Positions 1-50,323 of a stretch of DNA of 50,323 nucleotides are shown piece after piece (the stretch's first letter is position 1; every line of letters starts with the position of its first letter). This DNA comes from Patescibacteria group bacterium (GTDB lineage: Bacteria; Patescibacteriota; Patescibacteriia; UBA9570; JAHJKD01). The stretch is taken from the NCBI GenBank assembly GCA_018822435.1, contig JAHJKD010000025.1:1-50323 (forward strand), read 5' to 3'. The notes under the pieces were generated by a model. The model had not been told where the DNA came from, did not search any database, and saw nothing but the letters and a program-made list of their open reading frames with translations. Both the position numbers and the translations under genes were made by a program.

Positions 1-88
1 AAGGCGGATAGCTCATTTCTCTGTTCTGGTTTAAAATGATTATAGGGCATCTTTGTTTTGGTTAATAATTACTCGATATAATTATTTT

Positions 89-101
89 ACCTAACTTAGG
101 T
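89..101. promoter_or_regulatory. Palindrome ACCTAA-C-TTAGGT
   Basis: A perfect inverted repeat with 6-bp arms and a 1-nt centre lies about 50 nt upstream of the promoter of the first gene. A near twin (ACCTAA-AA-TTAGGT) sits just before the start codon of the repeat-protein gene on the minus strand at 35026-35041, and both are preceded by TTTT. It may be an operator for a shared regulator. That role is inference. Confidence 0.4.
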
Positions 102-149
102 GTCCTTTTGAATTAATTAAGGTTGGGACCAGAATGTAGGCAGGCTTTA

Positions 150-178
150 TTGATTTAATTGAAAAAATTTGCTATAAT
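150..178 (+). promoter_or_regulatory. Promoter of CaCA exchanger gene
   Basis: TTGATT (150-155), a 17-bp spacer and TATAAT (173-178) form a sigma70-type promoter. A TGn extension precedes the -10 box. The next gene starts at 235, leaving a leader of about 50 nt. Confidence 0.7.
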
Positions 179-194
179 ATATTAGTGACGTGCG

Positions 195-223
195 AAAAAG
201 GCCATGAATCCTGGTCTTTTTTT
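195..223 (+). terminator. Leader hairpin with T-run (attenuator-like)
   Basis: AAAAAGGCC (195-203) pairs with GGTCTTTTT (213-221) around a 9-nt loop and is followed by more T residues. It lies between the promoter at 150-178 and the start codon at 235, so it would act within the leader, either as an attenuator or as a terminator for upstream transcription. Which one applies cannot be told from sequence. Confidence 0.45.
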
Positions 224-234
224 ATACGATTTTT

Positions 235-1326
235 ATGGCAATACTATATTTTTTATTTTTACTGCTAATTTTGGCGATGGCATTCTATGTCATGGCCCAG
301 ATTTGCAATCAATATTTTATTGTTTCCCTGGATAAGATATCCAAGAGGCTTAAATTACCAAAAGATATTGCCGGGGCGACTTTAATGGCTCTCGGCTCTT
401 CCATGCCGGAATTTTTTACAGTAATAATGGCTTTAGTAAAAGTAGGAGACCATGCCAATATCGGAGCTGGTACTGTAGTCGGGTCAGCCATATTTAATGT
501 ATTAGTCATCATTGGCCTGGCCTCTTTTTATTTCCGGGGTAAGCTCAAGTGGCAGCCAGTGGTTAGGGATATGACATTTTATGCTATTTCTATTTTATTA
601 TTGCTTTTTGCATTTAGTGATGGACAGATCGAAATATGGGAAGCCGGCTTTTTCATTATAGTTTATTTGCTTTATTTGTTTGTGCTGTTTTTCTGGAAGA
701 AATTTTATCCTTACAAGCAGGAAGATGTAATCGAAGAAGTGGATGAAGCATTAGATAAAAGAAAAGAAGAAAAATGCCATGATGGAATATTTAATAAAGC
801 TTTGTGTTTAATTGATAGGATTATTGGAGGGATTTTTCCTGATCCGGAAAAGAAAGCCAGGAACGTGCCCTGGGCATTTGGTCTTTCATTATTGGCAATC
901 GCGGGAATTTCGTGGATCTTAGTTGATGTGGCCGTGCGCATGGCAGACTTGCTCAATGTTTCTGATTCCATTGTCGCTCTGACAGTGCTGGCTTTGGGAA
1001 CTTCTGTGCCTGATTTGATAGATACTTTGATAATTGCCAAGAAAGGCCGGGGCGATCAGGCCATTTCTTCAGCTTTGGGTTCAAATATTTTTGATATTCT
1101 CCTCGCTTTTGGTTTACCTTGGATGGTTTATGTTCTCATTCGGGGGGATTTAGTCGTCTCAACAGAGAATTTAAATAGTTCTGTATTTTTATTACTAGCG
1201 ACAGTTGTAGTTTTATTCTTTTTGTTGGTTATTCGGAAATGGCGAGCGGGGAAAAGATCCGGCTTATTCCTGATCGGATTATATTTTCTTTATTTGGCTT
1301 ATGTGATCTGGCAGGCTTTTATTTGA
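235..1326 (+). CDS. CaCA-family Na+/Ca2+ (or cation/H+) exchanger
   Basis: Inner-membrane antiporter of the calcium:cation antiporter superfamily, 363 residues. Both diagnostic alpha repeats are visible. Alpha-1 spans about residues 47-93 with GSSMPE and GSAIFN. Alpha-2 spans about 248-295 with GTSVPD and GSNIFD. These acidic and Ser/Asn residues line the ion site in known exchangers. A charged cytosolic loop at about 160-210 joins the two halves. Length and symmetry match YrbG/NCKX-like bacterial members. The second half keeps Asp (GTSVPD) where many family members have Glu, so ion selectivity is uncertain. A promoter and leader hairpin sit directly upstream. A second CaCA gene lies at 15290. 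Confidence 0.88.
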   Translation: MAILYFLFLLLILAMAFYVMAQICNQYFIVSLDKISKRLKLPKDIAGATLMALGSSMPEFFTVIMALVKVGDHANIGAGTVVGSAIFNVLVIIGLASFYFRGKLKWQPVVRDMTFYAISILLLLFAFSDGQIEIWEAGFFIIVYLLYLFVLFFWKKFYPYKQEDVIEEVDEALDKRKEEKCHDGIFNKALCLIDRIIGGIFPDPEKKARNVPWAFGLSLLAIAGISWILVDVAVRMADLLNVSDSIVALTVLALGTSVPDLIDTLIIAKKGRGDQAISSALGSNIFDILLAFGLPWMVYVLIRGDLVVSTENLNSSVFLLLATVVVLFFLLVIRKWRAGKRSGLFLIGLYFLYLAYVIWQAFI

Positions 1327-1351
1327 GGGATGATTTTTTAACAATACCTTT

Positions 1352-1457
1352 GAATTTTAAACTCTGAATAAATTCAGGGTTTAAAATTCAGGCATTACGA
1401 ATATCTATGGAGTAAAAATAAACCAAGCCCCGAATTTATTCGGGGTATTGGTTTATT
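1352..1457. repeat. Paired hairpin repeat
   Basis: Two strong hairpins lie side by side. The first has 18-bp arms (1352-1369 and 1372-1389) with one G-U pair and a 2-nt loop. The second has inner arms CCCCGAAT/ATTCGGGG (1428-1435, 1438-1445) inside outer arms AATAAACCAA/TTGGTTTATT (1417-1426, 1448-1457). The same two-hairpin design recurs at 9725-9793 with different outer arms. This is probably a dispersed intergenic repeat that may also end transcription of the exchanger gene. Confidence 0.6.
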
Positions 1458-1479
1458 TTGGACCACATTAGAGTCATGT

Positions 1480-1513
1480 AGACCTTGCCAAAAAGGTCTT
1501 TTTTTATTATGAT
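1480..1513 (+). promoter_or_regulatory. ruvA promoter overlapping a palindrome
   Basis: TTGCCA (1485-1490), a 17-bp spacer and TATGAT (1508-1513) form a good promoter 31 nt before ruvA. A hairpin AGACCTT-gccaaa-AAGGTCT (1480-1499) followed by seven T lies over the -35 box and spacer. It could be a terminator for upstream transcription or an operator. The position is directly seen and the role is inferred. Confidence 0.5.
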
Positions 1514-1543
1514 ATATAAGCTTTTTATTTATTTTTATTAAAA

Positions 1544-2113
1544 ATGATTGCTTATATAAAAGGAGAAATAAAATTTAAAGACGAGTATTTAATAGTGGAA
1601 AGGCAAGGCATCGGCTACAAGGTTTTTGTACCGACTGATTTGCTCGCCAAGAAGAAAGCGGGCGATGAGGTGGCTTTATTTACCCACGAATACCATCGGG
1701 ACGACGGGGCCGACCTTTACGGCTTTGAATCTCCGGACCAACTCAGGTTTTTTGAAGAAGTTACGAATGTATCGGGCATCGGACCAAAATCCGGCATTGC
1801 CATGTTATCACAATTTAAAGTCAATGATATTAAAAAATCAATTATTCATGGAGACACTAGCTTGCTTACGAAAGTGTCAGGCATTGGCAAGAAAACAGCC
1901 GACCGATTGATCTTGGAATTAAAAGATAAAATAAGCGTGGGCAAAGAAGAAGGCGCATCGATTGGTGAAGTAACTTCAGCGGACGAAGCTTTAGAAGCCT
2001 TGATGAGCCTAGGATATTCTCAATCAGAAGGATTACAGGCATTAAATAATATTGATCGAAATTTAAAAACAGAAGAAAAAGTTAAATTAGCCTTAAAAAA
2101 TCTGGGTAGATAA
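1544..2113 (+). CDS. ruvA: Holliday junction branch migration protein RuvA
   Basis: DNA-binding subunit of the RuvAB branch-migration motor that processes recombination junctions in the cytoplasm. The 189 residues match the usual length. Residues 1-65 form the OB-fold domain I (MIAYIKG start). Two helix-hairpin-helix motifs, VSGIGPKSG (about 75) and VSGIGKKTA (about 110), bind the DNA backbone. Residues from about 143 form the flexible domain III that contacts RuvB. ruvB and ruvC are not in the window. The start ATG has no clear Shine-Dalgarno sequence. The downstream gene begins 1 nt after the stop, which implies co-translation with envelope genes. Confidence 0.95.
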   Translation: MIAYIKGEIKFKDEYLIVERQGIGYKVFVPTDLLAKKKAGDEVALFTHEYHRDDGADLYGFESPDQLRFFEEVTNVSGIGPKSGIAMLSQFKVNDIKKSIIHGDTSLLTKVSGIGKKTADRLILELKDKISVGKEEGASIGEVTSADEALEALMSLGYSQSEGLQALNNIDRNLKTEEKVKLALKNLGR

Positions 2114-2114
2114 A

Positions 2115-3068
2115 ATGAAAGTTAAATTCATAGAAGAAAGAGAGAAATGGAATAAATTCGTGGTCAGGAGCGGGGGTTCTTTTTTGCAGTCTTGGGCCTG
2201 GGGTAATTTTCAGCATGATTACGGCCGGGATGTAAAAAGAATTGCCGTAGAACAAGATGGAGAAATTATTGCTGGTGCCCAAATTATTTCATACCAATTA
2301 CCAGCCAAAAGAACTTATTTTTTTTCACCGCGCGGCCCAGTTGTTTTTCATGATTTGATTTTAGAAAAAATTAGGGAAATGGCGCCAAAAGACAATTGTT
2401 TGTTTTGGAAGCTGGAGCCAATGGAGGAAGATGTCGCGGAAAAATTAAATTTAAGAAAAGTCCAGGATGTACATCCAAAAAAAACGTTGATTTTAGATAT
2501 TACTCCGGAAGAAGATGAGCTGCTGAAGAACATGAAACCAAAAACAAGATATAATATCAGATTAGCCAAGAAAAAAGGTGTGAAAATAAGAGTATCCTCA
2601 GAAGTGGAAGCCTTAGATAAATTTTATGATTTATTGAATGCCACAGCTGACCGGCAGCAAATCAGAGTTTTCCCCCGATCCTATTATCAATTAATGGTTC
2701 ACATTTTAGAAGAACAGAGCCTGGCCAAGGTTTATTTGGCAGAATACGAAGGTGAAGTAATCGCGGCAAATTTGATGTTAGCTTTTGGCCATACCATGAC
2801 TTATTTGCATGGCGGCACATCTCAAGATCATCGTAATGTAATGGCGCCACAGCTTTTACAATGGCAGGCGATTCTTGATGCAAAGGAAGCGGGCCTGAAG
2901 CGTTATGATTTTTTCGGGATTTCAGATGAAAAGCCATCATGGGCCGGCATTACTCGTTTTAAAAGAGGTTTTGGCGGAGAAGAAGTGATATATCCGGGCA
3001 CGTTTGAATTGCCATTAAATAATATGTGGTATGAGGCATATCGAGTAGTTAAGAAATTCAAGAGTTAA
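2115..3068 (+). CDS. FemAB/FemX-like aminoacyltransferase (peptidoglycan bridge formation)
   Basis: A 317-residue protein resembling the lipid II:glycine glycyltransferase (FemX/MurM) group. These enzymes add amino acids from aminoacyl-tRNA to the peptide stem of lipid II at the inner face of the membrane. It shows the paired GNAT-like layout. An early segment has QSWAWGNFQ. A central basic stretch (MKPKTRYNIRLAKKKGV, about 138-154) is typical of the family. The C-terminal part carries AANLMLAFG, YLHGGTS, DFFGI and FKRGFGGE. The substrate amino acid cannot be read from sequence. It sits between ruvA and a nucleotidyltransferase with 1-2 nt gaps. Confidence 0.82.
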   Translation: MKVKFIEEREKWNKFVVRSGGSFLQSWAWGNFQHDYGRDVKRIAVEQDGEIIAGAQIISYQLPAKRTYFFSPRGPVVFHDLILEKIREMAPKDNCLFWKLEPMEEDVAEKLNLRKVQDVHPKKTLILDITPEEDELLKNMKPKTRYNIRLAKKKGVKIRVSSEVEALDKFYDLLNATADRQQIRVFPRSYYQLMVHILEEQSLAKVYLAEYEGEVIAANLMLAFGHTMTYLHGGTSQDHRNVMAPQLLQWQAILDAKEAGLKRYDFFGISDEKPSWAGITRFKRGFGGEEVIYPGTFELPLNNMWYEAYRVVKKFKS

Positions 3069-3070
3069 AC

Positions 3071-3787
3071 ATGAAAGTAGTTGTCGCAGCGGCCGGTAAA
3101 GGCACGCGCATGAAAGAATTAGGTTTTGATAAACCAAAACATTTATTGGAAGTGCATGGCCGACCTTTTTTAGAATATTTACTAAATAACATTAAAGAAG
3201 CTGGATTTACAGATATTATAGTAGTGGGGGGATATAAGATTGAGAAAGTTCAGGAATTTTTAAATAAATATGATAAAGATATTGTGCTTGTGAACCAACG
3301 GGAAAAAATAAAGGATGAAAGATACGGTACTACGCCTCCGATAGAAGCGGTAGTCGACCTGATTAAAAATGAAGAATTTATTTTTTTGTCCGGAGATAAT
3401 TTATATGCGCCAGAAGATTTAAAAAAATTAGGGGATTGTGAAGGCTTTAATTGCTTAGGGGCGCATATTAGCGATCATCCCGAGCTTTACGGAGTGATTC
3501 AAAAAAATAACAAGGGTGGTTTGGAAAAGATCGTAGAGAAACCTTTGAATGAAATCGGCAAACAGATAAGCATTGGCGCCTACAGATTCACGCCAGATAT
3601 CATAAAAGAAATAAAGAAAGTGGATGAATCGGAAAGAGGTGAATATGAACTGGTAGATGCGGTTAATATGCTGGCCCAGAAAAAGCCGGTAAAAGTAGTG
3701 GAATTCAAGAAATATTGGTTTGATTTTGGCAAGCCAGAAGATATAAATATTTTGGAAGATTTTTTAGATGAAGAACACATCAAATAA
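3071..3787 (+). CDS. Sugar-phosphate nucleotidyltransferase
   Basis: A 238-residue single-domain NTP_transferase fold enzyme that should join a sugar 1-phosphate to an NTP to give an activated NDP-sugar and pyrophosphate. The signature GKGTRM (residues 9-14) with PKHLLEV binds the nucleotide phosphates. LSGDN (D109) supplies a metal ligand. EKP (about 157) and GAYRF are also typical. It lacks the left-handed beta helix of GlmU, so it is only a pyrophosphorylase. The sugar is unknown. The neighbours suggest a role in wall or surface polymer precursor supply. Confidence 0.82.
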   Translation: MKVVVAAAGKGTRMKELGFDKPKHLLEVHGRPFLEYLLNNIKEAGFTDIIVVGGYKIEKVQEFLNKYDKDIVLVNQREKIKDERYGTTPPIEAVVDLIKNEEFIFLSGDNLYAPEDLKKLGDCEGFNCLGAHISDHPELYGVIQKNNKGGLEKIVEKPLNEIGKQISIGAYRFTPDIIKEIKKVDESERGEYELVDAVNMLAQKKPVKVVEFKKYWFDFGKPEDINILEDFLDEEHIK

Positions 3788-3791
3788 AAAA

Positions 3792-4706
3792 ATGCGGGTT
3801 GTTACAATCGGGGGAGGTTCAGGGCAATCTCTGCTTTTAGAGCATTTAAAAAATTATGATCTTGATATAACCGCCATCGTGTCCATGGTGGACAGCGGCG
3901 GGTCAACCGGGGAGCTGCGAAAAGAGCTGGGCGTGTTGCCGCCAGGCGATGTGAGAAAATGTTTGATTGCGCTGGCAACTAAGCATCCGGAATTGCAGGA
4001 GGCGGCCGCCACTCGATTTAATGACGGACATAATTTTGGTAATTTTATGTTGTCTGGTTTGGAATTGAAATTAGGCGGTTTTGATAAAGCGGTCAGGCAT
4101 ATGGAGAAAGTCTGGGATACGGCCGGCCGGATAGAGCCAAGTACTTTGGACAAGGCACAGTTAGTGGCGCGCCTGGAGAACGGAAGCCTGCTTTCCGGAG
4201 AAGCAAATATTGACGTGCCCAAAGGAGGGCGGGCAAAAATTAAACAGGTTTTTCTGGCACCGCGCGCCCAAGCATATAAAGGAGCGATTAGCGCGATCAA
4301 GAAAGCGGATTTCATTATTTACACAATCGGCGATCTTTATACCAGCCTGATTCCGAATTTATTGTGCCAAGGAATCCCCGAAGCTATTAAAAAATCCAAA
4401 GCAGTAAAGATATTTACTATTAACCGGACAAATAAAAAAGGTGAAACTGATGACTACGAGGCGACAGATTACATCGAAACTTTGCTGGCGTATTTAAGGC
4501 CTGATTCATTGGATATTGTTCTGTTGGATAAAAGTAAAAATAAACCAGGCCGGGGCTATCAACGGGTAAAAAATAATATATTTCAGATCGAAAGAATGGG
4601 AATACAAGTTGAAGAAGCGATTTTAACTTCAAAAAAAGATCCGAACCATATAGACGGAGCAAAATTAGCTAAAGCAATCAATAATTTATGCCAAAAATTC
4701 TCTTAG
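3792..4706 (+). CDS. yvcK: YvcK/CofD-like gluconeogenesis factor family protein
   Basis: About 304 residues. The N-terminus reads MRVVTIGGGSGQS, followed by SMVDSGGSTGELR and PPGDVRKCLIAL, and then by DGHNFGNFMLSGL. These are hallmarks of the YvcK/YbhK branch of the CofD-like fold. YvcK binds UDP-sugars and controls carbon flow to peptidoglycan and cell shape in Firmicutes, which agrees with the envelope neighbours. I chose ATG 3792, 4 nt after the previous stop. An in-frame ATG at 3768 would add eight residues and overlap the upstream gene by 20 nt. The gene ends inside the start of the next one. Confidence 0.85.
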   Translation: MRVVTIGGGSGQSLLLEHLKNYDLDITAIVSMVDSGGSTGELRKELGVLPPGDVRKCLIALATKHPELQEAAATRFNDGHNFGNFMLSGLELKLGGFDKAVRHMEKVWDTAGRIEPSTLDKAQLVARLENGSLLSGEANIDVPKGGRAKIKQVFLAPRAQAYKGAISAIKKADFIIYTIGDLYTSLIPNLLCQGIPEAIKKSKAVKIFTINRTNKKGETDDYEATDYIETLLAYLRPDSLDIVLLDKSKNKPGRGYQRVKNNIFQIERMGIQVEEAILTSKKDPNHIDGAKLAKAINNLCQKFS

Positions 4707-5290
4707 ATTTCGACTACACACTTTTTGACGTGGAAAAGTTCAAAGACGCTTTGTATAAGGCGATGCGTCCTTATATGGAAAATAAATCGCATAAATTTTG
4801 GCAGGAAGAAAAGCGCAAGGTCCAGAGCGAGCGAAAAGGCTATGATCCTAAAAAGCACATCGCCTTAATTGTGCCTGATAAAAAAGATAGAAAGAAAGCA
4901 GAGGCGGCAGTCGAGAAGACAATCAAAACAGCCAAGAAATATTTATATAAAGACACGGATTGGTTTTTTAAGAAATATAAGGATTATGATTTGCACATTG
5001 TGACTTTTGGGTTTGATAAATTCCAAAAAGAAAAGATCAAGGCGACCGGTTTAGATAAATTGGCCAAAGTTACTATTACTAAAGGCAGAAAAGCGCCGTA
5101 TTTTAATAAGATTCTTAAGGGCAAGCAACCAGTAGTATTTATAGATGATAAAGGTGATGAAATTGATGCCGCTAAAACCAGGTATCCGCGGGTGGTCTGC
5201 TATTGGATGCGGCGGCCAGGCGGCAAGTTTTTAGACATGCCTTGTCGAAAATATGATCATAAAATTACTAATTTAAAAATTAAATTATAA
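4688..5290 (+). CDS. HAD-superfamily hydrolase-like protein
   Basis: 200 residues. Motif I is DFDYT, with nucleophile D7 and acid/base D9. Motif II is a Thr in HIVTFG (about 106). A Lys-rich stretch near 132-141 fits motif III. FIDDKGDE (D153, D154) is motif IV. These are the four catalytic motifs of HAD phosphatases. The cap region (about 15-90) is helical and rich in Lys/Arg. The substrate is not predictable. The start overlaps the yvcK-like gene by 19 nt, so the two are likely translationally coupled. Confidence 0.75.
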   Translation: MPKILLDFDYTLFDVEKFKDALYKAMRPYMENKSHKFWQEEKRKVQSERKGYDPKKHIALIVPDKKDRKKAEAAVEKTIKTAKKYLYKDTDWFFKKYKDYDLHIVTFGFDKFQKEKIKATGLDKLAKVTITKGRKAPYFNKILKGKQPVVFIDDKGDEIDAAKTRYPRVVCYWMRRPGGKFLDMPCRKYDHKITNLKIKL

Positions 5291-5294
5291 AACT

Positions 5295-5564
5295 ATGGCA
5301 AATGTACCAGGATATGTGCGCGGCTCAGGAGGAAAAAAGACGTATAGTGTCGGCGGCAATACTATTGTGGTGGAAGATGAAATAAATGACATAACATTAA
5401 GATCTGTTTTTGAGGCCATCAATCAAGATCCAGAAATTCCAAAAAGATGTGCGCTTAGTAAAAATGCTTTTGGCCCGGTTAATGGGCAGTATTTTTATTT
5501 TCCGTCAAAAGGCGGAGGGCTTCTTTCAAGAAGCAGCAGCAGATTGATCAAGCCGACCAGATAA
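5295..5564 (+). CDS. Small hypothetical protein, Gly/Ser-rich ends
   Basis: 89 residues that I do not recognise. It opens with a Gly-rich basic segment (YVRGSGGKKTYSVGG), has an acidic middle (VVEDEINDITLRSVFEAI), and ends Gly/Ser/Arg-rich (SKGGGLLSRSSSR). No membrane segment or signal peptide is seen. It is held in the operon by a 4-nt gap upstream and a TAATG overlap with xseA, so translation is credible. Its role is unknown. Confidence 0.6.
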   Translation: MANVPGYVRGSGGKKTYSVGGNTIVVEDEINDITLRSVFEAINQDPEIPKRCALSKNAFGPVNGQYFYFPSKGGGLLSRSSSRLIKPTR

Positions 5565-6646
5565 TGCAAATATATTCAGTCTCAGAATTCAATAAGGAAA
5601 TAAACGAACTTTTAGCCCAGGTGCCTCTTTGCGTACAAGGCGAAGTAAGTGAGTTTAATATTTCGCAAAACAGGTTTGTCTGGTTCAAGTTGAAGGACGA
5701 CAAAAGCTCTTTTAATTGTTTTATGATGATTTTCAGCCTGAAGCAGGAAATTGAAGACGGCATGGAAATTAAAATTTATGGCACGCCGGGTGTATTCCAA
5801 AAATCAGGCCAGTTTAGGTTCATGGTCAAACAGATCGAGTTGGTAGGAGAGGGGTCGGTGAAAAAGCAGTTTGAATTATTAAAGAAGAAGCTAGAAGCAG
5901 AAGGGCTGTTTGATGAATCCAGAAAAAGAGCTTTACCTGTTTTTCCGCAAAAGATCGGTTTGGTGACCAGCGAGAGCGCGGCCGCTTTTACAGATGTGAA
6001 TCGGGTATTAAATAACAGGTGGGCCGGTTTGGAAATTATTTTTTATAACACGCAAGTACAAGGTGATGCGGCCATTGGACAGATTGTGGATGGATTGAAT
6101 CATTTGAATGAACATCATCCAGATTTGGACGCCATTATTTTAACTAGAGGCGGAGGCAGTATGGAAGATTTGCAGGCGTTTAATACAGAAGATGTGGCCC
6201 GGGCGATTTTTGCCTCGAACATCCCGATAATTTCCGGGGTAGGGCATGAACGCGACGTTACTATTGCGGATTATGTGGCTGATAAGCGGGCCGCTACGCC
6301 GTCTAATGCAGCGGAATTATTGGTGCCGCATAAAGACGATGTGAAATTTCAGATTGAGCAAATAGAAAAAGACATGCAAAATGAGTTGTTAAGGAAGATT
6401 GAGAATAGGAAAGAAGCGATCAGTCGGTTTTTTGGATCGCTTGATATGAGGATCAATTTTTTTAAAGGAGAAATTGATCGCTATATCAACTTGTTGAAAT
6501 CTTATAACCCGGGAAACGTATTAAAAAGGGGATATAGCATTACTAGAATTAATAATGAGATCGTGAAAAGTGTTAAAGCCGTTAAAAAAGGCCAGCAATT
6601 AGAAACACAGCTGGCTGACGGGAAGATTGAATCGATAACTAAATAA
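5564..6646 (+). CDS. xseA: Exodeoxyribonuclease VII large subunit
   Basis: Large subunit of exonuclease VII, which degrades single-stranded DNA from both ends in repair and in removal of long overhangs. Residues 1-100 form an OB-fold with typical motifs (QGEVSEF, FKLKDD). The catalytic core carries ILTRGGGSMEDLQAFN and SGVGHERDVTIADYVADKRAATPSNAAE. A short coiled C-terminal region ends in the conserved RGYSI segment. At 360 residues it is shorter than the E. coli enzyme, mainly in the coiled coil. Its start overlaps the previous stop (TAATG), and xseB follows after 10 nt. Confidence 0.93.
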   Translation: MQIYSVSEFNKEINELLAQVPLCVQGEVSEFNISQNRFVWFKLKDDKSSFNCFMMIFSLKQEIEDGMEIKIYGTPGVFQKSGQFRFMVKQIELVGEGSVKKQFELLKKKLEAEGLFDESRKRALPVFPQKIGLVTSESAAAFTDVNRVLNNRWAGLEIIFYNTQVQGDAAIGQIVDGLNHLNEHHPDLDAIILTRGGGSMEDLQAFNTEDVARAIFASNIPIISGVGHERDVTIADYVADKRAATPSNAAELLVPHKDDVKFQIEQIEKDMQNELLRKIENRKEAISRFFGSLDMRINFFKGEIDRYINLLKSYNPGNVLKRGYSITRINNEIVKSVKAVKKGQQLETQLADGKIESITK

Positions 6647-6656
6647 GAAAATATAT

Positions 6657-6890
6657 ATGCCGAAAAAAAAGACAATCTCTCGACAAGCTCGAGACAAGAA
6701 TGCAAAACAGCCAGATTTCCAGAAAAAATTTGAAGAGCTGGAAAAAATCACAAATGAATTTGAATCTGGCGATCTAGACTTGGAAAAAGGCTTGAAAAAA
6801 TATGAGCAAGGCATAAAATTAGCCAATGAGTTAAAAAAGCAACTTGAGGAAATGGAGAACCAAGTTAAAAAAATAAATACAAAAAAGTAA
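6657..6890 (+). CDS. xseB: Exodeoxyribonuclease VII small subunit
   Basis: 77 residues. The three-helix core FEELEKITNEFESGDLDLEKGLKKYEQG is diagnostic of XseB, which packs on the XseA coiled coil. The N-terminus has an extra basic tail of about 20 residues. Its codons 8-13 are made by the palindrome TCTCGA-caagc-TCGAGA (6678-6694), so a dispersed repeat seems to have been absorbed in frame. The stop overlaps the next start (TAATG). Confidence 0.9.
   Translation: MPKKKTISRQARDKNAKQPDFQKKFEELEKITNEFESGDLDLEKGLKKYEQGIKLANELKKQLEEMENQVKKINTKK
6678..6694. repeat. Palindromic element inside xseB
   Basis: TCTCGA-CAAGC-TCGAGA lies in the codons for the non-conserved N-terminal tail of XseB. It resembles the CGACAAGCTC core of small palindromic repeats common in many bacterial genomes. 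Homology to such a family is from memory and untested. Confidence 0.4.
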
Positions 6891-7882
6891 TGTCTCAAAA
6901 AGTAAAATCGATAAATAATTTAGGGCCGCTTTCAACCCTGCTGGCAAAAACAGCGATCAAGCAGGGGGCAAAAATTAAAGTTATCTCCTTACCGGCTGTA
7001 TTCTGGGTAATCAAGGGAACAAAGAAGTGGTTGTTTTTCGGAGTCTACACTCCACTCAACAAATTGCCGGGCGGTAAAATAGCTGACAATAAAAAGCTGA
7101 CCAAAAAAATTTGGCAGGAAGCAAAGATTCCTATAGCGCAAGATTTAGTGGTTACTCCAGATAATTACAAAAAATTACTTAGCAAGACAGATATTAATTT
7201 TCCCGTGGTAGCCAAACCAATGGCGGGAACATTAAAGGGAATTGGCGTAGTGACCAATATCAGAACGAAAAAAACTTTAGGCAAAATTGTGAAAAAACTT
7301 TTTATTAAAGGCCACCACCGCGTATTAGTTGAAGAATTTTATAGCGGCCTTAATGATTATCGGGTATTGGTGTTAAAAGGAAAAATAATTGCAGTGGCCA
7401 GGAGAATTCCACCATTTGTGGTGGGTGATGGTAAAGGCTCTATTAAAAAATTATTGGAAGAGAAAAATGCAGAACGCAAGAAATCAAAAGAAATTAAATT
7501 AGGCCTGATAAAAGTGGATGAAGAAATGAAAATGAATCTGAAAAATCAGAAATTATCTTTAAAGTCCGTACCAAAAGTTGGCGAAACAATATGTGTAAAG
7601 AATGTTTGTAATTTAGGAGCGGGCGGAGAAGTGGAAGATGTGACCAGCAAGATATGCAAATACAATAAAGACTTGGCTATCAAAGCAGCTGAAGTTATGG
7701 ACCTGGAATTAGCGGGCCTGGATTTTTTATGCGATGACATTGCCAAGCCTCTTAAAAAAGGAAAGGGTATTTTATTAGAAGTAAATGAACACCCGGACAT
7801 TGCTTTGCATCATTTCCCGCAAATCGGCCGGCCTAAATTAGTAGCTGATCAGATCATTAAAGAAATATTGAAACAGAAATGA
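6890..7882 (+). CDS. ATP-grasp ligase, cyanophycin-synthetase-like (copy 1)
   Basis: 330 residues with an ATP-grasp fold. Visible elements are KPMAGTLKGIGV (ATP-binding loop), VEEFYSGLNDYRVLVLKGKIIAVARR, the GDGKGSIKKLLEEKN segment, CNLGAGGEVEDVT, and LLEVNEHPDI (metal-binding Glu/Asn). The order and wording match the ATP-grasp half of cyanophycin synthetase and GshF-like ligases. The Mur-ligase half is absent. It probably joins an amino acid to a carboxylate by way of an acyl phosphate. Its substrate is unknown. It overlaps a paralogue by 4 nt. The context is an envelope operon. Confidence 0.8.
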   Translation: MSQKVKSINNLGPLSTLLAKTAIKQGAKIKVISLPAVFWVIKGTKKWLFFGVYTPLNKLPGGKIADNKKLTKKIWQEAKIPIAQDLVVTPDNYKKLLSKTDINFPVVAKPMAGTLKGIGVVTNIRTKKTLGKIVKKLFIKGHHRVLVEEFYSGLNDYRVLVLKGKIIAVARRIPPFVVGDGKGSIKKLLEEKNAERKKSKEIKLGLIKVDEEMKMNLKNQKLSLKSVPKVGETICVKNVCNLGAGGEVEDVTSKICKYNKDLAIKAAEVMDLELAGLDFLCDDIAKPLKKGKGILLEVNEHPDIALHHFPQIGRPKLVADQIIKEILKQK

Positions 7883-8898
7883 GAGAGAAGAAATTTCAAT
7901 GGGTAAGGATTACCAAACAAAATAAAGGAATAGTCTTAAAGACGGCCTGCGCCAATACGATTAAGTTCGTCGAGGCCGGATTAAAGCTCGGTTACCGCTT
8001 AGAATATCTAAAATATTATAGAAGTTTGCGGGCAACCTATAAAGGAAAAATTAAGTATATTGTTAATGTGTGCACGCCGATTAATAATCAGGCGGCTTAT
8101 CGTGTGGCTAATAATAAATTTATTACAGATTCGATCTGGGAAATAAATAATGTGCCGCATGCAAATTTTGCATTAATTTCCCGGAGTGATTTCAAAAAGA
8201 ATAAGATTAATATTTCCGGATTAAAATTTCCTTTAGTGGTAAAACCGGCGAGTGACACAACGCATGGAGAATTAGTGATTACAAATATTAAAAACAAAAC
8301 GGAACTTAAAAAATATTTGAAAAAAGTTTTAACGTTTTTTTCTTCTGCTTTAGTGGAAGAATTTCATGGCGGCTTAAAAGAATATAGGATTTTAGTGTTG
8401 AAAGGAAAAATTTTAGGTATTGGAGAAAAGATGCCGGCTAATGTTACTGGTAACGGTAAAGATAGTATTAAGAAATTAATTGAAGAAAAAAACAAAGGAC
8501 GCAAGAGGTTTGAAATTCATAATCTTATGCCGATTTGTCTTGATGAGGATCTAAAAAAGAACCTAAAAGAACAAAAAATTTCCCTGGCGAGCATACCAGA
8601 AAAAGGGGAGTTGATTATTTTGAAGAATGTTGGTAATCTATGCGCTGGCGGAGAGGTTCGTACTATCAGAAAAATACACCCGCAAGTAAAGGAAATTTGT
8701 CTAAAAGCGGCCAAAGTACTGGATATTGAGATATGCGGCCTGGATTTGCTAGCCATGGACATATCTAAGCCATTAAAAAAAGGAAGAGATATATTTATTG
8801 AGGCGAATGAGACCCCTGGAATCAATTTGCATTTTGACTGGGAGAAAAAAATTATGCCGCCGATAGCAGAAAAAATTATGAAAGAAATTTTTAAATAA
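7879..8898 (+). CDS. ATP-grasp ligase, cyanophycin-synthetase-like (copy 2)
   Basis: 339 residues, a diverged paralogue of the preceding gene. It shares KPASDTTHGELV, VEEFHGGLKEYRILVLKGKILG, GNGKDSIKKLIEEKNKGR, VGNLCAGGEVRTI, LDIEICGLDLLAMDI and IFIEANETPGI. The catalytic Glu and Asn residues of the ATP-grasp are present, so it is likely active. The N-terminal 90 residues differ most from copy 1, which suggests a different substrate or successive steps. The start lies in an ATGA overlap with copy 1. Confidence 0.8.
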   Translation: MREKKFQWVRITKQNKGIVLKTACANTIKFVEAGLKLGYRLEYLKYYRSLRATYKGKIKYIVNVCTPINNQAAYRVANNKFITDSIWEINNVPHANFALISRSDFKKNKINISGLKFPLVVKPASDTTHGELVITNIKNKTELKKYLKKVLTFFSSALVEEFHGGLKEYRILVLKGKILGIGEKMPANVTGNGKDSIKKLIEEKNKGRKRFEIHNLMPICLDEDLKKNLKEQKISLASIPEKGELIILKNVGNLCAGGEVRTIRKIHPQVKEICLKAAKVLDIEICGLDLLAMDISKPLKKGRDIFIEANETPGINLHFDWEKKIMPPIAEKIMKEIFK

Positions 8899-8907
8899 AT
8901 TTATATT

Positions 8908-9723
8908 ATGTTCTTCAAACTATTCAAATTATTAGCAATATTATTTATCGGACTGGTATTAGTAGCCGCGGTCGGATATATGTTGATGCCGAATTATTAT
9001 CGCGTGCTTATTATCGGTTCTGATCTGCGGGACACGGAAAGATCGCGGTCAGACTCTTTGATGGTGGTGGGTATTCCTAAAAGTTCAAAAAATACTATTA
9101 ATATTGTGATGGTACCGCGTGATACTTTTATTGAGCACGATGAGTTTGGCATGCAAAAGATTACTCATTTTTATGCATTGGGTGAAAGGACAGATAGCGA
9201 AGTTTTAGGAAATTTAGACCTAACCCAAGAAGTAGTGGAAGAGCTATTAAATGTAAAGATGGATGCAAGTGTGGAAGTGACTTTTGACAGTTTCATTGAA
9301 ATCGTGGATTTACTGGGCGGAGTGCAGACTGATGAAGGATATAAAGAAGGGGCAGAAGCCAAAGAAATGATCCATAACCGCATGGTGCAGGCCGAGGGTG
9401 ATTTCGGCCGAGCTGAAAACCAGCGGGAAATATTGCAGGAGATCATGAAAAAAGGAAAAAGTATTGAGGGTGCTAAAACTATTTATAATTATTTTCAGGA
9501 AGCAGACCGGGCCAGGTTGAAATTTAATAAAATAAAATCAGGCTTGTTTGGAGTGGCTTTCTTGATCGGGCACCAGGGCAGATTGAGCATGGGCGAAGTC
9601 CATGAAGAAGTCTTGCCTGGATATGGTGATCGGATTTATACGCCCGCTTTTGGCAAAGAATTATATTATTGGATATTAGAAGATGAGGGTACGGAAGAAA
9701 TAGTCAAAGAATATCTTAAATAA
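8908..9723 (+). CDS. LytR-CpsA-Psr (LCP) family protein
   Basis: 271 residues. One N-terminal membrane helix (about 4-27) is followed by an extracytoplasmic LCP domain. Typical motifs are LLIGSD-type VLIIGSDLRD, RSDSLMVV, VMVPRDT, ITHFYALG, DLLGGV, and FGRAENQREIL near 170. LCP enzymes transfer polyprenyl-linked glycopolymers to peptidoglycan. Length is at the short end of the family. As the last gene of the operon it matches the envelope genes upstream. A hairpin pair follows immediately. Confidence 0.85.
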   Translation: MFFKLFKLLAILFIGLVLVAAVGYMLMPNYYRVLIIGSDLRDTERSRSDSLMVVGIPKSSKNTINIVMVPRDTFIEHDEFGMQKITHFYALGERTDSEVLGNLDLTQEVVEELLNVKMDASVEVTFDSFIEIVDLLGGVQTDEGYKEGAEAKEMIHNRMVQAEGDFGRAENQREILQEIMKKGKSIEGAKTIYNYFQEADRARLKFNKIKSGLFGVAFLIGHQGRLSMGEVHEEVLPGYGDRIYTPAFGKELYYWILEDEGTEEIVKEYLK

Positions 9724-9724
9724 G

Positions 9725-9793
9725 AAAATTTAAACCCCGAATAAATTCGGAGCTTAAATTTTCAAGCCCCAAATTTATTTGGGGTATTGAAAA
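9725..9793. repeat. Paired hairpin repeat (second copy)
   Basis: Hairpin one uses AAAATTTAA/TTAAATTTT (9725-9733, 9754-9762) around a CCCCGAAT/ATTCGG core. Hairpin two uses inner arms CCCCAAAT/ATTTGGGG and outer arms ending in TCAA/TTGA. The layout and the central words match 1352-1457, while the outer arms differ but stay complementary. It may also terminate the upstream operon. Confidence 0.55.
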
Positions 9794-9798
9794 TTTTT

Positions 9799-10569
9799 AT
9801 GTTTAGAGCCTCTCCCTACAAACTAAAAATGTTCGAGACCTGCCCGCAGCAGTATAAATTTACTTATGTCGATCATCTTAGTGATCAATATAAGACAGCC
9901 AAACCATATCTGACTATGGGAGCGCACGTTCATAATGCACTCAAAGATTTTTATGACAATCTTGAACCTAAAGAACGAACTTATAAAAATCTGGAAAAAA
10001 TATTGAGGAAAAGATGGTTGGAAAATCGTAACGGGTTTGCCGGCGTAGAAGACGAAAGGCGCTGGGGCACAAAAGCTTTAATGATGCTCAAAGTATATGT
10101 ACACAAGAATGACATGGCCACCACACCGGCCATGTTGGAAGATTATTTTGACACTGATGTTAGCGAAGACGTAAAAGTATTAGGCCGGATTGATAGAGTT
10201 GACGAAGAGCAAGGGGGCTATCATGTGATTGATTATAAGACGGGAAAATTTAATGCCGAGGATTTATCAGAGCTTCAGCTGATATTATACGCCATGATTA
10301 TGGCGGGTAATATGAAAACTAATATTCACAAAGCTTCTTATTTATATTTACCGGAAAATAAATGGCATTCCATTGAAATTTCTCCGGAAATGTATGAAGA
10401 GGCCGGCAATATGGTGCTTGAACAAGTAGAATTAATAAAACAAGAAAAAGAATTTTTACCTTGTATGAATAAATATTGTAAAAGCTGCGACTTTTTGGAG
10501 ATTTGTCCGAAGAAAGAAGAAATTAAAGAATCTCTCGACCAGCCCGGGATTGATAAAAATTATGGATAA
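9799..10569 (+). CDS. PD-(D/E)XK nuclease, RecB/Cas4-like with probable Fe-S cluster
   Basis: About 256 residues. The N-terminal ASPYKLKMFETCPQQYKFTYV carries the first Cys (C15). GAHVHNALK provides the early His. GRIDRVD and VIDYKTGK are the metal-binding Asp and the D-x-K catalytic motif, followed by QLILYA. The C-terminal CMNKYCKSCDFLEICP supplies Cys residues that with C15 should hold a [4Fe-4S] cluster, as in AddB, Cas4 and RecB-like exonucleases. No cas gene is near, so a repair role is likelier. A TTG at 9787 lies inside the hairpin repeat, so I chose ATG 9799. It overlaps the next exonuclease gene by 8 nt. Confidence 0.85.
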   Translation: MFRASPYKLKMFETCPQQYKFTYVDHLSDQYKTAKPYLTMGAHVHNALKDFYDNLEPKERTYKNLEKILRKRWLENRNGFAGVEDERRWGTKALMMLKVYVHKNDMATTPAMLEDYFDTDVSEDVKVLGRIDRVDEEQGGYHVIDYKTGKFNAEDLSELQLILYAMIMAGNMKTNIHKASYLYLPENKWHSIEISPEMYEEAGNMVLEQVELIKQEKEFLPCMNKYCKSCDFLEICPKKEEIKESLDQPGIDKNYG

Positions 10570-11356
10570 AAATAAAGTAGTAATAGATATAGAGACTAAA
10601 AAGGCCTTCTCTGATATTGAAGGAAGGCATAAGATGCACGAACTCGGCATCTCATTCGTTGGTTTGTATTCTTTTTCTCAGGATAAGTATTTTGGTTTTT
10701 TTGAAAAAGATTTTCCGGTTTTAGAAAAGATTTTAGTCAAAGACAAACCGGAGATTATTGGATATAACACTTTAGGGTTTGATAATCCAATTCTTGATTA
10801 TTATTTAAAAGGGGCAGAAGTGAAAAAATTACCGCAACTTGACATTATGAAAGAAGTTTATGAAGTTTTAGGTTTTAGGTTAAAGCTCGATTCCTTAGCG
10901 CAGGCGACTTTAGGCGAGGGCAAAAGCGCAGACGGCCTGCAAGCGATTCAATTTTACAGAACAGGAAAATATAAAGAACTGGCAGAATATTGTTTGCAAG
11001 ACGTAAAGATCACAAAAGAAATTTATGAGTATGGGGCCCGGCATGACAAGGTTCTTTATCGCGGCGGCGGAGAGCTCAGAGAAGCGCCAGTTTCCTGGGG
11101 CGACGATGAGAAGATAGCAGATATTATTAATCACGGATTAAAAGAACATGAACAAATGCAGTTTGAATATTTGGATGTGGATGCCGATGGAGCGGGCAAG
11201 AAAAGAAACGTAACATTGGAGCCGCAAACCATTAAAGAAGGGAAACTAACCGGCTTTAATAATGATACTCAAGAGAACGAGACAATAATAGTAAATAGAA
11301 TATTAAATATTAAAAAGACGGGTAATAGATTTGCGCACCAGGGCGCTTTGATTTAA
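10562..11356 (+). CDS. DEDD-type 3'-5' exonuclease (RNase H-like fold)
   Basis: About 264 residues. VVIDIET (Exo I: Asp, Glu), IIGYNTLGFDNPIL (Exo II: Asp), and YCLQDVKITKEIY (Exo III: Asp) are in family order, with LKLDSLAQATLG before Exo III as in YprB-like ribonuclease H-like exonucleases. The C-terminal 90 residues after about 170 are unassigned and lack obvious motifs. It starts inside the end of the RecB-like nuclease, so the two nucleases are probably made together. Whether it acts on DNA or RNA is unknown. Confidence 0.78.
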   Translation: MDKNKVVIDIETKKAFSDIEGRHKMHELGISFVGLYSFSQDKYFGFFEKDFPVLEKILVKDKPEIIGYNTLGFDNPILDYYLKGAEVKKLPQLDIMKEVYEVLGFRLKLDSLAQATLGEGKSADGLQAIQFYRTGKYKELAEYCLQDVKITKEIYEYGARHDKVLYRGGGELREAPVSWGDDEKIADIINHGLKEHEQMQFEYLDVDADGAGKKRNVTLEPQTIKEGKLTGFNNDTQENETIIVNRILNIKKTGNRFAHQGALI

Positions 11357-11365
11357 TATACATAT

Positions 11366-11935
11366 ATGGTTGAACAAGAATACAGATTAAGAATCCCGGA
11401 TGGAAAAACCTGGGATGCGATAAATAAAGAATACTTTAAATGCTTGAAGAGAGCGGTGATTTTTGATAGTGATTATTATGACACTCCGGATTTAAAGCTT
11501 TTAGATAAAGGCATAATGCTTAGGCAAAGATTTTATGAAGGTAAAATTTTTGTACAAGCAAAGAAGAAAGTCGCCGTGAAAGATGATGTAATCATAGTTT
11601 CAGAAATGAAAGAGGAAATGCAGAAAGAAATTACGGCAGCAAAACTATATTCATTTGTTTTATCAGAACAAAAAATTGATAAAGTCGAAAAGATAATGAC
11701 ATTACATTCCAAAAGGCATTATTTTAACTGCGAGAAATTTAGTTTTATTTTGGATTCGAGTGATTATCATGATTATTTAAGAAAGGCGGATGGCAGTTCA
11801 TTTGAATTAAGGATGGAAGTATTTACGAAAAGACAAGAAGACCTTGATTTTTTAAAGGGTTTGGAAAAAAAATATGGCCTGACAATGGTGACGGCCAATA
11901 AATTACAACGAATAATGCTCGGGATGGGAGAATGA
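11366..11935 (+). CDS. CYTH-domain protein
   Basis: 189 residues. The opening EQEYRLRIP (variant of the ExExK signature), FDSDYYDTPDLKLLDKGIMLRQR, KIFVQAKKK, SFELRMEVF and the C-terminal NKLQRIM fit the triphosphate tunnel fold of the CYTH superfamily (thiamine triphosphatase, class IV adenylate cyclase, inorganic triphosphatase). The third charged position of ExExK is Arg instead of Lys. The substrate is a triphosphate compound but cannot be named. It is 9 nt downstream of the exonuclease gene and convergent with the HhH gene. Confidence 0.75.
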   Translation: MVEQEYRLRIPDGKTWDAINKEYFKCLKRAVIFDSDYYDTPDLKLLDKGIMLRQRFYEGKIFVQAKKKVAVKDDVIIVSEMKEEMQKEITAAKLYSFVLSEQKIDKVEKIMTLHSKRHYFNCEKFSFILDSSDYHDYLRKADGSSFELRMEVFTKRQEDLDFLKGLEKKYGLTMVTANKLQRIMLGMGE

Positions 11936-11947
11936 ACTCACAGGGGA

Positions 11948-12226
11948 CTATAAAAAAGACACGAAGCTGGTAGCAAGCTGGATTTTTTTGAAGAATGAAT
12001 TTTTAGAAGGAGCGGATGCTCTTTTTTTGATGGTAACTCTTTTATTATTGACACGACGATGTATGGGCAGAATTGAAGGGCCAAACAGTTCGATTAAAAT
12101 CTTTTCTGGTACGCGTTTGAATTGGGCAACAGTATAAATATCCAAAGACTTCAGGACTTTAGCTGTACGCGGTCCGATTCCATTCAGTAATTCAATTGGT
12201 ATATTGGAGGATTTGGAATATGACAT
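11948..12226 (-). CDS. Small helix-hairpin-helix protein downstream of lexA
   Basis: 92 residues. The first 50 form one HhH unit (IELLNGIGPRTAKVLKSLDIYTVAQFKRVPEKILIELFG), similar to the DNA-binding HhH of Y-family polymerases and other repair proteins. The remainder is basic (NNKRVTIKKRASAPSK). It reads from the same strand as lexA after a 41-bp gap, which suggests a lexA operon and SOS control. No catalytic domain is present, so it may be a DNA-binding accessory factor or a remnant of a larger protein. Confidence 0.65.
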   Translation of the reverse strand: MSYSKSSNIPIELLNGIGPRTAKVLKSLDIYTVAQFKRVPEKILIELFGPSILPIHRRVNNKRVTIKKRASAPSKNSFFKKIQLATSFVSFL

Positions 12227-12267
12227 GTTTAATTTTGGATAATTTTTTTAATCATGGTTAATCCTGG

Positions 12268-12885
12268 TCAGAATTTGCGGATGATGCCAAGGACTCTGCC
12301 TTGGATAACAACATTTTTTACTTTAATGGGTTTGTAATTTTTGTTTCGAGGTTGGAGACGGATGTAATTTTTTTCACGATGAAATTCTTTCAAGGTGGCT
12401 GATCCGTCTTCCAGTAAGGCGACAACAATATCACCGTTGTTGGCTTGTTCTTGTTTATGGACAACAACATAGTCGCCGTCAGCAATCAGACTTTCGATCA
12501 TAGAGTCACCTTTGACTTTAAGGACGAAAGAATTGTCCATGTAAGCGATCTCTTTAGGGACCGGTAAGGTGTCTGATTTCTCTTCAATGGCCTCGATTGG
12601 TTCACCCGCAGTAATGAGGCCGGCAATGGGTAAATTGACCATAGAACCGGCTTCGTAGGCATCTTCGGTTTCTTCATTAATATCCATATCACGGGCCTTA
12701 TTATAGCCCCTTTTTAGATATCCACTGATTTCCATCTCTTTAAGGTGTTGGTGGACAGTCGCTAAGGACTTTAATTTGAACTTTTTGGCTATTTCTTCCA
12801 AGGTGGGGGAATAACCGTTCTTTTCCGAATATTTTTCAATGAAGTCCAGTATTTTTTTCTTTTTCGGGGTTAATGTGGGAGACAT
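12268..12885 (-). CDS. lexA: SOS response repressor LexA
   Basis: 205 residues. The N-terminal winged HTH (TPKKKKILDFIEKYSEKNGYSPTLEEIAKKF, then LATVHQHLKEMEISGYL) binds DNA. The C-terminal S24 peptidase domain has the self-cleavage site A93-G94 (LITAGEP), nucleophile S128 (GDSMIE) and general base K166 (ATLKEF). It should repress repair genes until RecA filaments stimulate self-cleavage. A promoter with a direct repeat of CTTCGGTT lies just upstream. The small HhH gene follows it. Confidence 0.95.
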   Translation of the reverse strand: MSPTLTPKKKKILDFIEKYSEKNGYSPTLEEIAKKFKLKSLATVHQHLKEMEISGYLKRGYNKARDMDINEETEDAYEAGSMVNLPIAGLITAGEPIEAIEEKSDTLPVPKEIAYMDNSFVLKVKGDSMIESLIADGDYVVVHKQEQANNGDIVVALLEDGSATLKEFHREKNYIRLQPRNKNYKPIKVKNVVIQGRVLGIIRKF

Positions 12886-12915
12886 AGTGTTTTTCCTAAG
12901 GTTTTAGATAATGTT

Positions 12916-12944
12916 ATGTTAACCGAAGAAAAACCGAAGGTCAA
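12916..12944 (-). promoter_or_regulatory. lexA promoter
   Basis: On the minus strand TTGACC (12939-12944), a 17-bp spacer and TAACAT (12916-12921) precede lexA by about 30 nt. The spacer holds two copies of CTTCGGTT, and GTTA-tgt-TAAC overlaps the -10 box. Either could be the autoregulatory LexA site. No known LexA box consensus is matched. Confidence 0.55.
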
Positions 12945-12977
12945 GCTGGTCTTGTGGATAACTTGTTAATACCAATG

Positions 12978-13010
12978 AAAAAGGACATGCTTTCTTGGCG
13001 TGTCCTTTTC
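12978..13010 (-). terminator. Terminator downstream of the KH-domain gene
   Basis: AAAAGGACATGC pairs with GCGTGTCCTTTT over 12 bp around a short loop. On the minus strand the stem is followed by TTTTTC. It ends the KH-gene transcript before the lexA promoter. Confidence 0.7.
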
Positions 13011-13092
13011 CCCCTGCTTCTTTCCTCCGTCTCTTTTTTAGCCATTATTCCTTGATGGCTGTCTGCGGGCAGCTTCTGTTGGGCTAGTATCC

Positions 13093-13332
13093 TCAGTCCG
13101 TATCCTCGAAGATCTCGAGCACGTACCGCCTCTTCTTCTTGCCCCCCGCTGCCGTGATGATGGTGCGGATGGCCTGGGCGTGGACTCCCCGCTTGCCAAT
13201 GACTTTGCCGACGTCCTTCTTGGCCACCTTCAGTTCGATGACGCTCGAGTGCTCGCCCACGACCTCCTTCACCTCGACCTGGTCGGGGAAGTCGACCAGA
13301 GCCCTGACGATTGTCTCCACGAGTTGCTTCAT
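13093..13332 (-). CDS. khpA: KH-domain RNA-binding protein (KhpA-like)
   Basis: 79 residues with a single type II KH domain. VGKVIGKRGVHAQAIRTII contains the GxxG RNA-binding loop, and the length equals KhpA, a small RNA chaperone that pairs with KhpB in other bacteria. The gene is strikingly GC-rich (around 60 percent by eye) in an AT-rich window. It also has a strong GGAGG Shine-Dalgarno 5 nt before ATG, unlike most neighbours. This suggests acquisition or special selection on expression. Its leader carries the hairpin 13351-13368. Confidence 0.88.
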   Translation of the reverse strand: MKQLVETIVRALVDFPDQVEVKEVVGEHSSVIELKVAKKDVGKVIGKRGVHAQAIRTIITAAGGKKKRRYVLEIFEDTD

Positions 13333-13350
13333 CTCTGCCTCCGTGTGAAT

Positions 13351-13368
13351 GTTCCTGTTTTTAGGAAC
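13351..13368 (-). promoter_or_regulatory. Leader hairpin of the KH gene
   Basis: GTTCCT and AGGAAC (13351-13356, 13363-13368) form a 6-bp stem in the 5' leader, about 18 nt before the start codon and just upstream of the GGAGG. It could tune translation of the RNA-binding protein. Confidence 0.4.
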
Positions 13369-13382
13369 GGGGTTGAGTGGAC

Positions 13383-13411
13383 TTTTTACAGGAAAAGTAT
13401 AGATTTGTCAA
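13383..13411 (-). promoter_or_regulatory. Promoter of the KH gene
   Basis: On the minus strand TTGACA (13406-13411), a 17-bp spacer and TAAAAA (13383-13388). Its -35 box lies next to the extended -10 element of the divergent subtilase gene, so the two promoters may interfere. Confidence 0.6.
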
Positions 13412-13417
13412 TACATG

Positions 13418-13426
13418 TGGTATAAT
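13418..13426 (+). promoter_or_regulatory. Extended -10 promoter of the subtilase gene
   Basis: TGG followed by TATAAT (13421-13426) is a consensus extended -10. There is no good -35 at the right distance. The start codon is at 13453. Confidence 0.6.
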
Positions 13427-13452
13427 ATAGGCATAATTGAATAATAAATCTC

Positions 13453-15270
13453 ATGAACAAAATATTTACAGTAAGTGCCGGACTGATGTTATTTTTTAGT
13501 TTGGTTTCAGTGGGGCAGGCGGCGACAAAAGCTGAGGACAGCGGCGAGTATAATGTTTTGCTGAAAGATGGGGAAGTTAGAAATATTGCTACACAGGAAC
13601 TGCCGGAATTCATGGACAATGATCAAGTGGATCTAATTGAGCCAAATCACTATAGAAAAATTCAGGCGAAATACCCTAATGACCCGAGTTTTAATGTGCA
13701 ATGGTATCTAGATCAGGCGTCCGGAGCTGATGTGGACGCGCCGCAAGCCTGGGGCGAAGAAACCGGCAAGGCGAGCGTGGTCGTGGCTGTGATCGATACG
13801 GGCGCTGACATGAACCACCCGGACCTGGTGAATAATTTTTGGGTCAATTCCGGCGAGATACCGAATAATCATATTGATGATGACAACAACGGCTATGTTG
13901 ATGACGTGAATGGCTGGAATTTTTTGGATAATAACAATAATTTAAATCCCGTGCCCGACGGCGGCGATGATGCCGGCGTAAGCCATGGCACGCATGTCGC
14001 GGGCATTATCGGAGCCGTGGGGAACAACAGTATAGGCGTGACCGGTTTGTCCTGGAACGTATCTATCATGGTGATCAAAGTGCTGGACGATGAAGGCGTG
14101 GGCAACACCTATGACATTGCCCAGGGCATCAATTATGCAAAAAATAACGGCGCGGACATCATCAATCTGAGCTTCGGCGCTTATGGCGAAGACACATTGG
14201 AAAAAAATGCCATTGAAGCGGCGCAGCATGCCGGCCTTATCACGATTGCCGCGCTGGGCAATGACAGCATCAATGTGAATAACCTGCCGATCTACCCGGC
14301 CTGCTACAACAAGGTCTTGGGCGTGACATCAACCAACAGCAACGACAATGCTTCCTGGTTCACGAATTACGGATCTGACTGCGCGGATGTGGCGGCGCCC
14401 GGCTCTGCTATTTACAGCACTCTTTTTTATAATGCAATCAGCCCTTTTGACGAGGAATATGGCTATATGAGCGGCACGAGCATGGCCACGCCAGTGGTGG
14501 CAGGCATTGCCGCGCTTTTAAAAGCGGATATCCCCAGTGAAAATGAAGCCGACATTATTGACGCGATCAGAAGCTCAACAGACGATGTCGGCTTGGCCGT
14601 CAACATGGGTACGGGCCGGGTCAATGCCAAGAGCGCTTTAGATGCTTTGCAAAATTCCAGCCGGCCAACCCGTCCTAAAAATCTCGTTTGTTATAAGGGA
14701 AGAAAGAAAAATAAATTAATAGAGAGAAGAACTAGAACGAATGCGAAAAAACCATTTTGCACATGGAAGAAAGGGAATTCTGATGAAGATATTGCCGGAT
14801 ACCATGTCTATTATGGCACCAATGAAAATGCTAATCCAAAAAAGAAAGGCACTTTTAAGATTAAGAGGAAATGGCGGGCCAAAAAAGAAAGGAACGCTAA
14901 TGAGGTGGCTTTTTACGTGCGGGTGAAATCTGTTAATACAGCAGGAAATTCTTCAAAAAAATCTCGACAGTATAAATTCATCATGGATACAAAAATGCCC
15001 AGACCGAAAATGAATAAGATTCTGCGGACTAACCAAGGATTACTAGTTGAATGGTATAGGATAAATGGAAATTATGTTGAATATTACAATATTTATCGAT
15101 GGAAGAAAAAGAAGCAAAAATATGTCAAGATTGCACAAGTACCTTCGTCTTATTATTATTATCTTGATACGACCGCCCAAAAGGGAAAGACTTATAAATA
15201 TAAGGTAAAGGCGAAAGACGACCTAGGTAATTATTCTAAATTTTCAAAACGCAGGCTTAAATATTATTAA
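13453..15270 (+). CDS. Secreted subtilisin-like serine protease (S8) with C-terminal Fn3-like domains
   Basis: 605 residues. An N-terminal signal peptide (about 1-23, cleavage after QAA) precedes a short propeptide-like region. The peptidase domain spans about 92-400, with catalytic D115 (VIDTGAD), H178 (SHGTHVAG), oxyanion N270 (ALGNDS) and S343 (GTSMATP). An Asp-rich insertion (IDDDNNGYVDD, 141-151) probably binds calcium. Two beta-rich fibronectin-III-like modules fill 405-605 and are Lys/Tyr-rich. The peptidase-coding part is clearly GC-richer than the tail, with a shift near 14680, which suggests a chimeric origin. Likely exported and active on external protein. Confidence 0.9.
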   Translation: MNKIFTVSAGLMLFFSLVSVGQAATKAEDSGEYNVLLKDGEVRNIATQELPEFMDNDQVDLIEPNHYRKIQAKYPNDPSFNVQWYLDQASGADVDAPQAWGEETGKASVVVAVIDTGADMNHPDLVNNFWVNSGEIPNNHIDDDNNGYVDDVNGWNFLDNNNNLNPVPDGGDDAGVSHGTHVAGIIGAVGNNSIGVTGLSWNVSIMVIKVLDDEGVGNTYDIAQGINYAKNNGADIINLSFGAYGEDTLEKNAIEAAQHAGLITIAALGNDSINVNNLPIYPACYNKVLGVTSTNSNDNASWFTNYGSDCADVAAPGSAIYSTLFYNAISPFDEEYGYMSGTSMATPVVAGIAALLKADIPSENEADIIDAIRSSTDDVGLAVNMGTGRVNAKSALDALQNSSRPTRPKNLVCYKGRKKNKLIERRTRTNAKKPFCTWKKGNSDEDIAGYHVYYGTNENANPKKKGTFKIKRKWRAKKERNANEVAFYVRVKSVNTAGNSSKKSRQYKFIMDTKMPRPKMNKILRTNQGLLVEWYRINGNYVEYYNIYRWKKKKQKYVKIAQVPSSYYYYLDTTAQKGKTYKYKVKAKDDLGNYSKFSKRRLKYY

Positions 15271-15274
15271 ATTG

Positions 15275-15283
15275 TGATATAAT
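15275..15283 (+). promoter_or_regulatory. Extended -10 giving a probable leaderless transcript
   Basis: TGA followed by TATAAT (15278-15283) ends 6 nt before the ATG at 15290. Transcription from this box would start at or next to the A of the start codon. Confidence 0.5.
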
Positions 15284-15289
15284 AGAAGC

Positions 15290-16273
15290 ATGACACTAGT
15301 CCTCTGGTTTGTTGCATTAGTAGCTGGCCTGGCCTTGCTGGTATGGTCGGCAGATAAATTTACCGAAACCGCAGAAAAGATCGGAACGGTTTTAAAGATC
15401 CCGTCTTTTATTATTGGGGTAACCGTAGTTAGCGTAGGTACTTCTTTGCCAGAGCTGATTACTTCTTTAATTGCTGTTTTTGAAAGCCCGGAAGCGAGCC
15501 AAATCGTGGTGGGCAATGTCATGGGCTCAAATATTTTTAATATTCTCATGGGCATTGGTTTGGTGGTCCTGTTTATTCGTAAGTCCATGGGAGTAAAAAG
15601 ATCCTTGATTGATCTGGATTTGCCATTACTCGCCTTAGCTACAGCTTTACTGACGTTAATGGTAATTGATGGCAATGTAGTTTTTTGGGAAGGCATAGTG
15701 TTAATAGTAGGTTTTGTTATATATATAAGGTATACGATGAGTTCACATGCCCGGGAAAAAGTGGAGGTGGAGAAAGCGGGCCAGGTAAAGAAAACTGATA
15801 TTGACACAAAACCAGAAAGACGAACAGTGAGCATGAAATTGTTGGCCTATATAGTGATATTTGGCATTTTGATTTATGGCGGCGCCCGATTGTCAGTGGA
15901 AGCAGTTCTGCAAATTTCAGATATTTTGAATATCGCTTCATCTATTATTGCCGTATCGGCCATTGCTATTGGTACTTCCCTGCCGGAATTAGTCGTGTCT
16001 GCTCAGGCGGCGCGCCGGGGTAATTATGAGATTGCCATTGGCAACGTGGTTGGCTCTTGTATTTTTAACGGTTTGATCGTGGTCGGCTTGCCCGCTTTAG
16101 TGGGAACGCTTTTTGTGCCTGAATTGATTATTAATATAGTATTGCCATTCTTTATCGCCGCCACTCTCCTATTTATTATTTCTGGCATTACCAGGAGAAT
16201 TCATGTTTATGAAGGCGCTTTTTATGTGCTGATATATGTTGTTTTCATGGCAAAGTTGTTTAATATATTTTGA
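15290..16273 (+). CDS. CaCA-family cation exchanger (YrbG-like)
   Basis: 327 residues, about ten membrane helices. Alpha repeat 1 has GTSLPELITS (50-59) and GNVMGSNIFN (75-84). Alpha repeat 2 has GTSLPELVVS (228-237) and GNVVGSCIFN (251-260). Both Glu residues that bind Ca2+ in the family are kept. A basic, disordered loop at about 150-182 separates the halves. It is closer to E. coli YrbG than the CaCA gene at 235. The promoter sits almost on its start codon. Confidence 0.88.
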   Translation: MTLVLWFVALVAGLALLVWSADKFTETAEKIGTVLKIPSFIIGVTVVSVGTSLPELITSLIAVFESPEASQIVVGNVMGSNIFNILMGIGLVVLFIRKSMGVKRSLIDLDLPLLALATALLTLMVIDGNVVFWEGIVLIVGFVIYIRYTMSSHAREKVEVEKAGQVKKTDIDTKPERRTVSMKLLAYIVIFGILIYGGARLSVEAVLQISDILNIASSIIAVSAIAIGTSLPELVVSAQAARRGNYEIAIGNVVGSCIFNGLIVVGLPALVGTLFVPELIINIVLPFFIAATLLFIISGITRRIHVYEGAFYVLIYVVFMAKLFNIF

Positions 16274-16310
16274 TTTGCCAAAACTTGATTTTTTTAATAG
16301 TCTTAATGAC

Positions 16311-17591
16311 ATGAAACAGGCCATTAAAAAAATTATTCCTAAATCTTTATTATCTTTTTATCACAAGACGCTAGCTAAGTTAGCGGCTTTTTATTATGGG
16401 CATCCGGCCGATAGTATGGTTGTAATCGGAGTGACTGGCACAAAAGGCAAATCGTCTGTATGTAATATGATCTGGGAGATTTTAACTGAGGCTGGGTTTA
16501 AAACCGGGTTGACCTCAACCATGAATTTTCGCATTGGTGAAAAGGAGTGGAAGAATAAATATAAGATGACCATGCTCGGCCGTTTTAAATTGCAGAAGTT
16601 ACTTAAAGAAATGAAACAAGCCAGTTGCCAGTATGTAATAGTAGAAACATCTTCAGAAGGAATCAGCCAATGGCGGCACTTAGGCATTAATTATGATATG
16701 GCGGTTTTTTTAAATTTATCCCCGGAACATATAGAAGCGCATGGCGGTTTTGATAACTACAAAAAAGCTAAAGGCAGGCTGTTCGAACACCTAACTTCTA
16801 AACAAAAATTGATTAATGGAGAGAAAATACCGAAAATTATTGTGGCTAATGAGGATGATAAAGAAGGAGAGTATTTTATGCATTTTCCCGCGGATAAGAA
16901 AGTGGGATTTAAATTTAGTGAGGAGCCAGTTGTTTTAGCAGATGGAGTGAGTTTTAAATTTGAAGGATTAGAGATAAATTCCAAATTATTGGGGCGTTTT
17001 AACGCAGAAAATATGATGGCAGCAGCCACTGTGGCTAAGGCATTAGGCATAAAAAATGATGTGATAAAGCAGGGTTTAGAAAAAATTGAGGATATTCCAG
17101 GTCGGTTAGAAAGAATTGAAGAGGGCCAAGATTATGATGTTATTGTGGATTATGCTTATGAACCACGTAGTTTTGAGAACATTTTAAAATTAATTAAGGG
17201 ATCATTAATCAAAGAAGGCCGATTAATAGTAGTAACTGGCTCATGCGGGGGAGGCAGAGATGTGGCAAGACGTGGAAAAATGGGTGAATTAGCGGCTAAA
17301 TATGCGGATTTTGTGGTTGTTACAAATGAAGACCCTTATGATGATGACCCCCAGGAAATTATTAAAGATGTGGCTGAAGGCGTGAAAAAGGCAGGAAAGC
17401 ATGAAAATGTGGAGTTATTTTCAATATTAGATCGTGAAAAAGGCATTGAAAAAGCGCTTGAGTTAGCTAAAAAAGGCGATATTGTCCTGATTGCAGGCAA
17501 GGGTTGTGAGCCAGTTATGGCTGTGGCCGGAGGTAAATATATGCCCTGGGATGACCGTGATATTACTAGAAAATTACTCCGAAATAGCTAA
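16311..17591 (+). CDS. MurE-like Mur ligase without the N-terminal UDP-binding domain
   Basis: 426 residues. The P-loop GTKGKSS is at 43-49, whereas MurE has it after about 110 residues, so the Rossmann-like N-terminal domain is missing. The central ATPase domain has VETSSEG and NLSPEHIEAHG. The C-terminal domain has the DYAYEP, GSCGGGRDVARRGKMG and TNEDPYDDDP segments that resemble MurE. It should form an amide bond using ATP. Whether the acceptor is UDP-MurNAc-peptide or another carboxylate is open. I chose ATG 16311, because the longer frame from 16236 overlaps the exchanger and adds no homologous residues. Confidence 0.82.
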   Translation: MKQAIKKIIPKSLLSFYHKTLAKLAAFYYGHPADSMVVIGVTGTKGKSSVCNMIWEILTEAGFKTGLTSTMNFRIGEKEWKNKYKMTMLGRFKLQKLLKEMKQASCQYVIVETSSEGISQWRHLGINYDMAVFLNLSPEHIEAHGGFDNYKKAKGRLFEHLTSKQKLINGEKIPKIIVANEDDKEGEYFMHFPADKKVGFKFSEEPVVLADGVSFKFEGLEINSKLLGRFNAENMMAAATVAKALGIKNDVIKQGLEKIEDIPGRLERIEEGQDYDVIVDYAYEPRSFENILKLIKGSLIKEGRLIVVTGSCGGGRDVARRGKMGELAAKYADFVVVTNEDPYDDDPQEIIKDVAEGVKKAGKHENVELFSILDREKGIEKALELAKKGDIVLIAGKGCEPVMAVAGGKYMPWDDRDITRKLLRNS

Positions 17592-17620
17592 TAGCCCGAG
17601 TTTCCTGACGAGGGTGCGTA
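17590..17620. repeat. Single arm of a dispersed repeat
   Basis: From the stop codon of the Mur ligase on, 31 nt match the reverse complement of the left arm of the inverted repeat at 42060-42154 with few differences (shared core CTCGTCAGGA and ACTCGGGCTATT). Here only one arm is present. The rest of the 283-bp gap to rpoB holds the rpoB promoter and leader. Confidence 0.6.
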
Positions 17621-17752
17621 GTGTCTGTGGATAAGATAAGGATAAGTTTTTCATGAATTTTTATTTATTTTTTATTTATAATTGCTTTTTTTGCTAATAT
17701 TAGGTAATATATGTCATGTGGACAATAAATTTGACAAAATTTCAGCTAACCC

Positions 17753-17781
17753 TTGACAACTCTCGGGTTTCTTATTAAAGT
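17753..17781 (+). promoter_or_regulatory. rpoB promoter
   Basis: TTGACA (17753-17758), a 17-bp spacer and TAAAGT (17776-17781). A second TTGACA at 17731 has no matching -10. The leader to the start codon is about 105 nt. Confidence 0.6.
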
Positions 17782-17800
17782 AAAGGTTGATTTTCAAATA

Positions 17801-17828
17801 AAAAAAGCACAAATCGTGCCATTTTTTC
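17801..17828 (+). terminator. Hairpin in the rpoB leader
   Basis: A6-GCAC, a 5-nt loop, GTGC and T6 form a stem with a small bulge ending in six T. It lies inside the transcribed leader, so it may attenuate rpoBC expression. It is also terminator-like on the minus strand. Confidence 0.45.
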
Positions 17829-17895
17829 ATCTCTACAACTAAATAAAATTAACTAATCACTCGCTCACTACAAGGTGGGGGAGATTTTTGTTTTT

Positions 17896-20800
17896 ATGCG
17901 TAAAACATTTTCCAAAATCAAGGATGCGATGCCGCTTCCAAATTTAATCGAGGTCCAACAATCATCTTATAAATGGTTTTTGGGCGGAGGACTAAAAGAA
18001 CTCCTGGAGGAGATTTCACCAATTGAAGACTTTACCGGACGAGACCTGGAACTTTACTTGGGTGACTATTATTTAGACGAACCAAGGTTTGACGAAAAGA
18101 CAGTCAAGGACAAGAATTTGACTTTTGAGGCGGCTATCAGAGTAAATGCCAAATTGAAGAACAAAAGGACTAATGAAGTTAAAGAACAGGAAGTTTATTT
18201 TGGTGACCTGCCTTTAATGACGGAAAGAGGTACTTTTATTGTAAATGGTATTGAAAGAGTAGTTGTTTCTCAGCTTATTCGTTCGGCGGGTGTGTTTTTC
18301 ACTTCAGAATTGATTAAAGGCCGAAATTGTTATGGCGCAAAAATTATTCCGAACCGCGGCGCTTGGCTAGAATTTGAAACTGACGGCAATGATGTTATTT
18401 ATGTAAAGATCGACAGAAAAAGAAAAGTTCCTGCTTCCGCATTGCTGCGTGCTTTTGGCATGTCTTCTGATGAAGAGATTCTGGAAGCATTCAAAGACAC
18501 AGACAATGACCCAGAACATAATTTCATGGAGGCGACCATTAAAAAGGATGTTTCAAAATCTGAAGGCGAAGGTTTGAAAGAAGTGTATAAAAGAATCAGA
18601 CCAGGCGACCTGGCAACTGTTGATAATGCGCGCGGACTTATTCATTCTATGTTCTTCAATTTTTCCAGATATGATTTTGGCAGAGTAGGACGTTATAAGA
18701 TTAACGCCCGTTTTGGTTTTGATGCTCCTATTAATAGAGAGACTCGTGTTTTACATATCAATGACATCTTAGCTGTATTGAAAGAAATCATCCGCCTGAA
18801 TAATTCTCAGGAAGAAGCTGATGATATTGACCATTTAGGCAACCGCCGCGTCAGAGCAGTGGGTGAATTAGTACAGAATAAATTCCGTATCGGCCTGGCT
18901 CGTATGGAAAGGATCGTAAAAGACCGGATGTCTACTAAAGACATTTCTACTCTGACTCCGGGCCAGCTGATTAATGCCCGTCCGATTATTGGTTCTATCA
19001 GGGAATTCTTTATGTCATCCCAATTATCACAGTTCATGGATCAGACTAATCCTTTGGCTGAGTTGGAACACAAAAGAAGATTATCCGCGATGGGCCCAGG
19101 TGGCTTATCCCGGGAAAGAGCCGGCTTTGAAGTGCGTGATGTACATAGAACTCATTATGGCAGAATTTGTCCGATCGCTACTCCGGAAGGACCGAATATC
19201 GGTCTGGTCGGCCATTTGGCGACCTATGCCCGCATTAATGAATTTGGATTTATTGAAACGCCATATTTAAAAATAGAAAAAGATTCTGATAATAAAAAAG
19301 CCAAAGTGAGCGGGGAGATTGAATGGCTGGACGCTTTTACAGAAGAAAAGATTACTACTACAGCCGCTACCACAGAAGTAGATGAAGAAGGCTTTATTGT
19401 TGATGAAAAAGTTGAAGCTCGCGTAAAAACAAGGGCAACAATGGAATACGCCTGGAATGTTGATTACATGGATGTCGCGCCAAGACAGATCGTATCTGTG
19501 GCGACCGCTTTGATCCCCTTTCTGGAACATGATGACGCGGTCCGCGCCTTGATGGGCACGAACATGCAACGGCAGGCCGTTTCCCTGGTCAAGCCAGAAT
19601 CGCCTGTTATCGGAACCGGTATTGAAACAAGAGCCGCGGTTGACTCTGGCCAGGCCGTGACAGCCAAGCATGACGGTGAGATCGTGGGAGTGCAGGCCAA
19701 TAAAATTGAAGTTAAAGACAAGAACGGAGCTGTGCAAACATATAGCCTGGGAAATTTTGTCAGATCAAATGCCCTGACTTGCATGAACCATAAACCCGTT
19801 GTGAGCAAAGGCGACAAGATCAAGAAAGGCGATGTGCTGGCTGACGGCGCCTCAACTGATGGCGGTGAACTAGCCCTGGGCCAAAATGCTCTGGTGGCAT
19901 ACATGCCTTGGGAAGGCGGCAATTATGAAGACGCTATCTTGATTTCTGACCGTTTAGTACAAAGTGATAAATATTCTTCTATTCATATTGAAGATTATTC
20001 GGTTGATATTCGGGAAACAAAATTGGGTCCGGAACTAGTAACTCGCGACATCCCGAATGTATCTGAAGAAAAATTAAAAGATTTAGATTCGGAAGGCGTT
20101 GTGCGCGTTGGCGCACAAGTTTCTTCCGGTGATATTTTAGTTGGTAAAATTACGCCAAAAGGCGAAACAGAACTTTCCGCGGAAGAAAAACTTCTACGCG
20201 CTATTTTTGGAGAAAAGGCCAAAGACGTTAAAGATTCTTCCCTTTATTTAGAGCATGGTGAACATGGAAAAGTTGTGGACGTTAAAATATTTAGTAAAGA
20301 AAATGGTGATAAGCTGGCGTCCGGCGTTATTAAGACTATTCAAGTTTCTATTGCCCAACTGAGAAAATTGCAAGTTGGTGATAAAATGGCCGGCCGTCAT
20401 GGAAACAAAGGTGTTATTTCCAGAATCGTCCCGGTTGAAGACATGCCTTTCATGAAGGACGGAACGCCAGTTGACATCATTCTTAATCCGCTCGGCATTG
20501 TGTCTCGTATGAACCTGGGCCAAGTCCTGGAAGTTCATTTAGGATTAGCCGCTAAAGCACTTGGCTATAAAGTGGCTGTACCGCCGTTCCATGGCGCTTC
20601 TAAAGAGCAAATCAGTGAAGAGCTGAAAAAAGCGGGCTTCCCAGATCAAGGCAAACTGACTTTGATTGACGGCCGTACTGGTGATGAATTTAAACAGAAC
20701 GTAACTTGTGGCATTGCCTACATGCTGAAGCTGAACCATATGGTTGAAGACAAGATCCATCAACGTTCAATTGGTCCTTATTCTTTGGTAACCCAGCAGC

Positions 20801-21177
20801 CGCTTGGCGGTAAAGCCCAATTCGGCGGACAAAGATTCGGCGAAATGGAAGTCTGGGCCCTGGAAGCTTATGGCGCGGCTCATACTTTACAAGAAATTCT
20901 GACCATCAAATCTGATGATGTGCCTGGCCGTTCCAAAGCATATGAATCTGTTATTAAGAATGAGTCCATTAAGAAAGTAAACGTGCCAGAATCCTTTAAT
21001 GTTCTTGTGAGAGAATTGAAAGGTTTGGGATTGGACGTAAATCTCTTAAAGGCGGAAAAAGCGGACAGTGAAGCAATGGATGATAAGGATGAGTCCGCCT
21101 CCGATAAATCTCCGGCGGATAAAAAAGAAGATAAGGAAGAAAAAGTTGAGACGAAAGAAAAAGAAGAAAAAGATTAA
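17896..21177 (+). CDS. rpoB: DNA-directed RNA polymerase subunit beta
   Basis: Catalytic beta subunit of RNA polymerase, about 1093 residues. The rifampicin pocket reads [28 protein letters not shown] and keeps the Asp, His and Ser whose change gives resistance in E. coli. [20 protein letters not shown] and the C-terminal [25 protein letters not shown] are universal. It ends in a 40-residue tail rich in Lys, Glu and Asp that is not part of the core fold. I prefer ATG 17896. A GTG at 17875 in frame would add seven residues but falls in the GGTGGGGGAG purine tract likely used for ribosome binding. rplJ/rplL do not precede it here. Confidence 0.97.
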
Positions 21178-21180
21178 TAA

Positions 21181-21306
21181 TCCTTCGATACAATTTTGCT
21201 CTACTTCGCCCTGCGGGCTTCGTAGGAGCAAAATCACTCAGGATTATTTAAATGAAGCGAAGCCCTGAGTGATTTCAAGCGAAGCGAGAAATTGTACCGA
21301 AGGGCT
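21181..21306. repeat. Nested palindromic intergenic repeat (copy 1)
   Basis: Outer arms CCTTCGATACAATTT and AAATTGTACCGAAGG enclose inner arms CACTCAGG and CCCTGAGTG plus a short GC-rich hairpin. A second copy lies at 47518-47642. It sits between rpoB and rpoC, so both genes are probably still joined by read-through of a folded RNA. Confidence 0.7.
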
Positions 21307-21335
21307 GAGATAATAATTAACAATCAATCAAATAT

Positions 21336-24300
21336 ATGGCACAAGAAAGTACACAAACCATAGACTTCAATGCGATGCAACTGAAGATCGCCTCTCCCGA
21401 AGATATCCATGAATGGTCTCATGGTGAAATAACGCGTCCGGAAACAATCAATTATCGTACGCAAAAACCGGAAAAAGACGGTTTGTTCTGTGAAAAGATT
21501 TTTGGTCCTTCAAAAGACTGGGAGTGTTATTGCGGTAAATATAAGAAGATCAGGTATAAAGGAATCGTATGTGACAAATGTGGCGTGGAAGTTACCCGCT
21601 CTATTGTAAGGAGAGAACGCATGGGCCACATTGATTTGGCCGCTCCGGTTTCTCATATTTGGTTCCTCAGGGGCGTTCCATCCAAAATTGGCCTGGTTCT
21701 TAATCTTCCCCCGCAGGCGTTGGAAAAAGTTATTTATTTTGCGTCATTTATTGTTACAAAAGTTGACGATGATTTGAAAGAAGAAACTCTGGGACAAATT
21801 GACCAGGAAGCAGAAAGCAAGCGTAAAATGATCAAATCTGAAAGTACAAATTACATCGGTGCCATTAAGCAAAAAAAAGAGGCCGCTTTGCAGAAAGCTA
21901 AAGACGAAGCAGCTAAGAAAAAAGTTGACGATGAATTTGAACAGGAATTGATCAATGCGGCTATTATGCGTGATGAAAAAGTGAAAGACCTGGAAGAAGC
22001 AGTTGACCTGGCTAAATCTGAACTAAAAGAGCTTAAGGCAATGCAGATTATTTCTGAAAATAAATATCAGGATTTATCCTTGAAGTATGGCCATGTTTTT
22101 GAAGCTTCTATCGGAGCAGAAGCTGTTTACGAACTGCTGAAGGAAACTAATGTAATTAAATTAATCGAACAGATCGAAGAAGACCTAGTGGGCGCTTCAA
22201 AGAACGTCGCCTATTCATTAATTCGACGTCTGAAGTTACTGAGAAATTTGAGAAATAATAGTATTGATCCGGATTGGATGATTTTAAACGCGATTCCTGT
22301 TATTCCTCCGGATTTGAGGCCAATGGTGCAATTAGACGGCGGACGTTTTGCCGCCTCTGATTTGAATGATCTGTATAGAAGAGTTATTAATCGAAATAAT
22401 CGTTTAAAAAGACTACAAGAGTTGAATGCACCAGAAGTTATTCAGAGAAATGAAAAAAGAATGTTACAAGAAGCCGTGGACGCTCTGATTGATAATAGCG
22501 CCCGCCACGGAAAGACTGTGACTGCTTCTACCGGACAAAAAAGAATGCTGAAATCTCTGGCGGACATGCTTAAAGGTAAGCAAGGCCGGTTCAGACAGAA
22601 TCTACTTGGTAAAAGAGTCGATTATTCCGGCCGTTCTGTAATCGTGGTTGGTCCGCATTTGAAACTTGACCAGTGTGGTCTGCCCAAGAAAATGGCTTTG
22701 GAATTATTCAGACCATTTGTTATTTCGAAGTTGATTGAAAGAGAATATGTTTATAATGTCCGTTCGGCTAACCGATTCATTGAATCTGACCGTCCGGAAG
22801 TCTGGGATATCTTGGAAGAAGTTACCCTAAAAGCATTTGTACTTCTGAACCGTGCCCCGACTTTGCATAGATTAGGCATCCAGGCTTTCCGCCCGATCCT
22901 GATTGAAGGTAAAGCTATTCAGATCCATCCGCTCGTATGTACGGCTTTTAATGCTGACTTTGACGGTGACCAAATGGCTGTTCATGTACCTCTAACAGCG
23001 GACGCAGTTCATGAAGCGGAACATATTATGCTTTCGTCCAAGAATTTATTGAAGCCAGCGACTGGTGAACCTGTGGTGACGCCTTCTCAGGATATTGTGT
23101 TGGGAGCATATTTCATGACGGCTTATATTAATGAAGAAAGTAAAGAAAAGCTTTTCCATTTTTATGATGTTAATGAAGTTAAAATGGCCCTCGGCACTGG
23201 CCGCATTGAAATCGGCACAAAAGTGAAAGTAAGGCTAAAAGGTAAATTAGTGGAAACTAGCGCAGGACGTATTTTGTTTAATGAAGTCTTGCCCGAAAAC
23301 CAGCAATTTTGCAACAAACTGATTGATAAAAAGGAATTAAAAGATATCATTGCGGAATGTTTTGCCCGGCAAGGCCTGGATAGAACAGCTAAGTTGCTTG
23401 ATGACGTTAAGGACTTGGCAATTGAAATGATTACTGTGTCTGGCATGAGCTGGGGCATGGGAGACACGCCAGTACCGCCGCAAAAAGAAAAACTAATGGC
23501 TGACTCTGAAAAACAAGTGGCAGAAATTCAGGGGCAATTTGACATGGGCCTGCTAACTGATGAGGAACGGCGCCAAAAAGTTATTGAAATCTGGACTACC
23601 ACCAAGAACGATATTACTAAGCTTTGTCAGGCTTCATTGGGAACCAAGGGCTCTGCTTACGCTATGATTGACTCTGGCGCGCGTGGATCTTGGGGCCAGG
23701 TAACACAGATGACGGGCATGAAAGGTTTAGTTATTAACCCATCCGGTGAAACAATCGAACTGCCGGTCAAGGCCAGTTTTGTTGAAGGATTTAATGTGTT
23801 GGAATATTTTATGTCTACTCATGGTGCGAGAAAAGGTTTGTCTGATACGGCCCTGAGAACGGCTAATGCTGGTTATCTGACTCGCCGTCTAATTGATGTC
23901 GCCCAGGATATTGTCGTGATTGAAAGTGATTGCGGCACAAAAGAAGGCTTGGTTATTACTCGTGAAGAAAGCGAAGAGATCGGCGAGCCGCTCGAACAAA
24001 GAGTTGTCGGCCGTGTTTTAGCCCAGGAAATTAAAAACCCGAACACTAAAAAAGTTGTCTTTAAACGCAATTACTTAGTAACTCAGGATGATGTTGAAGC
24101 CCTGGAGAAATTAAAACTAGACTCCGTAAAAATAAGATCAGTTTTCAACTGTGAAACTATCCGCGGTATCTGTAAAAATTGTTACGGTTATGATTTAGGC
24201 CATAATAAAATGGTGGAAGAAGGAACAGCGGTGGGAATCATTGCGGCCCAATCCATTGGTGAGCCAGGTACGCAGCTGACAATGAGAACTTTCCATACTG

Positions 24301-25238
24301 GTGGTGTGGCCGGCCACGATATTACTCAGGGTCTGCCTCGCGTGGAAGAATTATTCGAAGCGCGTCCTTTGAAGAAATCAGCTGTTTTGGCTGATGTCGA
24401 AGGCCAAGTTGAAGAAGTGGCAGAAGTAGGCAACCAAAAAGTGGTTAAGGTCAGACATCTGGAAACTGTTACAGAAACACATAAGCTGACGAAAAAACTG
24501 AAAGTAATTGTCAAAGATAAGCAAAAGGTAAAAGAAACTGATCCGTTGATCATTGATGAAAATGGCGAAGAAATAAAAGCCGGTGTTTCCGGAACAGTTG
24601 TTTTGGAAAAGAAGGAATTAAGCCTGACCGGGGAAAAGCAGGAAATTAAAGAATTCCCAATTCCAGTTGGATTCGGATGTTGGGCCAAACCAGGCGATCT
24701 GGTGACCAAAGGCCTGCAGCTGTCTGAAGGCAATCTTGATCTGAGAAATCTTTATGAATTGCAGGGCATGGAAGCTGTGCAGAAATATATCATTAAAGAA
24801 ATCCAGTACATTTATTCTTCCCAGGGGCAGAAGTTGAATGATAAGCATGTGGAAATTATTATTCGCCAGATGTTTTCCCGTTATCTCATTACAGAGCCGG
24901 GCGGAACTGACTTTGTGCAGCAAGAATTGATTACGCGCGACCAATTGTTAGAGGCAAATATAGATGCCAAAGCAGAGAAGAAAGATCCAGTTGTGGCGGA
25001 CCATGTATTATTAGGTATTACTAAAGCTTCTCTTTCTACAGACAGTTTCTTGTCGGCTGCGTCCTTTCAGGAAACAGCCCGCGTACTTATTGATGCGGCT
25101 ATTTCCGGTAAGATCGATAAGCTAAGAGGCTTAAAAGAAAACGTTATTATTGGTAAGCTGATTCCAGTGGGAACAGGCTTTGCTGCTCATCAAAAAGAAA
25201 TGGCTGATATTGCATTGGCCAAGACCAGGAAAAAATAA
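21336..25238 (+). CDS. rpoC: DNA-directed RNA polymerase subunit beta'
   Basis: 1300 residues. The N-terminal zinc ribbon uses C64, C66, C79 and C82. The active-site motif NADFDGDQ places the three Mg-binding Asp at 541, 543 and 545. The second zinc site uses CGTKEG plus CETIRGICKNC. The trigger loop region QLTMRTFHTGGVAG is intact. Length and domain order are ordinary for bacteria without large lineage inserts. A strong terminator follows at 25255, closing the rpoBC unit. Confidence 0.97.
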   Translation: MAQESTQTIDFNAMQLKIASPEDIHEWSHGEITRPETINYRTQKPEKDGLFCEKIFGPSKDWECYCGKYKKIRYKGIVCDKCGVEVTRSIVRRERMGHIDLAAPVSHIWFLRGVPSKIGLVLNLPPQALEKVIYFASFIVTKVDDDLKEETLGQIDQEAESKRKMIKSESTNYIGAIKQKKEAALQKAKDEAAKKKVDDEFEQELINAAIMRDEKVKDLEEAVDLAKSELKELKAMQIISENKYQDLSLKYGHVFEASIGAEAVYELLKETNVIKLIEQIEEDLVGASKNVAYSLIRRLKLLRNLRNNSIDPDWMILNAIPVIPPDLRPMVQLDGGRFAASDLNDLYRRVINRNNRLKRLQELNAPEVIQRNEKRMLQEAVDALIDNSARHGKTVTASTGQKRMLKSLADMLKGKQGRFRQNLLGKRVDYSGRSVIVVGPHLKLDQCGLPKKMALELFRPFVISKLIEREYVYNVRSANRFIESDRPEVWDILEEVTLKAFVLLNRAPTLHRLGIQAFRPILIEGKAIQIHPLVCTAFNADFDGDQMAVHVPLTADAVHEAEHIMLSSKNLLKPATGEPVVTPSQDIVLGAYFMTAYINEESKEKLFHFYDVNEVKMALGTGRIEIGTKVKVRLKGKLVETSAGRILFNEVLPENQQFCNKLIDKKELKDIIAECFARQGLDRTAKLLDDVKDLAIEMITVSGMSWGMGDTPVPPQKEKLMADSEKQVAEIQGQFDMGLLTDEERRQKVIEIWTTTKNDITKLCQASLGTKGSAYAMIDSGARGSWGQVTQMTGMKGLVINPSGETIELPVKASFVEGFNVLEYFMSTHGARKGLSDTALRTANAGYLTRRLIDVAQDIVVIESDCGTKEGLVITREESEEIGEPLEQRVVGRVLAQEIKNPNTKKVVFKRNYLVTQDDVEALEKLKLDSVKIRSVFNCETIRGICKNCYGYDLGHNKMVEEGTAVGIIAAQSIGEPGTQLTMRTFHTGGVAGHDITQGLPRVEELFEARPLKKSAVLADVEGQVEEVAEVGNQKVVKVRHLETVTETHKLTKKLKVIVKDKQKVKETDPLIIDENGEEIKAGVSGTVVLEKKELSLTGEKQEIKEFPIPVGFGCWAKPGDLVTKGLQLSEGNLDLRNLYELQGMEAVQKYIIKEIQYIYSSQGQKLNDKHVEIIIRQMFSRYLITEPGGTDFVQQELITRDQLLEANIDAKAEKKDPVVADHVLLGITKASLSTDSFLSAASFQETARVLIDAAISGKIDKLRGLKENVIIGKLIPVGTGFAAHQKEMADIALAKTRKK

Positions 25239-25254
25239 AATTGGAATTAATTTA

Positions 25255-25290
25255 AAAGGCCCCCGCTTATACGCGAGGGCTTTTTTTAGG
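25255..25290 (+). terminator. rpoBC terminator
   Basis: A GC-rich stem (GCCCCCGC with GCGAGGGC, one mismatch) is followed by seven T, 17 nt after the rpoC stop codon. Confidence 0.85.
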
Positions 25291-25298
25291 CTTTTTCC

Positions 25299-25327
25299 TT
25301 GACAAATGGGTGTTTTTATGATATTAT
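25299..25327 (+). promoter_or_regulatory. Promoter of the lineage-specific gene pair
   Basis: TTGACA (25299-25304), a 17-bp spacer and TATTAT (25322-25327), right after the rpoC terminator and 25 nt before the next start codon. It is one of the best matches in the window. Confidence 0.8.
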
Positions 25328-25352
25328 TATATGTATCAATTAAAATATAAAA

Positions 25353-26285
25353 ATGGCCCAAGAAAAAGAGCCAAACTTAGATTCTCTGCCCGAAGTTCAC
25401 CATGAAGTGGATGCGGAAAAGGCAGGGATTTTTATTAATGCAAAAGACACTATCATTGCCATAAAAAAAGAAATAGCAGGATTAGACAAAAGAGAAGCAG
25501 GTTTAGAGGAGGCTGTTCAAACAATGCAGGATGAAGGCGAAGCAGAGCCGGAAATTGTTGAAAGTGCAGTGGAAGCAGAAGAAGCTAGTGTGCTCAGGAT
25601 AGAGGACAGAAAAGAACAATTGGAAGGAAGAAAAGAAGAGCTGGAAAAATTGCGTAAATTACGTAACAAGGTTTTATTGGGAATGGGTGCGCTTTCAGGA
25701 ATGGATGCAGGCATTTTAGCTTTAGATAGAATTGGTAAATTTACGGGAGATGAAAAAGGAGGATTACTGCTTGATCATGATGAAAGAATCGAACTGATCC
25801 ATAAGAAGACAAAGTTAATTAAATTTGCCAGTAAAGTTGCTAAACCTTTTATGCCAGGCTGGGGCAAGGCCCTTTTGGTTGGCGGAGATAAAGTTTGGGA
25901 CATGACAGATACTTTGAATGAAAAATATGAGACTGCTTTAAAAAATGGTGAAAAAGTGACTTTTAAAGATACAGGTGGCTGGGCCATGGAAGAGATGGCT
26001 GGTATTTTTAAAGAGGCAGATTTGAAGGATCCGAAGAAGATAGAAGAGCTGGGAGGTTATGTAGTGGATTTTGGAAAAGATCTGGGCGGTTCAGCCGGAG
26101 CAAAGTTTGAGACCATTGGTGGTTTCATTCAGAATAATTCTGAAAAAGCATCAGATATTTTAATTAAAATGTTTTCTTCTATTAAAGAAGGAGATTATAA
26201 AATGGATGACTTTACAGAAGAAGTCATGCAGGAATATCAAAAATTAGAAAAGGCGGAAGAAGAAGAAATCGCCGCCGCCGCTTAA
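25353..26285 (+). CDS. Hypothetical acidic coiled-coil protein (paralogue A)
   Basis: 310 residues, not recognised. Residues 20-115 are strongly charged and helical with coiled-coil character (KKEIAGLDKREAGLEEAV and following). Then comes a segment LDRIGKFTGDEKGG...LIKFASKVAKPFMPGWGKALL, and a Gly-rich helix LGGYVVDFGKDLGGSAGAKFETIGGFI near 235-262. It ends in a Glu/Ala tail. There is no signal peptide or clear membrane span. The middle and C-terminal blocks recur in the next gene, so the two are ancient tandem duplicates. It is transcribed from a strong promoter. Confidence 0.7.
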   Translation: MAQEKEPNLDSLPEVHHEVDAEKAGIFINAKDTIIAIKKEIAGLDKREAGLEEAVQTMQDEGEAEPEIVESAVEAEEASVLRIEDRKEQLEGRKEELEKLRKLRNKVLLGMGALSGMDAGILALDRIGKFTGDEKGGLLLDHDERIELIHKKTKLIKFASKVAKPFMPGWGKALLVGGDKVWDMTDTLNEKYETALKNGEKVTFKDTGGWAMEEMAGIFKEADLKDPKKIEELGGYVVDFGKDLGGSAGAKFETIGGFIQNNSEKASDILIKMFSSIKEGDYKMDDFTEEVMQEYQKLEKAEEEEIAAAA

Positions 26286-26310
26286 TAATAAATTAATAAT
26301 TTTAAAAATT

Positions 26311-27333
26311 ATGGCAGACGCACCCCAACAAGAACAAGAACCAAGCAAGGTCGTAGATATGGCCGAGGCCAGGTTGGCACGCGAACAACAAATGGAAGAC
26401 ATGGAAAGCAAGGGAGAACTAGTGGAAGTAGACGGAGAAAAAATTCCCATTGGAAAATTAGGCGAAGTGGCTGATCTTTTAAAAGGAAAAGTAGTGGAAT
26501 TTTCTTCCCGCATGAAATCAAACGAAGGCCTGATGGAAGGGGTAGAGGGCGGTAACTTAGATAGTGTTAAGGAAAAATTATTGGGGGAACAAAAAGATTT
26601 AGAACAGAGACGAGATAAAGCGGAAAAAGAAGCTGGTGCAATTGAGGCCTTTAAATGGGGCGGTGGCAAGCTTATTGAATTGGGAGCCTATATACCAGGA
26701 TCAACCGATTTTCCCCGATTGCTTGACCGTTATGGCGGCAGGGCCTTGACTGGTGATGATGGAATTTTTCTTTCTCCAGAAGACCATGCTAGAATTGCAA
26801 AAAACCAATCTAAAATGGGAAAATGGGCTTTAAAGGGCATCGGAGCATTTGTTCCTGAAGCAAAAGTATTGACTAAAATAGCAGAACCCTTTGCGGCCAA
26901 GCGAGCGGAAATGGAAGCTAAAAAGGAAGAAATGGCCAAGAGGGGGGAAAAAATGTCCTTACAAGATGAAATGGCTGAATATGTGGGCGTTATTCCAGAT
27001 AAAAGTTTAAAAGATCCAAAAGTAATTGGAAAGCTCGGTGAATTTATTGGCGGGGCCGGAGGAGAATTGGGCGGAGCCGCGGGAGAAAAAATAGGCGAGC
27101 TCGGTAAATTTGTTGGAGACAATCCGGAAGCCGCTTCTAAAATTTTAACTTCGGTAAAAAGCATGATTGCGGAAAAGAAATTTAACGTATCTCCTGACAT
27201 GGTTGATTTGATTAAGAAATATGCTACTGGAGAAAAAAATAACGTAGAAGACATGGGAGATTTTACTGCTGATGATGAAGGCCGTGTGATGGAAGCTGAA
27301 GAACAAGAAGAAAGCCTTGATAAAGTTGCGTAA
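26311..27333 (+). CDS. Hypothetical protein (paralogue B of the preceding gene)
   Basis: 340 residues, not recognised. The N-terminal 110 residues are charged and helical. LDRYGGRALTGDDGIFLSPEDHARI and KWALKGIGAFVPEAKVL align with the middle block of paralogue A. DPKVIGKLGEFIGGAGGELGGAAGEKIGELGKFVGDNPEAASKIL aligns with A's Gly-rich block, including the D-P-K start and the E-x-AS-x-IL end. The Gly/Ala-rich helices could insert in or lie on membranes, but no classical span is seen. It follows A by 25 nt and ends before a bidirectional terminator. Confidence 0.7.
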   Translation: MADAPQQEQEPSKVVDMAEARLAREQQMEDMESKGELVEVDGEKIPIGKLGEVADLLKGKVVEFSSRMKSNEGLMEGVEGGNLDSVKEKLLGEQKDLEQRRDKAEKEAGAIEAFKWGGGKLIELGAYIPGSTDFPRLLDRYGGRALTGDDGIFLSPEDHARIAKNQSKMGKWALKGIGAFVPEAKVLTKIAEPFAAKRAEMEAKKEEMAKRGEKMSLQDEMAEYVGVIPDKSLKDPKVIGKLGEFIGGAGGELGGAAGEKIGELGKFVGDNPEAASKILTSVKSMIAEKKFNVSPDMVDLIKKYATGEKNNVEDMGDFTADDEGRVMEAEEQEESLDKVA

Positions 27334-27358
27334 GATTTATGTAAATAAAAGAAAATAA

Positions 27359-27394
27359 AGTAGGGGTTCAAAATTTTGAACCCCTACTTTTATT
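27359..27394. terminator. Bidirectional terminator between paralogue B and guaB
   Basis: A perfect 15-bp palindrome (27359-27373 and 27374-27388) with A-rich flank on the left and T-rich flank on the right serves both converging genes. Confidence 0.85.
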
Positions 27395-27405
27395 TTTAGG
27401 AAGAT

Positions 27406-28503
<1,098 letters not shown>

Positions 28504-28520
28504 TTAATTATTTAACTGAT

Positions 28521-28549
28521 ATTATAGGCGAAATCGGTAAAAGTGGCAA
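28521..28549 (-). promoter_or_regulatory. guaB promoter
   Basis: On the minus strand TTGCCA (28544-28549), a 17-bp spacer and TATAAT (28521-28526). It stands back to back with the promoter region of the small gene at 28619. Confidence 0.8.
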
Positions 28550-28561
28550 GAAAGGGATGTG

Positions 28562-28595
28562 TTGACAAAAGCAAGGAATAGGATAATCTTAAGTT
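28562..28595 (+). promoter_or_regulatory. Promoter region of small gene 28619 with TA-like half operator
   Basis: GTGTTGACAAAAGC, with TTGACA at 28562-28567, is followed by GATAATCTTAAGTT (28582-28595). Both words recur exactly in front of the toxin-antitoxin operon at 29806-29852, where the second word is half of a perfect palindrome. The -10 box is ambiguous here. Confidence 0.5.
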
Positions 28596-28618
28596 AATTT
28601 TAAAAGTAGCTTAAATTT

Positions 28619-28876
28619 ATGATAAATAGATCAGAAGCGTGGCCTCACATTGAAAAACGAACGGAAAAAGCGCGGGAAAAAAGGGAAAAAAAGGCGGTTA
28701 GGTTATTACATGAAAGATTCGAATTATTAAAAAGATTGCAAGATGGTAATAAAATCTTGGAAAATGATAACGACACTTTTACTAAAAATATAAAAAAAAC
28801 AGAGCATTTAATGGAGAAAGTCGGGGACGCAGTTGGAGAAACTGCGGATGAAACGACAGATCAATTATTTGGTTAA
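28619..28876 (+). CDS. Small charged helical protein
   Basis: 85 residues, unrecognised. It is basic and helical in the first half (KRTEKAREKREKKAVRLLHERFELLKRL), and acidic at the end (GDAVGETADETTDQLFG). The segment LQDGNKILENDND resembles LKDGNKLIVGNVQ in the protein at 29400, so the two may be distantly related. The gene is alone between the guaB promoter and another promoter at 28879. Coding status rests on composition and its own promoter. Confidence 0.5.
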   Translation: MINRSEAWPHIEKRTEKAREKREKKAVRLLHERFELLKRLQDGNKILENDNDTFTKNIKKTEHLMEKVGDAVGETADETTDQLFG

Positions 28877-28878
28877 AT

Positions 28879-28907
28879 TTGACTTTTTTTTAAAAATGAT
28901 GTATAAT
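28879..28907 (+). promoter_or_regulatory. Promoter of the small-protein operon
   Basis: TTGACT (28879-28884), a 17-bp spacer and TATAAT (28902-28907), 27 nt before the start codon at 28935. Confidence 0.8.
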
Positions 28908-28934
28908 ATAGATATAATTAATTGAGTCGAGATT

Positions 28935-29150
28935 ATGGACATTTCTTCTGAGGATGAATTAGAAAAATTAAGCGATGAAGAACTGGAAAAAAAGATCCAG
29001 GAAGTGGACGGATTGATTGCCGGAGAAAAAAATCGGCGCCAGACATTGCTTGCGGATCTGCATGCCCTGGAAGAAGAATTCAAGAAGCTGAGTGCGGAAA
29101 AAGACCAGGCCGGCATTGAGGAGCTCCGGAAAAAAATAATGGAATCTTAA
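28935..29150 (+). CDS. Small acidic coiled-coil protein
   Basis: 71 residues, unrecognised. LSDEELEKKIQEVDGLIAGEKNRRQTLLADLHALEEEF is a continuous heptad-like helix with net negative charge. It aligns without gaps to the basic protein encoded 9 nt downstream, sharing the pattern L/M-T/S-D-x-E-L-x, AGEKNRRQ/AEKKRRQ and LxxLEExF/LxxLEAMF. The two are therefore paralogues of opposite charge and may pair. Confidence 0.6.
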   Translation: MDISSEDELEKLSDEELEKKIQEVDGLIAGEKNRRQTLLADLHALEEEFKKLSAEKDQAGIEELRKKIMES

Positions 29151-29159
29151 TCAATATTT

Positions 29160-29387
29160 ATGCCAAAAAAAAAGACAAAAGCAAAAAAGTCTGTCCATAA
29201 AATGACGGACGCGGAATTAAAAAGAGAAGCGAAAAAGATGGACGCGGCCATCCGCGCGGAAAAGAAGCGGCGCCAGGGATTATTAAAAGAACTGGACAAG
29301 CTGGAAGCCATGTTTATGGAATTTCGCAAGAAAAAGTATTTGGACAACGTAAAAAAGCTGAAGCAGCAATATAAATTAAAAAAATAA
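29160..29387 (+). CDS. Small basic coiled-coil protein
   Basis: 75 residues. The tail MPKKKTKAKKSVHK and the end KKLKQQYKLKK are strongly basic, which suggests nucleic-acid contact. The central helix MTDAELKREAKKMDAAIRAEKKRRQGLLKELDKLEAMF is a paralogue of the acidic protein just upstream. No known domain is recognised. Confidence 0.6.
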   Translation: MPKKKTKAKKSVHKMTDAELKREAKKMDAAIRAEKKRRQGLLKELDKLEAMFMEFRKKKYLDNVKKLKQQYKLKK

Positions 29388-29399
29388 CCAAATAATATT

Positions 29400-29711
29400 A
29401 TGCCAAATCCATTAGAACGGTTAAAACCGATGGAAGCCGGCAAGGAAGCCATGGAAACCGGCCGGGCCAAGGTCGGAGAATTATTGGGCAAAGCCAAAGA
29501 GTTGGGACAATTAAAAGATGGGAATAAATTGATAGTCGGGAATGTACAAGAAGTAATGGGTAAAATAGAGGCCATAAGCCCGTCATCAAAAATTTTGGAA
29601 CAAGTCAAAAAGAAAGCCGGCGGAGCGAATCCGGCCGATATGATGGGAAAATTAAAGGGACCGGATTTTGGCTTCAGACAAATGGGAAGCAAAACGGAAA
29701 AGGGAATATAA
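29400..29711 (+). CDS. Small hypothetical protein
   Basis: 103 residues, unrecognised. It is Gly/Lys-rich, with a helical centre (AKVGELLGKAKELGQLKDGNKLIVGNVQEVMGKIEAI) and a Gly/Pro-rich C-terminus (AGGANPADMMGKLKGPDFGF). No signal peptide is seen. It is last in the small-protein operon (12-nt gap) and is followed by a clear terminator, which supports expression of the set. Confidence 0.55.
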   Translation: MPNPLERLKPMEAGKEAMETGRAKVGELLGKAKELGQLKDGNKLIVGNVQEVMGKIEAISPSSKILEQVKKKAGGANPADMMGKLKGPDFGFRQMGSKTEKGI

Positions 29712-29722
29712 GCAATATATGT

Positions 29723-29752
29723 AAAACTCCGGCACAGACCGGAGTTTTTTTA
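29723..29752 (+). terminator. Terminator of the small-protein operon
   Basis: AAAACTCCGG, a 6-nt loop, CCGGAG and seven T form a perfect rho-independent terminator 11 nt after the stop at 29711. Confidence 0.9.
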
Positions 29753-29807
29753 TTGCATAAAAAGAAATATTGATAATATATATGAGGTGGGCAAGCCTGG
29801 GGGAGTG

Positions 29808-29856
29808 TTGACAAAAGCCGCGCATATGTTAAACTTAAGATAATCTTAAGTTTAAC
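29808..29856 (+). promoter_or_regulatory. Toxin-antitoxin promoter with 13-bp-arm operator
   Basis: TTGACA (29808-29813) with a possible -10 TAAACT (29830-29835). The perfect inverted repeat 29828-29840/29844-29856 (arms GTTAAACTTAAGA, 3-nt centre) covers the -10 box and start site. This is where a Phd-type antitoxin would be expected to bind and repress its own operon. Confidence 0.7.
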
Positions 29857-29865
29857 TTTAATTTT

Positions 29866-30111
29866 ATGGAAAAAACTATATCTATCAAAGAGTTGCGCAC
29901 AAATATGCCCGCTATTAGGACCGGTTTAGAAAAAGGTATTACTTATACAATAATTTATCGATCTAGGCCAATTGGTAAATTGACTCCTTTGGAGGAAAAT
30001 TGGAAGGACAATAAAGATTTTATTAAATTATTTGCGAATCCTCCCAAAGAGCTATTAATCAAAAGTAAGAAATCAGCAGTAGAACTTGTTCGGGAGGAAA
30101 GAGCGGAATGA
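29866..30111 (+). CDS. Phd/YefM-type antitoxin
   Basis: 81 residues. The N-terminus ISIKELRTNMPAIRTGLEKGITYTIIYRSRPIGKLTPL matches the Phd/YefM DNA-binding fold (start, helix, then the R-x-x-P-x-G-x-L strand). The C-terminal half is flexible and charged, as expected for the toxin-neutralising tail. The stop overlaps the toxin start by 4 nt (ATGA). Autoregulation through the palindrome upstream is likely. Confidence 0.82.
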   Translation: MEKTISIKELRTNMPAIRTGLEKGITYTIIYRSRPIGKLTPLEENWKDNKDFIKLFANPPKELLIKSKKSAVELVREERAE

Positions 30112-30548
30112 AATTTAATATTAGTAATTTAGTTGTTGTCGATTCTTCAGTTTTCATATCAGCATGCGTGAAAGCGGAAAAGAATCAACAAATTTCTTGG
30201 GAATTTTTTAGAAATTTGGAAGAGAATGATATATATATTTTAATGCCCATAAATATTTTTTTTGAGATTTTAAACACTTTATTTAAATTAGGAGTTGATA
30301 ATAGAGATGTAAAAAAATTAATTGGTAAGGGCCCAATTTCGGGCATGTTGCCTTTAAATGAAGATTTTTTAGAACATATCTGGGTTCATTATCAAAAATT
30401 TGGAAAATTAAAAACAGCTGACAAGATTTTAGCCGTAACTAGCTATTATACAGAATCCCAATTAATTACTTGGGATCAGCAATTATTAAACCAAACCAGG
30501 GACTTGTGTGATTCTATGTCTCCGCGGGAATTTATTAAGAAAAAATAA
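30108..30548 (+). CDS. PIN-domain toxin (VapC-like ribonuclease)
   Basis: 146 residues. The four PIN acidic positions are visible: D12 (VVDSSVF), E53 (FFEIL), D105 (TADKILAV) and D123 (LITWDQQLL). These bind metal in VapC RNases that cleave tRNA or other RNA. The set is complete, so the toxin is probably active. It converges with the repeat-protein gene on the other strand, with 2 nt between the stops and no terminator seen. Confidence 0.85.
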   Translation: MKFNISNLVVVDSSVFISACVKAEKNQQISWEFFRNLEENDIYILMPINIFFEILNTLFKLGVDNRDVKKLIGKGPISGMLPLNEDFLEHIWVHYQKFGKLKTADKILAVTSYYTESQLITWDQQLLNQTRDLCDSMSPREFIKKK

Positions 30549-30550
30549 AT

Positions 30551-32653
30551 TTATTTCTCCAAGTTTTCTTTAATTTTGGCGACTAATTCGGGAGAGTAAT
30601 GCTCTCTCATTTGTCTGCTTTCGATTTGATATTTATGAAACCATTCTGGATGTTGACTTTTATATTTATAAGCATATTTTTTTAACGTGGTTGAGCTTAC
30701 TGGTAATTCTCTGCTTAATTCTCTAGCGGTCATCCATCCATCAGGAGGTGAAATACGTTTTTCCATGGCCTTTCTAATTTTTGAAACTAATTCTGGACTA
30801 TAGAAAAGTTCTTTTTTTTTGTATTCAAGCCGAAATTTTTTCTGCCATTCAGGATTTTGATCAAGGAATTCTTTTGCGATCCGGGAAATAGTCGTTCTAG
30901 TAGTGTTATATTCTTGCACCAGTACTTCACGTGCAATCCATCCCTCAGGAACTGCTCTTGCCTCAAGAATCATTTCTTCAAGTTTTTTGGCTAATTTGGG
31001 GGAAATATAATCAGCTTCCTGTCCATGCAGTTTGAATTTACCTATTTCCTCCTCATATTCCAATTTTAATGAATCCATATATTTATTAATTAGAAACGAG
31101 CTTGTATTGAATTTTTCAATAAGAGAATTAAGCGTAATCCAATTCTCTGGAGGCATTTCGTAGCTTTTTAAATCTTTTTGGATGTGATTGATAAGTTCAG
31201 GTGAATAGTACGTATACCCCCCATATTGCCGGTGCCAGCCAAGATGTTCTTTTAGGTATTTTTTTGCAATCGGATCAGTAATTTTTCTGGATCTTCCAAA
31301 TTTTTTTGCAACTGCTGTTCTGGAAAGCCATCCTGCAGGAATCTCTTGCCAATTTCCAATTTCATCTATAAGTATTTGTATTAATTTGGGTGCATAGTAG
31401 ATAGAGCGACCAATTTTCCTAAACCATTCAGGATGTTCTGCTCTATATTTTTCAGCCTTTTGTCTAGTTACACTATGATCTACGCCTAATGATTTAGATA
31501 ATTCATAATTATGTATCCAGCCCTCTTCAACATTTGATAAACCTTCCTTTTGTTCTTTTAATTTTGTGATTAACTCAGGAGCATAAAATTCAATATTTTT
31601 TCCACGGAAAAAGTAAAATTTAAACCAATCAGAATTACCCTCTCTTAATTTATCTGCCCATTTTTTTGCAGTTCGATGAGTGATGCCAATTTTTTCCGCT
31701 GTTTGACGATTAGTTAACCATCCTTGCGGAGGAGGTATTTCTTCTTCGATTTCCTTTATAATTAATTTTACTAATTCTGGTGCGAAGTGTTCTCTTGCTG
31801 GACCGGACTTCAATTTATAATTTTTAAACCATTCCGGATGATCAGTGCGATACTTATTGGTAATTCTTTCTATTCTAGAAGTCACGCTATCTAATAATTT
31901 AACAAGATTATAGTTAGTCTTCCAACCTTTAGGGGCATACTCATTGTTTACTCGTTGTTCGAACGGTTTTAAAATTAATTCCTCAATTTTTATTTTCCAT
32001 TCTTCAGAATCGCCCTGGAAAATTATTCGCGTAACAAGACCTGATTCTGTGAATTGTTTTAATTGATCTTTAGTGAGGTCAGAGTAATCCTCCCAAGAAT
32101 CTTCTGGCTCCAGATGATGAATTATAAATGTGGCATTGCCTTCTTCATTGTTCACAAAAACGATCTTATTAAAATCTAGAAGTAGAAATACTTGATAGCT
32201 TTCACCACGCATCATTTCTGGTGTATTAGTGCCGATGACGACATCATAATCTGTTTCAAGTTCAGATAATAATTCCATCAAATACTCTGTTCTAGGAATG
32301 AATTTTGGTTTTTCCCAGCCAGCGCCGGATCCAGTGATGATTTCTTTTTCATCTGGCGGGATAATAACTTCATTAATTTGCTCAATATGCTGGGGCAAGC
32401 GAATAGCCTCAAGTTTGCCTTGCTTTACTCTTTCTTTAATGTAGCTAGTAATATCAAAACGGATGCCGGGCACACCGCCTTTTTTCTTTGCTTCTGTTTG
32501 GACCAGATATTCTTCTGCTCCAAGGAGCTTGGCAATATCTGGTAGATGAAGCCCAGGATTGTTCTCTAGAACTTGAAGAAATTCAGCTTGGATTTGTTGT
32601 TGGAGCTTTTTACTAATGTTTGTATCTTGGTTTTCAATTTTTCTTTCAGGCAT
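30551..32653 (-). CDS. Protein with conserved N-terminal region and seven tandem winged-HTH-like repeats
   Basis: 700 residues. Residues 25-60 look like a first HTH (LENNPGLHLPDIAKLLGAEEYLVQTEAKKKGG). Residues 105-235 form an unrecognised globular region (GTNTPEMMRGESYQVF, FVNNEEGNATFIIHHLEP). From about 240 to the end there are seven repeats of about 66 residues. Each begins P-x-GW, then a helix-turn-helix of variable sequence, HPEWF-like, a short beta hairpin, and HYSPELV-x-x-I. This fits a winged HTH each time. It starts 1 nt after the upstream paralogue, so they share one mRNA. No catalytic motif is recognised. Modular nucleic-acid binding is inferred. Confidence 0.75.
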   Translation of the reverse strand: MPERKIENQDTNISKKLQQQIQAEFLQVLENNPGLHLPDIAKLLGAEEYLVQTEAKKKGGVPGIRFDITSYIKERVKQGKLEAIRLPQHIEQINEVIIPPDEKEIITGSGAGWEKPKFIPRTEYLMELLSELETDYDVVIGTNTPEMMRGESYQVFLLLDFNKIVFVNNEEGNATFIIHHLEPEDSWEDYSDLTKDQLKQFTESGLVTRIIFQGDSEEWKIKIEELILKPFEQRVNNEYAPKGWKTNYNLVKLLDSVTSRIERITNKYRTDHPEWFKNYKLKSGPAREHFAPELVKLIIKEIEEEIPPPQGWLTNRQTAEKIGITHRTAKKWADKLREGNSDWFKFYFFRGKNIEFYAPELITKLKEQKEGLSNVEEGWIHNYELSKSLGVDHSVTRQKAEKYRAEHPEWFRKIGRSIYYAPKLIQILIDEIGNWQEIPAGWLSRTAVAKKFGRSRKITDPIAKKYLKEHLGWHRQYGGYTYYSPELINHIQKDLKSYEMPPENWITLNSLIEKFNTSSFLINKYMDSLKLEYEEEIGKFKLHGQEADYISPKLAKKLEEMILEARAVPEGWIAREVLVQEYNTTRTTISRIAKEFLDQNPEWQKKFRLEYKKKELFYSPELVSKIRKAMEKRISPPDGWMTARELSRELPVSSTTLKKYAYKYKSQHPEWFHKYQIESRQMREHYSPELVAKIKENLEK

Positions 32654-32654
32654 G

Positions 32655-35021
32655 TTATTTTTCTAGGTCTTTTTTAATTTGGGCGATTAGTTCAGGGGAG
32701 TAGTGTTCAATATATTTTTTAGCCTTGTCTAAATAAAAATGAAACCATTCTGGATTTGTATCTCGGTAAGGAAGAGCCATTTTTTCAAATCTAAGATAAT
32801 ATATTCCTATGTCTTTAGCAGCTTGCATCTTACCTAGCCATCCTTCGGGAGCAGGTTTTCTTTTTTCAAGTTCATTTTCTATTAGTTTAGTCAATTCCGG
32901 CGAATAATGTTCAAAATAACCTGTTTTTCCATCCATCATTTTATACCACTCCGGATTAGTTTGTCTGAATGGGCTGGCAATTCTTTTTATAGTAGTTTCA
33001 GTAGAAGAGAATTTATCGGCAATCCATTTGTTGGTTTTCCATTCATCTGAAATTCGTTTCCTTTTTTCTATTTCGTCTTTAATTGCTTGGATTAATTCAG
33101 GCGAATAATATTCATACCATTCTGTTTTATAATACATTTTAAACCAATCAGGATGATCTTCTCGAAATAAATCGGCAATAGCTTGAGTGTATTCTTGACT
33201 TTTACCAATTTCTTTAGATAATGTTGTGTTTGCAATCCAATCTTCAGGAGGAGCTTCCCTTTTTTTTATTTCTTCTTTTAATAATTCAATTATTTCGGGT
33301 GAAAAATGAAGACGAATAGGGCCTGACTCTAACTTATAAAATTTGAACCAATCTGGATGATCAGATTTAAATTGATTAGCAAATCTAGAAGTTGTAGCAG
33401 GCGCAATGTTTAATTCCTTACCTAAAGCATGAGCTGTTTTCCAATTTGGCGGCGCATGTTCAATAGCAGAAATTTTTTCAGAAAAAATTTTAATAAGTTC
33501 AGGAGAAATATAAGTAGCAGTCCTCCCTGAAGATAATTTAATTTCTTTTATCCCCTCTGAATCTATTTCAAGCTGTTCATTAGATAATTTTTTAATAACT
33601 TTATAATCAACATCTAGAGATTTAGCTAAAGAAGAAACTGTAATCCAATTTTCAGGCGGTGAGTCTTGGTTTAGAAATACTTCTCTTATTTTTTCTGCAA
33701 GTTCTGGGGAATAGTAAGTCCCTAATTTTCTTTTTCCAATCAATGCATATCTATCATAAGTCGACTTGTCGTACCCTTCAATTTTTTTTGCTACATTTTC
33801 TATAGTCTTAGCATTGGTAATATTAAACTCCTTTAATAATTGACTTCTTGAAATCCAATTTTCAGGGATATAGCGACTGTCTTCGATTTTTTTTCTAATT
33901 AAATCACATAATTCAGGAGCCAGATATTCAATTTCTCCTGATCCAGAAAAAGCTATTTCAAACCAATCAGGATAATCTTTTCTGTATTGACTTATAAGAT
34001 AATTAATAATTTTGTTATTTGAACGGAGTTCCTTTCTTAGTTGGGCTGCTGAAAGCCAATTTTTTTTTGGCTCAACCCTTTCTTGAATTTTTGTTGATAT
34101 AATTTCAATTAGTTCTGGTGCAAGATATTCATATGAAGGTCGCCCTCTTTTTTTTGTTGTTATAAACCATTCTGGGTGTTTGTCTCTTTCTTGATTGGCT
34201 AATTTTTTTACAGTATCAAAATCAACACCTAGTTCTTCTTTAATCGCTCCAATTGTTTTCCAATTTTCATCAATTTTCTGAGATGATTCGTCTTCTTGCC
34301 TTTCAGAATCATCAGACTTAAATGGTTGATTTAATAAATCTAATATTCTTTTTTTCCAATCATCTACTTCCCCTCTGAAAATTGTTCTAGTAACAAGTCC
34401 GCTTTTTTCAAATTCCGGTAATTGTTCTTTGGTGAGATTAGAATAATCTTCCCAAGACTCATCCGGCTCTAGATGATGAACAATAAAAGTAGCATTGCCT
34501 TCCTCATTATTTATAAAGACTATTTTATTTAGATCTAACATAATAAAGACTTGATAGCTTTCACCACGCATCATTTCCGGAGTATTTGTTCCAATAACAA
34601 CATCATATTCTGTTTCTAGTTCAGATAATATTTCCATTAAGTATTCAGTTCGTGGTATGAACTTTGGTTTTTCCCAGCCAGCGCCTGTGCCAGTGATAAT
34701 TTCTATCTCATCCGGGGGGATAATTACTTTATCTGTTTGTTCAACATGTTTCGGCAGGTGGATGGTTTCAAGCTTCCCTTGTCTGACTCTTTCTTTTATA
34801 TATCCAGAAATATTAAAACGAAGGCCGGGTTGGCCGCCTTTTTTCTTGGCTTCTGTTTGAACTAAAAATTCTTCCGCCCCAAGAATTTGAGCAATTTGGG
34901 GGAGGTGAACGCCGGGATTGTTTTCTAAAACTTCAAGAATTTCAGCTTGGATTTCTTGTTGAAGTCGCTCTGTATGTTGCTTTTCGAATTTTTCCCCACT
35001 ATTTAGTGTTTTTTCAGGCAT
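32655..35021 (-). CDS. Protein with conserved N-terminal region and eight tandem winged-HTH-like repeats
   Basis: 788 residues, a paralogue of the downstream protein. By eye the N-terminal 240 residues are roughly three quarters identical (for example IITGTGAGWEKPKFIPRTEY and GTNTPEMMRGESYQVF), while the repeats are far more diverged. Eight units of about 66 residues follow, each W-x-T/S-x-x-x-L then a variable second helix, NPEWF/HPDWF, a hairpin, and YSPEL-x-x-x-I. Repeats 3 and 4 are the most degenerate in the HPEWF portion. The pattern, a constant head with fast-changing repeats, is what is seen in recognition proteins. It has a strong promoter and a palindrome just before ATG. Confidence 0.75.
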   Translation of the reverse strand: MPEKTLNSGEKFEKQHTERLQQEIQAEILEVLENNPGVHLPQIAQILGAEEFLVQTEAKKKGGQPGLRFNISGYIKERVRQGKLETIHLPKHVEQTDKVIIPPDEIEIITGTGAGWEKPKFIPRTEYLMEILSELETEYDVVIGTNTPEMMRGESYQVFIMLDLNKIVFINNEEGNATFIVHHLEPDESWEDYSNLTKEQLPEFEKSGLVTRTIFRGEVDDWKKRILDLLNQPFKSDDSERQEDESSQKIDENWKTIGAIKEELGVDFDTVKKLANQERDKHPEWFITTKKRGRPSYEYLAPELIEIISTKIQERVEPKKNWLSAAQLRKELRSNNKIINYLISQYRKDYPDWFEIAFSGSGEIEYLAPELCDLIRKKIEDSRYIPENWISRSQLLKEFNITNAKTIENVAKKIEGYDKSTYDRYALIGKRKLGTYYSPELAEKIREVFLNQDSPPENWITVSSLAKSLDVDYKVIKKLSNEQLEIDSEGIKEIKLSSGRTATYISPELIKIFSEKISAIEHAPPNWKTAHALGKELNIAPATTSRFANQFKSDHPDWFKFYKLESGPIRLHFSPEIIELLKEEIKKREAPPEDWIANTTLSKEIGKSQEYTQAIADLFREDHPDWFKMYYKTEWYEYYSPELIQAIKDEIEKRKRISDEWKTNKWIADKFSSTETTIKRIASPFRQTNPEWYKMMDGKTGYFEHYSPELTKLIENELEKRKPAPEGWLGKMQAAKDIGIYYLRFEKMALPYRDTNPEWFHFYLDKAKKYIEHYSPELIAQIKKDLEK

Positions 35022-35025
35022 ATTT

Positions 35026-35041
35026 TACCTAAAATTAGGTA
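35026..35041 (-). promoter_or_regulatory. Palindrome at the ribosome-binding region of the repeat-protein operon
   Basis: TACCTAA-AA-TTAGGTA lies 4 nt before the ATG at 35021. In RNA it would pair the AGGU purine stretch that could serve as ribosome binding site. It may be a DNA operator, an RNA switch of translation, or both. It resembles the palindrome at 89-101. Confidence 0.5.
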
Positions 35042-35053
35042 TTTTATACTTAT

Positions 35054-35082
35054 ATTCTATCATTTTTTTGGAGTTTTGTCAA
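35054..35082 (-). promoter_or_regulatory. Promoter of the repeat-protein operon
   Basis: On the minus strand TTGACA (35077-35082), a 17-bp spacer and TAGAAT (35054-35059) with a TGA extension, about 40 nt before the start. It is divergent from the folD promoter. Confidence 0.8.
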
Positions 35083-35118
35083 TGTTATTAAGTTGTTATT
35101 AAATATTGTCTATTATCC

Positions 35119-35147
35119 TTGCTATGTAAGTGCGATTTTGGTAAAAT
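35119..35147 (+). promoter_or_regulatory. Promoter of the folD-pur operon
   Basis: TTGCTA (35119-35124), a 17-bp spacer and TAAAAT (35142-35147) with TGG extension, 33 nt before folD. Confidence 0.7.
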
Positions 35148-35179
35148 ATATTGGTTCTATTGATAAAAATTACAAAAAA

Positions 35180-36037
35180 ATGGCTGAAATCGTACAAGGA
35201 AAGAAGATTGCTAAAAGCATTTACAAACGACTGGAAAAAAAGGTCGCTATTTTAAAGAAAAAAGGCATAACACCCAAATTGGGTGTTATTTTAGTGGGAG
35301 ATGATAAGCCTTCGCAGACCTATGTCAGGAAAAAGGGCCAAGCAGCCGAGAAAATTGGTGTTGATTTTGTTTTAAAGCAGTTTCCGGCATCTATTTCTGA
35401 AAAAAAGTTGATAGAAGAGATTAACAAGATGCAAAAACCAGCGCAGAAATTTACTGGACTGATTGTGCAGCTGCCTCTGCCCAAGAAGATGAATGTAGGA
35501 AAAGTTTTAGAAACGATCAATCCAGACATTGATGTAGATTGCCTAACACAGACAAATTTAGGAAAATTAGTAACAGGAAGTTATAAGATCAAACCGCCGA
35601 CACCGGATGGTATGATGGAAATATTGAAAAAGCATAAAGTGCAATTAAAGGGCAAGCGGGTTTGTGTAGTTGGAGCCGGAGCCTTAGTGGGTAAGCCGCT
35701 TGTAAATATGCTAATGAATGAAGAGGCGACTGTATCGGTTTGTAATTATTTCACGCCTTCTTTGAAAGAGTATACGCAAAATGCAGATGTGATTATGACC
35801 GGCGTGGGCGTGCATAAGCTCATCAAGGGAAGCATGGTTAAAAAAGGAGTTGTAGTAGTTGATGCCGGCGTGACTTTTGTGAAAGGAAAAATGTATGGTG
35901 ATGTTGATTTCCCGACTGTTTCTAAAAAAGCAAGCGTAATAACTCCGGTTCCCGGAGGAGTTGGACCACTAACTGTGGCCAAATTAATTGAGAACACAGT
36001 TATTTGTGCTGATAAATTATTAAAAGATAAAAAATAA
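35180..36037 (+). CDS. folD: Methylenetetrahydrofolate dehydrogenase / cyclohydrolase FolD
   Basis: 285 residues from ATG 35180. A longer frame from 35093 adds 29 residues that lie over the promoter and have no family match. The bifunctional enzyme interconverts 5,10-methylene-, methenyl- and 10-formyl-tetrahydrofolate. Catalytic Y48 and K52 (YVRKK), the IVQLPLPKKMN and PPTPDG segments, the Rossmann GAGALVGKP and the C-terminal PGGVGPLT are present. It heads the purine operon and should supply the formyl donor used by PurN and by PurH, which is not in the window. Confidence 0.95.
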   Translation: MAEIVQGKKIAKSIYKRLEKKVAILKKKGITPKLGVILVGDDKPSQTYVRKKGQAAEKIGVDFVLKQFPASISEKKLIEEINKMQKPAQKFTGLIVQLPLPKKMNVGKVLETINPDIDVDCLTQTNLGKLVTGSYKIKPPTPDGMMEILKKHKVQLKGKRVCVVGAGALVGKPLVNMLMNEEATVSVCNYFTPSLKEYTQNADVIMTGVGVHKLIKGSMVKKGVVVVDAGVTFVKGKMYGDVDFPTVSKKASVITPVPGGVGPLTVAKLIENTVICADKLLKDKK

Positions 36038-36041
36038 GAAT

Positions 36042-37355
36042 ATGGCAAAGCGAAAAATAAAAAAATGGCAAACAATGATAATCCTGGGTTCACAATGGGG
36101 TGATGAAGGAAAAGGTAAGATTGCAGATTATTATGGTAATCTGACAGACTATGTAGTCAGATTTCAAGGTGGTAACAATGCGGGCCACACTTTAGTGGTA
36201 GAAGGCGAAGTTTATAAATTACATCTGATTCCTTCTGGAGTTTTGCATGAAGACAAAGTGATTTGTTTAGGCAATGGCATGGTGATTGATCCGGAGATAT
36301 TGTTAACAGAAATCGATAACCTGGAAGCCAAAGGCATGAAACTAAATATGCTTATTTCAGAAAGGGCGCATATCATTTTCCCGTTTCATATATTAATGGA
36401 CGGCATGATCGATGAATATAAAGGTGAGCTAGGTGCCGGCACTACCAGAAGAGGCATCGGCCCTTGTTATGCGGATAAAGCCGAGCGATCTGGCATTAGA
36501 ATGATAGACTTGATGGATAAAAATATTTTTAAAGAAAAGTTTGATAAATTATTTGAACTGAAAAAATTAACTCTGGAAAAATTATACAAAGCGGATATTG
36601 ATCTGAATAAAAAACAAATTTTGAAAAATTATTTGGAATTCGGAGAAAGACTGAAGCCATATGTGGGTGATGTTTCTTTAGCGATTAATGACGCCATGGA
36701 TAAGGGTAAAAAAATTATGTTTGAAGGCGCACAAGGCACAATGCTAGATAATGATTTTGGGGCTTACCCGCATACGACGTCCTCCAACACAACGGCCGGC
36801 GGAGCTTGCGTGGGCGCGGGCGTGTCCCCGACAAAGATCGACAGGATTTTAGGCGTTGTCAAGGCTTATACGTCCCGCGTGGGTGATTCGCCTTTGCCAA
36901 CGGAAATATTCGGAAAGAAAGCGCAATATTTGCAGGATAGGGGCCAGGAATTTGGCACAACGACAGCCCGGCCCAGAAGAATCGGCTGGCTGGATTTTGT
37001 ACAGCTTAGATATGCCCAAAGAATAAATGGCTTCACAGGATTAGCCGTAACTAAAATTGATATTTTAGGAGGCATAAAAAATATTCCGATTTGCACGCAT
37101 TATAAATATGGCAATAAGAAAATGACGGAATTACCTAGCTCCTTGGAGGAGTTAAGAAAATGCAAACCGGTTTATACAAACATGCCTGGCTGGAAAAATT
37201 TAACGGAAGATGATTTTAAAGCCATTATTAAGAAAGGTTATGCGGCTCTTCCTCCGAACATGAAAAAATATTTGAAAAGGATCGAAGATGAAATGGGCGT
37301 ACCCATTGATATGGTTTCCGTGGGTCCGGACAGAAAAATGACAATTGAAATTTAA
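36042..37355 (+). CDS. purA: Adenylosuccinate synthetase
   Basis: 437 residues. It joins IMP and aspartate using GTP, the first step from IMP to AMP. GSQWGDEGKGK (P-loop and catalytic Asp), NNAGHTLVV, the TTRRGIGP loop, EGAQGTMLDNDFGAYPHTTSSN and TTARPRRIGWLD are intact. The first 11 residues (MAKRKIKKWQT) are a basic addition ahead of MIILGSQWG, so ATG 36075 is an alternative start. It begins 4 nt after folD and is followed closely by purL. Confidence 0.95.
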   Translation: MAKRKIKKWQTMIILGSQWGDEGKGKIADYYGNLTDYVVRFQGGNNAGHTLVVEGEVYKLHLIPSGVLHEDKVICLGNGMVIDPEILLTEIDNLEAKGMKLNMLISERAHIIFPFHILMDGMIDEYKGELGAGTTRRGIGPCYADKAERSGIRMIDLMDKNIFKEKFDKLFELKKLTLEKLYKADIDLNKKQILKNYLEFGERLKPYVGDVSLAINDAMDKGKKIMFEGAQGTMLDNDFGAYPHTTSSNTTAGGACVGAGVSPTKIDRILGVVKAYTSRVGDSPLPTEIFGKKAQYLQDRGQEFGTTTARPRRIGWLDFVQLRYAQRINGFTGLAVTKIDILGGIKNIPICTHYKYGNKKMTELPSSLEELRKCKPVYTNMPGWKNLTEDDFKAIIKKGYAALPPNMKKYLKRIEDEMGVPIDMVSVGPDRKMTIEI

Positions 37356-37360
37356 AATAA

Positions 37361-39706
37361 ATGGCTGAACAAACATTTGATTTAACAAAACTTTCGGATA
37401 ATAAGCTCCAAGATCTTCTTGATCAATACAAAATTACCCTGACCCTGGATGAGGCAAAGAAAGTCCAGAAAGAAATTTTAAAAAGACCACCGACCTTATC
37501 TGAGTTAGTCGCTTTTGGCATTGAAGGCTCAGAACACACTTCTTATAAGTCGTCCCGTGAATATTTAAAATTATTGCCGACTAAAGCGCCAAATGTAATT
37601 TTGGGTCCGAAAGAAGATGCCGGCATTATTGAAATTGATGAAATTGACGGAGAAAAATACGGAATAGTAATCGGCCATGAATCTCACAACCATCCTTCCC
37701 AGATCGTGCCTTATGAAGGCGCAGCGACTGGCGTGGGCGGCATCGTTCGCGACATTGCCTGCATGGGCGCGAAGGTGATCGCCTCGGCTGATCCGCTTCG
37801 TTTTGGCGGCATTGAAACGAATAAGGCCAAATGGCTGCACGAAAGAGTGGTGGCGGGAATATCCGGCTATGGAAATCCGCTGGGCGTGGCTAATCTGGCT
37901 GGCGATGTTTATTATAATGAATCTTTCAATAATAACTGCCTCGTGAACGTGGCCGCCTTAGGCGTGATTAAAGAAAGCGACATAATCCATTCGGAAGCTC
38001 CGGAAAATTCTGAAGGATTTGAATATGTATTAGTGGGAAAACCGACAGATAATTCCGGTTTTGGCGGAGCCGCTTTTGCCTCGCTGGAATTAGATGAAGA
38101 TGAAAAAGAACAGAATAAAGGCGCAGTGCAAGAGCCGAACGCCTTTTTAGAAAGACATTTATTAGAATCTACTCTTGATCTGATTAAAACTTTAAAGAAA
38201 AAGAAACTTATTAATAAAGTTGGTTTTAAAGATCTTGGCGCAGGCGGAGTTTTATGCGCCAGTGTGGAGCTGGCTGATGCGGCCGGATATGGAGCGCATA
38301 TTGATTTAGATGAAGTTCATATTTCCATACCTGATCTTGATCCGTTTATTTATTTGAGCTCAGAAACGCAGGAAAGATTTATGTGGGTGGCGGAACCAAA
38401 AGTAGCCAAGATGATCGTGGAACATTACAATAAAAAATGGGCTTTGCCAAAAGTTTCTGAAGGCGCCCAAGCAAGTATTATTGGAAAAGTACAGACTGGT
38501 AATTATCAGGTCTTTTGGGAAGGCGAGAAAATTCTGGATGCCAAAGCTTCGGACGTAACTGAAGGCCTGAAATATAAAAGAAAGATCCAGAAAATGGAAA
38601 AGAAATTAAAAGAACCGAAATTAAAAGAACCGGATGATTACAATGCCACCTTATTAGAACTTCTTAAACATGAGAATATCGCCAACAGAAAATGCGTTTA
38701 TGAGAATTATGACAAGCATGTGCAAGGCCTGACTGTAATTGAATCAGGCATGGCTGATGCGGGCGTGATGGCCCCTCTTCTGGATCTAAAATCAAAAGTG
38801 GGCATAGCTTTGTCTGTGGACGGCAATCCAAAATACGGAAGGATCGATCCTTACTGGCAGGGCGCTAATGCGGTCGTGGAAGCGATGCGTAATGTGGCCG
38901 CTGTGGGAGCCAAGCCTTGGTGCCTGACTGACTGTTTATGTTATGGCAATCCGGAAAAGCCGAATCAGATGTGGCAGTTTGTGGAAGGCGTGAAAGGCGT
39001 GGCTGATGCGGCCTCCAATGTCCACTTAAAAGGATTTGGCGGGGCCCCGACACCGATCGTTTCCGGCAATGTCAGTTTTTATAACCAATCCAAAGAAGGG
39101 GCGATTGATCCTTCGGCGATCATTGCCTGTTTAGGCAAGCTGGATGATTATGAAAAAGCGATCGAGATGAATTTTATTGGCCCGGGCAATTCTGTTTATC
39201 TGATCGGCCCAAGAAAAGACGAACTGGGCGGTTCAACTTATTATGATATCAACCGCGAATTAGGCAAAAATGTTCCCCATCCAGATTTTCCCCAGGTTGA
39301 AAAAGAGATTTTCGCACTAACAGATGCAATTGATAATGAATTTATCTTAACAGCCCATGATATTTCTGATGGCGGCATGGCCGTGACATTAAGTGAAATG
39401 TGCCTGGGCGGCCGGGGTGAAGGCCGAGTTGGCGTAGATATCGATTTAGCCAAAGTTCCAGATGAAAAATTATCAAATGATAAAAAATTATTTTCAGAAA
39501 CCGGCGGATTTGTAATTGAAGTAGCTCCGGGAAATGAGAAGGAAACAATGGAGGTTTTTCAAAAGCATGGTGTAGAAATTTATCGCATTGGTTCCACAAT
39601 TGCCGAAGCAGAATTCAGAATTAAATATGGAGAAGAAGAAGTGATAAATCTAAATGTGGGTGAGATGGCCGATGCCTGGTTAAATGGATTAAGAAATAGA
39701 TTTTAA
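37361..39706 (+). CDS. purL: Phosphoribosylformylglycinamidine synthase, PurL subunit
   Basis: 781 residues, the small-type PurL that works with separate PurQ and PurS. It uses ATP and ammonia to turn FGAR into FGAM. GHESHNHPSQIVPYEGAATGVGGIVRD is the ATP/FGAR site, and the second AIRS-like half has ESGMADAGVMAPLLD and HDISDGGMAVTLSEM. A charged linker at about 405-425 (KMEKKLKEPKLKEPDD) separates the two halves. The partner fused PurQ/PurS gene lies two genes downstream. Confidence 0.95.
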   Translation: MAEQTFDLTKLSDNKLQDLLDQYKITLTLDEAKKVQKEILKRPPTLSELVAFGIEGSEHTSYKSSREYLKLLPTKAPNVILGPKEDAGIIEIDEIDGEKYGIVIGHESHNHPSQIVPYEGAATGVGGIVRDIACMGAKVIASADPLRFGGIETNKAKWLHERVVAGISGYGNPLGVANLAGDVYYNESFNNNCLVNVAALGVIKESDIIHSEAPENSEGFEYVLVGKPTDNSGFGGAAFASLELDEDEKEQNKGAVQEPNAFLERHLLESTLDLIKTLKKKKLINKVGFKDLGAGGVLCASVELADAAGYGAHIDLDEVHISIPDLDPFIYLSSETQERFMWVAEPKVAKMIVEHYNKKWALPKVSEGAQASIIGKVQTGNYQVFWEGEKILDAKASDVTEGLKYKRKIQKMEKKLKEPKLKEPDDYNATLLELLKHENIANRKCVYENYDKHVQGLTVIESGMADAGVMAPLLDLKSKVGIALSVDGNPKYGRIDPYWQGANAVVEAMRNVAAVGAKPWCLTDCLCYGNPEKPNQMWQFVEGVKGVADAASNVHLKGFGGAPTPIVSGNVSFYNQSKEGAIDPSAIIACLGKLDDYEKAIEMNFIGPGNSVYLIGPRKDELGGSTYYDINRELGKNVPHPDFPQVEKEIFALTDAIDNEFILTAHDISDGGMAVTLSEMCLGGRGEGRVGVDIDLAKVPDEKLSNDKKLFSETGGFVIEVAPGNEKETMEVFQKHGVEIYRIGSTIAEAEFRIKYGEEEVINLNVGEMADAWLNGLRNRF

Positions 39707-39716
39707 TATAATAATT

Positions 39717-40754
39717 ATGGGAGCAACATATAAAAAAGCCGGCGTAGATATTGAAGCAGGTGAAAAAGCAGTCAGCAAAATAAAAGACGCTGTTAAAAAG
39801 ACACAAGCCAAGGCAGTCATGGGCGGCATTGGCGGATTTGGCGCGCTTTATGACCTGAATAAAATTAGAGCTGATTATAAAGAACCGGTTTTAGTGCAAA
39901 GCATTGACGGCGTAGGCACGAAAGTGAAGATCGCGCAGATGCTGGACAGGTGGGATACGATCGGCCAGGATATTGTGGCGCATTCTTGTAATGACATTTT
40001 ATGCCAGGGAGCCCAGCCGCTGACTTTTTTAGATTATATTGCGACGGCTAAGCTGGATCCGGATAAGATGGCGGATATTGTCAAAGGCATGGCTAAAGAA
40101 TGTCAGGCTGGCGGCGTATCTTTAGTGGGCGGTGAGACCGCAGAAATGCCTGGCGTTTATAGTGAAGGCGAATGGGACGTAGTCGGTACGATCACAGGCG
40201 TGGTTGAGAAAGAGAATATTATTGACGGCAGTGATATTAAAGAAGGCGATTTAATAATCGGCCTAGGCTCTAATGGACTGCATACCAATGGATATTCTTT
40301 GGCCCGGCATGTTTTATTTGACCAGAAAAAATATTCTATTATAGAAAAAATAGATACTTTAAAAGAAAATTTAGGCGAGACTTTATTAAAACCGCATTTG
40401 AATTATGTGAAGCCAGTGCAGGCGATTCTGGAAAAATGGCCGATCAAAGGCATGGCTCATATCACAGGCGGCGGTTTAGAAGGAAACCTATCCCGAGTAC
40501 TGCCGAAAAATATTGACGTGGAAATAGAAAAAGGAACGTGGGAGGTACTGCCTATTTTCAATCTGATCCAGAAGGACGGAGATGTTCCGGAAGAAGACAT
40601 GTACAAGACATTTAACATGGGCGTGGGCATGGTGCTGGTCGTTTCTCCGGAAGATGAAGGCAATGTAGAAAATGTTTTAAGCCAGTTCAAAGGTTTGAAA
40701 TACAATTGGATCGGAAAAGTTAAGAAAGGTTTTGGAAAAGTAATACTTACATAA
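39717..40754 (+). CDS. purM: Phosphoribosylformylglycinamidine cyclo-ligase
   Basis: 345 residues, AIR synthetase, closing the imidazole ring of FGAM using ATP. Typical elements are the MGATYKKAGVDIEAG start, GFGALYDL, SIDGVGTKVKIA, DIVAHSCNDILCQGAQPLTFLDY, GGETAEMPGVY, GLGSNGLHTNGYSL and HITGGGLEGNLSRVLP. Length and order are normal. It is placed between purL and the PurQ/PurS fusion, the enzymes directly before it in the pathway. Confidence 0.96.
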   Translation: MGATYKKAGVDIEAGEKAVSKIKDAVKKTQAKAVMGGIGGFGALYDLNKIRADYKEPVLVQSIDGVGTKVKIAQMLDRWDTIGQDIVAHSCNDILCQGAQPLTFLDYIATAKLDPDKMADIVKGMAKECQAGGVSLVGGETAEMPGVYSEGEWDVVGTITGVVEKENIIDGSDIKEGDLIIGLGSNGLHTNGYSLARHVLFDQKKYSIIEKIDTLKENLGETLLKPHLNYVKPVQAILEKWPIKGMAHITGGGLEGNLSRVLPKNIDVEIEKGTWEVLPIFNLIQKDGDVPEEDMYKTFNMGVGMVLVVSPEDEGNVENVLSQFKGLKYNWIGKVKKGFGKVILT

Positions 40755-40757
40755 AAT

Positions 40758-42059
40758 ATGAAGAAAAAAATTGCGATTTTACAATTTCCAGGCATTAACC
40801 GCGAATACGAAGCCAAGCGCTATATTGAATACGCCGGACTAGAAGGCGAGATATTCCGATGGAACCGGCCTTCAGAAGAGCTGCTTGATTTTGACGGTTA
40901 TGTAATTCCGGGCGGTTTTTCTTATGAAGACAGGTCCAGGGCAGGCGTAATTGCCTCGCTTGATCCGTTAATGAACACGATCCGGGAAGAGGCCGCCAAA
41001 GGCAAGCCAGTTTTAGGCATTTGTAATGGTTGCCAAATTTTGATGGAAACCGGTTTAGTGCCCGGCCTGCCCAATAATGAATTGGCCGGAGCCATGGCGG
41101 AAAATGTGCGCGTTAAAGAAGGTCAAATTTATGGAACGGGTTTTTATAACGATTGGATTTTTATAAAGAACGTGGCTAAACAGGGAAGAACGATTTTCAA
41201 TACGGCCATGGAAGAAGGCGAATATTTTCGCGTGCCTGTAGCTAACGGTGAAGGCAAGTTCATGATTGATAAAGACGTGCTCAAACAAATGTATGACAAT
41301 GATCAGGTCATTTTGAAATATTCTGATGCCGAAGGAAAAGATAAAGACGAATTTCCATATAATCCCTCTGGTGCAGAAGACGGCATTGCTGGTATCTGCA
41401 ATCCTGAAGGAAATGTGATGGCTTTGATGCCGCATCCGGAAAATTCTCCGGAAGGCATGGGCATATTCAATTCTCTGGCCGTTTATTTGGAAAAAGGAAC
41501 TTCTTTTTCTGAAGGCCTTGATAAAAAAGGATATAAATTGGAATCTAAAATCAAGAAATCAGAGATGAAAGAATATAAACTGCCAAAGAATTGTACAGAA
41601 TTAATTGTTGATTTGATTATTACTGATAATGAAGCCAGGACCGTGGCAACAGCTTTAAAAAATATCGGATTTGATAACGTGGATGTGGAAAGAAAGACCC
41701 ATTGGGAGCTTTGTTATGGCAGCGAAATGAAAGATGTGAATGATTTAAGAGAAAGAATAGTAAAGTCGGATGAATTGTTGAATACGAACAAAGAATTTGT
41801 CATGGATGAACTGCCTCGCGATGATAAAGTTTACACTATTAAAGTGGCTTATAAAGATGACTACGTGGGTCGTAGTAAAACCAGCACTTTAAAAAACAGA
41901 TTGGGGTTTAATGAAATTGCGGATGTGAAGAAATCTATAATCTGGCAGATCAAGATCGATGAAGATGACGTTAATAAAAGAGAAGAGATTTTGAAAAAAG
42001 TTATGGCCACAAATATTTTCTATAATCCATTTTCACAAGAGTGTAAAATTTATCCATAA
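40758..42059 (+). CDS. purQ: PurQ glutaminase fused to two PurS-like domains
   Basis: 433 residues. Residues 1-250 are PurQ, which feeds ammonia from glutamine to PurL. It has PGGFSYEDRSRAG, nucleophile C89 in GICNGCQIL, and H226/E228 in MPHPENSPEG. Residues about 278-352 and 355-433 each look like PurS, the small bridging subunit (strand, long helix with A-LKNIGF or LKNRLGF, strand with VDVERKTHWEL or VKKSIIWQI, helix, LLxTN or MATNIFYNP). PurS is normally a separate protein of about 80 residues acting as a dimer. Here a tandem pair seems fused behind PurQ. The PurQ part is clear and the PurS assignment is by pattern. Confidence 0.88.
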   Translation: MKKKIAILQFPGINREYEAKRYIEYAGLEGEIFRWNRPSEELLDFDGYVIPGGFSYEDRSRAGVIASLDPLMNTIREEAAKGKPVLGICNGCQILMETGLVPGLPNNELAGAMAENVRVKEGQIYGTGFYNDWIFIKNVAKQGRTIFNTAMEEGEYFRVPVANGEGKFMIDKDVLKQMYDNDQVILKYSDAEGKDKDEFPYNPSGAEDGIAGICNPEGNVMALMPHPENSPEGMGIFNSLAVYLEKGTSFSEGLDKKGYKLESKIKKSEMKEYKLPKNCTELIVDLIITDNEARTVATALKNIGFDNVDVERKTHWELCYGSEMKDVNDLRERIVKSDELLNTNKEFVMDELPRDDKVYTIKVAYKDDYVGRSKTSTLKNRLGFNEIADVKKSIIWQIKIDEDDVNKREEILKKVMATNIFYNPFSQECKIYP

Positions 42060-42154
42060 TTACGCGCGCCCTCGTCAGGAGACTCGGGCTATTGGATATT
42101 TCCAGGCGTATTTTACTGCCAATAGGGCGAGTCTCCTGACGAGTCCGCGCGTAA
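42060..42154. repeat. Long imperfect inverted repeat
   Basis: Arms of 36 nt (42060-42095 and 42119-42154) are complementary except for two 2-nt blocks, around a 23-nt loop. The arm core CTCGTCAGGA-GACTCG recurs as a single arm at 17590-17620. It starts at the stop codon of the PurQ/S gene. It could form a very stable RNA stem that separates the two purine units. A short palindrome GTTATTAATAAC follows at 42155-42166, before purC. Confidence 0.75.
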
Positions 42155-42173
42155 GTTATTAATAACTATTATC

Positions 42174-43145
42174 ATGAATGAAGTTGAATACAAAAAAATC
42201 ATCAAAGAAAACCTAAGCAATTGTCTGACAGCCACAAATCTGGAAGGCTTAGGTAAAAAATTAGAAGGAAAAGTCAGAGACGTCTATGATGCCGGCGATA
42301 AGATGTATTTCATTACCACGGACAGGCAATCCGCTTTTGACAGAGTTTTAGCGGAAATTCCCTTTAAGGGGCAGGTTTTAAACCAGGTATCGGCTTTTTG
42401 GTTTGAGACCACTAAAGATATTATTCCTAATCATGTTATTTCTATTCCTGATCCCAATGTAACAGAAGGCAAAAAAACAAAAGTCTTTCCGGTGGAAGTT
42501 GTGGTCAGAGGATATCTGACCGGCTCTTCAGAAACTTCGGCCTGGACTTTATATGAAAAAGGCGAAAGAAATTTAGGCGGCAATATGGTGCCAGATGGCA
42601 TGAAGAAAAATCAAAAATTTGATCGGCCGATTATTACGCCAACGACTAAGGATGAACATGATGAACCAGTTGATCTGGAGGATGTGCCAAAAAAATGCGG
42701 CGTGCCCGAAGAAAAATGGGAGTATATTAAAGAAAAAGCCATGGCCGTATTTTTACGGGGCATGGAAGTGGCTAAAAAAAATGGCATGATTCTGGTGGAT
42801 ACAAAATTTGAGTTCGGCGAGGATGCCGATGGCAATATAATACTGATTGATGAGATATTAACACCTGACTCATCAAGGTATTGGCTGGCAGACACTTATG
42901 AGGCCAAGATTGCCAATGGCGAAGAGCCGGACAATATTGATAAGGAGTTCTTAAGATTATGGTTCAAGGAAAACAGCGATCCATATAAAGATGAAGTACT
43001 CCCGGCTGCTCCAGAAGAGCTGGTAATAGAATTATCATATAGATATATTACTTTATATGAAAAGATTACTGGCCAGAATTTTGAGTTTCCAGAAACAGGG
43101 AAGCCTATCGAAGAGAGAATGAAAGAAAATTTAAATTTAAAATAA
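42174..43145 (+). CDS. purC: Phosphoribosylaminoimidazole-succinocarboxamide synthase
   Basis: 323 residues, SAICAR synthetase, which joins CAIR and aspartate using ATP. GKVRDVYDAGDKMYFITTDRQSAFDRVLAEIPFKGQVLNQVSAFWFE, VVVRGYLTGSSETSAW and LIDEILTPDSSRYW are diagnostic. It is longer than the E. coli type (about 237) and similar to the longer eukaryote-like bacterial type. It is followed after 4 nt by purE, whose product is its substrate. Confidence 0.95.
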   Translation: MNEVEYKKIIKENLSNCLTATNLEGLGKKLEGKVRDVYDAGDKMYFITTDRQSAFDRVLAEIPFKGQVLNQVSAFWFETTKDIIPNHVISIPDPNVTEGKKTKVFPVEVVVRGYLTGSSETSAWTLYEKGERNLGGNMVPDGMKKNQKFDRPIITPTTKDEHDEPVDLEDVPKKCGVPEEKWEYIKEKAMAVFLRGMEVAKKNGMILVDTKFEFGEDADGNIILIDEILTPDSSRYWLADTYEAKIANGEEPDNIDKEFLRLWFKENSDPYKDEVLPAAPEELVIELSYRYITLYEKITGQNFEFPETGKPIEERMKENLNLK

Positions 43146-43149
43146 TAAT

Positions 43150-43548
43150 ATGAAAAAAGCAGTTATAATCATGGGTTCAGAGTCTGACAAAGATTTTGTC
43201 AGACAAATCACAGACGAGTTATCAAACTTGGAAATAGAGTTTGAGGAGAAAGTCGCATCAGCGCACAAACAACCTAAAGAAGTCCTGGAAATTTTGGAAA
43301 CCAATGAAAAAGGCAATGACAAGATCGTCTATATCACCGTGGCCGGCCGCAGCAATGCCTTGTCTGGATTTTGCTCGGCAAACACAAAGTTTCCCGTAAT
43401 TGCCTGCCCGCCTTTTAAGGACAAAGACGATTATTTAGTGAATATCCATTCAACTTTACAGATGCCTTCTAATACACCGGCTTTGACGGTAATCTATCCT
43501 AAAAATGCGGCTTTAGCAGCCAAGCGTATTCTGGATTTAAGTGATTAG
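43150..43548 (+). CDS. purE: Class II-like PurE (AIR carboxylase)
   Basis: 132 residues. MGSESDKDF binds phosphate. SAHK (37-40) stands where class I enzymes have SAHRTP. YITVAGRSNALSGF, FPVIACPPFKD, and PKNAALAAKRILDL follow. These variants agree with class II PurE, which carboxylates AIR directly with CO2 and needs no PurK. That fits the lack of purK beside it. The usual C-terminal extension of about 30 residues is missing, but the frame ends cleanly with TAG. Confidence 0.88.
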   Translation: MKKAVIIMGSESDKDFVRQITDELSNLEIEFEEKVASAHKQPKEVLEILETNEKGNDKIVYITVAGRSNALSGFCSANTKFPVIACPPFKDKDDYLVNIHSTLQMPSNTPALTVIYPKNAALAAKRILDLSD

Positions 43549-43551
43549 GAT

Positions 43552-43678
43552 CACGAAGATACGAAAAGGCGAATTTCACGAAGATAAGTCGTCATACTGA
43601 TATTGATAGTTATTAAATAGTATTTATAATATTTTGGTTAGATAGGGTCATTACCTTCGAGCTTTTCGATTCTTCGTG
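43552..43678. repeat. Inverted CACGAAGA repeat
   Basis: CACGAAGATACGAAAAG (43552-43568) is mirrored by CTTTTCGATTCTTCGTG (43662-43678), with a further CACGAAGATA word at 43577. This fills most of the 252-bp gap after purE and looks like a dispersed repeat of the CACGAAGA kind. Confidence 0.55.
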
Positions 43679-43715
43679 CTTTCGTGTTCCAAATATCCAA
43701 TCTTTACAAATAAGG

Positions 43716-43750
43716 GAGCCGTGGTAGGGTAAAATCACGGTTCTTTATTT
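43716..43750 (+). terminator. Probable terminator of purC-purE
   Basis: GAGCCGTG pairs with CACGGTTC (one G-U) around a 12-nt loop, and TTTATTTTT follows. Confidence 0.6.
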
Positions 43751-43800
43751 TTAGGTTTTAACTTGTTAGATCCTTGCAAATGGGAAAGGAGGAATGAGCC

Positions 43801-44409
43801 ATGGACGACCACGTCCAGACCATGCTCCAGGAGGCCCTGAAGAAATATCAGGACCTTCAGAAAAGTCTGCGCGCGGCCCGGTTCGTGAAGCTGGCGGAAG
43901 ACGCGAACTTGGGCATCAGGTGGTTAAAGGGTGAAATTGAGCAGGGCAAAGTCAGGCCGCCGGACATGCCGCACTTGCTATTGAACATCCGTATCCGCTG
44001 GCAGGCGATCGGGAACGGAATTCATGACCAGAAAGGGGAAAAACTCGACAAGAAACTGAAGAAAAACCTCAACTGGATGCATCAGCAGATCGCGGGCATA
44101 ACTGCCCTTGCCTGGCTGGTCATTCTGGAGCCGCCCGGCCGGAAACAGAGAAAGACCATCTTGCCCGTGTCCAGCAATGCCAGGCCCAAGTATCGGATCG
44201 GGGGCCGGACCGTCTCGGTCAATTACAGCGGCATGGAAGGCAAGAACGGAGCCGCATCCATATCCTATCGTCTTCAGAAAAATCGGTGGAATCACTATGA
44301 CGTTGAGATTGACGGAGCCGAGCAGGAGATCAACCACATGCGCGCCCGCGTGTTCAGCCGGAAGGAGGAGGCCATTGCCTGGTACAATGAGCAAACAAGA
44401 AAAACCTGA
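43801..44409 (+). CDS. GC-rich hypothetical protein
   Basis: 202 residues, not recognised. The N-terminal 110 residues are helical and basic. The C-terminal part (about 125-200) is beta-rich (YRIGGRTVSVNYSGMEGKNGAASISYRL, then YDVEIDGAEQEI), ending in a helix with ARVFSRKEEAIAWYNEQ. It is markedly GC-rich and uses GC-ending codons, and has a consensus AAGGAGG 8 nt before ATG, unlike its neighbours. With the KH gene at 13093 it forms a small class of foreign-looking genes. It sits alone between purE and purB. Confidence 0.7.
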   Translation: MDDHVQTMLQEALKKYQDLQKSLRAARFVKLAEDANLGIRWLKGEIEQGKVRPPDMPHLLLNIRIRWQAIGNGIHDQKGEKLDKKLKKNLNWMHQQIAGITALAWLVILEPPGRKQRKTILPVSSNARPKYRIGGRTVSVNYSGMEGKNGAASISYRLQKNRWNHYDVEIDGAEQEINHMRARVFSRKEEAIAWYNEQTRKT

Positions 44410-44426
44410 AATCGAGGAGAGAGGAA

Positions 44427-44458
44427 GGAGAAGCAACGCTATAACAGCCTGCTTCTCC
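44427..44458 (+). terminator. Hairpin after the GC-rich gene
   Basis: GGAGAAGCA and TGCTTCTCC form a perfect 9-bp stem with a 14-nt loop, 17 nt after the stop codon. There is no T-run, so it may act as a 3' end stabiliser or a weak terminator. Confidence 0.4.
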
Positions 44459-44499
44459 ATCCAACTATTATCTTAAAGACTTGAGATAATTGAGGATTC

Positions 44500-44580
44500 A
44501 AAACTGTCCTACCCCAGGAGATAAATATCCTACCCCTTAAGGGGTGGGATATTTATCTCCTTCAAAGAGACAGGTCAGTT
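44500..44580. repeat. Very long hairpin upstream of purB
   Basis: A fully paired 20-bp stem (44517-44536 with 44541-44560, one G-U) is closed by loop TTAA. An outer stem of about 9 bp (AACTG-CCT with AGG-CAGTT around one mismatch) extends it. The word TCCTACCCC appears twice on the left side. It lies just ahead of the purB promoter and is outside its transcript. It could be a terminator, an operator or a remnant of a small mobile palindrome. Confidence 0.6.
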
Positions 44581-44587
44581 ATTTTTA

Positions 44588-44616
44588 TTTACACAAATTA
44601 AAAAAATTGGTATAAT
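44588..44616 (+). promoter_or_regulatory. purB-purF promoter
   Basis: TTTACA (44588-44593), a 17-bp spacer and TATAAT (44611-44616) with a TGG extension, 33 nt before purB. Confidence 0.8.
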
Positions 44617-44649
44617 TTTAGTGCCTAACAAATAAATATTGGCAATAAA

Positions 44650-46029
44650 ATGAACAAAGATTCCGAATTTCTGGCCATTTCGCCGATAGACGGAAGATAC
44701 AGGGAGCAAGTAGAAAAGCTCTCTGATTATTTTTCGGAAATGGCCCTTTTTAAATACCGCGTCAAGATAGAGATCCTCTATCTTCTGGCGTTGGCAAGTG
44801 AACCCAAGTTAAAAGAGTTTAACCGCCTATCTCCGGCGGAAAAAAGTTTTCTGGAGAATATTTATAAAAGATTTTCTTTAAATGATCTGGCGAGCATTAA
44901 AAAGATAGAAGAAAAGACCCATCATGATGTAAAAGCAGTCGAGTATTTTATTAAAGGCAAGATTGCCCGATCGAATTATAAAAAATTGAAAGACGGAGCG
45001 GAATTTGTTCATTTTGCCCTCACGAGTGAAGATGTAAATAATCTGGCCTATTCTTTGATGATGAAAGAGGCTATTGATAATCAATATAAAAAAGAGCTGG
45101 AGGGACTGATCAAATATTTAATGGTTTTTGTCAGAAAATATAAAGATTCGCCCATGCTGGCTTTGACGCATGGCCAGCCAGCCACGCCAACTACTTTTGG
45201 AAAAGAGTTTGCCGTTTATGTTTCCCGACTGCGAAGACAGCAAAAGCAACTGCAGGAACATAAATTGCAGGGCAAGCTAAGCGGAGCCGTGGGTAACTGG
45301 GCAGCCCATAAAGTCGCTTATCCGAATATCAACTGGATCGAATTTTCCAAGAAATTTATTTCCAGCTTGGGATTAGAACCGAATTTACTGACTATCCAAA
45401 TTGAGCCGCATGACAGCGCGGCCGAGCTTTTTGATATGTTAAAGAGAATCAATAATATCATTATTGATCTGGACCAAGACATGTGGTCATATACTTCTCG
45501 GGGTCTTTTTGTCCAGGAATTAAAAGCAGGTGAAGTCGGGTCAAGCACTATGCCGCATAAAATGAACCCGATATTTTTTGAAAATAGCGAAGGCAATCTT
45601 CAGCTGGCTAATGCCATGTTGGTTTTCTTAGGAGACAAACTAACTAAGTCTCGGATGCAGCGTGACCTATCTGATTCTACTGTGCTGAGAAATCAGGGAG
45701 TGGCTATGGCGCATTGTTTGCTGGCAATTAAAAGTACGATGAAGGGCTTGAAAAGAATTAGTATCAACAATATTAAAGCTCTCGAGGAATTAGAAGAAAA
45801 TCCGGAAGTTTTAGCTGAAGCCATACAGATCTTGCTTCGAAAAGCGGGCGTGGCCAAGCCTTACGAAAAGATCAAACAACTGACCCGGGGCAAGGAAATT
45901 TCTATCAACTCGATTCATAAATTCATTGACACTCTGGACATTTCTAATAAAGACAAAGCCGCTTTAAAGAAATTAAGGCCGGAAAACTATACCGGGCTTT
46001 CATCTAAGCTTACTAATTTAGTTAAATAA
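44650..46029 (+). CDS. purB: Adenylosuccinate lyase
   Basis: 459 residues. It splits SAICAR to AICAR and adenylosuccinate to AMP, releasing fumarate. ISPIDGRY, KTHHDVKAVEYF, HFALTSEDVNNLAY, THGQPATPTTFGKE, the signature loop GSSTMPHKMNPIFFENSEGN with the catalytic Ser, and RDLSDSTVLRN are intact. These features resemble the E. coli-type PurB. It is the first gene of a two-gene unit with purF. Confidence 0.96.
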   Translation: MNKDSEFLAISPIDGRYREQVEKLSDYFSEMALFKYRVKIEILYLLALASEPKLKEFNRLSPAEKSFLENIYKRFSLNDLASIKKIEEKTHHDVKAVEYFIKGKIARSNYKKLKDGAEFVHFALTSEDVNNLAYSLMMKEAIDNQYKKELEGLIKYLMVFVRKYKDSPMLALTHGQPATPTTFGKEFAVYVSRLRRQQKQLQEHKLQGKLSGAVGNWAAHKVAYPNINWIEFSKKFISSLGLEPNLLTIQIEPHDSAAELFDMLKRINNIIIDLDQDMWSYTSRGLFVQELKAGEVGSSTMPHKMNPIFFENSEGNLQLANAMLVFLGDKLTKSRMQRDLSDSTVLRNQGVAMAHCLLAIKSTMKGLKRISINNIKALEELEENPEVLAEAIQILLRKAGVAKPYEKIKQLTRGKEISINSIHKFIDTLDISNKDKAALKKLRPENYTGLSSKLTNLVK

Positions 46030-46038
46030 AAAAACAAT

Positions 46039-47508
46039 ATGTGTGGAATTTTCGGAATTTATTCCAAAGACGACAATTATCATGTCAGCCAGGACGTTTA
46101 TGACGGATTAATAACCCTGCAGCATCGCGGCCATGACGCTTGCGGCATCTGCACTTTTGATAAGCGTTTTCACCTGAAAAAAGGCAAAGGGTTCGTGCGC
46201 GATGTTTTTGACAACCGCAATATGCGCCGCCTGAAAGGGCCGGTCGGCATCGGCCACATCCGCTATGCCACAGTCGGCTCGAACGGCGTGGAAGATGCCC
46301 AGCCATTTATCACCCATGCCCCATACGGCATTGCTATGGCCCATAACGGCAACCTGACGAATTATACGGCCCTAAAAAAGGAGTTACGCAAAAAAGACCT
46401 GAGGGAGATCGATTCCGGCTGTGACGTAGAAGTGATTTTAGCAGTATTTGCCGAAGAACTTTTGAAGCATAAAAATACCGGCTCTATCCAGTCACAGGTT
46501 TTTAAAGCCGTGCAAGGCGTTTTTAAAAGATGCAAGGGCGCCTATTCCGTAGTCGGCTTCATTGCCGGCAAGGGCATGTTCGGATTCCGGGATCCTTACG
46601 GCATCAGGCCGATGGTATTCGGGTCCCGCGGCAAAGGCGTGAAAAAAGATTATGTTTTCGCCTCAGAATCAATCATGTTCAATATGATGGACATTGATTA
46701 CATTGAAGACGTACCGCCTGGCTCATGCATATTTATTGATGAAAAAAGAAAGGTCCATACAAAGCAGGTAGCTCCCGGCAGGCATCATCCTTGTATTTTT
46801 GAATATATTTATTTTGCCCGGCCGGATTCGATTGAAAATAATATCTCGGTTTACAAGGCCAGGCTGCGGATGGGCGAGATGCTGGCCAGAAGGATCAAGT
46901 CTATGGATGAAGATCTCAAGATCGATGTGGTGATTCCGGCGCCCTCAACTTCAAATACGGCGGCTTTAGCCTGCGCCCATGATTTAGAAGTGAAATACAG
47001 AGAAGGGTTAGTTAAAAATCATTTTGTGGGCCGAACATTTATTATGCCAGGCCAAGGCAAGCGGGAAAAAAATGTGAAATACAAATTAAATCCTCAGCCT
47101 TTAGAAATAAAAAGAAAGAATATTTTATTAATAGATGATTCGATTGTCCGAGGCACAACTTCCAAACAGATCATTGCTATGTTAAGAAAGGCCGGAGCTA
47201 AAAAGGTCTATTTTGCAATTGCGTCACCGCCAGTGATCGCCCCATGCCCCTATGGCATTGATATGCCAACTTTCAATGAATTAATTGCCAGCAAAAAAAG
47301 CATTAAACAGATTGAAAAACATATTGGGGCAGATTTATTGATATATCAGACCCTTGATGATTTGGAAGAAGCTGTTTGGGTAAAAAAAGCAAAGTTTAAA
47401 AAATTCTGTACCGGCTGCCTCTCTCGCAAATATCCCACTCCGGAAGTCAATCTTTCAACCCTGAAAAGAATTGAAAAAGAGAGGATAGAGGAGAAGAAGA
47501 TTTGTTAA
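46039..47508 (+). CDS. purF: Amidophosphoribosyltransferase with Fe-S ligands
   Basis: 489 residues. It commits PRPP to purines using glutamine. C2 is the N-terminal nucleophile (MCGIFG, no propeptide). GHIRYATVG and HNGNLTN are in the glutaminase. ILLIDDSIVRGTTS is the PRPP loop. Four Cys (C252 in HPCIFEY, C403 in APCPYG, C457 and C460 in FCTGC) sit where the Bacillus enzyme binds a [4Fe-4S] cluster, so this is the Fe-S type. There is a 9-nt gap from purB. A palindromic repeat follows. Confidence 0.95.
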   Translation: MCGIFGIYSKDDNYHVSQDVYDGLITLQHRGHDACGICTFDKRFHLKKGKGFVRDVFDNRNMRRLKGPVGIGHIRYATVGSNGVEDAQPFITHAPYGIAMAHNGNLTNYTALKKELRKKDLREIDSGCDVEVILAVFAEELLKHKNTGSIQSQVFKAVQGVFKRCKGAYSVVGFIAGKGMFGFRDPYGIRPMVFGSRGKGVKKDYVFASESIMFNMMDIDYIEDVPPGSCIFIDEKRKVHTKQVAPGRHHPCIFEYIYFARPDSIENNISVYKARLRMGEMLARRIKSMDEDLKIDVVIPAPSTSNTAALACAHDLEVKYREGLVKNHFVGRTFIMPGQGKREKNVKYKLNPQPLEIKRKNILLIDDSIVRGTTSKQIIAMLRKAGAKKVYFAIASPPVIAPCPYGIDMPTFNELIASKKSIKQIEKHIGADLLIYQTLDDLEEAVWVKKAKFKKFCTGCLSRKYPTPEVNLSTLKRIEKERIEEKKIC

Positions 47509-47517
47509 TCCACAAAA

Positions 47518-47642
47518 TCCTTCGATACACCCGATGTATTTGCTTCGCAAATACCCGGGCACTCAGGATTTTGTTCATAATATAATAAATTTGAAGAGCC
47601 CTGAGTGATTTCGAGCGGAGCGAGAAATTGTACCGAAGGGCG
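47518..47642. repeat. Nested palindromic intergenic repeat (copy 2)
   Basis: The ends TCCTTCGATACA and GAGAAATTGTACCGAAGGGC, and the inner CACTCAGGA and CCCTGAGTGATTTCGAGC, match copy 1 at 21181-21306. The central hairpin differs (GTATTTGCTTCGCAAATAC instead of a GC-rich one). It separates purF from purD. Confidence 0.7.
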
Positions 47643-47653
47643 GATAAAAAATC

Positions 47654-48964
47654 ATGAAAATTTTATTAATTGGAAACGGCGCGCGTGAACATGCGATTGC
47701 CGCGGCTTTGAAACGAAATAAGGAATGCCAGTTATATTGTTTTGCCTCGGCCAATAATCCGGGTATTATAGAATTAGCCGAAGATATTAAAATAGGAGAC
47801 CCGAATAGCGTCGAAGAAGTAGTTGATTATGCCAAACAGATAGAACCGGAAATGGCCTGGATAGGCCCTGAAGCGCCCTTAGAGAAGGGTTTAGCTGATT
47901 ATCTGGCAGTTATTGACATACCTTCAGTCGGCCCGAAAAAAGAGTTGGCTCAAATTGAGACGTCAAAAGGTTTTGCCCGGGATTTGCTCGTGGAATATGA
48001 TATTCCGGCTTATCCTAAGTATCAAAATTTTGACTCGATAGATGGAATTGAAGGTTTTATTGAAGAATTGGACATGAATATTGTTTTAAAGCCAGACGGA
48101 CTGACTGGCGGTAAAGGTGTGAAAGTGGTAGGGGATCATTTTAAGACTAAGCAAGAAGCCCTGGATTATTGCAAAGAAGTAGTAGAAGGCCAGGGCAAGA
48201 TAGTAATCGAGGAAAAATTAGTGGGCCAGGAATTCTCTTTAATGAGTTTTTGTGATGGTGACCATATCCAGCATATGCCAGCGGTGCAGGACAATAAAAG
48301 AGCTTATGAAAATGACGAAGGCCCGAATACAGGCGGCATGGGGTCTTATTCTATGCCTGACCATTCTATGCCATTTTTGGATCAGGATGATATTGAAACA
48401 GCCCAGGAAATTAATTTCAAAGTCATGCGGGCTTTGCATGCCAAATACGGCCAACCCTATAAAGGTATTTTGTATGGCGGATTTATTGCCGTGGCTGATG
48501 GAGTAAAATTGATTGAGTATAATGCCCGGCTGGGCGATCCGGAAGCTATGAATATTTGCACACTGCTGGAATCAGACTTAGTGGAAATAAGCCGCGGTAT
48601 AATCAATGGTGATCTGGACCAAAAAGAAGTGAAGTTTGCGAACAAAGCATCGGTTTGTAAGTATGCGGTGCCTGAAGGCTATCCGGACGAACCGGTTAAA
48701 AATATGCCAATTGACGTATCAGCAATCGATCAGAAAAAAGTGACGCTATATTATGCCTCGGTCGATCAGACAGAAGAAGGGTTAATGCTGAAAGGCTCGC
48801 GCGCTGTAGGCGTGGTGGCTTTAGATGATGATCTTTACACAGCCGAAAAAACAGTGGAAGAACAAATATTAAAAATAAGAGGCCCGGTCTTTCATAGAGC
48901 TGACATCGGGCGAAAGGATCTGACAGAAAAGAGAATTAAAATGCAAGAGGACGTACGATCATGA
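47654..48964 (+). CDS. purD: Phosphoribosylamine-glycine ligase
   Basis: 436 residues, GAR synthetase, second step of the pathway, with ATP-grasp fold. MKILLIGNGAREHAIA, GPEAPLEKGLADYL, the ATP loop KPDGLTGGKGVKV, DNKRAYENDEGPNTGGMGSYS and LIEYNARLGDPEAM are diagnostic. The stop overlaps the purN start by 4 nt (ATGA), so the two proteins of consecutive steps are translationally coupled. Confidence 0.95.
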   Translation: MKILLIGNGAREHAIAAALKRNKECQLYCFASANNPGIIELAEDIKIGDPNSVEEVVDYAKQIEPEMAWIGPEAPLEKGLADYLAVIDIPSVGPKKELAQIETSKGFARDLLVEYDIPAYPKYQNFDSIDGIEGFIEELDMNIVLKPDGLTGGKGVKVVGDHFKTKQEALDYCKEVVEGQGKIVIEEKLVGQEFSLMSFCDGDHIQHMPAVQDNKRAYENDEGPNTGGMGSYSMPDHSMPFLDQDDIETAQEINFKVMRALHAKYGQPYKGILYGGFIAVADGVKLIEYNARLGDPEAMNICTLLESDLVEISRGIINGDLDQKEVKFANKASVCKYAVPEGYPDEPVKNMPIDVSAIDQKKVTLYYASVDQTEEGLMLKGSRAVGVVALDDDLYTAEKTVEEQILKIRGPVFHRADIGRKDLTEKRIKMQEDVRS

Positions 48965-49560
48965 AACCAATAAATATCGCGGTTTTAGGTTCAACTAGGG
49001 GGACTGATTTACAGGCAATTATTGACGCAAAGATTCCTGTTAAAATTATAATTTCTAATAAAAAAGACGCTTTTATTTTGGAACGGGCAGAAAAAGCTGG
49101 TATCCCTGCTTTGTTTATTTCTCAGAAAGATAAATCTAGAGAGGAATTTGATGAAGAGGTGATGAAAGTTTTAGAGGAAAATAATATTGATCTAGTGTTG
49201 TTAATTGGCTACATGAGATTTTTATCAAAACCATTTGTCGATAAGTACGAAAATAAAATCATGAACGTGCATCCGTCTTTATTACCCAAGTTTGCCGGGG
49301 GCATGGATGCGAACGTGCATCAGGAAGTCTTGGATGCCGGGGAAAAAGAAACCGGCGCGACTATTCATTTTGTGGATGAAGGCGCAGATACAGGACCGAT
49401 TGTTTTACAGGAAAAGGTGGCGATAGCAGATGGGGAGACAGTGGATAGCTTAAAAGAAAAAGTGCAGAAACTAGAAGGAGAGATGTTTATTAAAGCGATT
49501 GATTTATTTGCGGATGGAAAAATTGAAGTTAAAGATAATAAAGTGATAATTAAAGAATAA
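48961..49560 (+). CDS. purN: Phosphoribosylglycinamide formyltransferase
   Basis: 199 residues. It moves a formyl group from 10-formyl-THF to GAR. AVLGSTRGTDLQAI is the phosphate-binding start. MNVHPSLLPKF holds the catalytic Asn and His, and ATIHFVDEGADTGPIVLQ the catalytic Asp. The loop FAGGMDANVHQ replaces the usual FKGLHAHEQ, a variant that may be lineage-typical. The formyl donor would come from FolD. Confidence 0.92.
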   Translation: MKPINIAVLGSTRGTDLQAIIDAKIPVKIIISNKKDAFILERAEKAGIPALFISQKDKSREEFDEEVMKVLEENNIDLVLLIGYMRFLSKPFVDKYENKIMNVHPSLLPKFAGGMDANVHQEVLDAGEKETGATIHFVDEGADTGPIVLQEKVAIADGETVDSLKEKVQKLEGEMFIKAIDLFADGKIEVKDNKVIIKE

Positions 49561-49569
49561 ATTATAATT

Positions 49570-50323
49570 ATGTCAGAACGTAAACAAGAAGTAAGGAGGG
49601 CATTGCAAGATAAAGAGGTTTCTCTAAGAGGCATTACTAAAATAGACCATCAAGAAGTAATGGAAACATTTAGCCAGCCTATGGAATATCAAGTTGGTCA
49701 GCTTTTAAAAGCCTTGGGAGACTGGGCCAGGGACATGGGGCATGAGCCTGTGCCGGAAAAGGAAGTGGAGAAATGGATGCAGGGCCTAGGTGTTTCTTTT
49801 AGAAAATTCATCAAAGTCCATGAGCGCCTGGCAGCAAAAAAGAAAGATTTATCTTTTGACGATTTAGACATTGAAGAGCAAAAAGAATTTTTAGAGTCCG
49901 TGCTTCATGATTTCCAGGAAACTTACGGCTATCTGAAACATGCTGGAGCCGCAGAAAAAGCAACATCTTATAATGAGCCTAATCTATGGCTTGAGATTAT
50001 AACGGATCCAAACATTTCAGAAGATTATAAACTCGCCGGAATCCTGCGTCGTGCTGCAATTAGTAATCCAACTGATCCTAAAGCTTTTATCCAAAATGCA
50101 GAAAAAGCAGTTAAAACTTTACAAACAGACTCAGAGATATCAGATGAATATAAACTCCCCTGGATTCTGCGTCGTGCTGCAATTAGTAATCCAACTGATC
50201 CTAAAGCTTTTATCCAAAATGCAGAAAAAGCAGTTAATACAATGAAAGAAGATCCGGAAATAGCAGAAGATTATAAACTCCCCTGGATTCTGCGTCATGC
50301 CGCAATTCATAATCCAACTGATC
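49570..50323 (+). CDS. Partial repeat protein, runs off the window
   Basis: Open frame from ATG 49570 to the window end, at least 251 residues with no stop. Residues 1-145 are helical and charged (for example QPMEYQVGQLLKALGDWARD). From residue 146 a 41-residue unit repeats: D-P/S-x-I-S/A-E/D-x-YKL-x-x-ILRRAAISNPTDPKAFIQNAEKAV. Two full copies and part of a third are visible and they are almost identical at the DNA level. The repeats are helical and may form a solenoid. The family is unknown to me, and there is no signal peptide. Since purN ends 9 nt upstream, it may be co-transcribed. Confidence 0.75.
   Translation, partial: MSERKQEVRRALQDKEVSLRGITKIDHQEVMETFSQPMEYQVGQLLKALGDWARDMGHEPVPEKEVEKWMQGLGVSFRKFIKVHERLAAKKKDLSFDDLDIEEQKEFLESVLHDFQETYGYLKHAGAAEKATSYNEPNLWLEIITDPNISEDYKLAGILRRAAISNPTDPKAFIQNAEKAVKTLQTDSEISDEYKLPWILRRAAISNPTDPKAFIQNAEKAVNTMKEDPEIAEDYKLPWILRHAAIHNPTD
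50005..50323 (+). repeat. 123-bp tandem repeat inside a coding region
   Basis: Units at 50005-50127, 50128-50250 and 50251-50323 (cut by the window end). Period 123 nt equals 41 codons. The stretch from CGTCGTGCTGCAATT to the end of the AAAGCAGTTAA word is identical in the first two units. This points to recent duplication. Confidence 0.9.

Follow-up and report, generated by a model that had tools for sequence, protein, structure and literature searches.

The question raised by this locus is what is encoded by two adjacent genes, A and B, whose products combine an N-terminal region that is nearly constant between them (the head) with a long array of repeated units that is not. The reading that is favored here, with moderate confidence, is that the two proteins are paralogues in a patescibacterial family that has not been described before, whose members join a constant head to an exchangeable C-terminal array, and that this array would work as a modular reader of double-stranded DNA. 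The features of the locus are listed in Table 1, with positions in the window, which is the whole stretch of 50,323 nucleotides that was analyzed.

Table 1. Features of the A/B locus
Feature	Position	Strand	Basis
Protein A, 788 aa, head and 8 winged-helix units (predicted fold)	32655..35021	-	Open reading frame and unit matches
Head of protein A, residues 1-236	34314..35021	-	Homologues; twin head of protein B modelled with pLDDT 89
Eight-unit array of protein A (residues 253-788)	32658..34265	-	8 of the 15 genome-wide unit matches
Protein B, 700 aa, head and 7 winged-helix units (predicted fold)	30551..32653	-	Open reading frame; full-length AlphaFold2 model, pLDDT 86
Head of protein B, residues 1-235	31949..32653	-	74% identity to head of A; AlphaFold2
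Seven-unit array of protein B (residues 243-700), every unit predicted as α1-α2-wing-α3	30554..31927	-	Unit matches; AlphaFold2
Putative sigma-70-like promoter of the two-gene unit, TTGACA-17-TAGAAT	35054..35082	-	Consensus match only
Inverted repeat TACCTAA-AA-TTAGGTA, between promoter and start codon of A	35026..35041	.	Read from the sequence

Both genes lie on the minus strand. A preliminary description of the locus had claimed two paralogous genes 1 nt apart, with heads of about 240 residues that are about three quarters identical, followed by seven and eight repeat units of about 66 residues and preceded by a promoter. The gene and repeat structure is confirmed: the open reading frames of 788 and 700 residues are separated by one base, the heads share 73-74% identity over about 230 residues, and 8 units are found in protein A and 7 in protein B, with lengths of 62-70 residues. 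The promoter holds as a consensus match only. It agrees with the sigma-70 consensus at 11 of 12 positions and has a TG ahead of the -10 element (coding strand, 35082-35054), and the consensus search of the region returned 2 sites, with 1.5 expected. The inverted repeat downstream of it is possibly an operator or a leader hairpin, as inferred from sequence alone; it overlaps an AGG that may belong to a ribosome-binding site. The neighbors of the pair, as judged from the translations of their open reading frames, are folD-, purA- and purL-like genes and a PIN toxin pair. This VapBC-like pair (window 29866-30548, plus strand) is convergent with gene B, ends 2 bases away from it, and encodes an 81-residue protein with weak similarity to Phd/YefM (E 0.11) and a 146-residue PIN-domain protein (PF01850, E 4.3e-6). 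Apart from this pair, no phage, plasmid or defense gene adjoins A and B, and no tandem array of 9-11 bp direct repeats, which might be a target, is seen beside them.

The repetition in A and B is well beyond chance. The first search for units within the two proteins gave E-values per unit of 1e-14 to 1e-25, and the unit profile, when searched against the 1.32-Mb draft genome, gives exactly 15 matches, all within A and B (best E-values down to 1e-28, the weakest from 1e-6 to 1e-10). In the AlphaFold2 model of protein B, which was built from a 20-row alignment of relatives and has a mean pLDDT of 86, the succession helix 1, helix 2, β hairpin, helix 3 is present in all seven units. The pTM of this model is low (0.40), which is what a flexible string of beads would give and which indicates that the units are not fixed in a superhelix. 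The units are thus predicted to be winged helices of the MerR/Xis (excisionase) type, with the order α-α-β-β-α. The preliminary description of the units as winged helix-turn-helix-like therefore holds by prediction, as checked on the 700-residue protein, with the refinement that the HYSPEL motif is the start of the third helix, following the wing.

Comparison with known structures points in the same direction. In Foldseek searches of the PDB, the predicted units of protein B match MerR-like structures bound to DNA, and the matches of high probability are TraN (0.97-0.98), the RacA-DNA complex (0.99) and the BldC-DNA complex (0.84). When ranked by E-value, the list includes several proteins with winged helices in tandem, whose probabilities are low to middling. 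No match with an E-value below 0.001 is obtained with the full-length model, as is to be expected of small domains within a long query. At the level of sequence, the similarity is weak: the unit profile aligns with the MerR-like BldC by hhalign with an E-value of 5e-4 and a probability of 31%, Pfam gives weak helix-turn-helix matches at most for A and B, and the search of the unit profile against the PDB sequences gives noise only. Array B is basic (pI 9.4) and array A is not net basic, with 90 lysines and arginines vs 89 aspartates and glutamates (pI 7.6). Membership of the IS481, IS21 and GatB families (NCBIfam) and of the phrog_151 transposases was rejected, as the former matches concern short helix-turn-helix-like stretches, far below the curated cut-offs, and the latter also covers such a short stretch only.

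The head of A comprises a helical N-terminal part (residues 1-87) and a conserved acidic core (residues 88-236), having the motif GTNTPEMMRGESYQVF...NNEEGNATF. Its N-terminal 85 residues, when checked as a degenerate unit, are not picked up by the unit profile. The head of B is modelled by AlphaFold2 with a pLDDT of 89 and a pTM of 0.85, using an alignment with 23 diverse relatives, and the residues that are invariant or nearly so are P99, G110, R121, L129, G141, R149, Y153, T175, K195 and L198 (numbering of B). The core has a pI of 4.3-4.5, and because of this acidity it is unlikely that the head binds DNA by itself. No family above cut-off is found for the head in Pfam, NCBIfam, PHROGs or PADLOC, no match is found among the PDB sequences, and its model has no Foldseek match with an E-value below 0.001 in the PDB or among the viral structures of BFVD. 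Neither the profile libraries nor the structure searches tie the head or the array to any described family that has another function. A PD-(D/E)XK nuclease was considered for the head and is not supported, there being no conserved acid pair with a lysine and no nuclease motif among the conserved residues.

The head core is, however remotely, related to the C terminus of an unnamed family of 310-residue proteins, here called A7 (hhalign probability 96.9, E 1.9e-10, 92 columns), the common core being β-β-β-α-β-α. The invariant residues of the head and of A7 differ, which argues for remote kinship and not for membership. The A7 proteins are stand-alone plasmid proteins of 305-330 residues (L073-L080), in which the head-like core is C-terminal, and the hosts of these plasmids are Pseudomonadota, Bacillota, Deinococcota, Bacteroidota and Leptospira. 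Their neighbors include a pair of an AAA ATPase and a UvrD-type helicase (L075, L080), which we take to be Gabija-like by its layout, a BglII-type restriction system (L078), BrnTA (L077) and Fic (L079).

Proteins with this head form a family, of which about 32 members are found across Patescibacteria, in about 4% of the genomes, as scattered single genes among housekeeping genes. Whole-genome searches find head matches in 15 of 380 genomes throughout the phylum (14 without genome G182, in which the match, L046, is false; the match in G148, L047, belongs to the remote stand-alone family) and head proteins in 11 of 286 genomes of the class. The named relatives are from Moranbacteria, Doudnabacteria, Magasanikbacteria and Falkowbacteria (the latter on contig MFGA01000017.1). 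Isolated insertions are seen by eye in two cases, between murG-like and murC-like genes (L056) and between aspS-like and lon-like genes (L057, the Falkowbacteria gene). No partner gene recurs beside the relatives of the head. The single-protein scan of genome contigs and the scans of viral contigs gave no relatives, and tblastn against phages and plasmids gave no record with an A/B-type protein. L046, which is peptidase U32-like, and L024 and L025, which are phosphoglucomutase-like, were dropped as false or low-level matches.

A recognized array is present in 31 of the 32 head proteins that were examined, the exception being L069, and these arrays belong to at least seven classes that cannot be detected from one another by profile. 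The classes are the helix-turn-helix superfamily (the type found in the window together with c7 and c8), IYG, VRxDL, HA, INT_rpt, KWQ and one class in L067. The HA array (L027; PF03457, E 1.9e-14) and the INT_rpt array (L056; PF14882, E 6.6e-13) are above the Pfam cut-offs; that the c7 units are helix-turn-helix units is inferred from their sequences only, by summing Pfam matches over weak units and by alignment. The tree of the head cores requires at least eight changes of array type (when nine array labels are used at least nine changes are needed, the floor for nine labels being 8), the array types other than winged helix-turn-helix are nested among heads with winged helix-turn-helix arrays, and there are starred sister pairs with unlike arrays, namely winged helix-turn-helix with VRxDL and HA with c8. 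Two heads with unlike array types also occur within one genome, both in G009 (L003 and L071) and in a genome of Magasanikbacteria (L054 and L055). When these observations are taken together, arrays have been exchanged behind the head. The draft assemblies break in nearly identical arrays, so that the unit counts of some relatives are minima; in genome G405, L032 runs to the end of a contig and L031 starts at the end of another, and these are probably one gene split by the assembly.

Similar units occur also in other proteins. L018 (937-2589, minus strand; G076) has four such winged-helix units and, after them, a domain in which a PD-X-DxK motif (SPDLVFEMKDGRKIVIDIKSQ) is present; this suggests a natural fusion of array and nuclease, by motif only and without a family match. 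Two SF2 helicases of the restriction/RadD type have similar C-terminal winged-helix arrays, with seven units in L015 (1288-3981, minus strand) and weak units in L022 (217-2577, plus strand). A sigma-70 factor, L026 (130-2013, minus strand; G115), has one unit of the same family near its N terminus (E 8e-11). In L064 (1120-2951; G514), the frame that comes directly after an IYG-class head gene, and overlaps it, encodes three nearly identical winged-helix units but lacks a head of its own.

The location of the variation within the units is also established. When comparing A and B, the heads have a dN of 0.15 and a dS of 1.7, whereas the best-matched units are only 32-44% identical, with a dN of 0.43-0.73 and a dS that is similar and nearly saturated; the best partners are not colinear (B1 with A5, B2 with A8, B3 with A6). 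When 56 units of 13 proteins are aligned, variability is highest in column 44, at the tip of the wing, and in columns 16 and 17, at the start of helix 2. The latter two rank second and third of 62 (permutation p 0.0013), and for the 15 units of the window only the p-value is 0.017, which is nominal. The start of the recognition helix is therefore one of the regions in which the unit varies most, and it is less conserved than the scaffold, whereas the variability of column 21 is unremarkable (rank 22-23 of 62). The base-contacting residues are K26 and R30 in BldC (PMC5859096) and R23, N24 and Q28 together with H82 and R86 in TraN (PMC10877727). In the gapless profile alignment of the unit with BldC, K26 falls on column 17 and R30 on column 21; the TraN contacts were placed on columns 16, 17 and 21 by spacing, without direct alignment. 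Residues 21, 23, 24, 26, 27, 29-31, 33 and 46-48 of the BldC query sequence agree with the published description (PMC5859096).

The strongest evidence concerning the contact positions comes from relatives, and not from A and B. In genome G195, the neighboring head genes L030 and L020 have 12 and 5 nearly identical units, in which columns 16 and 17, directly following the residues GIS, read NS, RP, NY, SQ, KP, NP, SY, RR, TP and TE; the other differing sites are five wing residues and a single residue where helix 1 begins. When considering the contact set picked from BldC and TraN (columns 16, 17 and 21 and the wing), the pN/pS of these 17 units is 1.78 at the contact set and 0.48 in the remaining columns, with a p-value of 5e-5 by permutation of the entropies. 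The two sets hardly differ in synonymous change (0.17 at the contact set, 0.12 in the rest), and therefore there is no mutational hot spot. The corresponding values are 0.82 vs 0.40 for the six units of G405 (p 0.003) and 2.42 vs 1.40 for three units of G514 (p 0.05). The variation in G195 is, by inference and without binding data, the pattern of a modular reader, in which the specificity shifts and the scaffold is kept.

Two other readings of the arrays bear on these data. In the first, which we consider unlikely, the array would coat DNA in a cooperative manner and almost irrespective of sequence, while the head would polymerize or bridge, giving the proteins an architectural role like that of nucleoid-associated proteins. 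It is in favor of this reading that BldC, itself MerR-like, covers direct repeats whose number varies and distorts the DNA (PMC5859096), that array B is basic and that long arrays fit coating. However, variation focused on base-contact positions is not explained by indifferent binding, and neither the exchange of whole array classes nor the presence in only about 4% of genomes is predicted. In the second, also improbable, the array would be a surface for interaction with protein or RNA, and the variable residues would follow a partner that evolves rapidly, for instance a protein of a phage. UFL1 and RNA polymerase III subunits, which have winged helices in tandem, are among the top full-length Foldseek matches by E-value (at low to middling probability), winged helices sometimes serve protein contacts and array A is not net basic. 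Against this, the high-probability matches of single units are DNA-bound MerR-like domains, the variation sits on two DNA-facing elements, and the same head occurs also with HA, INT_rpt and other helix-turn-helix arrays.

In the proposed working of a modular reader of double-stranded DNA, the units would lie head to tail on the DNA, with the second helix in the major groove and the wing in the minor groove. Each unit would span about 9-10 bp, as do the BldC protomers (non-covalently) and the TraN domains (covalently), and one array might then read all or part of a long directional site that could reach some 60-80 bp. The specificity would reside in the wing and in the first residues of helix 2, and could be reset by duplication, shuffling and substitution of units, leaving the head unchanged. 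The head may supply a common output, by oligomerization or by recruitment of a partner. The likeliest role would be the recognition of foreign or mobile DNA, so as to silence or block it; this is favored by the patchy presence, the isolated insertions, the rapid turnover of the arrays and the remote kinship of the head with the A7 plasmid family, and it is the weakest, inferred, step of the proposal. The preliminary suggestion of a modular nucleic-acid reader is thereby supported, none of the three outcomes named with it as refuting (repeats without the predicted fold, a recognition helix as conserved as the scaffold, a profile match to a described family of other function) having been obtained, while the binding, a code of one unit per subsite and the action of the head remain inferred; that the head is an effector or oligomerization part is kept as an inference, its action being unproved.

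It is less likely, but more likely than coating or a protein or RNA surface, that A and B are ordinary multidomain transcription regulators, in which the head senses or oligomerizes and the array controls chromosomal genes, possibly including its own promoter. This is in agreement with the MerR-like fold and with the inverted repeat between the promoter and the start codon, and the single unit in the sigma-70 factor L026 hints at contact with the transcription apparatus. No conserved target or neighbor supports it, however, and the distribution among the relatives is patchy. Known bacterial regulators fall far short of seven DNA-binding domains per chain, a number that is reached or exceeded in A and B.

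A possible and more specific form of the modular-reader proposal, overlapping with it, is that these are defense or conflict proteins, in which phage or plasmid DNA would be recognized by the array, and the head would act by killing, by a block of replication or through a nuclease that it recruits. The patchy distribution, the single-gene insertions and the fast-changing arrays on a constant head fit this form, as do the remote kinship of the head core with A7, whose plasmid members adjoin the ATPase/helicase pair and the BglII-type restriction system, and the winged helix-turn-helix arrays that are fused to SF2 helicases in L015 and L022 and to a PD-(D/E)XK-like domain in L018. Against it, PADLOC gives no match, no phage or plasmid record has the protein, no consistent defense neighbor is seen in Patescibacteria, and the head is without a conserved nuclease motif.

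A bolder form of the modular-reader proposal, toward which our judgment is on balance slightly negative, is that these are sequence-programmable DNA readers natural to Patescibacteria, with one head serving at least seven unrelated kinds of array. As part of the same claim, the di-residue at the start of helix 2 together with the wing would set each subsite, and shuffling under diversifying selection would track foreign DNA, making these proteins a helix-turn-helix counterpart of TALEs. A TALE-like logic had been proposed in the preliminary description, and the analogy is now stronger than could be seen then, since at least seven repeat classes have turned out to be exchangeable behind this head.

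The likeness to TALEs, which is by analogy, with contacts inferred from BldC and TraN, consists of a long array with a conserved scaffold, variation at few positions including a di-residue, and a constant flank. The TALE repeats are helical hairpins of 33-35 residues with the di-residue at positions 12-13, whereas the units of A and B are predicted winged helices of 62-70 residues; there is no sequence similarity, and no code of one residue per base is known for A and B. Arrays of C2H2 zinc fingers (such as in PRDM9) also have independent domains in one chain, fast-evolving contacts and a constant partner domain, but these are metal-bound, 28-residue, eukaryotic domains, and in the A/B family it is the repeat class itself that is swapped behind one head.

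Among the structural relatives, BldC resembles A and B in the predicted fold of the unit and in the way in which direct repeats are proposed to be read, head to tail and at about 9 bp per unit. It is, however, a single domain of 68 residues forming non-covalent oligomers, whereas A and B fuse seven or eight different units behind a large head, and the residues at its contact positions are variable in the A/B-type units. TraN of pIP501 (PDB entries 4p0y, 4pm3 and 6G1T) has covalent tandem winged helices of the MerR/Xis type, each reading part of the site, and is matched over its full length by Foldseek, but it has two domains, no head, no repeat amplification and no hypervariable positions, and it belongs to a conjugation operon; A and B have seven or eight units, without conjugation-operon neighbors or a plasmid match. 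The MerR regulators have the winged helix (α1-α2-β1-β2-α3) that AlphaFold2 and Foldseek indicate for the units, but only one such DNA-binding domain, with a coiled-coil dimerization helix and a C-terminal effector, whereas the seven or eight units of A and B are C-terminal to an unrelated head. The HA (PF03457) and INT_rpt (PF14882) arrays are shared by relatives of the head, and the units of A and B belong to neither. The known partners of HA and INT_rpt are helicases or integrases, and the head family is not described there.

A search of the open-access literature (subscription papers and preprints being outside its scope) found no description of an architecture with a constant head and exchangeable arrays or of a long MerR-type array, and no described family was found in which one constant domain serves at least seven interchangeable array classes. 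The main text of a survey of DNA-binding tandem-repeat proteins (Hu et al. 2024, PMC11417379) does not mention helix-turn-helix arrays, and we know of no natural array of winged helices of the MerR type that is both long and hypervariable at its contact residues. The novelty lies in the scaffold and in the architecture of constant head and exchangeable array, the proposed function being analogous to that of TALEs and zinc fingers. If the reading of DNA is true, a new scaffold would join the few modular DNA-binding repeats available for genome engineering, and the small-genome Patescibacteria would gain a candidate means of recognizing foreign DNA. The 12 nearly identical units of L030 make a code directly testable.

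No structural RNA and no tRNA were found. At the end of the window (50017-50323) there is a tandem repeat of 123 bp, with 2.5 copies and 86% matches, which is truncated by the end of the window and which would equal a protein repeat of 41 residues.
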